Shown in pieces: positions 1 through 30,499 of a stretch of DNA of 30,499 nt. The number at the start of each line of letters is the position of its first letter. The first letter of the stretch is position 1. Origin of the DNA: an uncultured Atopobiaceae bacterium (lineage in GTDB: Bacteria; Actinomycetota; Coriobacteriia; Coriobacteriales; Atopobiaceae); NCBI GenBank assembly GCA_944321005.1, contig CALUJT010000001.1:1-30499 (forward strand), read 5' to 3'. The notes beneath the pieces were generated by a model. That model was not told where the DNA came from. It did not search any database and saw nothing but the letters and a program-made list of their open reading frames with translations. Both the position numbers and the translations under genes were made by a program.

Positions 1-506
1 AAGCGCTCGAAGGCGGGCTGGGAGGTCGCCGGCGAGGTGTCCGCGACGAGGGGGTTCCTCTCGCGCCTCCGGCGCAGCTCCTCGTCGCGGGCGTCGGCGC
101 GCCGCTCGTCCCAGGTGTCCTCGGCGATGCTCCGCGGCGCCGCGGCCCGCGCGGGCGGCTGGGAGGTCTCGGCCGTCCAGGCGGCCACCTCCTCGCGCGA
201 CATGCTCGAGCTCGGGGTCTGCGGGCGCGGCGCGGCGGCGGCGCCCGGGGCAAACGCGACCTCGAGCCGCATGGGCTCGAAGGCGGCCTGGGTGAGGCAC
301 TCCTCGACCACGGCGGCGTTCTTTGAGACGGTCTTGAGCACGAGCCGCATGGGCGTCTCGAGCCGCAGGACCCCGCCCTCCATGCTCGTGGGGGTGCAGT
401 TGCGGAGCATGGCGAGCACGGACTCGGGCAGCCGTGCCTGCGCGGCGAGAAGGTCGTGCGCGTCCTGCCACAGGGCCTCGGCGTCTGATTCGAGAGAGAG
501 TTCCAT
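1..506 (-). CDS. dnaA: Chromosomal replication initiator protein DnaA (N-terminal part, cut by window edge)
   Basis: The leftward frame is open from ATG at 506 to the window edge, giving 168 codons of the N-terminus. It begins MELSLESDAEALWQDAHDLL, which resembles DnaA domain I (the oligomerisation and helicase-loading domain). A low-complexity Ala/Pro/Ser/Arg linker (domain II) follows, and the visible part ends RNPLVADTSPATSQPAFER, where the family enters the AAA+ domain. The ATP-binding and DNA-binding domains lie outside the window. An in-frame GTG at 515 is an alternative start; neither start has a strong Shine-Dalgarno sequence. Position opposite rpmH-rnpA and next to DnaA-box-like sites fits dnaA. 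The identification rests on domain I, length and synteny, because the diagnostic Walker motifs are not visible. Confidence 0.85.
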   Translation of the reverse strand, partial: MELSLESDAEALWQDAHDLLAAQARLPESVLAMLRNCTPTSMEGGVLRLETPMRLVLKTVSKNAAVVEECLTQAAFEPMRLEVAFAPGAAAAPRPQTPSSSMSREEVAAWTAETSQPPARAAAPRSIAEDTWDERRADARDEELRRRRERNPLVADTSPATSQPAFER

Positions 507-571
507 GGGTCCCACATTCTCATTTGTTGAAAACAGCGGGACCTAGTATAGCGATTGTTGATAACCTGGCG
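507..571. other. DnaA-box-bearing intergenic region upstream of dnaA (possible part of oriC)
   Basis: This 65-bp gap contains two 9-mers close to the DnaA-box consensus: TGTTGAAAA at 525-533 and TGTTGATAA at 556-564. Both lie in the same orientation relative to dnaA. It is small and may serve mainly in dnaA regulation. Confidence 0.45.
545..564 (-). promoter_or_regulatory. Putative dnaA promoter with DnaA box in the spacer
   Basis: On the minus strand a TATACT -10 element occupies 545-550. The DnaA-box-like TTATCAACA (one mismatch to TTATCCACA) occupies 556-564, just upstream of it. The best -35 candidate is weak (CTGACG, 19-bp spacer). A second box-like TTTTCAACA lies at 525-533, downstream of the expected transcription start. 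DnaA autoregulation is a plausible inference. Confidence 0.5.
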
Positions 572-1564
572 TCAGAGAAGCCCGCCGAGCGCCCTGCCGT
601 ATTCGGTGGGCTGGTACTTCTGGCCCGACTTGAGGACCGCCCCCTGCGCGGCGAGGGAGGAGAGCTCGCGCGACCACGTGGCCGCCGAGGACCCGTACGC
701 CTTGACGAGGTCCGTGGGCCCCGCGCTCCCCCGCTCGAGCACGAGCGCGAGCGCCATCCTGCCGCGGTCGCTCAGGCTGACCTGCGGCGCGACGGGGCCG
801 ACGGGCACCTGGGCGGGCTCGCCGGCCGCGGGCGGCCAGGAGGGCTGGTAGGGGCTCTGCCGGTACGGCTGCGCCTGCTGCCAGGCGGCGACGGGCGCCT
901 GGGCCTGCGGCCAACCCGGAGACGCCGCCTGCGGCCACCCGTAGGGCGCCGCGACGGGCCACGGGGCCTGGGGCGCCGCCGCCGGTGCCGCGCCGCCCGG
1001 AGCCGCCTCCGAGCGCACGGGGGCCTCGCCCGCGGGGCGCGTGGAGATGGTGACCACGGTGCCCCCGGCTATGTTGTCCTCTATGGAGAGGCTCCCGCCC
1101 TTGTCCTCCATGTACTGCTGCACGTAGGGAAGGCCGCTTCCCACGCCGCGGATGTAGCGCTTCATCTCCTCGGTCGCCGAGGACGTGCCGTACTCGAGCG
1201 CGAGGTCCTTCTCGCGGATCCCTGGGCCCCGGTCGGAGAAGCGGATGGTGTTGCCCCCGTCGAGGATGCTGATGGTGGGAGCCTGGAAGTAGGCGTGGAC
1301 GAAGTTCTCCACGATCTCGCGGATGACCATGAAGGGGATGGAGCCGCCCTGCTCGCGGGAGAGTCGGCTCACCGTGGCCGTGATCTCCTCCAGGTACTCG
1401 CGGACGCCCCGGGGCTCTATGACGACGACCCTCGGGGCCGCCGCGGCGTCGTCGTAGACGGCCACGCGGGCCGGGTGGGAGACCTCGAGCGCCGCCGGCC
1501 CCTCCCCCGGCGCCGCGCTCGCCGCTCCCCCCTCCTCCACGAAGGGATAGAAGTCCCTCGGCAC
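572..1564 (-). CDS. Orphan GHKL (HATPase_c) ATP-binding protein with C-terminal winged helix
   Basis: The protein has 331 residues from a GTG start at 1564, chosen because AAGGGGG precedes it at good spacing; longer in-frame readings run through the AT-rich intergenic DNA. The histidine-kinase-type ATPase domain is clear: an N box REIVENF near residues 82-88, a G1 box FSDRGPGI near 109-116, and a G2 box GVGSGL at 140-145. There is no visible dimerisation/His-phosphoacceptor domain, sensor or membrane segment, so it is not a complete kinase. A Pro/Ala/Gln-rich linker (about 175-265) leads to a C-terminal segment of about 60 residues that looks like a winged helix (ALVLERGSAGPTDLVKAYG, then a short beta-turn region). 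It lies between dnaA and rpmH, in the same direction as dnaA. Its function is unknown; an anti-sigma-type or DNA-associated switch is possible. Confidence 0.75.
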   Translation of the reverse strand: MPRDFYPFVEEGGAASAAPGEGPAALEVSHPARVAVYDDAAAAPRVVVIEPRGVREYLEEITATVSRLSREQGGSIPFMVIREIVENFVHAYFQAPTISILDGGNTIRFSDRGPGIREKDLALEYGTSSATEEMKRYIRGVGSGLPYVQQYMEDKGGSLSIEDNIAGGTVVTISTRPAGEAPVRSEAAPGGAAPAAAPQAPWPVAAPYGWPQAASPGWPQAQAPVAAWQQAQPYRQSPYQPSWPPAAGEPAQVPVGPVAPQVSLSDRGRMALALVLERGSAGPTDLVKAYGSSAATWSRELSSLAAQGAVLKSGQKYQPTEYGRALGGLL

Positions 1565-1806
1565 GGCGCCCCCTTTTCTACACTCGCTGAACAGATGAAG
1601 AAAACTTTTCAGTGAGAATTCGATATGGAAGAAAGTTTTCAACAGTCGATAAAAACGTGTCGAAAACAGGTACTTCTCGCTGAAATGCGTTGGAAAATCA
1701 TAGCACGCTGGCTGATGGTTTCACGTATATGGAAAGATGGATTCAATTGGATGCATTCGTGTGCAACGTTTCCCGGCCGGTTTTGGGTGATTCTTGTGAG
1801 GAAAAA
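1565..1806. other. Candidate oriC region with degenerate DnaA boxes
   Basis: This intergenic stretch is distinctly AT-richer than its surroundings. Box-like 9-mers of the pattern TTTTCNACA occur at 1574-1582 (TTTTCTACA), 1636-1644 (TTTTCAACA) and 1658-1666 (TGTCGAAAA, inverse strand TTTTCGACA). The last two are inverted with respect to each other around an A-rich centre. Together with dnaA, rpmH and parS nearby, this is the best origin candidate in the window. No perfect TTATCCACA is present, so the call rests on clustering and synteny. Confidence 0.5.
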
Positions 1807-1836
1807 TTGACAGGTCAGCGGCAAGATGCTTACAAT
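1807..1836 (+). promoter_or_regulatory. rpmH operon promoter
   Basis: A consensus -35 TTGACA (1807-1812) and a -10 TACAAT (1831-1836) are separated by 18 bp. They point at rpmH, with about 45 nt of untranslated leader. It is the best sigma-70-type promoter seen in the window. Confidence 0.75.
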
Positions 1837-1888
1837 CTCTGAGCTTATTGCTCTAAAGGACGTTCATACCCAACCGGGAGGAATAGCT

Positions 1889-2023
1889 ATGAAGCGTACG
1901 TACCAGCCCAACAAGCGCAAGCGCGCCACCACGCACGGCTTCCGTGCTCGCATGGCCACCAAGGGCGGCCGCGCCGTCCTGGCCCGTCGTCGTGCCAAGG
2001 GTCGCAAGCGCCTCACCGTCTAG
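1889..2023 (+). CDS. rpmH: 50S ribosomal protein L34
   Basis: The 44-residue protein begins [20 protein letters not shown] and ends GRKRLTV, the very basic and nearly invariant L34 sequence. The ATG at 1889 is chosen over upstream in-frame codons because GGGAGGA (1876-1882) sits just before it and the product then has the exact family length. L34 is a structural protein of the large ribosomal subunit. It opens the conserved origin-side operon rpmH-rnpA-yidD-yidC-jag and is driven by the consensus promoter at 1807-1836. Confidence 0.97.
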
Positions 2024-2032
2024 CAAGGGCTC

Positions 2033-2350
2033 ATGGAGACCATCAAATCCAAGCGTGATTTTGAGAGGGTCTTCTCGCGCGGGAGGCGCTACAACGACGC
2101 CCTCCTGCGCATCCGCGTGGCACAGCGAGAGGGCTCCCCGGGCAGGGTGGCCTTCGTCGCGGCAAAGAGGCTCGGCAACGCCGTCTTCAGGAACAGGTGC
2201 AAGCGCGTCCTCCGCGAGGCGGCGCGCCTCTGCGCCCTACCTGTGGACGGCTGCGACGTAATACTCTTCTCCACGGCGCAGACGCATGACAGCTCGCCAG
2301 AGCTCGTGGCGGCCTCGCTGAGGAGGATGCTTAGCAGGGCGGGAATCTAG
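2033..2350 (+). CDS. rnpA: Ribonuclease P protein component
   Basis: This 105-residue basic protein binds the RNase P RNA and aids 5' maturation of pre-tRNAs. The family signature is visible at residues 45-62 (KRLGNAVFRNRCKRVLRE), the RNR motif that contacts the catalytic RNA. The N-terminal SKRDFERVFSRGRR is the usual start of the fold. The gene begins 9 nt after rpmH, with AAGGG just upstream, and its stop codon abuts the ATG of yidD, so translational coupling is likely. Confidence 0.95.
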   Translation: METIKSKRDFERVFSRGRRYNDALLRIRVAQREGSPGRVAFVAAKRLGNAVFRNRCKRVLREAARLCALPVDGCDVILFSTAQTHDSSPELVAASLRRMLSRAGI

Positions 2351-2575
2351 ATGGCCGGCGGCGTCGCCTCACGGGCGGCGATGGCGGCCATTCGCTTCTA
2401 TCAGCGAAGGATCTCGCCCCTCTTTGGCGCTCGCTGCATCTATATTCCGACGTGCTCGGAATACGCGCTCAGGGCCATCGGCCGCTACGGCGCCGCGCGC
2501 GGGACCCTCCTGGCGGTTCGCAGGATTCTGAGGTGTCACCCCTTGCACGCAGGTGGATACGATCCCGTCCCCTGA
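2351..2575 (+). CDS. yidD: Membrane protein insertion efficiency factor YidD
   Basis: This 74-residue protein shows the YidD signature: [16 protein letters not shown], then [11 protein letters not shown] near the middle, and [13 protein letters not shown] at the C-terminus. YidD is a small membrane-associated factor that assists YidC-dependent insertion. The gene starts directly at the rnpA stop (TAG then ATG) and ends 19 nt before yidC, in the standard order. No separate ribosome binding site is apparent, which fits translational coupling to rnpA. Confidence 0.95.
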
Positions 2576-2594
2576 GGGACGGAGCGGAGGAACC

Positions 2595-3353
2595 ATGTGG
2601 GACTGGTTTATTAACTTTCTGGCGGCGGTGCTCGCGGGCATCGAGGGCTTCGTCGGCGACTGGGGCCTGGCCGTCATCATCCTGACGGTCATCATCCGTC
2701 TCCTGCTCACGCCGCTCATGGCGCACTCGACCAAGTCGACGGCGCGCATGCAGGTGATGCAGCCCAAGCTCCAGGAGATCCAGGAGCGCTACGCGGACGA
2801 CCCCGAGCGCCAGGCGGAGGAGCTGCGCAAGGTCTATGCCGAGATGAAGTTCAACCCCCTCGGCGGCTGCCTGCCCATCTTCCTCCAGATGCCCGTCTTC
2901 TTCGGCCTCTTCACCGTGGCGCGCCAGGTCCCGGCGGACGCGAGCTTCTTCGGCATCCTTCCGTCCATCGCCCAGTCAGCCGCCACCGTGCTCGAGGCGA
3001 GCGGCTTCCAGGCGGCGCTGCCCTACATCCTCTTCGACATCCTCTTCGGCGTGCTCACGTTCGTCCCCATGGTGATGAACGTCTCCACCCAGAACGAGGC
3101 CCAGAGGAGCCAGACCATGATCATGGGCGGCGTCATGGCCCTCATGATGCTCTGGTTTGGCTGGAGCGTGCCGGCGGCCGTCCTGCTCTACTACGTGACC
3201 TCCTCTCTCTGGCAGGTCATCCAGCAGAAGGTCATCACCCAGCGCGTCATGGAGAAGGCCAAGGCGGAGGCGGAGGCCGAGGCGGCCAACAGGCCCGTCG
3301 AGGTCGACGTGGTGCGCAAGGAGAGGAAGCCCCGTCCCCACAAGAAGGGCTAG
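2595..3353 (+). CDS. yidC: Membrane protein insertase YidC/Oxa1
   Basis: This 252-residue protein inserts and folds membrane proteins, alone or with Sec. The ATG at 2595 is chosen because CGGAGG lies just before it; an upstream in-frame ATG at 2553 lies inside yidD. The first hydrophobic segment contains the conserved hydrophilic-groove arginine (ILTVIIRLLLTPL, about residues 28-40). A charged cytoplasmic hairpin follows, then the FNPLGGCLPIFLQMPVFFGLF signature split across the second segment. Three further hydrophobic segments and a basic tail ending RKPRPHKKG complete it. There is no lipobox cysteine or large periplasmic domain. Confidence 0.95.
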   Translation: MWDWFINFLAAVLAGIEGFVGDWGLAVIILTVIIRLLLTPLMAHSTKSTARMQVMQPKLQEIQERYADDPERQAEELRKVYAEMKFNPLGGCLPIFLQMPVFFGLFTVARQVPADASFFGILPSIAQSAATVLEASGFQAALPYILFDILFGVLTFVPMVMNVSTQNEAQRSQTMIMGGVMALMMLWFGWSVPAAVLLYYVTSSLWQVIQQKVITQRVMEKAKAEAEAEAANRPVEVDVVRKERKPRPHKKG

Positions 3354-3417
3354 ACGCTTCCTCACCTCTGATTCGTTGTATCGATTGGTTTGATTCTTGT
3401 TGTTTAGGGAGGTAGGC

Positions 3418-3987
3418 ATGGAGGATGACGTCCTGGTGAGCCCGGAGGCTGTCTCGGGCGAGTCCGAGCAGGATGAGTTCTCTTCCATCCGAGAGCGCTT
3501 CGAGGCCGGCGAGCAGCTCGCCGACGACGAGATGGACAAGATCGCCGACCTTGCCGTCGGTTACCTCAAGGGCATCCTCGAGCTCTTCGGCGAGACGTCG
3601 AGCTCCATCGACGAGTATGACGGTGACAACGGCGAGCTCATCCTCGACGTCAACGGCGGCGACCTCGCGGTCCTCATCGGCCGTCACGGCAGGACCCTCG
3701 ACGCCCTTCAGATGGTGCTGACCTCTCTCATGAGCAGCCGCATCAAGTTCTACTATCCCATCGTGGTGGACATCGAGGGCTACAAGAGCCGCCGCAAGCG
3801 CAAGCTCGAGGACATTGCCCGCTCCTCTGCCGAGCGCGCCAAGAAGCGTCACGGCAAGGTCACCCTCGCGCCGATGAACGCCTACGAGCGTCGTCTCGTC
3901 CACCTCGCACTTCTCAACGACGACGGCGTGGTCACCCACTCCGAGGGCGAGGAACCCGAGCGCCACGTCGTCATCACCGCCGTCTAA
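3418..3987 (+). CDS. jag: KH-R3H RNA-binding protein Jag/KhpB
   Basis: This 189-residue single-stranded nucleic-acid-binding protein has an acidic N-terminus (residues 1-40) in place of the Jag_N domain found in Firmicutes homologues. A KH-type domain follows with the GRHG loop at 88-91 (LIGRHGRTLDALQ), then an R3H domain near the C-terminus (ERRLVHLAL, R158 and H162). The start ATG at 3418 follows GGGAGG (3407-3412). In other bacteria Jag/KhpB partners KhpA in RNA binding that affects cell division and envelope growth. It is the last gene before the terminator at 4010. Confidence 0.92.
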   Translation: MEDDVLVSPEAVSGESEQDEFSSIRERFEAGEQLADDEMDKIADLAVGYLKGILELFGETSSSIDEYDGDNGELILDVNGGDLAVLIGRHGRTLDALQMVLTSLMSSRIKFYYPIVVDIEGYKSRRKRKLEDIARSSAERAKKRHGKVTLAPMNAYERRLVHLALLNDDGVVTHSEGEEPERHVVITAV

Positions 3988-4009
3988 GTCCCACACACAG
4001 TGGCCTGAG

Positions 4010-4040
4010 GGGAGGATGTGTTGAGCATCCTCCCTTTTTC
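4010..4040 (+). terminator. Rho-independent terminator after jag
   Basis: The stem GGGAGGATG (4010-4018) pairs with CATCCTCCC (4026-4034) around a 7-nt loop. TTTTTC follows. It separates the rpmH-jag transcription unit from rsmG. Confidence 0.85.
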
Positions 4041-4084
4041 TGTGACAATTTCTCTCGATGCGTGGTTTTTTGTCAGGAGGGCAG

Positions 4085-4822
4085 ATGGAATCTCAGGACC
4101 TCGGCTCGTTGGCCCCGGAGCTCGTCGAGTCCCTGCGCGCGTACGGCATCGACTGTGACGAGCCCAGGGCGCAGTTGCTCCTGCGTCACCTTGAGCTCGT
4201 CATAGAGAAGAACAGGGTGGTCAACCTCACGCGCATCACCTCTCCCGAGGAGGCCCTGCAGCTCCACGTGGTCGACTCCCTTCTTCCCCTTGCCTGCCCC
4301 GGAATCTCGCTCTCCGCAGGCACGCGCTTCGTCGACCTGGGCACCGGGGCCGGGTATCCCGGCATCCCGCTCGCCATCATGACCGGCGCCACGGGTCTTC
4401 TGATCGACTCGGTGGGAAAGAAGGTGGCGGCCGTGGGCGAGTTCGTCGACCAGCTCGGCCTCAGCGACGTCTCCGCCCTTCATGCCCGGGTCGAGGAGCT
4501 TCCCCCCGCTCATCTTGGCGTGCAGGACTACGTCTTCGCCCGCGCGGTGGCTCAGGCCAACGTGCTCGTCGAGTACGCCTCCCCGCTCCTTCGCACCCAC
4601 GGTAGCCTCGTGCTCGAGAAGGGGCGCCCCACCCAAGAAGAGGTCGAGGCGTCCCTGCGCGCCGCCAAGGTCTGTGGCATGAGGCTTGTTTCACGTGAAA
4701 CGTTCGAGCTGCCCAACGAACTCGGCCATCGCGAGATTCTCGTCTATGAGAAGGTGTCCAAGCCAAAGGTCAAGCTGCCGAGAAGGACGGGCATGGCAAA
4801 GAGGGAACCCCTGGGGGAGTAG
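4085..4822 (+). CDS. rsmG: 16S rRNA (guanine-N7)-methyltransferase RsmG
   Basis: This 245-residue SAM-dependent methyltransferase modifies G527 (E. coli numbering) of 16S rRNA. The SAM-binding motif I is visible at residues 82-97 (FVDLGTGAGYPGIPLA), after the family N-terminal helices ending KNRVVNLTRIT. DYVFARAV corresponds to the conserved (D)xxxxRAV segment. The ATG at 4085 is preceded by AGGAGG (4075-4080), which decides the start over an in-frame ATG at 4058. Codons near the C-terminal third (VSRET) contain a parS site at 4687-4702. The basic C-terminal tail (KLPRRTGMAKREP) is longer than in some homologues. Confidence 0.95.
   Translation: MESQDLGSLAPELVESLRAYGIDCDEPRAQLLLRHLELVIEKNRVVNLTRITSPEEALQLHVVDSLLPLACPGISLSAGTRFVDLGTGAGYPGIPLAIMTGATGLLIDSVGKKVAAVGEFVDQLGLSDVSALHARVEELPPAHLGVQDYVFARAVAQANVLVEYASPLLRTHGSLVLEKGRPTQEEVEASLRAAKVCGMRLVSRETFELPNELGHREILVYEKVSKPKVKLPRRTGMAKREPLGE
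4687..4702. promoter_or_regulatory. parS: parS centromere site inside rsmG
   Basis: TGTTTCACGTGAAACG contains a perfect 14-bp palindrome (4688-4701) identical to the core of the bacterial ParB-binding consensus TGTTTCACGTGAAACA. It lies within the coding sequence of rsmG, about 260 bp before parA. Confidence 0.93.
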
Positions 4823-4860
4823 CGGCCCATGGTTCTTCTCGGCCCTTTTCTCTGACCGTG

Positions 4861-4876
4861 CGTTTCACGTGAAACG
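4861..4876. promoter_or_regulatory. parS: parS centromere site upstream of parA
   Basis: CGTTTCACGTGAAACG is a perfect 16-bp palindrome with the parS core. It lies 67 bp upstream of the parA start, directly before a TATGAT hexamer (4893-4898) that could be the parA -10 element. ParB bound here could also affect parAB transcription; that part is inference. Confidence 0.93.
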
Positions 4877-4943
4877 TGTCCGGGCCATCTCGTATGATTG
4901 CTAGAGTGAAAGACGACCTCAGAAGCAGCATACGGAGGCTTGG

Positions 4944-5744
4944 ATGGACTACAAAGAGGCTAAGAGAGGTCTTCCGCAGCGTGACGGCAAGGTGATCGCC
5001 GTCATCAACCAGAAGGGCGGAGTGGGAAAGTCGACGACCGTGGTGAACCTTGCGGCCTATCTGGGCGAGGGGAGGAAGAAGGTTCTCGTCATCGACTTTG
5101 ACCCGCAGGGAAACGCGTCGAGCGGCTTTGGGGTCGAGAAGGAGGGTCTCGAGCACGACATCTATGACGTGATCCTTCACGGCTACCCCATGGAGGACGC
5201 GATTCTCCCCACCTGCCAGAAGGGCGTCTACATAGTCCCCGCGACCATACAGCTCGCAACGGCTGAGATCGAGCTTGTCTCCGAGATGTCTCGTGAGACG
5301 TTCCTCAAGGAGGTCGTGGCCAAGGTCAGGGACGACTTTGACTACGTCTTCATCGACTGCCCGCCATCGCTGGGGCTCCTCACCATCAACGCCCTCGTGG
5401 CCGCCACCTCGCTCATGATTCCCATCCAGTGCGAGTACTACGCCCTCGAGGGCGTGGCAAAGCTCCTCGAGTCCATGCAGATGGTGAAGCGCCGCATGAA
5501 CCCGGAGCTGGAGATCTTTGGTGTGGTCATGACTATGTTCGACAGCCGCACGACCCTGTCCAAGCAGGTGGTGGACGAGGTGAGGAACTACTTTGGGAAC
5601 AAGGTCTTCAAGACGGTGATTCCGCGCAACGTGAAGATTTCGGAGTCGCCGAGTCACGGGCTGCCCATAAACCAGTACGCGCGGGTGAGCAAGGGCGCCC
5701 TCGCGTACGCGAAGCTCGCGAAGGAGGTCGTCGCCCGTGGCTAA
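4944..5744 (+). CDS. parA: Chromosome-partitioning ATPase ParA (Soj)
   Basis: This 266-residue Walker-type ATPase drives origin segregation with ParB and parS. The deviant Walker A motif KGGVGKST is at residues 24-31, with VLIVDFDPQGN-type Walker A' (here VLVIDFDPQGN) and the Walker B region YVFIDCPPSLG following. The C-terminal PRNVKISESPSHGLPINQY is typical of chromosomal Soj proteins. The ATG at 4944 follows GGAGG. Its last codons overlap the parB start by 8 nt. The two parS sites just upstream confirm the context. Confidence 0.96.
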   Translation: MDYKEAKRGLPQRDGKVIAVINQKGGVGKSTTVVNLAAYLGEGRKKVLVIDFDPQGNASSGFGVEKEGLEHDIYDVILHGYPMEDAILPTCQKGVYIVPATIQLATAEIELVSEMSRETFLKEVVAKVRDDFDYVFIDCPPSLGLLTINALVAATSLMIPIQCEYYALEGVAKLLESMQMVKRRMNPELEIFGVVMTMFDSRTTLSKQVVDEVRNYFGNKVFKTVIPRNVKISESPSHGLPINQYARVSKGALAYAKLAKEVVARG

Positions 5745-6603
5745 GAAGTCGGGCCTGGGCAGGGGCCTCGGCCTTCTCGTGGGCGAGGCGGACGCCGAGA
5801 CGGCGGGCATGAGGCCGGACACGGTCCTGCCGATCAAGGACATCCATCCCAACAAGGGACAGCCGAGAAAGACGTTCGACGCGGACGAGCTCGCCGAGCT
5901 GGCGGACTCCATCAGGCAGCACGGCGTCCTCCAGCCCCTTCTCGTGCGCAGGAAGGGCAGCGGATACGAGATCGTGGCGGGCGAGCGCCGCTACCAGGCT
6001 GCGCGCGCGGCCGGCCTGGACGAGGTGCCGGTGGTCGTCCGCGAGATATCCGACGATGACGTGCTCGAGCTTGCGCTCATCGAGAACCTCCAGCGCTCCG
6101 ACCTCACGCCCCTCGAGGAGGCGCGCGGCTATCGGCAGCTCATCGACGAGAAGGGGCTGACGCAGGAGGCGCTCGCAGGGATACTCTCCAAGTCACGCTC
6201 CGCGATAACCAACACGCTGCGGCTCCTCGACCTTCCCGAGGAGGTGCAGGAGATGGTGGAGGACGGGCGGATCACCGCGGGGCACGCCCGCGCCGTCCTC
6301 GCCGTGCCGAGCGTGGACGGAAGGGTCGCTCTTGCCCGAAAGGTGGCGGCGGAGCATCTCTCGGTCCGAGAGACGGAACGTCTCGCACCGCTGTTTTCTG
6401 TCAGCCAGGACGCCGAGACAAGACGCCGCGCGCCTCAGTCCCAGTGCTTCAAGCGCGCCGCACGGCAGATGAGGCTCGCGCTGGACACGAACGTGCGCGT
6501 CAAGAACGTGCGCGGCAAGAACAGGATAGAGATCGAGTTTGGCACGGAGGAGGAGCTCGGCCGCATCGTCGATCTTCTCGCCGGGCCCGGGACGTGGTCG
6601 TGA
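5737..6603 (+). CDS. parB: Chromosome-partitioning protein ParB (Spo0J)
   Basis: This 288-residue CTP-dependent DNA clamp loads at parS. It begins at a GTG that overlaps the end of parA by 8 nt, giving KKSGLGRGLGLLV, the ParA-interacting N-terminus. The CTPase box (AGERRYQAAR) and the ENLQRSDLTPLEEARGY segment are visible, followed by the helix-turn-helix (QEALAGILSKSRSAITNTLRLLDLP) that reads parS. A C-terminal dimerisation region ends the protein. Two parS sites lie within about 1.1 kb upstream. Confidence 0.96.
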   Translation: MAKKSGLGRGLGLLVGEADAETAGMRPDTVLPIKDIHPNKGQPRKTFDADELAELADSIRQHGVLQPLLVRRKGSGYEIVAGERRYQAARAAGLDEVPVVVREISDDDVLELALIENLQRSDLTPLEEARGYRQLIDEKGLTQEALAGILSKSRSAITNTLRLLDLPEEVQEMVEDGRITAGHARAVLAVPSVDGRVALARKVAAEHLSVRETERLAPLFSVSQDAETRRRAPQSQCFKRAARQMRLALDTNVRVKNVRGKNRIEIEFGTEEELGRIVDLLAGPGTWS

Positions 6604-6845
6604 TGGCGAAGATTAGGACGTATGTCGCGGCGGGTGCCGTCCTCACCGCCGCGACGCTGATGCTCTATCGGTTTGGTCTCTCCGAGGACGCGCGCGAGCA
6701 GCTTCGCGGCGCGGCGCGGAGCGTGCGGGACGCGTACGGGAGGGTCGAGGACGTCCTCTCTTCCGGAGGCTCCGCGCGCGTGCGCCCGGAGGACCTTCCC
6801 AACCGCCGTGCCAGCGAAGCCCAGTGGGAGGCGCTCGGTCTGTAG
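6603..6845 (+). CDS. Small single-pass membrane protein of unknown function, downstream of parB
   Basis: This 80-residue open frame has an ATG at 6603 that overlaps the parB stop (TGATG), so it is probably co-translated. It has one hydrophobic segment near residues 7-24 (YVAAGAVLTAATLMLYRF). An amphipathic, charged region follows (LSEDAREQLRGAARSVRDA) and may form a helix, somewhat like YtxH-type small proteins. No enzymatic motif is visible. The tight coupling to parB supports a real gene. Confidence 0.6.
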   Translation: MAKIRTYVAAGAVLTAATLMLYRFGLSEDAREQLRGAARSVRDAYGRVEDVLSSGGSARVRPEDLPNRRASEAQWEALGL

Positions 6846-6875
6846 GGCGTCTTGCCCGAACGGCGCGCGGCGGCA

Positions 6876-6948
6876 TAACACGCACAGTCCGATTAAATTC
6901 CATATATCCGCAGATGGAAATTTGAGAAAAGTCGAACTATGCGTGTTA
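6876..6948. repeat. 73-bp imperfect palindrome, AT-rich (MITE-like or terminator)
   Basis: The outer arms are TAACACGCACAGT (6876-6888) and ACTATGCGTGTTA (6936-6948), complementary at 12 of 13 positions. The complementarity continues inward with bulges: CGA/TCG, then AAATT-CCAT (from 6895) against ATGGAAATTT. It lies between the convergent parB and rlmN units. Confidence 0.6.
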
Positions 6949-6957
6949 CGTAGGAAC

Positions 6958-6990
6958 GACCCCGGCGAGCAGGGGCTGCTTGCCGGGGTC
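6958..6990. terminator. Strong hairpin between the convergent parB and rlmN units
   Basis: GACCCCGGCGAGCAG pairs with CTGCTTGCCGGGGTC across a GGG loop (15-bp stem with one G-T). Neither side carries a T-run, so it may be a Rho-assisted or bidirectional terminator. Confidence 0.55.
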
Positions 6991-7022
6991 GAACTCGTGT
7001 GGGACGTGGGTCTCGCGCGCCG

Positions 7023-8072
7023 CTACCGCCCGCGCAGCGCGCGCTGCTTGAGCTGGCCGCAGGCGGCGTCGATGTCGCTGCCGCGGGAGTTTCTCACCGT
7101 GGCCTCCACGCCCACGGAGGCGAGGCGGCGGACGAAGTCCTGCGCGCGGAGGTCCGTGGACGGGCGGAACTTGGAGCCATCAACCTCGTTGAGCTGGATG
7201 AGGTTGACGTGCGCGAGCGTGCCCTCGCAGAAGTCGCAGAGGGCCTGGAGCTCGTTGTCCGTGTCGTTGACGCCGCCGATGAGGGCGTACTCGTATGTGG
7301 GGCGCCGCCCGGTCTTGTTGACGTACTCTCCCATGGCGTTGTAGAGGTTGATGAGGGAGTACTTGCGCACGCCCGGCATGAGGGCGTTTCTCGTCCGCTG
7401 GACGGCGGAGTGGAGAGAGACGGCGAGGGTGAACTGCTCGGGCTCGTTTGCGAACCTCATGATCTGGGGGATGACGCCGCAGGTGGAGACCGTGAGGTGA
7501 CGCGCGCCGATTCCCGCGCCCTCGGGCGAGTTGAGCCTCCTCAGGGCGGCGAGCGTGGCGTCGTAGTTCATGAAGGGCTCGCCCTGGCCCATGAGGACGA
7601 CGCTCGTGACGCGGGCGTTGAAGTCGTCGCGGACGTGCATGACCTGCTCGTAGATCTCCGACTCGGTGAGCGAGCGGGTGAGGCCCGCCGCGCCGGTGGC
7701 GCAGAAGGCGCAGCCCATGGCGCACCCGGCCTGCGTGGACGCGCAGACGGAGAGGCGGTTGCCGCCGGGCATGCCCACGCACTCGACGGCCACGCCGTCC
7801 GGGTAGCGCAGGAGGTACTTGCGGCTGCCGTCGAGGGAGACCTGTCGGGCGACCTCCTCCACGCCGCCCAGCGTGACGCGCTTCGCGAGCTCCTCGCGCA
7901 GAGACTTGGGCACGTTGGTCATCTCGTCGAACGACCGCGCGTTCTTCTCCCAGACCCACTCCTCGACCTGCTTGGCCCTGAACTTGGGCTGGCCGAGCTC
8001 GGAGAGGAGCTCCATGAGCTCCCCGCGCGTGAGCGTGTGGAGGTCGCGCTTCTCGGTGCTGTCAGATGCCAT
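7023..8072 (-). CDS. rlmN: Dual-specificity 23S rRNA/tRNA adenine-C2 methyltransferase RlmN
   Basis: This 349-residue radical SAM enzyme methylates A2503 of 23S rRNA and A37 of some tRNAs. The radical SAM cluster motif is C117-x3-C121-x2-C124 (CAMGCAFC). The conserved cysteine of the preceding strand is C110, and the methyl-carrying cysteine is C338 (DIDAACGQL). GQGEPFMNYD matches the SAM-binding segment. The ATG at 8072 follows GGGAGA on the minus strand. The gene is divergent from ddl across about 100 bp. Confidence 0.96.
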   Translation of the reverse strand: MASDSTEKRDLHTLTRGELMELLSELGQPKFRAKQVEEWVWEKNARSFDEMTNVPKSLREELAKRVTLGGVEEVARQVSLDGSRKYLLRYPDGVAVECVGMPGGNRLSVCASTQAGCAMGCAFCATGAAGLTRSLTESEIYEQVMHVRDDFNARVTSVVLMGQGEPFMNYDATLAALRRLNSPEGAGIGARHLTVSTCGVIPQIMRFANEPEQFTLAVSLHSAVQRTRNALMPGVRKYSLINLYNAMGEYVNKTGRRPTYEYALIGGVNDTDNELQALCDFCEGTLAHVNLIQLNEVDGSKFRPSTDLRAQDFVRRLASVGVEATVRNSRGSDIDAACGQLKQRALRGR

Positions 8073-8173
8073 GTCGTCTCCCGGATTCGTGGGCGGTCTG
8101 GTGGAGTATCCTCATGTGCGGGAAACCCCAAGAAGAGTCTAGCGTACGGGCCGCGCCCACCTGAGGAGCTTTG

Positions 8174-9142
8174 ATGGACAGAGAAGAGTTGCTGAGCAAG
8201 CGTGTCGCCGTGGTGTGCGGCGGCTGGTCGGACGAGCGGGAGGTCTCGCTCTCGTCCGGAGAGGAGTGCCGGGCGGCGCTTCTCGAGGCGGGCTTCGCCA
8301 AGGTGGACCTGATCGACCTCGCCGCGCGCGACTTCCTCGCGCGCCTGCTCGAGGGGGGCTACGATGTGGTCTTCCCGGCCCTGCACGGCAGGTACGGCGA
8401 GGACGGCTGCATACAGGGCTTCCTCGAGATCCTTCACATCCCCTACTGCTTCTCGGGCGTCTCCGCCTCGGCGGTGGGCACTGAGAAGGAGGTCTCCAAG
8501 GCCGTCTACGCCGCCGCGGGCATTCGCGCGCCGCGGGGGGTGGACCTCGCCGCCGGAACCGTCCTGAGCGACGACCAGGCCGACGCCCTCGTGGCCGAGC
8601 TGGGACTGCCGATCTTTGTCAAGCCGGCCGCCAACGGGTCCTCGTACGGCGTCACGCGCGTGACCGAGGCGTCAGCGCTGAACGAGGCCATCGCCCGTGC
8701 GGGCGAGGGCGACGGGCGCGTGCTCGTGGAGGAGTGCGTCGAGGGCATGGAGATAACGGTGCCCGTCATAGGCAACAACGAGCTCCGCGCCCTCCCGGTG
8801 GTGGAAATCGTCACCGGGGCCGAGTTCTACGACCTCAAGGTCAAGTACGAGCCCTCCGCCATGCACCACGTCATCCCGGCACGCCTGGAGCCCGGCGTCT
8901 ACGCGAGGGCCCAGGAGATCGCGCTGCGCGCTCACCGCGCGCTCGGGTGCCGCGGCTGCTCGCGCAGCGACTTCATCGTCACTGCCGCGGGGGAGCCGGT
9001 CATCCTGGAGACCAACACCATCCCGGGCATGACCGCGCAGAGCCTCCTGCCGGACTCCGCGCGCCACGGCGGCATCGAGTTTCCCGAGCTCTGCGCGCGG
9101 TTCGTCGAGCTCGCCCTCGAGCCGAGGGAAGGGCGCGGCTAG
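8174..9142 (+). CDS. ddl: D-alanine--D-alanine ligase
   Basis: This 322-residue ATP-grasp enzyme makes the D-Ala-D-Ala dipeptide of peptidoglycan. Visible motifs are SDEREVSL (substrate-binding Glu, residue 23), ALHGRYGEDGCIQGFLE, KPAANGSSYGV (ATP-binding loop) and the C-terminal ETNTIPGMTAQSLLP. The omega-loop tyrosine that favours D-Ala over D-lactate is present (KYEPS), so a depsipeptide (VanA-like) ligase is unlikely. The ATG at 8174 is chosen because GAGGAG (8163-8168) precedes it; a TTG one codon earlier is possible. The stop is 3 nt before the helicase gene. Confidence 0.95.
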   Translation: MDREELLSKRVAVVCGGWSDEREVSLSSGEECRAALLEAGFAKVDLIDLAARDFLARLLEGGYDVVFPALHGRYGEDGCIQGFLEILHIPYCFSGVSASAVGTEKEVSKAVYAAAGIRAPRGVDLAAGTVLSDDQADALVAELGLPIFVKPAANGSSYGVTRVTEASALNEAIARAGEGDGRVLVEECVEGMEITVPVIGNNELRALPVVEIVTGAEFYDLKVKYEPSAMHHVIPARLEPGVYARAQEIALRAHRALGCRGCSRSDFIVTAAGEPVILETNTIPGMTAQSLLPDSARHGGIEFPELCARFVELALEPREGRG

Positions 9143-9145
9143 GGC

Positions 9146-12085
9146 ATGGGACTCAACGAAACCCGCGTCCTCGCCGACCTCATCCTGCCGGGAACGCCCG
9201 AGGAGGTCCGCGCACGGTACCTGACGCTCGCCGAGCGCGCGGCGCGAGCGGACCATGGCCCGCTCGCGGACGGCGTGGTGGTCCTCGACACCGAGACAAC
9301 GGGCCTCTCCTTCAAGGACTGCTCCCTCATAGAGATCTCCGCCGCCCGGCTCGAGGACCGAGAGGTGGTCGAGCGCTTCGAGACCTTCGTCCATCCCGCG
9401 GGCCCCATCCCGCCCGAGATACAGCGCCTCACGGGCATCACCAACGCGGACGTGGCGGACGCACCCTCCGCGCGCGACGCCGTGGCCGCGCTCGCCGAGT
9501 TCGTGGGCGGCGCCCCTGTGCTCGCGCACAACGCCACCTTCGACAGGACCTTCGTCGAGGCCGTGCCGGGAGGCGCCGAGGTGTCCGACACCTGGATAGA
9601 CACGCTCTCCCTCTCCCGCGTGGCGCTCCCGCGGCTCTCGACGCACCGGCTGGCGGACATGGCGGCCGCCTTCGGGTGCGCCTCGGTGACGCACCGCGCC
9701 GGAGACGACGTCGACGCCCTCTGCGGCCTGTGGGGGATTCTCCTCACGGCCCTCTCCGACCTCCCGTCCGGCCTGCTCGCGCTCCTGTCCTCCATGCACG
9801 AGGAGGTCACCTGGCCCCTGAGGCCCATCTTCTCCTACCTGGGGTCCGCCGGCGACGTCACGCCCGGGCCCTTCTCGCTCAAGGCGGTGAGGGCTTCCCT
9901 CACGCGGGACGCTCGCGGCGAGCAGCGCGCCGACGCCGCCGAGCTCGACGGCACCTCCGCCCCCTCCCGGGAAGAGGTCGAGGCGGGCTTCGCGCCGGGC
10001 GGGGTGGTGTCGCGCATGTACGAGCGCGCCGAGCGGCGACCGGAGCAGATTGCCATGGCGCTCGAGGTGACCGACGCCCTCACCACCTCCACGCACCGCG
10101 CCATAGAGGCGGGGACCGGCGTGGGCAAGTCCATCGCCTACCTGCTTCCCGCGGCGCTCTTTGCGAGGAGGAACGGCGTCACCGTGGGCGTTGCTACCAA
10201 GACGAACGCCCTCACGGACCAGCTCGTCTCCCACGAGCTGCCCGCGCTTGCGGCCGCGCTTCCCGGCGGGCTCACGTTCACGAGCCTCAAGGGGTACGAC
10301 CACTACCCCTGCCTGCACCGCCTCGACCGCGCCGCGGCCGAGGAGCTCCCGCTCGCCGCCGTCCCCCACGACGGCCGCTCCGACAACGCCGTGGCGTGCG
10401 ACATGCTCACGGCTATAGCGGTCACCTACGCGTACGCGTGCCAGTCACCGGACGGTGACGTCGACGCCCTGGGCATCCGCTGGCGCTACGTCCCCCGCCA
10501 GATGCTCACGACCTCGCCCGCCGAGTGCCTGCGGGCGAGGTGCCCCTACTTCCCCAACGAGTGCCCCCTGCACGGGGCGCGCCGCCGCGCCGCCTGCGCG
10601 GACGTGGTGGTGACCAACCACTCCCTGCTCCTGCGCAACGTGGAGTCCGAGGGCAAGATCTTGCCGCCCGTGCGCCACTGGGTGGTGGACGAGGCCCACG
10701 GATTCGAGGCCGAGGCGCGGCGCCAGTGGGCGGTCGAGGTCTCCGGCGAGGAGGCCCGCGCCGCCTTCGAGCTCCTCGGGGGCACGGGCTCGGGCGTCCT
10801 GCGCAACCTCATGGTGCAGGTCATGCCGCTCGACGGCTCCACGCTCCTCACGGGGCTCCTGGCCAAGGCGTCGGCAACGGTCTCCCGCGCCTCCGTCTGC
10901 GTGGCCGACCTCTTTGTCGCGGTGCACGAGCTCGGCTCCGTCGCGCGAGGCGACGGGGGCTACGACACGCTCACGCTCTGGCTCGGCGAGGAGACGAGAA
11001 GAACGCCCGAGTGGGGGGCGGTAGCCGACGCGGGGAGCTCCGCCGCGGACGTGCTCGACCAGGCCGTGCGCCAGCTCGCCGACGCGGGCGAGGCCCTCTC
11101 GCAGGAGGCCCCGCAGCTCGCGAGCGACCTGGCGGAGTCCACGCGCTTCCTGAGGGACCTCCTCTCCGGCATCCGCCTCATCTGCGAGGGGACGGACCCC
11201 TCGTACGTCTACTCGGCGCAGCTCTCCCGCTCCCGCAGGAGGATCGCCTCCGAGAGGCTCGTCGCCGAGAAGATCGACGTGGGCGCGGACCTCGCCGAGC
11301 GCTGGCTCCCCGAGATGGAGAGCGTCGTCTTCACCTCGGCGACCATAGCCGTGGGCGACGACTTCTCCCACTTCGACCATGCCGTGGGCCTGGACGCGCT
11401 GGGCGCGGGCACGCACCGCGACGTGCGCCTGGAGTCGAGCTTCGACTTCGACTCCCACATGTCCGTCATCGTTGCGCGCGACCTCCCGGCGCCCAGCGAC
11501 CGCTCCTACCTACCCGCGCTCGCGGACCTGCTGTACGACGTGCACGTGTCCATGGGAGGGTCGGTCCTCACGCTCTTCACCAACAGGAGGGACATGGAGC
11601 GGACCTACGAGGCCCTGCGCCCGCGCCTCGCCGCCGCGGGGCTGGACGTGGCCTGCCAGGAGCGCGGCAGCTCTCCGCGGAGGCTCCGCCAGCGCTTCCT
11701 CGAGGACCGCGAGCTCTCGCTCATGGCGCTGCGCTCCTTCTGGGAGGGCTTCGACGCCACGGGGGACACGCTCAGGTGCGTGGTCATCCCCAAGCTGCCC
11801 TTCGCGAGCCCCAACGACCCCCTCGTGCGCGAGCGCGACCTGCGCGAGGACCGCGCGTGGTGGAGGTACTCGCTTCCCGAGGCGGTCATCTCCGTCAAGC
11901 AGGCCGCCGGGCGCCTCATTCGCTCGTCTACCGACACCGGGGTGCTCGTGCTCGCGGACTCGCGCCTCACCACCAAGGGCTACGGGCGGCTCTTCATCGG
12001 GTCGCTCCCCTCGGGCAGCGTCACCAGGCTCGAGTCCGCCAACGTGGGCAGGTTCATCGGGATGTGGCGAGCGGGGCACGAGTAG
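9146..12085 (+). CDS. dinG: DinG-family helicase with N-terminal DEDD exonuclease domain
   Basis: The product has 979 residues. The N-terminal proofreading-type 3'-5' exonuclease domain shows Exo I D48-x-E50 (VVLDTETTGLS), Exo II H128-N...D133 (LAHNATFD) and Exo III H183...D188 (HRAGDDVD). The XPD/DinG-like superfamily 2 helicase follows, with Walker A EAGTGVGKS near residue 321 and a DEAH box (VVDEAHGFE) near 515. Between them, cysteines (YPCLH, ECLRARCPYFPNECPLH) fit the Fe-S cluster of the family. The C-terminal SFWEGFD and VKQAAGRLIRS are helicase motifs V and VI. This exonuclease-helicase fusion is known from Firmicutes DinG. A role in repair of damaged or R-loop DNA is inferred. Confidence 0.9.
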   Translation: MGLNETRVLADLILPGTPEEVRARYLTLAERAARADHGPLADGVVVLDTETTGLSFKDCSLIEISAARLEDREVVERFETFVHPAGPIPPEIQRLTGITNADVADAPSARDAVAALAEFVGGAPVLAHNATFDRTFVEAVPGGAEVSDTWIDTLSLSRVALPRLSTHRLADMAAAFGCASVTHRAGDDVDALCGLWGILLTALSDLPSGLLALLSSMHEEVTWPLRPIFSYLGSAGDVTPGPFSLKAVRASLTRDARGEQRADAAELDGTSAPSREEVEAGFAPGGVVSRMYERAERRPEQIAMALEVTDALTTSTHRAIEAGTGVGKSIAYLLPAALFARRNGVTVGVATKTNALTDQLVSHELPALAAALPGGLTFTSLKGYDHYPCLHRLDRAAAEELPLAAVPHDGRSDNAVACDMLTAIAVTYAYACQSPDGDVDALGIRWRYVPRQMLTTSPAECLRARCPYFPNECPLHGARRRAACADVVVTNHSLLLRNVESEGKILPPVRHWVVDEAHGFEAEARRQWAVEVSGEEARAAFELLGGTGSGVLRNLMVQVMPLDGSTLLTGLLAKASATVSRASVCVADLFVAVHELGSVARGDGGYDTLTLWLGEETRRTPEWGAVADAGSSAADVLDQAVRQLADAGEALSQEAPQLASDLAESTRFLRDLLSGIRLICEGTDPSYVYSAQLSRSRRRIASERLVAEKIDVGADLAERWLPEMESVVFTSATIAVGDDFSHFDHAVGLDALGAGTHRDVRLESSFDFDSHMSVIVARDLPAPSDRSYLPALADLLYDVHVSMGGSVLTLFTNRRDMERTYEALRPRLAAAGLDVACQERGSSPRRLRQRFLEDRELSLMALRSFWEGFDATGDTLRCVVIPKLPFASPNDPLVRERDLREDRAWWRYSLPEAVISVKQAAGRLIRSSTDTGVLVLADSRLTTKGYGRLFIGSLPSGSVTRLESANVGRFIGMWRAGHE

Positions 12086-12101
12086 CGCGGCCCCGCGGGT
12101 C

Positions 12102-13037
12102 TTACCGCCCGGCGAGAAGTGCGGCCGCGTAGGCGCGCACGCGCTCCGCGAGCTCGGGGTCGTCCGTCGTGGCGGCCCCGCCGCACGCGGCGAGCATGCG
12201 CACGAGCCAGTCTCCGCCATAGTAGGCCACGCGCGCCCGCATGAGGCCGTCCTCCCCGCGCCCCTCCACGGTGAGGCCGTGCCAGGGGAGGAGGGTCAGG
12301 AAGCGCTCGTCCGCAAACGTCACCCTCACCTCGCGCGCGCCGCCGGGGGCTCCGTCCTCCTCGCCCGCGCACGTCCCGGGCGCGGGCGCGGGCGCGGCGC
12401 CGGACATCCTGTCGAGCCTGAAGGTCCTCTCGCCCCTGCGGTCGAGGTCCCAGGCGTCCAGGTACCACGAGTCCTCCTCGCTGCGGAGGCCTCGCGGCAG
12501 GACCGTTCTTCTCGCCTCCGCGCCGTCTGCGGCGCCGCGATAGCGGAAGGTCAGGGCGCGCCGCTCGTAGATGGCGGTCGCGCAGGCCGCGAGCTCCTCG
12601 CCGGAGGGCGCCGTCCCGGCGCCGAGGAGCCTCTCCACCTGTCGCTCGTCCACGGGGGAGGAGAAGAGGGCCGCCTCCACGGCCTCCCGCGCGGGGTCGT
12701 CCCTCCCCACGCCTATCCTGTCCAGCGCGGCGGCGAGCGCCAGGGCCTCTGCCCGCGTGAGCCTCACCGCGCGACCCCTCATCCCCTCGTCGCGCAGGAG
12801 GGAGACCTCGTCCTCCCCGTCCTCGACGAGGGGCAGCCCGGCGTCGTCTCCCACGCTCGAGCTCATGACAAGGGAGAGGAGCTTCCGGGCGCGCTCCACG
12901 GAGACGCCCAGCCGAGCGGAGACGGCCTCGACGGAGAGGGCGTCGCCCGCCTCGCTCAGGCTGGAGACAAGGGCGACGAGCTCGCGCGACTCGTCGAGCG
13001 CCCCGTGGCGCCCGGCTCCCGTGCGGCTACGAGGCAT
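12102..13037 (-). CDS. WYL-domain transcriptional regulator (PafC-like, second of a pair)
   Basis: This 311-residue protein has an N-terminal helix-turn-helix-like region (LSVEAVSARLGVSVERARKLL, about residues 34-54). A WYL domain begins near 160 and contains the literal signature SWYLDAWDLDRRGERTFRLDRM split over two strands. A WYL C-terminal extension follows. WYL domains sense nucleic-acid or nucleotide ligands; PafB/PafC heterodimers activate the LexA-independent DNA-damage response in mycobacteria. The start ATG overlaps the upstream WYL gene by 11 nt, so the two are co-translated. It is convergent with the dinG-like gene. Confidence 0.85.
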   Translation of the reverse strand: MPRSRTGAGRHGALDESRELVALVSSLSEAGDALSVEAVSARLGVSVERARKLLSLVMSSSVGDDAGLPLVEDGEDEVSLLRDEGMRGRAVRLTRAEALALAAALDRIGVGRDDPAREAVEAALFSSPVDERQVERLLGAGTAPSGEELAACATAIYERRALTFRYRGAADGAEARRTVLPRGLRSEEDSWYLDAWDLDRRGERTFRLDRMSGAAPAPAPGTCAGEEDGAPGGAREVRVTFADERFLTLLPWHGLTVEGRGEDGLMRARVAYYGGDWLVRMLAACGGAATTDDPELAERVRAYAAALLAGR

Positions 13038-13986
13038 GCGCTACCACCCCCTCCAGGAGCTCGCGCGCGGCTCTCACGAGCTCCTCGGGCGCCACGGGCT
13101 CGATGCCCTGCGCCACCGCCCAGCTCGCCGCCGCTGCCATGTCGCTCGCGTCGACCTCCCAGAAGAGCGCGCCTTCCCGCTCCGAGAAAGCGCCGCGGCC
13201 GCCCGCGGCGCGCCGCAGGTCCGCCTCCCGCTCGCGGGGCACCCTGAAGGAGGCGGTCCCCGTGGGCTCCCCCAGCTGGAACGGCAGTCGCCTCCAAGAG
13301 GCCGCGGAGAAGTCCTCCGGCACGCAGACGGCAACGTCCTCGAGCACTCTCGCCCGGGACACGCGGTCCATCCGATAGGTGCGGACGTCCTCTCCCGCGG
13401 CGCCCTCGTCGAGGCGCGCGGCCACGAGGTACGTCGCGCCACGCAGGCCGAAGGTCCCGTAGGGCGCCAGGAGCCTCTCCGAGGTCCTCCCGGCGGCGTC
13501 CGTGTAGGTGACGGAGAGGGCCCGCCCCCGCACGAGGGCGTCTCTCGCGGCGGCCTCCGCGCGCGACTCCTTCCTCGCCGCCCCCGTCCCGAGCGCGGTG
13601 GGGTAGGCGAAGGTGCGGGTGAGCTTTGCCAGCGCGAACCTCAGGTCTTCCGCCAGGGGGAACTCCGGGTCCTCAAGCAGGGGTTGACATGCGATTTCGA
13701 GGACGGCGGCCTCGGCGGGCCCCATGTCGAGCTCGCCGGCGAATGAGCTGCCCTCGTCCGCCGCCCACGTGGCCTCCGTGCCACGGGGCCCCTCGCACAC
13801 GCGTATGCCGCACGCGGCGAGAAGAACGCGGTCGCGCGAGAAGGCGCGCCTGAAGCTGTCAGCGGAGAGCTCGGGGTAGAAGCGCCGCGCGACCTCGGAC
13901 GAGGGCAGCGGCCCGGGCGCGTTCATGAACGCGAGCGCCAGGGAGCAGATCCTGCGCGCCCGGTCGTCGTCCTTCGTGATCCTCAT
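13027..13986 (-). CDS. WYL-domain transcriptional regulator (PafB-like, first of a pair)
   Basis: This 319-residue protein begins MRITKDDDRARRICSLALAF with an N-terminal winged-helix region (SSEVARRFYPELSADSFRRAFSRDR, read in two parts). A WYL domain in the second half shows GRALSVTYTD, LLAPYGTFGLRGATYLVAA and VRTYRMDRVS; the signature reads TYL rather than WYL. GGGAGAGGGGG precedes the ATG. It overlaps the second regulator gene, as in actinobacterial pafBC pairs. The assignment to PafB order is by position only. Confidence 0.82.
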   Translation of the reverse strand: MRITKDDDRARRICSLALAFMNAPGPLPSSEVARRFYPELSADSFRRAFSRDRVLLAACGIRVCEGPRGTEATWAADEGSSFAGELDMGPAEAAVLEIACQPLLEDPEFPLAEDLRFALAKLTRTFAYPTALGTGAARKESRAEAAARDALVRGRALSVTYTDAAGRTSERLLAPYGTFGLRGATYLVAARLDEGAAGEDVRTYRMDRVSRARVLEDVAVCVPEDFSAASWRRLPFQLGEPTGTASFRVPREREADLRRAAGGRGAFSEREGALFWEVDASDMAAAASWAVAQGIEPVAPEELVRAARELLEGVVAHAS

Positions 13987-14066
13987 GGTGGGTGCCCCCT
14001 CTCCCGTGCCGTCCCTCCCAGGGTCTTGGTCCCGCTCACCCCGGATGGCGGGGCATCTGCGTCTTT

Positions 14067-14097
14067 TTTACCGAGCGCAGGGGACAAGACGTATACT
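14067..14097 (+). promoter_or_regulatory. Putative promoter of the M28-like membrane protein gene
   Basis: The -10 element TATACT (14092-14097) is clear; the -35 is weak (TTTACC at 14067-14072, 19-bp spacing). The untranslated leader would be about 55 nt. A CCCCG/CGGGG hairpin (about 14038-14053) lies upstream. Confidence 0.4.
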
Positions 14098-14155
14098 CTC
14101 TAAATTGTATGCACATCAAACGAAGGCCCGCGAGACTCTTCAAAAGGACGCCACC

Positions 14156-16918
14156 ATGGCCATGACACACGACTACCTCGACTTTCTCAACCAGAGGGTC
14201 GGCATCGCCCCCGCCAACAGCCAGGAGGAGCTGCAGGCAGCCGAGACCATAGCCGCCCTCATGGCGCAGCACAACGTCGAGCCGAGCATCGAGGAGTTCG
14301 ACGCCCCCGCCGTCTCCGGCCTGGCCCGGGCCATCCTCGCGATCGTCATGTTCCTCGGCGTGCTCGTCTCCGGCTTCGGCGTCATTGCCCTCACGCTGGT
14401 GGGCTTCGTCCTCGCGGCGATCCCGGCCGCGCTGGCGGTCATGAGGCTCTTCGGCCGCGAGCCGTCCCTCTCGCTCGGCCCGCAGGCGCGCAGCCAAAAC
14501 GTGGTCGCCGTGCACCGCGCCACCGGCCCGCTCGTCACCAAGGGGAGCCGCCGCATCGTGGTGATCGCGCACTACGACACCCCGCGCGAGAGCTTCCTGT
14601 ACACCTCTCCCGTGGCGCCCTACGTCCCGCTCATCGTCAAGGCGTCCGCGCCCTGCTCCTATGCCGTTGCCGTGTGCGCCCTCCTGCAGGTCATGGGCTT
14701 CATCCCGGCGCCCGCCCGCATCGTCCTCTGGGTCCTGGGCATCATCGCCTCGGTCCCGGGCCTCGTGCTCGCGGCCGGCGCCATTCACGAGCGCATGTCC
14801 TCCTGCACGCTGGGCGCCAATGACAACAAGTCCGGCGTCGCCGCCCTTCTCGGCGTGATGGAGAACGTCCGCCCGAGCGGTCTCGTCCCGACCCCGCGCG
14901 AGCCCGAGCAGTCCCGCGACATCGACGAGGTCGATGCCGCGGACGAGGCCGAAGCGTCCGACGAGGCCCCCGCGTCCGAGGAGGTCCCCGCGGCGCCCGC
15001 GCCCGTCGAGGTGGTCGGCGTGCGTCACGGCGAGGAGGTCCTGAGGGAGCTCCAGATTCTCCCGGAGACCTGCGAGATCGAGTACTACGTCCCCGCGCCC
15101 GCGCCCGCGCCCGCGACGTTCTCCCCGCGCCCCACGAGCCTCCCCGTCGTGGAGGCCCTGCTTCCGGTCGAGGACGAAACCGTTGCCGAGTCCGAGGAGT
15201 TCGTGGAGGAGACTGCCGGGAAGAACCCGCTCGAGGGCGCCCTCGAGTCCCTGAAGCGGTTTGCCCGCGGCGCCGTCGAGCACGTGCAGGAGCTCATCCG
15301 CTCGCGCACCGAGGCGTCGGACGAGCAGCCGGAGATCGCCCGCGGCGGGGCCGCCGCGGCCGCCGAGCGCGCGCACGAGATGGACCTCGACCCCGAGCCC
15401 GTGCCGCTTGTCCCGCGCGAGTCCGCCGCCGAGCCGAAGCCCGAGCCCGCCGCCGAGGACGCTCCCGTCGTAGACCCCGAGACCACGGCGGAGATCGAGG
15501 CCGAGGTCGACAAGATCCTCTACGAGCCGGCTCCCGAGGAGGCCCCGGTGCCCGAGGAGTTCGACGCCCCCGAGATTCTCGAGGAGGCCGCGGAGGAGCT
15601 CTCCGAGGAGGCCCTGGACGAGGAGCCCGAGCCCGTGGCCGCGGAGGCCGCCGAGCCCGAGGCCGACAACGAGTCCGAGGAGGCCGCGGAGGCCGCGGAG
15701 GCCGCCGTCGAGGACGACCTCGACGAGCCCGAGCCCTCGGCGACCGCTCCCATGGCGGCGGTCTCCCGGGACGAGCAGGAGGAGCCCGAGGCGGAGGGCA
15801 CGCTCCCGATGGAGCCCGTCTCTGCCCCCGAGGTCTCCCGCGAGGACCTCATGTCCACCGGGCGCTTCTCGATCGTCATGGACGACGAGGCCCGCGGCGT
15901 GGGCCCGAAGGACTCCTCCGGTCTCACCGCCATAGACGAGAGCTCCCTCGACATCGATCGCCCCGCCCCCGCCCGCCCGCGCCCGGAGGCCCCCGAGGAC
16001 CCCGAGTGGGGGAAGGCCTCCTTCCGCCCGAGCGTCACCAACGTCGCCCGCAGGGCCTCCCTCTTTGACCTCCCCGACCCGCTCGAGAACGAGGCCGACC
16101 CGTTTGGCGACCCGTCCGCGACGAGGGTTTCCGCAAGGAGGACCACCGCCGCTGCGGCCAGGCGCCCCTCCGTCTCCACCGAGGAGCCCAAGGCGGCTCC
16201 CGGGGTCAGCAGCCCCCAGCCCATCGAGACGCTCTCCTCCGAGCACGCGAAGTCGCGCGCCGGCGGCCTCATGGGCAGGCTCAAGGGCATGTTCTCCGGC
16301 AAGGGCGGCTCCGACGAGAGCTGGCTCGGCTCCGATGACTCCCCCGACGGCGACGACAAGGTCTGGCGCGGCGGCGCCGCCACGCGCAGCGGCCTGCGCC
16401 TCGTGGGCGAGGACGAGGGAGCCCCGAGCGAGGAGGAGCTCCGCGAGGCCGCGCTCGCCCTCGGCGACGACGCGCTCGTGGCGCACGACATCTGGTTCGT
16501 GGCCCTGGGCGGCTCCTCCCTCGACCACGCCGGCATGCGCTCCTTCCTGGCCGAGCACCGCAGCGAGATTCGCGGCAGCTTCGTCATCAACCTCGACTGC
16601 GTCGGGGCGGGCGAGCTCACGCTCCTCACGCACGAGGGCGTCGACGTCAAGCGCCGCGCCGACCGCCGCCTGGGCAGGATCCTCACCAACGTCGCCCGCG
16701 ACGTGCACGTGGAGCTGGGGCAGAGGGACTTCAGCTGGACGTCCACCGACGCCTGGGTCGCCATGAGGTCGTCCCTGAGGGCGCTCACGATCATGGGCGT
16801 GGACGAGAACGGCCTCCCCGCCCTCTCCCACACCCCGATGGATGCCCCCGAGAACGTGAGCGGGGACCAGACGGCCCTGGTGGCCGAGATGGTCACCGAG
16901 GCCATCCGCCGCTCGTAG
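14156..16918 (+). CDS. Membrane-anchored M28-peptidase-like protein split by a long acidic insert, catalytic Glu pair absent
   Basis: The product has 920 residues from ATG 14156, with AAAGGA 7 nt upstream. Four hydrophobic segments are visible at about 57-75, 76-100, 157-180 and 187-210. M28 metal-ligand motifs are H139 (IAHYDTP) and D223 (GANDNKSGVAALL). From about 240 to 770 the chain is low-complexity, rich in Glu, Asp, Pro and Ala, with short EPEP-like runs and a GRLKGMFSGKGG patch. The M28 fold then resumes (HDIWFVALGGSS, NLDCVGAG with D814, SHTPMDAP with H892). Where active M28 enzymes carry the Glu-Glu pair (VALxxEE), residues 785-788 read GGSS. It may be a non-catalytic relative. The four ligand motifs support the fold; the function is unknown. 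Confidence 0.75.
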   Translation: MAMTHDYLDFLNQRVGIAPANSQEELQAAETIAALMAQHNVEPSIEEFDAPAVSGLARAILAIVMFLGVLVSGFGVIALTLVGFVLAAIPAALAVMRLFGREPSLSLGPQARSQNVVAVHRATGPLVTKGSRRIVVIAHYDTPRESFLYTSPVAPYVPLIVKASAPCSYAVAVCALLQVMGFIPAPARIVLWVLGIIASVPGLVLAAGAIHERMSSCTLGANDNKSGVAALLGVMENVRPSGLVPTPREPEQSRDIDEVDAADEAEASDEAPASEEVPAAPAPVEVVGVRHGEEVLRELQILPETCEIEYYVPAPAPAPATFSPRPTSLPVVEALLPVEDETVAESEEFVEETAGKNPLEGALESLKRFARGAVEHVQELIRSRTEASDEQPEIARGGAAAAAERAHEMDLDPEPVPLVPRESAAEPKPEPAAEDAPVVDPETTAEIEAEVDKILYEPAPEEAPVPEEFDAPEILEEAAEELSEEALDEEPEPVAAEAAEPEADNESEEAAEAAEAAVEDDLDEPEPSATAPMAAVSRDEQEEPEAEGTLPMEPVSAPEVSREDLMSTGRFSIVMDDEARGVGPKDSSGLTAIDESSLDIDRPAPARPRPEAPEDPEWGKASFRPSVTNVARRASLFDLPDPLENEADPFGDPSATRVSARRTTAAAARRPSVSTEEPKAAPGVSSPQPIETLSSEHAKSRAGGLMGRLKGMFSGKGGSDESWLGSDDSPDGDDKVWRGGAATRSGLRLVGEDEGAPSEEELREAALALGDDALVAHDIWFVALGGSSLDHAGMRSFLAEHRSEIRGSFVINLDCVGAGELTLLTHEGVDVKRRADRRLGRILTNVARDVHVELGQRDFSWTSTDAWVAMRSSLRALTIMGVDENGLPALSHTPMDAPENVSGDQTALVAEMVTEAIRRS

Positions 16919-16937
16919 GGCTCCCCGACAAGACGAC

Positions 16938-16977
16938 AGCCGGCCCCGCGCGCCCCTCTCGGCGCGCGGGGCCGGCT
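16938..16977 (+). terminator. Terminator-like GC hairpin after the M28-like gene
   Basis: A 17-bp perfect stem (AGCCGGCCCCGCGCGCC, 16938-16954, with its complement at 16961-16977) closes a 6-nt loop. The tail CTGTCTC is only weakly T-rich. It lies between the convergent M28-like gene and bioY and may serve both. Confidence 0.7.
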
Positions 16978-17034
16978 CTGTCTCGGGAACCGTGCGTCTG
17001 TGCTGGGTTGGCCGCGCCGGCCGTCCGAGATGCC

Positions 17035-17574
17035 CTACGCGCGTGGCGCCGGTCTCACCCCCAGTGCGGCGCGGACCCTGCGTCCTGCGGCGACGCCGGC
17101 CAGGAGCTTGGCCGCGTCGGGCCCAACGAACGGGACTACGGCCATGAGGAGCGCCGCTGTGGGGGAGACCCCCATGACGAGGCAGAGCTGGGCGGTTCCC
17201 ACCGCGTAGACGGCAAGAAGGGAGAGCGCGGCGCCAAGGTAGTCTCGCGCGATTTGGGGGAGAGACCCCGCGCGCCGGACGGCCCCGGCCGTCGCCGTCC
17301 CCACGAGAAAGCCCCAGAGGTAGCCGCCCGTTGGGCCGAGCAAGTGCGCCGCACCTCCGCTCAGGCCGGAGAAGACCGGAAGCCCGAGGGACCCGAGGAC
17401 GAGGTAGCACGCCACCGCGAGGAGCGCGCCTCTGCCTCCCAGGGCAACCGGGAGCATGGCCACCACGAGCGTCTGCAGGGTGAAGGGCACGAGGCCCAGG
17501 GGCAGCGTGACGCACGCCGAGACGGCGAGAAGCGCGACGGCCACCCCGCATCGAGCGACCTGCCTGGAATCCAT
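17035..17574 (-). CDS. bioY: Biotin transporter BioY (ECF S component)
   Basis: This 179-residue very hydrophobic protein captures biotin in the membrane and works with an ECF energy-coupling module. The BioY signature is clear: VPFTLQTLVVAMLPVALGGR, then YLVLGSLGLPVFSGLSGG and LLGPTGGYLWGFLVG. About six membrane segments are predicted by eye. The ATG at 17574 follows AAGGAG on the minus strand, and a consensus -10 TATAAT (17627-17632, minus) lies about 55 bp upstream. No ecfA/T genes are adjacent, so it probably uses a shared ECF module. Confidence 0.93.
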   Translation of the reverse strand: MDSRQVARCGVAVALLAVSACVTLPLGLVPFTLQTLVVAMLPVALGGRGALLAVACYLVLGSLGLPVFSGLSGGAAHLLGPTGGYLWGFLVGTATAGAVRRAGSLPQIARDYLGAALSLLAVYAVGTAQLCLVMGVSPTAALLMAVVPFVGPDAAKLLAGVAAGRRVRAALGVRPAPRA

Positions 17575-17626
17575 GGGCCTCTCCTTCAGGTCTTCTGACC
17601 GGGGAACGTCATGAAGCGACCATGCG

Positions 17627-17632
17627 ATTATA
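17627..17632 (-). promoter_or_regulatory. Putative bioY promoter -10 element
   Basis: A perfect TATAAT on the minus strand lies 53 bp upstream of the bioY start. No good -35 hexamer is found at 16-18 bp. A short GGTC-AGAA-GACC dyad lies in the leader. Confidence 0.4.
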
Positions 17633-17672
17633 GGGGCTTTGCGTAAGAGCGCGCCGCGCGCCGTCTGTGTGT

Positions 17673-17678
17673 TAGAAT
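17673..17678 (+). promoter_or_regulatory. Putative -10 element of tRNA-Gly
   Basis: TAGAAT lies 10 nt before the mature tRNA 5' end. The same TAGAAT lies 9 nt before tRNA-Lys (19131-19136), so both tRNA genes seem to use a similar promoter. No convincing -35 is visible. Confidence 0.4.
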
Positions 17679-17688
17679 GCTCTCGCAC

Positions 17689-17763
17689 GCGGGCATCGCC
17701 AAGTGGTAAGGCATCAGCTTCCCAAGCTGACATTCGCGGGTTCGAGTCCCGTTGCCCGCTCCA
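17689..17763 (+). tRNA. tRNA-Gly (anticodon CCC)
   Basis: The cloverleaf is complete: acceptor stem GCGGGCA/TGCCCGC, anticodon arm TCAGC-TTCCCAA-GCTGA with anticodon CCC, and T arm GCGGG-TTCGAGT-CCCGT. CCA is encoded at 17761-17763. Confidence 0.95.
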
Positions 17764-17773
17764 GGACGTGCCA

Positions 17774-17794
17774 GGGCCCCGAAAGGGGCCCTTT
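17774..17794 (+). terminator. Hairpin terminator after tRNA-Gly
   Basis: GGGCCCC-GAAA-GGGGCCC is followed by TTTCC. The stable GNRA-capped stem lies 10 nt after the tRNA. Confidence 0.65.
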
Positions 17795-17844
17795 CCATGA
17801 CGTGGCGCCTGACGCGCCGGACAAACCCCGAAAGGAGGAGCGCC

Positions 17845-19125
17845 TTGGCCTCCCTCCCCATGACAGACGAGGAGTGCCGCCTCGCCACCGAGGCCCTCTC
17901 CGAGCAGATAGACCTCTACGCCAACCTCCTGGTGCGAAAGGGCGTCTCCCTCCAGGAGGGGCAGGAGCTCGTCGTCCAGGCTCCCGTGGAGGCGGCCGAC
18001 TTCGTCCGCCGCGTGGCGCGCTGCGCCTATCGCGCGGGCGCCGGTCACGTGACCGTCATATGGCACGACGATGCCCTGAGCCGCCTCACGTACGAGAGCT
18101 GCGATCTCGCCTACTTCGAGGTCACCCCGTCGTGGCAGGTGGAGCAGCTCAACTCGCTCGCCGAGGCAGGCGCGGCGTTCCTGTTCCTCGAGGGGTCGGA
18201 CCCGGGACACCTCCGCGGGATCGACCCCGCCAAGCCTGCCGCTGCCGCCAGGGCCCGCAACACCCAGTGCCGCGCCTATCGCGACGGCATGGACTTCGGG
18301 ATTAACGCGTGGTGCATCGCGGGCGTCCCCGTGGGGGCGTGGGCGCGCGAGGTGTTTCCCGACGCCTCTTCCGCGGAGGCGCTCTACCGCCTGTGGGTCC
18401 TCATCCTCGAGGTATCCCGCGCGGACGGCGAGGACCCCGCAAGCTCCTGGGAGACGCACAACGCATCCTTCGTGAAGACCAAGCGCTTCCTCAACACGCA
18501 CCGCTTCGACGCGCTGCGCTACGAGTCCTCCAACGGAACCAATCTCATCGTGGGCCTGCCCGAGGGCCACGTGTGGGACGGCGGCGCCGCCCACACCCGC
18601 GAGGGCGTGACCTTCTTCCCCAACATCCCCACCGAGGAGGTCTTCACCTCTCCGGACCGCGGGCGCGCGGAGGGCGTCGTGCACTCGAGCCTCCCGCTCG
18701 TCCGCTCCGGCCAGGTCGTCCGCGACTTCTGGCTGCGCTTCGAGGGCGGTCGCGTGGTCGACTTTGGCGCCGAGCAGGGCTACGAGGTCCTGCGTCACAT
18801 CGTCGAGACCGACGAGGGGTCGCACCGCCTGGGCGAGGTCGCCCTCGTGTCCAAGAACACGCCCATCCGCCAGAGCGAGACCCTCTTCTTCGACACGCTC
18901 TACGACGAGAACGCGAGCTGCCACCTCGCTCTGGGCATGGGCTTCCCCGAGTGCCTCGAGGGAGGCGTCAACCTCTCTAAGGACGAGCTCCTCGCGCGCG
19001 GCGTTAACCAGAGCAGCACCCACGTGGACTTCATGATCGGCTCGGACGACCTCAACGTCTACGGCGTCTCCGCGGACGGGGCCGAGACGCCCGTCTTCGT
19101 GAACGGCCAGTGGGCGTGGGAGTAG
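17845..19125 (+). CDS. M29-family aminopeptidase
   Basis: The 426-residue dizinc/dicobalt aminopeptidase of the AmpS/AmpT/PepS type releases N-terminal residues from peptides in the cytoplasm. The TTG at 17845 is taken as the start because AAAGGAGG (17831-17838) precedes it by 6 nt; an ATG at 17860 is too far from it. Metal-site motifs of M29 are visible in order: NIPTEEVFTSP, HRLGEVALV, YDENASCHLALG and STHVDFMIGSDDLNV. The N-terminal half carries the family's alpha/beta domain (AGAGHVTVIWHDD). It is flanked by two tRNA genes and appears monocistronic. Confidence 0.92.
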   Translation: MASLPMTDEECRLATEALSEQIDLYANLLVRKGVSLQEGQELVVQAPVEAADFVRRVARCAYRAGAGHVTVIWHDDALSRLTYESCDLAYFEVTPSWQVEQLNSLAEAGAAFLFLEGSDPGHLRGIDPAKPAAAARARNTQCRAYRDGMDFGINAWCIAGVPVGAWAREVFPDASSAEALYRLWVLILEVSRADGEDPASSWETHNASFVKTKRFLNTHRFDALRYESSNGTNLIVGLPEGHVWDGGAAHTREGVTFFPNIPTEEVFTSPDRGRAEGVVHSSLPLVRSGQVVRDFWLRFEGGRVVDFGAEQGYEVLRHIVETDEGSHRLGEVALVSKNTPIRQSETLFFDTLYDENASCHLALGMGFPECLEGGVNLSKDELLARGVNQSSTHVDFMIGSDDLNVYGVSADGAETPVFVNGQWAWE

Positions 19126-19130
19126 CGTGC

Positions 19131-19136
19131 TAGAAT
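19131..19136 (+). promoter_or_regulatory. Putative -10 element of tRNA-Lys
   Basis: TAGAAT lies 9 nt before the tRNA-Lys 5' end, matching the arrangement at tRNA-Gly. No clear -35 is seen; upstream sequence is the end of the aminopeptidase gene. Confidence 0.35.
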
Positions 19137-19145
19137 CTACCTCAC

Positions 19146-19221
19146 GCGCCGTTAGCTCAGCTGGTAGAGCAGGGGACTTTTAATCCCAAGGTCCAGGGTT
19201 CGAGACCCTGACGGCGCACCA
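19146..19221 (+). tRNA. tRNA-Lys (anticodon TTT)
   Basis: This is a 76-nt cloverleaf: acceptor GCGCCGT/ACGGCGC, D arm GCTC..GAGC, anticodon loop CTTTTAA, and T arm CAGGG-TTCGAGA-CCCTG. The discriminator is A and CCA is encoded. The top pair of the anticodon stem (27-43) is a G-A mismatch. Confidence 0.95.
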
Positions 19222-19234
19222 CCGCATATGCTTG

Positions 19235-19271
19235 GGGCCGGACGTGCTATTTGGCGTCCGGCCCTCATTTT
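19235..19271 (+). terminator. Rho-independent terminator after tRNA-Lys
   Basis: GGGCCGGACG (19235-19244) pairs with CGTCCGGCCC (19255-19264) around a 10-nt loop. TCATTTT follows. Confidence 0.8.
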
Positions 19272-19562
19272 GTCGACCAAGTTGGCGAACAACGACCACC
19301 TTTTCGACCAAGTCGACCAAATATGGTCGGTCCAGTGCCCCCGACGGGCGCCTCGGCCAACGTTCAGCCGACGCGCACGACCTCGTGGATGCCGGCCTCC
19401 TTGAGAATCTCCACGTCTTCGTCAGTCGCGCCCGTGTCCGCCGCCTGGGGGGACGGCATGAACGAGGTCACGGTCAGGGGGATCGATAAGGGGGCGGGCA
19501 CTTTTGCACGCTGACGTGCAAAGGGGACAGGCACTTTTGCACGCTCGGAAAGGAGAGAGCGC
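19272..19562. other. Gene-free gap with short repeats, possibly debris
   Basis: No convincing gene is seen. TCGACCAA occurs three times within 50 bp (19273-19280, 19304-19311, 19313-19320). A minus-strand reading ending at 19364 (DEDVEILKEAGIHEVVRV then stop) looks protein-like and could be the C-terminal remnant of a lost gene; its family is not recognised. The right end holds the GGCACTTTTGCACGCT repeats and a Shine-Dalgarno for the following pseudogene. Confidence 0.5.
19497..19545. repeat. REP-like repeat pair with hairpin
   Basis: The 16-mer GGCACTTTTGCACGCT occurs directly repeated at 19497-19512 and 19530-19545. Between and overlapping them, TTTGCACG-CTGA-CGTGCAAA (19503-19522) forms a perfect 8-bp tetraloop hairpin. 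GGGGACAGGC links the two, a motif typical of REP-type elements. Confidence 0.6.
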
Positions 19563-20271
19563 ATGATGCTCAAGGAACTTCGCGAGAGGGTGTACGAGGC
19601 AAACATGGGCCTGCCCAGACACGGCCTCGTCGTCTTCACCTGAGGCAACGCTTCGGAGCTCGACCGCGAGAGCGGGCTCTCTGTGATCAAGTCCTTCGGC
19701 GTGGACCACGAGGACCTCACTCTCGCGTCCATGCTCGTGTGCGACCTGGACGGCGGGGTCGTCGAGGGCGGCCTCAACCCGTCCTCCGAGACCGCCACCC
19801 ACGCCTACCTCTATCAGAAGTGGGGCGACAAGATCGGCGGCGTGGTGCACACCCACTCCCCTGGGCGTCTCCTGGGCGCAGGCGGGCCGCGACGTGCCCG
19901 CCTACGGTACCACCCACGCCGACTACTTCTACGGTTCCGTGCCCTGCACGCGCGGCCTCACGGAGGAGGAGATCGAGGAGGCCTACGAGCTCAACACCGG
20001 CAAGGTGATCTACGAGGGCTTCACCGAGAGAGGCATCGACCCTGTGGTCGTGCCCACGGTGCTCGTGCGCAACCACGGACCCTTCTCCTGGGGCAAGGAC
20101 GCCGCCCAGGCGGCCTACCACGCCGTGGTGCTCGAGGAGGTTGCCAAGACGGCCACGCGCACCGAGGCCCTTACCTCCGGAACGGAGCCCGCGCCGCGGT
20201 ACCTTCAGGACAAGCACTACATGCGCAAGCACGGCCTCAACGCAGATTACGGCAAGGGCGAGGCGCACTAA
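19563..20271 (+). pseudogene. Degraded L-ribulose-5-phosphate 4-epimerase (AraD/UlaF family)
   Basis: Joined readings give an almost full-length class II aldolase-like epimerase: MMLKELRERVYEANMGLPRH, GVVHTHSP, then GTTHADYFYGSVPCTR, LVRNHGPFSWGKDAAQA and a C-terminal DKHYMRKHGL. Two kinds of damage are present. A TGA at 19640-19642 replaces the conserved Trp of VFTWGN. A net loss of two bases near 19860-19870 shifts the frame just after HTHSP, where the family reads HSPWAxSWAQAGRD. The phosphate-binding PSG is also changed to SFG. An intact gene would interconvert L-ribulose-5-P and D-xylulose-5-P and feed the pentose-phosphate genes downstream. AAAGGAGA precedes the ATG. Assembly error cannot be excluded, but two lesions make decay likelier. 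Confidence 0.88.
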
Positions 20272-20302
20272 GCCCGTCCTTCTCTGCAATACTTAGGACG
20301 TG

Positions 20303-20317
20303 CGGCGCGAGGCGCCG
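20303..20317 (+). promoter_or_regulatory. Small hairpin in the tal leader
   Basis: CGGCGC-GAG-GCGCCG lies about 27 nt before the tal start, upstream of AAGGAGGGGG. AATACT at 20288-20293 might be a -10 element. The role is uncertain. Confidence 0.3.
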
Positions 20318-20343
20318 TGAAACATGAAAAGGAGGGGGTACAC

Positions 20344-21027
20344 ATGAAGTTCTTCATCGACACCGCCGACCTCGACGAGATTCGCGAGGCAGCGAGCTGG
20401 GGAGTCCTCTCCGGCGTCACCACCAACCCGAGCCTCTACGCCAAGACCGGCGGCAAGCTCGCGGACTTCGAGCCGCACATGGTCAAGATCTGCGAGATCT
20501 GCGAGGGCCTGCCCGTCTCGGCCGAGTCCACCGCCACCACCACCGAGGAGATGATCGCCGAGGGCCGCAGGCTCGCCGCCCTGGCCCCCAACATCGTGGT
20601 CAAGCTCCCCATCTGCGAGGCCTCCCTGCCCGCGACGCACCAGCTCGCCGCCGAGGGCATCCGCGTCAACATGACGCTCATCTTCTCCGCGCCGCAGGCC
20701 CTCATGGCCGCGCGCGCCGGCGCCCGCTACATCAGCCCGTTCGTCGGCCGCTTCGATGACATCGGCGACGAGGGCCTCGACCACCTCGCCGAGATGGTCA
20801 CCGCCGTCAAGAACTACACCTACGGCTACTGGGACGAGGAGGGCGGCCCGGAGATCATCACCGCCTCCGTGCGCACCCCGCACCACGTCACCCAGGCCGC
20901 GCTCATGGGCGCCGACATCGCCACCGTGCCCTTCGGCGCGCTCAAGAAGTGCGTCAAGCACCCGCTGACCGACCAGGGCCTCGCCTCCTTCGAGGCGGAC
21001 TGGGCGAAAGTTGTTGCCTCCCAGTAG
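20344..21027 (+). CDS. tal: Transaldolase / fructose-6-phosphate aldolase-like (TalC type)
   Basis: This 227-residue single-domain class I aldolase transfers or cleaves dihydroxyacetone units in the non-oxidative pentose-phosphate pathway. The Schiff-base lysine is K87 in IVVKLPI. Other family motifs are MKFFIDTADLDEIR at the N-terminus, GVTTNPSL and YISPFVGRFDDIG. The length fits the short TalC/FSA subfamily; transaldolase rather than aldolase activity is suggested by the transketolase genes just downstream, not proven. The ATG follows AAGGAGG. Confidence 0.9.
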   Translation: MKFFIDTADLDEIREAASWGVLSGVTTNPSLYAKTGGKLADFEPHMVKICEICEGLPVSAESTATTTEEMIAEGRRLAALAPNIVVKLPICEASLPATHQLAAEGIRVNMTLIFSAPQALMAARAGARYISPFVGRFDDIGDEGLDHLAEMVTAVKNYTYGYWDEEGGPEIITASVRTPHHVTQAALMGADIATVPFGALKKCVKHPLTDQGLASFEADWAKVVASQ

Positions 21028-21046
21028 GACTTGAGGAATCATCGTT

Positions 21047-21066
21047 GGCGGGGCCTCGGCCCCGCC
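21047..21066 (+). terminator. Intergenic hairpin between tal and transketolase
   Basis: GGCGGGGC-CTCG-GCCCCGCC forms a perfect 8-bp stem with a four-base loop, followed by CTTATC. Without a T-run it is more likely an attenuator or mRNA stabiliser within the cluster. Confidence 0.4.
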
Positions 21067-21091
21067 CTTATCACACGGACAGGGGGTTTGC

Positions 21092-21922
21092 ATGACTGAC
21101 GTTGAGCTCAGGCGCGTTGCCAACGAGATCCGCAAGGGGATCGTCGTGGGCACCCACGCGGCCAAGTCCGGCCACCCGGGAGGCTCGCTCTCCGCGGCTG
21201 ACATCTTCGCCTACCTCTACTTCGAGGAGATGAACGTGGATCCGGCCGACCCGCGCAAGGCCGACCGCGACCGCTTCGTCCTCTCCAAGGGCCACACGGC
21301 CCCGGGCCTCTACGCGGCTCTCGCCGAGCGCGGGTTCTTCCCCAGGGAGGACCTCGAGACCCTGCGCCACATTGGCTCCCACCTGCAGGGCCACCCCAAC
21401 ATGAACGACACGCCGGGCGTGGACATGTCCACGGGCTCCCTCGGCCAGGGCATCTCGGCGGCCGTGGGCATGGCGCTCGCCGCCAAGCACTGGGGCGACG
21501 CGTACCGCACGTACTGCCTGCTCGGCGACGGCGAGATCGAGGAGGGCCAGGTCTGGGAGGCCGCGATGTTCGCCGGCAACCACGGCCTCGACAACCTCGT
21601 CCTCATCGTGGACCACAACGGCCTGCAGATCGACGGCACCATCGAGGAGGTCAACTCCGCGATGCCCATCGCCGACAAGTTCCGCGCCTTCAAGTTCCAC
21701 GTCATCGAGCTCGCCGACGGCAACGACATGGCGCAGATCCGCGCCGCGTTTGCCGCCGCGCGCGAGGTCAAGGGCCAGCCGGTGTGCATCGTGGCCGAGA
21801 CCGTGAAGGGCAAGGGCGTCTCGTTCATGGAGAACCAGGTGGGCTGGCACGGCAAGGCACCCGACGACGCGCAGTTCGAGCAGGCCATGGCCGAGCTCGA
21901 GGCTGCCGGGAAGGAGCTCTAA
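21092..21922 (+). CDS. Transketolase, N-terminal (ThDP-binding) subunit
   Basis: This 276-residue protein corresponds to the N-terminal half of transketolase. The thiamine-diphosphate motif starts at GDG (145-147) in LLGDGEIEEGQVWEA and ends near LIVDHNG. Upstream SGHPGGSLSAADI and LSKGHTAPGLYAAL are active-site segments. It moves two-carbon ketol units between pentose phosphates, together with the C-terminal subunit whose ATG overlaps its stop by one base (TAATG). Split transketolases are common in Actinobacteria and Firmicutes. Confidence 0.95.
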   Translation: MTDVELRRVANEIRKGIVVGTHAAKSGHPGGSLSAADIFAYLYFEEMNVDPADPRKADRDRFVLSKGHTAPGLYAALAERGFFPREDLETLRHIGSHLQGHPNMNDTPGVDMSTGSLGQGISAAVGMALAAKHWGDAYRTYCLLGDGEIEEGQVWEAAMFAGNHGLDNLVLIVDHNGLQIDGTIEEVNSAMPIADKFRAFKFHVIELADGNDMAQIRAAFAAAREVKGQPVCIVAETVKGKGVSFMENQVGWHGKAPDDAQFEQAMAELEAAGKEL

Positions 21923-22863
21923 TGGCTGACGTCAAGAAGGTCGCCACGCGCCAGAGCTACGGCGAGGCGCTCGTGGAGCTCGGCGCCGAGCACGACGACT
22001 TCGTCGTCTTTGACGCGGACCTCGCCGCCGCCACGCAGACCGGCAAGTTCAAGGCCGCCTACCCGGAGCGCTTCTTCGACGCGGGCATCGCCGAGCAGAA
22101 CGTGATGGGCCTCGCCGCAGGCGTCGCCGCCACGGGTCGCGTGGCCTTTGCGAGCAGCTTTGCCATGTTCGCGGCCGGCCGCGCCTTCGATCAGGTGCGC
22201 AACTCCATCGGCTACCCGCACCTCAACGTGAAGATCGGCGCCACGCACGCCGGCATCTCCGTGGGCGAGGACGGCGCCACCCACCAGTGCAACGAGGACA
22301 TCGCCCTCATGCGCACCATCCCGGGCATGACCGTCATCGTGCCCGCGGACGACGTGGAGGCCAAGGCCGCCGTGCGCGCCGCCTACGAGTACGACGGCCC
22401 CGTCTACATGCGCTTCGGCCGCCTGGCCGTGCCGGTGTTCAACGACCCGGAGACCTACGAGTTCCAGCTGGGCAAGGGCATCGTCCTGCGCGAGGGCACC
22501 GACGTGACCGTCGTCGCCTGCGGCCTCATGGTCGCCGAGGCGCTCGCCGCCGCCGACGAGCTCGCCGAGAAGGGCGTCTCCGCCGAGGTCATCAACATCC
22601 ACACCATCAAGCCGCTCGACGAGGAGCTCGTCCGCGCGAGCGCCGCGAAGACCGGCTACGTGGTCACCGCCGAGGAGCACTCCGTGATCGGCGGCCTGGG
22701 CGACGCCGTGCTGGCGGCCCTGGCCGAGAGCCCCGTGCCCACGCGCAAGCTCGGCGTGAACGACGTCTTCGGCGAGTCCGGACCCGCCGTGGACCTGCTC
22801 CACAAGTATAATCTCGATGCGGCCGGCATCGTTGCCGCGGTCGAAGGTCTTCTCGCAAAGTAG
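21922..22863 (+). CDS. Transketolase, C-terminal (pyrimidine-binding) subunit
   Basis: This 313-residue protein carries the pyrimidine-binding and C-terminal domains: RFFDAGIAEQNVMGLAAGVA includes the catalytic Glu of the Pyr domain, and GATHAGISVGEDGATHQ is the usual transketolase loop. The C-terminal domain shows VINIHTIKPLDEE and TAEEHSVIGGLG. It forms the enzyme with the upstream subunit, and the one-base overlap suggests coupled, near-equimolar translation. Confidence 0.95.
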   Translation: MADVKKVATRQSYGEALVELGAEHDDFVVFDADLAAATQTGKFKAAYPERFFDAGIAEQNVMGLAAGVAATGRVAFASSFAMFAAGRAFDQVRNSIGYPHLNVKIGATHAGISVGEDGATHQCNEDIALMRTIPGMTVIVPADDVEAKAAVRAAYEYDGPVYMRFGRLAVPVFNDPETYEFQLGKGIVLREGTDVTVVACGLMVAEALAAADELAEKGVSAEVINIHTIKPLDEELVRASAAKTGYVVTAEEHSVIGGLGDAVLAALAESPVPTRKLGVNDVFGESGPAVDLLHKYNLDAAGIVAAVEGLLAK

Positions 22864-22876
22864 CTCGTCTTTGGTC

Positions 22877-22908
22877 GGCGCGCCCGGGCCCCACTCCCCG
22901 GGCGCGCC
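22877..22908 (+). terminator. GC-rich hairpin between transketolase and rpiB
   Basis: GGCGCGCCCGGG (22877-22888) pairs perfectly with 22897-22908 around an 8-nt loop. The tail is CCTTCG without a T-run. It may reduce read-through into rpiB or stabilise the upstream mRNA. Confidence 0.5.
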
Positions 22909-22927
22909 CCTTCGTCAGGGGGTCAGC

Positions 22928-23395
22928 ATGCGTCTTGCCATCGGAAACGACCACTCCGCGCTCGCCATCAAGGCCGAGGTGGTGGAGCACCTGAGGGATC
23001 GCGGCGACGTCGAGCTCGTGGACGTGGGCACCAACAGCCCCGAGAGCTTCGACTACGCCATCAGCGGCTACCGCGTGGCGAGGCTCGTCGCCGACGGCGA
23101 GGTGGACGGCGGCATCCTCATCTGCGGCACCGGCGTGGGCATCAGCCTCGCGGCCAACAAGGTCGACGGCATCCGCGCCTGCGTGTGCTCCGAGCCCTAC
23201 TCCGCCGAGCTCTCCAAGCGGCACAACAACACGAACATCATCTGCTTCGGCGCGCGCGTGGTGGGCCCCGAGGTCGCCAAGCAGATCGTCGACACCTGGA
23301 TGGACGCCGAGTTCGAGGGCGGTCGCCACGCCCGCCGCGTTGGCCAGATCATGGAGATTCAGGACACCCAGCGCCTCGCCGCGGCCGAGCAGTAG
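22928..23395 (+). CDS. rpiB: Ribose-5-phosphate isomerase B (RpiB/LacAB family)
   Basis: This 155-residue sugar-phosphate isomerase begins MRLAIGNDHSALAIKAEVVE. The catalytic cysteine is C66 in ICGTGVGISLAANK, and the ring-opening His is H99 in SKRHNNTNII. The second residue pair of the usual GxDHAG reads GNDHSA. It interconverts ribose-5-P and ribulose-5-P, completing the tal-transketolase set. The ATG at 22928 follows GGGGGTC. It is convergent with the tetR gene. Confidence 0.93.
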   Translation: MRLAIGNDHSALAIKAEVVEHLRDRGDVELVDVGTNSPESFDYAISGYRVARLVADGEVDGGILICGTGVGISLAANKVDGIRACVCSEPYSAELSKRHNNTNIICFGARVVGPEVAKQIVDTWMDAEFEGGRHARRVGQIMEIQDTQRLAAAEQ

Positions 23396-23429
23396 GCCCC
23401 GCCTGGCTGCCCGCCCGGGCCCGCGTCCG

Positions 23430-23972
23430 CTACCAGAGCCGCGCGACGGCGTCGCTCGCGTCGGCGATGGCGTCGATCACGAGCCGACGGTCCTTCTCGC
23501 CCCCGCCGCGCGCCCAGCGCATGTACGCTGCGTGGCTCCCGTGCACCTGGTAGGTGAGGAGCACGTTGAAGCGCGCGTCCTGTGCGAGCCTGGCGTCGGT
23601 GCGCAGGAAGCGCCCGCGCAGCTCGCTCTCCACGGTCTCTATGAGCATGTGCTCCTGCCCGCGAGAGAAGAGCGCGTCGATCTCGTCCGCATGGGCCATG
23701 AACGACGAGAAGAGCGCGCAGGTGAACGCCCTTGTGTCCCCGAGCAGGTCGTTCGGCCGCTCGAGCCCGTCTATGATTTTGCGCACCAGGCTCTCCTGGA
23801 GCTCGGCGGAGAGGTCAAAGATGCTGTGATAGTGCAGGTAGAAGGTGGCCTTGCTCACCTCAGCCCGCTCGCAGAGCTCGCGGACCGAGACGCGCTCGAG
23901 CGGGCGGTCCCTCCGCATGTCGAGGAAGGCCTCGCGCAGGGCTCGCCGCGTCTTTGTGGTCCTGAGGTCCAT
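23430..23972 (-). CDS. TetR-family transcriptional regulator
   Basis: This 180-residue protein has a TetR N-terminal helix-turn-helix at about residues 27-49 (RVSVRELCERAEVSKATFY, then LHYHSIFDL). The C-terminal part is an unassigned helical ligand/dimer domain (QVHGSHAAYMRWARGG). The ATG at 23972 follows AAGGAG on the minus strand and is preferred over an in-frame ATG at 24050. It is divergent from the branching-enzyme gene, and two copies of the same dyad lie on the two promoters (see 23996-24009 and 24065-24078). Likely an autorepressor that also controls the neighbour; the ligand is unknown. Confidence 0.9.
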   Translation of the reverse strand: MDLRTTKTRRALREAFLDMRRDRPLERVSVRELCERAEVSKATFYLHYHSIFDLSAELQESLVRKIIDGLERPNDLLGDTRAFTCALFSSFMAHADEIDALFSRGQEHMLIETVESELRGRFLRTDARLAQDARFNVLLTYQVHGSHAAYMRWARGGGEKDRRLVIDAIADASDAVARLW

Positions 23973-23995
23973 GTCCTTGTCTCCTTGCGGAAATC

Positions 23996-24009
23996 GTCCA
24001 GTATTTGAC
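23996..24009. promoter_or_regulatory. TetR operator-like dyad, copy 1 (tetR promoter)
   Basis: GTCCAGTATTTGAC follows the partial dyad GTCnAnTAnTnGAC. Its reverse complement matches copy 2 at 12 of 14 positions. Confidence 0.65.
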
Positions 24010-24028
24010 CCCTGCGAGGAGCCGTCAA
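24000..24028 (-). promoter_or_regulatory. tetR promoter
   Basis: On the minus strand, TTGACG (24023-24028) and AATACT (24000-24005) are separated by 17 bp. The dyad at 23996-24009 covers the -10. Confidence 0.7.
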
Positions 24029-24055
24029 TGGCGGCCGGCCCCTCCGGCACCTACA

Positions 24056-24084
24056 TTGATGGTGGTCAATTACTAGACGATAGT
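24056..24084 (+). promoter_or_regulatory. Promoter of the branching-enzyme gene
   Basis: TTGATG (24056-24061) and GATAGT (24079-24084) are separated by 17 bp, pointing at the glgB start at 24107. Copy 2 of the dyad fills the spacer. Confidence 0.65.
24065..24078. promoter_or_regulatory. TetR operator-like dyad, copy 2 (glgB promoter)
   Basis: GTCAATTACTAGAC has the same GTCnAnTAnTnGAC symmetry as copy 1, in inverted orientation, with centres 69 bp apart. Confidence 0.65.
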
Positions 24085-24106
24085 ACATAAACTGCCGGGA
24101 GGGGTC

Positions 24107-25909
24107 ATGAGCACCTGGGACGACGTCGACCTGAACGCCTTCTATCGTGGCGAGGACCCCGAGTGCTGGCGCTGGATGGGGGCGCGGCCGGGAGCCGACG
24201 GGGTGGACTTTCGCGTCTTTGCGCCCGGCGCGCGCAACGTCTCTGTGCTCACGGGCGGCCGCGAGCTTCCCATGGCGCGCGCCCTCAACGGATGCTTCTT
24301 CGAGGCGCACGTCCCCGGCGCACGGGTGGGCGATGCCTACGAGTACCGCGTCCAGGGCGCGGACGGGAGCCGCCGGGACCACGCGGACCCGTTCGCGCTT
24401 GCCTCCGAGCTCAGGCCGCAGCATCGCTCCGTGGTGAGCGACGTCCTCTCCCACCCGGCTCGGTGCGTGACGGGGCGGGACGCATGCTTCGACAGGCCGA
24501 TGAGCATCTACGAGGTCCACGCGGGCTCGTGGAGAAAGCCCGGCGGCGCCAACGCCGAGCCGGACGCGTGGTACACCTACGACGAGCTAGCCGACCGGCT
24601 GGTTCCCTACGTGCGCGAGCTGGGGTGCACGCACGTGGAGTTCCTGCCGCTCGCCGAGCACCCCTTTGACGGCTCGTGGGGCTACCAGGTGAGCGGGCCC
24701 TTCTCGCCCACGCGCCGCTACGGCGAGCGGGGGCAGCTCGTGGCCCTCGTGGACCGTCTGCACGAGGCCGGGGTCGGGACCATCCTGGACTTCGTGCCCG
24801 TGCACTTTGCCACGGACGCCTGGGCGCTCGCCAACTTCGACGGGACCGCGCTCTACGAGTACCCCAACGACGCCGTGGGCGTCTCCGAGTGGGGCAGCCA
24901 CAACTTCATGCACTCGCGCGGGGAGGTGCGCAGCCTCCTGCTCTCCGCGGCGGACCTCTGGCTGGGCGTCTACGGGTTTGACGGGCTGCGCCTGGACGCG
25001 GTGAGCCGCATCGTCTACTGGCAGGGGGACGAGAGCCGCGGCGTCAACGGCATGGGAGTCGGCTTCCTGCGGACGTTCTGCGACGTGCTGCACGCGCGCC
25101 ATCCCGGGTGCGTGCTCATAGCCGAGGACTCGAGCAGCTTTCCGGGCATCACGCGGCCCACGGCCGAGGGTGGGCTGGGCTTTGACTACAAGTGGGACCT
25201 CGGCTGGATGCACGACACGCTCTCGTACTTCCAGGCGCCCCCGGAGGAGCGCCGGAACGTTCCCGGGCGCCTCACGTTCTCGATGATGTACTACGGGGAC
25301 GAGCGCTACCTGCTGCCCCTCAGCCACGACGAGGTGGTGCACGGCAAGGCCACGATCGCCCAGAAGATGAACGGAGGCTACGAGCGCAAGTTTCCCCAGG
25401 CCCGCGCGCTCTACCTCTACATGGTCGCGCATCCCGGCAAGACGCTCGACTTCATGGGCAACGAGTTCGCCCAGCTCCGCGAGTGGGACGAGACGCGCGA
25501 GCAGGACTGGTGCCTGCTGGACTTCCCGGTTCATGACGCGTTTCTGCGGTTTCGCCGCGAGCTGGGGGCGGCGTACCGCGCCCACCCCGCCCTGTGGGAG
25601 CGTGACTACGAGCGGGACGGCTTCACGTGGCTCGACTGCGAGCAGCGGGAGCCCTGCTGCTGGGCCATCCTGCGCAGCGGCGGAGGGGAGTGCGTGGCGG
25701 CGCTGCTCAACTTCGACGACGAGGCTCATGCGTATGAGGTTCCGCTCCCGGCGGAGCTCTCTGGCTGCGAGGTCGAGGTTCTTCTCGATACGGACTGGCA
25801 GCGCTTTGGCGGCTCGACGCCGGACGGCACCACGGTCTGCGCCGCGCGCGGCAAGATCCTCACGGCGGAGATCCCGCCTCTCTCCGGGATGCTCGTGCTC
25901 CTCGCGTGA
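24107..25909 (+). CDS. glgB: 1,4-alpha-glucan (glycogen) branching enzyme
   Basis: This 600-residue GH13 enzyme forms alpha-1,6 branches. An N-terminal CBM48-like domain spans about residues 25-110 (VDFRVFAPGARNVSV). The catalytic barrel shows nucleophile D297 (DGLRLDAVS), acid/base E340 (LIAEDSSSFPGIT) and transition-state D408 (LPLSHDEVVHGK). FMGNEFAQ...EW is also typical of branching enzymes. It lacks the extra N1 domain of the longer E. coli type. GGGAGGGG precedes the ATG. No other glycogen genes adjoin it; control by the divergent TetR protein is suggested by the operator-like dyads. Confidence 0.93.
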   Translation: MSTWDDVDLNAFYRGEDPECWRWMGARPGADGVDFRVFAPGARNVSVLTGGRELPMARALNGCFFEAHVPGARVGDAYEYRVQGADGSRRDHADPFALASELRPQHRSVVSDVLSHPARCVTGRDACFDRPMSIYEVHAGSWRKPGGANAEPDAWYTYDELADRLVPYVRELGCTHVEFLPLAEHPFDGSWGYQVSGPFSPTRRYGERGQLVALVDRLHEAGVGTILDFVPVHFATDAWALANFDGTALYEYPNDAVGVSEWGSHNFMHSRGEVRSLLLSAADLWLGVYGFDGLRLDAVSRIVYWQGDESRGVNGMGVGFLRTFCDVLHARHPGCVLIAEDSSSFPGITRPTAEGGLGFDYKWDLGWMHDTLSYFQAPPEERRNVPGRLTFSMMYYGDERYLLPLSHDEVVHGKATIAQKMNGGYERKFPQARALYLYMVAHPGKTLDFMGNEFAQLREWDETREQDWCLLDFPVHDAFLRFRRELGAAYRAHPALWERDYERDGFTWLDCEQREPCCWAILRSGGGECVAALLNFDDEAHAYEVPLPAELSGCEVEVLLDTDWQRFGGSTPDGTTVCAARGKILTAEIPPLSGMLVLLA

Positions 25910-26005
25910 CAAAGGGGCGGGGCGCGCGTCCCCGAAATGTTTCAAGAAGGAGTCTCTTCTCGCCGAGCCGCGACGCCTGGCCTACACTCAGCCACGTCAG
26001 ACAGC

Positions 26006-26024
26006 CGCGGGCCAATAGCCCGCG
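26006..26024 (+). promoter_or_regulatory. Hairpin at the start of the argG leader region
   Basis: CGCGGGC-CAATA-GCCCGCG is a perfect 7-bp stem 14 nt before the leader ORF ribosome binding site. A possible -10 (TACACT, 25983-25988) lies just upstream. Confidence 0.35.
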
Positions 26025-26054
26025 CCCGCTCAACTACTGAGGAGGCCAACGTTG

Positions 26055-26153
26055 ATGAACGTTCGCAGCGCACGCGCGTGTGCCGCCTCCTCCCAGCTCG
26101 CCCGACGCCAGAACCGACGAATCACGCCCGCGATGTCGCGCGTGACGCTCTAG
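26055..26153 (+). CDS. Arginine-rich leader peptide of argG (putative attenuator)
   Basis: This 32-codon open frame begins at ATG 26055 with a strong TGAGGAGG at 26038-26045. It ends 98 nt before argG. The peptide contains seven Arg residues (positions 4, 7, 17, 18, 21, 22, 29), including the pairs RR at 17-18 and 21-22; three of the codons are CGA. There is no signal peptide or domain. Its position before an arginine-biosynthesis gene, the Arg clustering and the downstream alternative pairings (26131-26140 with 26192-26201, against the terminator at 26188-26205) suggest translation-dependent attenuation. Known leader peptides of this kind are described for his, trp and other operons. For argG this is inference. 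Confidence 0.6.
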   Translation: MNVRSARACAASSQLARRQNRRITPAMSRVTL

Positions 26154-26187
26154 CTTGACGGTTCTTCTTCACAGACCGAGCTTCTGC

Positions 26188-26215
26188 GCCCCGCGACGTC
26201 GGGGCATTCTTGTGT
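26188..26215 (+). terminator. Putative attenuator terminator before argG
   Basis: GCCCCG (26188-26193) pairs with CGGGGC (26200-26205) across CGACGT, followed by ATTCTTGTGT. Its 5' arm and loop can instead pair with CGATGTCGCG at 26131-26140 (nine Watson-Crick pairs and one G-U). Confidence 0.5.
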
Positions 26216-26251
26216 AGGCGCATCCAACACCCAGAGCGAAAGGGAAACATC

Positions 26252-27481
<1,230 letters not shown>

Positions 27482-27483
27482 CC

Positions 27484-27512
27484 TGTAAATTGGGGACTGT
27501 CCCCAATTTACA
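27484..27512. repeat. Perfect 29-bp REP-like palindrome
   Basis: TGTAAATTGGGGAC (27484-27497), a central T, then GTCCCCAATTTACA (27499-27512) form a perfect inverted repeat immediately after argG. The GGGGAC core recalls the REP-like repeat at 19497-19545. Confidence 0.75.
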
Positions 27513-27531
27513 TACGCGATTTGCGCTCGAG

Positions 27532-27565
27532 CGGCCTGCCGGGTCTCCCCCGACAGGCCGTTCTT
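27532..27565 (+). terminator. argG terminator
   Basis: CGGCCTGCCGGG (27532-27543) pairs with CCCGACAGGCCG (27549-27560) apart from one mismatch, with a 5-nt loop and TTCTT tail. Confidence 0.7.
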
Positions 27566-27579
27566 GTGGAAGCGCCGAG

Positions 27580-27659
27580 AATTAACGTACTTTGGTTTTC
27601 TGAAAACGAAAACTCAACTGGGCTTTTATCGGTTTTCAGGAAACCAAAGTACGTTAATT
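27580..27659. repeat. 80-bp AT-rich inverted-repeat element (MITE-like)
   Basis: Two 28-bp arms (27580-27607 and 27632-27659) match as inverted copies at 27 of 28 positions, around a 24-bp centre. Ends read AATTAACG...CGTTAATT. The left arm contains the perfect short palindrome GTTTTC-T-GAAAAC. It lies between argG and the 3' end of the convergent nuclease-like gene. Confidence 0.8.
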
Positions 27660-27708
27660 ATCCGCCGCACCGGGGTACGGCGCGCGACGGCTCTTTCTCA
27701 TCTGCGGC

Positions 27709-28806
27709 TTAATAGTTTCCGAGCGAGGTTCTGGAGGTTCCTGGTAGCAGGGAGAGGAGGAGTCCTCGCCTTTTGCGCACGTTCTCAGGGCTCCATGCCT
27801 GGGAAGATGCGAGCTGGGAAGAGGGCGGACCGCCGAGTCGTTCAGATGCCATAAGCGCCTCCAAGACGACCGCGTCGAGTCCGTCGGGCTGATATAGGTC
27901 TTCGGAGACAATTGGCATGATGACTCGCCCCTGTGCCGCGAGTTCTCGGTCTCTTCTGCGGTCGTCAACGTACTTTTCTCGAATATCCGTGAGATGCAGC
28001 CGAAGCTTGCTTTCGTTCTTCGCGATATCGGGGATGGCGTCCAGGCTGAGGTGGTCCTTTCCGTCATAGTTAAACCCCACGGGAAGATCCTCCAGCACGA
28101 TGTCGGGCACGCGTGAGGTCTTGCAGCCGCGTCGGACGAGCTCTGCCGGGGTTTCTTGGCGCACGTTCATGTGAAGACCTCCGAGCTCATAGCCGCTTTC
28201 AGAAACGGGTCGAGCCATAAGTAGCGCGCAGACGGATTCCGTTGAGGACCAGGCGTTGTCGTGGACGTATTTCAGCGCATGGAGAGCGGGATGGGTTCCC
28301 AGGATCCTGTGGCATTTCCCGATGAATGATCGTATGCCGTTGACGCTCGTGACCGCTTCGAGACCGTGCGTGACGGTTCCACAGCGTGGATTGGACGGAT
28401 CGCGTGAGAACGATCCGCAGAGCTCGTGCCCGAGGAGCTCGACGGCGGCGGGGTGCATGATTCGGGTGAGCTCAATGAAGAGCAGCTCGGGACAGGGGAT
28501 GACAAAGTTGTCGCTGATTTGGAGGAACGAGCCAAACGGGAGCCCCGAGGAGTAGATGGTCGTTTCGAAGAAGGACGCTCGCGGCCGAAGCTCCTGCGAG
28601 GGTACGGCGACATAGACTTTGTTTGACGTGTTTGGTGGGCCCGGGAGACCTAGAAGCTCATGCGGGAAGAGGCGTCCGGTCCATCTTTTCTGGGGAGAAC
28701 TGTCCGGCTCTGGCAGACCACAGACTTTCGCATGAGAAAACTCTCCCGTTCGCCTGACGTGCCGCAGAAGAGCGAGAGCGGACAGCATGTTGAGGCATAT
28801 CAGCAT
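27709..28806 (-). CDS. Vsr/DUF559-like endonuclease-fold protein (PD-(D/E)xK type), function unknown
   Basis: This 365-residue protein starts at ATG 28806, preceded by GAAGGGGG; a GTG at 28821 is an alternative. An N-terminal part of unknown fold is followed by a C-terminal region that fits Vsr-like nucleases: SSTESVCALLMARP (E190), GYELGGLHMNV, then VPDIVLEDLPVGFNYDGKDHL with D235, D248 and H252 in the usual spacing. Similar proteins are frequent in Coriobacteriia, to my knowledge, and are uncharacterised. The gene is visibly AT-richer with fewer GC-ending codons than argG and argH on either side. Its orientation opposes both. A promoter TCGACA-17-GATAAT lies at 28852-28880 and a hairpin over its ribosome binding site. 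Defence or selfish activity is speculation. Confidence 0.65.
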   Translation of the reverse strand: MLICLNMLSALALLRHVRRTGEFSHAKVCGLPEPDSSPQKRWTGRLFPHELLGLPGPPNTSNKVYVAVPSQELRPRASFFETTIYSSGLPFGSFLQISDNFVIPCPELLFIELTRIMHPAAVELLGHELCGSFSRDPSNPRCGTVTHGLEAVTSVNGIRSFIGKCHRILGTHPALHALKYVHDNAWSSTESVCALLMARPVSESGYELGGLHMNVRQETPAELVRRGCKTSRVPDIVLEDLPVGFNYDGKDHLSLDAIPDIAKNESKLRLHLTDIREKYVDDRRRDRELAAQGRVIMPIVSEDLYQPDGLDAVVLEALMASERLGGPPSSQLASSQAWSPENVRKRRGLLLSLLPGTSRTSLGNY

Positions 28807-28808
28807 AA

Positions 28809-28838
28809 CGACCCCCTTCACCTCAGTGATGGGGGTCG
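28809..28838 (-). promoter_or_regulatory. Hairpin sequestering the nuclease-gene ribosome binding site
   Basis: CGACCCCC (28809-28816) and GGGGGTCG (28831-28838) form a perfect 8-bp stem with a 14-nt loop. In the minus-strand transcript one arm contains the GGGGG Shine-Dalgarno of the gene starting at 28806. Confidence 0.55.
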
Positions 28839-28851
28839 CCGCGGTGGCTGG

Positions 28852-28880
28852 ATTATCGCATCCATAGCGGCTCGTGTCGA
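28852..28880 (-). promoter_or_regulatory. Promoter of the nuclease-like gene
   Basis: On the minus strand TCGACA (28875-28880) and GATAAT (28852-28857) are separated by 17 bp. Transcription would start near 28845, so the hairpin at 28809-28838 is at the very 5' end of the mRNA. Confidence 0.6.
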
Positions 28881-28991
28881 GTCTTTACGATATCGAGCGC
28901 ATGGGCGCGCGTTGCCCGCGGATGTCGGAGGGTATTCTCAGGACGCCCCTCTGATAAGCTAGACGGGACAAAACGCGAGGAAGGAGCCATC

Positions 28992-30383
28992 ATGGCGCTG
29001 TGGGGCGGCAGGTTCGAGAAGGGCGTGGACGCGTTCACGCAGGAGTTTGGCGCGAGCCTCGAGGTCGATAAGAACATGGCGGCCCAGGACATCGCCGGCA
29101 GCCGCGCGCACGCTCGGATGCTCGCCGAGCAGGGCATCATCTCCGCCGAGGACCAGGTCGCGATCGACGCGGGCCTCGCCGACATCGCCGCGCAGATCGA
29201 GGACGGCACCTTCGTCTGGGACGTCAACGACGAGGACGTCCACATGGCCGTCGAGGGTGCTCTCACCCGCGCGATCGGCGCGGCCGGCGGCCGCCTCCAC
29301 ACGGGCCGCTCCCGCAACGACCAGGTGGCGACCGACATCCGCCTGCTCGCCAAGGACCTCTGCGAGCAGCTCATGGGCGGAAACGTGGCCCTGCGCCGCG
29401 TCCTTCTTGACGCCGCCAACAAGAACCTCGACGTCGTGATGCCCGGATACACGCACCTCCAGCACGCCCAGCCGGTGCTGCTCTCCCACCACCTGCTCGC
29501 GTACTTCTGGATGTTCGCGCGTGACTTCACGCGTCTCGCGGCGGCCCGCACCGCTGCGGACGCCAACCCGCTCGGCGCCGCCGCCCTGGCCGGCACCACC
29601 TACCCGCTCGACCGCGCGCGCACGACGGAGCTCCTGGGCTTCTCCCGCACGATCCCCAACTCGCTCGACGCCGTCTCCGACCGTGACTACCTGCTCGACC
29701 TCGAGTACGCCTGCGCCGTGAGCATGATGCACCTCTCTCGCCTCTGCGAGGAGATCGTGCTCTGGAGCTCCACGGAGTTTGGCTTCATCACGCTCTCCGA
29801 CAGCTACTCCACGGGATCCTCCATCATGCCGCAGAAGAAGAACCCCGACTTCGCCGAGCTCACGCGCGGCAAGACGGGCCGCGTCTACGGCGACCTGATG
29901 GCTCTGCTCACCACCATGAAGTCGCTGCCGCTCGCCTATAACAAGGACCTTCAGGAGTGCAAGGAGGGCCCGCTCGACGCCGCGCGCACGCTCTCTGACT
30001 GCATGGAGATCGCCGCGGGCATGATCGAGACCATGGCCGTCAACGCCGACGTCATGCTCGCACAGGCGGGCACGGGCTTCTCGGCCGCCACGGACGTGGC
30101 GGACTACCTCGCAAAGAAGGGGATGCCCTTCCGCGAGGCGCACCGCGTGGTGGGCGAGCTCGTGCTCTACTGCGAGAAGCACGGCAAGGGCCTCGAGGAC
30201 CTCACGGCCGAGGAGTTTGCCGCGGCGAGCCCGCTCTTTGAGGCGGACATCGCGCAGGACCTCGACCCGGCCGGCATCGCCAACGCGCGCGTGACCTATG
30301 GCGGCACCGGCCACGATGCCGTTGTCGTGCAGCTCGACGAGGCGCGCGCCGCGCTCGAGAAGGACTCGGCGGCCATCTCCTAA
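28992..30383 (+). CDS. argH: Argininosuccinate lyase
   Basis: This 463-residue enzyme of the fumarase/aspartase superfamily splits argininosuccinate into arginine and fumarate. The family signature GSSIMPQKKNP is present, with LHTGRSRNDQVATD and PGYTHLQHAQPV as the other active-site segments. GAGGAAGGAG precedes the ATG at 28992. A possible promoter (TTGCCC at 28912 and TATTCT at 28933, spacing 15) is weak. It follows argG in the pathway, but is separated from it by the opposite-strand nuclease-like gene, so it must have its own promoter. Confidence 0.97.
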   Translation: MALWGGRFEKGVDAFTQEFGASLEVDKNMAAQDIAGSRAHARMLAEQGIISAEDQVAIDAGLADIAAQIEDGTFVWDVNDEDVHMAVEGALTRAIGAAGGRLHTGRSRNDQVATDIRLLAKDLCEQLMGGNVALRRVLLDAANKNLDVVMPGYTHLQHAQPVLLSHHLLAYFWMFARDFTRLAAARTAADANPLGAAALAGTTYPLDRARTTELLGFSRTIPNSLDAVSDRDYLLDLEYACAVSMMHLSRLCEEIVLWSSTEFGFITLSDSYSTGSSIMPQKKNPDFAELTRGKTGRVYGDLMALLTTMKSLPLAYNKDLQECKEGPLDAARTLSDCMEIAAGMIETMAVNADVMLAQAGTGFSAATDVADYLAKKGMPFREAHRVVGELVLYCEKHGKGLEDLTAEEFAAASPLFEADIAQDLDPAGIANARVTYGGTGHDAVVVQLDEARAALEKDSAAIS

Positions 30384-30411
30384 AACGCAAAATCCATTTA
30401 CCGACCCGACC

Positions 30412-30436
30412 TCCTCGCCCGCCGACGAGGGGCTTT
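30412..30436 (+). terminator. Putative argH terminator
   Basis: CTCCTCG (30412-30418) pairs with CGAGGGG (30426-30432) with one G-T, followed by CTTTG. The last 60 bp of the window (AT-richer, with GTAGG...CCTAC at about 30476-30498) holds no recognisable gene. Confidence 0.5.
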
Positions 30437-30499
30437 GCATCTGCAGTAAAAAAATGTAAGTACGGGCATCTTCTCGGTAGGTATCCCTCTATTCCTACG

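Follow-up and report, generated by a model that had tools for sequence, protein, structure and literature searches.

A probable ribosome-mediated transcription attenuator with conserved arginine codons upstream of argG in Atopobiaceae

Arginine genes are the textbook case of repression by ArgR. What, then, is the role of a short Arg-rich open reading frame (ORF) and a GC hairpin lying in front of argG in an uncultured Atopobiaceae bacterium? The window, by which we mean the whole stretch of DNA analysed, comprises 30,499 nt of an 85% complete draft genome (G000; 294 contigs totalling 2.24 Mb). A first-pass annotation had proposed that the region before argG is an attenuator, and direct reading located all of the parts it had named: a 32-codon ORF with its Shine-Dalgarno (SD) sequence, Arg pairs, a terminator, and a T-rich tail. 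The features, all on the + strand, are as follows.

25983..25988, +, putative -10 element TACACT (from the sequence; TATAGT stands at the same place in other clade members)
26006..26024, +, 7-bp hairpin near the likely 5' end of the transcript (stem kept in relatives)
26038..26045, +, SD sequence of the leader ORF, TGAGGAGG (sequence and in-frame conservation)
26055..26153, +, leader peptide ORF of 32 codons, MNVRSARACAASSQLARRQNRRITPAMSRVTL (ATG at 26055, TAG at 26151-26153)
26085..26092, +, possible anti-SD sequence GCCTCCTC inside the leader ORF, complementary to the SD region GAGGAGGC at 26039-26046
26103..26108, +, first conserved Arg pair, codons 17-18, CGA CGC (codon conservation)
26110..26116, +, segment B, AGAACCG, which can pair with B' at 26159-26165
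26115..26120, +, second conserved Arg pair, codons 21-22, CGA CGA, the last ribosome positions with the modelled terminator off
26131..26140, +, C1, 5' strand of the predicted antiterminator, CGATGTCGCG (complementarity and swap test)
26159..26165, +, segment B', CGGTTCT, just past the leader stop, partner of segment B
26188..26205, +, predicted intrinsic terminator hairpin GCCCCG-CGACGT-CGGGGC, 6 bp, all GC (consensus scan)
26192..26201, +, C1', 3' strand of the predicted antiterminator, CGCGACGTCG, within the terminator hairpin (pairing conserved)
26206..26215, +, T-rich tail of the terminator, ATTCTTGTGT (from the sequence; 5 T in 8)
26252..27481, +, argG, argininosuccinate synthase, the presumed regulated gene (Pfam PF00764 and PF20979; ATG at 26252)

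Taken by itself, the hairpin at 26188-26205 is unremarkable, because the consensus scan of 25000-28500 returned four terminator-like sites versus a mean of 1.9 in shuffled sequences. The consensus scan of the same interval gave no promoter, the putative -10 region included, and Rfam covariance models gave no match at 25900-26300 with E values up to 1. The competing pairing described in the first-pass annotation is present: 26131-26140 and 26192-26201 form 10 bp, one of them G-U, and the RNAalifold consensus prolongs this helix by GCCC at 26126-26129 with GGGC at 26202-26205. The 7-bp hairpin at 26006-26024 sits between the putative promoter and the leader SD, and its stem has changed on both sides in relatives (e.g., CGCGGGC/GCCCGCG, CGCAGGC/GCCTGCG, and CGCGAGC/GCTCGCG). 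CCTCCT occurs within the leader ORF of every unique sequence in the window's clade (23 of 23), and two reading frames are used; its complementarity to the SD perhaps limits re-initiation on the leader.

The window's argG is 96 to 100% identical to the 22 best loci (L001-L022), which are mostly named Olsenella or Thermophilibacter and include the argG locus of Thermophilibacter provencensis (L007). The window's family is taken to be Atopobiaceae on the strength of L007, whose lineage is Atopobiaceae and whose coordinates coincide with those of family genome G188. The set of 81 argG loci consisted of 80 from relatives plus the window's own, of which L073 and L080 were dropped for lack of the argG start. 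Of the 79 loci examined, 49 have the Arg-pair motif, in full or degenerate form, upstream of argG. Conservation of the reading frame was assessed in 79 unique leader sequences (70 plus nine from g40, a genus of a second family). A start codon with an SD opens the frame of the motif in 77 of these, compared to 0 and 1 of 79 for the other two frames; in the remaining two sequences (L064 and L148), GGGGAGG is found farther from the ATG. The motif itself, RRQxRR, retains all four Arg residues in 73 sequences, three in 5, and two in 1. The peptide outside RRQ-RR is variable, including its N-terminal part, the residue between Q and RR can be N, D, G, M, A, S, or I, and the leader stop falls anywhere from +21 to +63 relative to the first Arg codon. 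The leader ORF and its two Arg pairs are thus conserved as elements. The window's leader has seven Arg codons, at residues 4, 7, 17, 18, 21, 22, and 29 of the peptide; pairs 17-18 and 21-22 are kept in relatives, while codons 4, 7, and 29 are not conserved.

Conservation extends to the codons. Among the 70 unique sequences, the first Arg position is CGA in 64, the second is CGC, CGT, or CGA in 69, the third is CGA in every sequence, and the fourth is CGA in 47 and CGT in 23. Arg at the four motif positions is encoded solely by CGA, CGC, or CGT in all 70. CGA is rare elsewhere: in 20 ORFs of the window, selected on their GC content by codon position, it accounts for 25 of 600 Arg codons (4.2%; CGC 58%, AGG 16%, CGG 13%), and it is absent from the 101 Arg codons of four genes (argG, argH, and two neighbours). 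The tRNA-Arg anticodons seen in the draft genome were ACG, CCG, and TCT (30 of 38 tRNA loci scanned). CGA, CGC, and CGT are all decoded by the tRNA-Arg with anticodon ACG, so the conserved control codons address a single isoacceptor. The distance from the first CGA to C1 is also constrained, at 26 to 27 nt in 58 of the 70 sequences; in the other 12 the register is unchanged, and the stop codon overlaps C1. The first 36 alignment columns are free of gaps in 48 sequences.

A GC hairpin was found by script in 69 of the 70 unique sequences, with none in L217; the hairpin was set by hand in L049, L064, L077, L147, and L217. In 16 of the 70, fewer than four T occur in the nine bases after the hairpin, and termination is doubtful there. 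Twenty-three unique sequences have the same terminator loop as the window, and in every one of them a 9-bp core of the competing helix is complementary; two of the 23 carry a double change from C-G to T-A, and a G-U/G-C difference also occurs. In L009, L012, and L079, which are truncated, the register of the pairing is displaced, as judged from the sequences and, for L009 and L012, from duplexes. Other clades have longer, composite antiterminator helices, such as that of L074 at -35 kcal/mol.

The main statistic was a partner-swap test on 28 representatives of 80% identity clusters with 5,000 permutations, in which each strand was confronted with the partners of the others. For the C strand and the terminator, the native mean was -28.25 and the swapped mean was -22.50, and none of the 5,000 permutations was as low. 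When the same partners were paired with an unrelated upstream part of the leader, 4,857 and 3,195 of 5,000 permutations were as low. The antiterminator and terminator strands therefore co-evolve. The pairing of B with B' was matched in 28 of 5,000 swaps, which gives moderate support to a protector pairing. Covariation in the alternative stems thus holds well for C1 and C1' and less well for B and B'. Outside the set of 23, an ungapped count gave 67.5% paired positions compared to 61.8% in shuffled sequences (2 of 2,000 as high; three sequences that could not be anchored were left out), a weak difference because bulges, differences in loop length, and a crude anchor that misplaced some sequences all blunt an ungapped count; for this reason we relied on the duplex swap test. 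RNAalifold applied to the mixed set returned few pairs, since the folds are alternative and their spacing varies.

How the position of a ribosome would affect these folds was modelled by deleting, for every codon in turn, the RNA that a ribosome there would cover (13 nt, counted from the A-site codon's first base) and computing the probability of the terminator stem, P(terminator), at equilibrium, with co-transcriptional order ignored. In the window, P(terminator) was 0.00 at the four conserved Arg codons and 0.00 to 0.03 at any codon through CGA at 26118. It then rose to 0.18 with ATC at 26121 in the A site and to 0.70 with ACG at 26124, and it was 0.94 to 0.98 from CCC at 26127 to the stop. 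The run of conserved Arg codons thus stops just at the point where the modelled switch turns, in line with the earlier proposal that a ribosome stalled at codons 21-22 would favour antitermination and one at the stop termination. When the window's spacer was shuffled with its dinucleotides kept, 3 of 300 shuffles switched as sharply in the model. Because a modelled stall at any earlier codon also opens the switch, arginine specificity rests on codon content.

The folding models were extended to relatives after dropping L064 and L217, which have fewer than four terminator stem pairs; 68 of 70 unique sequences and 26 of 28 representatives were kept. For the 26 representatives, mean P(terminator) was 0.31 with the ribosome stalled and 0.86 with it at the stop, a difference of 0.55. 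With the spacer shuffled and its dinucleotides kept, the difference was 0.04 (sd 0.06; maximum 0.14), the same four stall positions being used for real and shuffled sequences; the result was the same, with a maximum of 0.15, when the shuffles had two stall positions and the real sequences four. Footprints of 11 and 15 nt gave differences of 0.57 and 0.51. In 43 of the 68 unique sequences, P(terminator) was more than 0.2 higher at the stop than at the last Arg codon, and in none was it lower by that much. The 25 sequences without such a rise are all outside the window's clade. Most of them favour the terminator throughout, and L038, L042, and L224 have it off even at the stop. These 25 are neither counter-examples nor support; they do not count as the former because an equilibrium model ignores co-transcriptional order. 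With no ribosome on the RNA, P(terminator) in the window was 0.00, and on that basis the modelled switch looks default-on in the window's clade, with one exception (L018, 0.82).

We consider it very likely that the region is a ribosome-mediated transcription attenuator of the trp/his type that controls argG and senses arginyl-tRNA. RNA polymerase would transcribe the short leader ORF and then at once the intrinsic terminator. When arginyl-tRNA is scarce, a translating ribosome would stall on the RRQxRR codons, the limiting species very probably being the ACG-anticodon tRNA-Arg that reads CGA, CGC, and CGT. C1, just ahead of the stalled ribosome, would then stay free and pair with C1', that is, with the 5' arm and loop of the terminator, and the polymerase would read on into argG. 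When arginyl-tRNA is plentiful, the ribosome would reach the stop codon and cover C1, the terminator would fold, and transcription would end. Translation of the leader, operation of the switch in living cells, and charged tRNA-Arg as its signal are our inference.

In the window's family, argG was found in 119 of 140 genomes, and upstream DNA was assessed in 117 of these (G416 and G292, in which argG is partial, and the extra argG copies of L235 were left out). The leader precedes argG in 74 of the 117, from 13 genera, variants with other Arg pairs do so in 3 (L170, L176, and L214), and no leader stands before argG in 40. In several leaderless genera, argG directly follows argR. In two loci of genus g13 (L149 and L154), a putative -10 element TATAGT lies close to the start codon of a leaderless argG, as if the leader had been deleted.

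Genome-wide searches suggest that the element is not used elsewhere. A first class-wide pattern, which contained a degenerate position, was too loose (matches in 324 of 396 genomes) and was abandoned. A stricter pattern matched 57 of the 396 genomes once each, 56 times upstream of argG and once within a long open frame (G131), compared to two matches in 396 genomes for the reversed pattern as a control. Comparison of coordinates placed all 52 matches within the family upstream of argG. Beyond the family, the stricter pattern picked up four g40 genomes, in all of which leader, terminator, and argG are present. A covariance model built from 48 sequences, which match by construction and include none from g40, detected the leader in 9 of 11 sampled g40 genomes, with argG downstream in all nine. 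This model gave exactly one strong match per genome in 71 genomes (E of 6e-10 or better), 62 of them in the family, upstream of argG by coordinates, and nine in g40. The next-best match (E of 2.6e-5) was a g20 variant, also at argG, and the rest were weaker; some family genomes with truncated leaders (G033, G304, and G346) were missed. With one strong match per genome, the leader element appears to belong to argG alone. The leader motif was absent from all 10 argC upstream regions fetched.

Four readings compete with attenuation. One is chance, by which GC-rich DNA would yield Arg-rich short ORFs and GC hairpins; matches to the motif with one mismatch are common in the window's genome, at 22 places in all, and some terminator-like sites would arise at random. 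The 56 argG-linked matches of the stricter pattern against two for its reversal, together with the frame and swap tests, bring the probability of chance close to nil, conservation having already refuted it: judged from the sequences, the recurrence of ORF, Arg pairs, terminator, and competing pairing in relatives is more than chance. A functionless relic beside an argG promoter controlled by ArgR would be hard to reconcile with a frame, codons, and co-evolving stems kept across 13 genera, and we regard it as highly improbable, even though ArgR (PF01316) is encoded both in the window's genome (C109:6017-6169) and in 116 of the 140 family genomes. The first-pass annotation had seen no convincing ARG box, and indeed neither TGCATA nor TATGCA occurs at 25909-26251. 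Such hexamers do occur in 7 of the 10 argC upstream regions (L251, L253, L254, L256, L258, L259, and L260), while that of the window's own genome (L249) has neither a hexamer nor the leader motif. ArgR acting on argC and attenuation acting on argG would fit the relatives, and arginine could act also through ArgR. Among family genomes, at least one hexamer occurs in 11 of the 74 with the leader and in 9 of the 40 without it, and among named loci the counts were 7 of 47 and 15 of 30. We do not claim a clean exchange of ARG boxes for leaders, as the hexamers do not separate leader-bearing from leaderless argG; for lack of such an exchange in the genome counts, the scan is neutral with respect to double control.

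Two further alternatives were weighed. RRQxRR could be an arrest peptide that stalls the ribosome in concert with a small ligand such as arginine, ornithine, a polyamine, or an antibiotic. Near invariance of the RRQ-RR amino acids would fit a constraint on the peptide as well, leaders of antibiotic resistance genes can carry an Arg-Leu-Arg motif (PMC8632094), and the fungal arginine attenuator peptide (AAP) stalls at the stop codon when arginine is high (PMC11550727). Because a stall at the stop at high arginine would here also favour the terminator, the direction of the response does not by itself decide against arrest. What makes arrest unlikely is the variable residue between Q and RR, the variable remainder of the peptide, a stop at anywhere from +21 to +63, which is ill-suited to arrest at a fixed distance, and the conservation of codons and not merely of residues, CGA at the third position in 70 of 70 sequences above all. 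Arrest leaders of the AAP and erm type are marked by constraint on the peptide rather than on the codons, which is not the pattern seen here. Alternatively, the leader could report translation stress in general, any slowing opening the terminator and arginine being one signal of many, as the model would allow, since it has the terminator off wherever the ribosome stands before or on the last conserved Arg codon. A general sensor is decidedly unlikely, because the final permissive positions are precisely the ones that keep Arg codons and because the strong matches examined precede argG.

Attenuation by arginyl-tRNA can be compared with known systems. In the trp and his attenuators, tandem cognate codons, an intrinsic terminator, and a mutually exclusive antiterminator are combined so that ribosome position decides, with a protector hairpin in addition, and such ribosome-mediated control is known for a number of amino acids. 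The argG leader has tandem codons of its own pathway, a terminator, an exclusive antiterminator, and a choice predicted to be set by the ribosome. It differs in having Arg instead of Trp or His codons, in a 5' antiterminator strand that overlaps the end of the leader ORF or its stop codon, in a protector hairpin that is weak or absent in the window's clade, and, relative to trp, in a terminator that is modelled off even without a ribosome.

For Actinobacteria, a 2005 survey (Seliverstov et al., PMC1262725) predicted that trp, trpS, and leuS are attenuated, that ilvB has leader peptides together with terminators, and that cys has leader peptides. It reports no conserved RNA structures upstream of arginine operons, and the word Coriobacter does not occur in it. 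Elsewhere, leader peptides are described whose Arg codons sense arginine in other ways. The Salmonella speF leader orf34 resembles the argG leader in being a short ORF with consecutive Arg codons, two of them, at which pausing in low arginine alters the downstream RNA fold (PMC6386406); it differs in its HIRRT core and in its target, ornithine decarboxylase, which it controls by way of Rho, RNase G, and the ribosome-binding site of speF, with no intrinsic terminator. The Staphylococcus aureus leader peptide rbfL likewise uses rare Arg codons, AGA and AGG, as a sensor of arginine limitation (PMC13009471), but its action is translational: the paused ribosome blocks the start site of rbf, a biofilm regulator, and lowers expression, with no terminator switch. 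The fungal AAP (arg-2/CPA1) is encoded, like the argG leader, by a short arginine-responsive upstream ORF before an arginine biosynthetic gene, but it is eukaryotic, and the nascent peptide and high arginine block translation by a stall at the stop, with no terminator (PMC11550727). The word arginine is absent from the main text of PMC2965389, and among the matches listed in open-licence PMC full text, none was an arginine leader-peptide attenuator with an intrinsic terminator.

The sequence evidence argues strongly for a trp/his-type attenuator with a new amino acid specificity, arginine, in gut bacteria of the Olsenella/Thermophilibacter group. It seems probable, with more reserve than for attenuation as such, that this is the first arginine-specific ribosome-mediated transcription attenuator, that it senses the charging of tRNA-Arg(ACG) through near-invariant rare CGA codons, that ArgR is left to the early arginine genes, and that the switch is default-on in the Thermophilibacter clade. 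A conserved arginine attenuator in this family would fill a gap beside the textbook view of ArgR and the negative result of the 2005 survey. The leader would be a simple predicted marker of argG control in these Coriobacteriia, and it may also report naturally on how far tRNA-Arg(ACG) is charged, the predicted sensor being the rare CGA codons.

Two further observations concern argG. In the window, a 370-amino-acid ORF without a Pfam match (27709-28821, - strand) lies between argG and argH, and the two genes are not adjacent. In genome G217, a small 3.7-kb contig carries extra argG copies or fragments besides the chromosomal one (L235, G217:C2:1532-2160).
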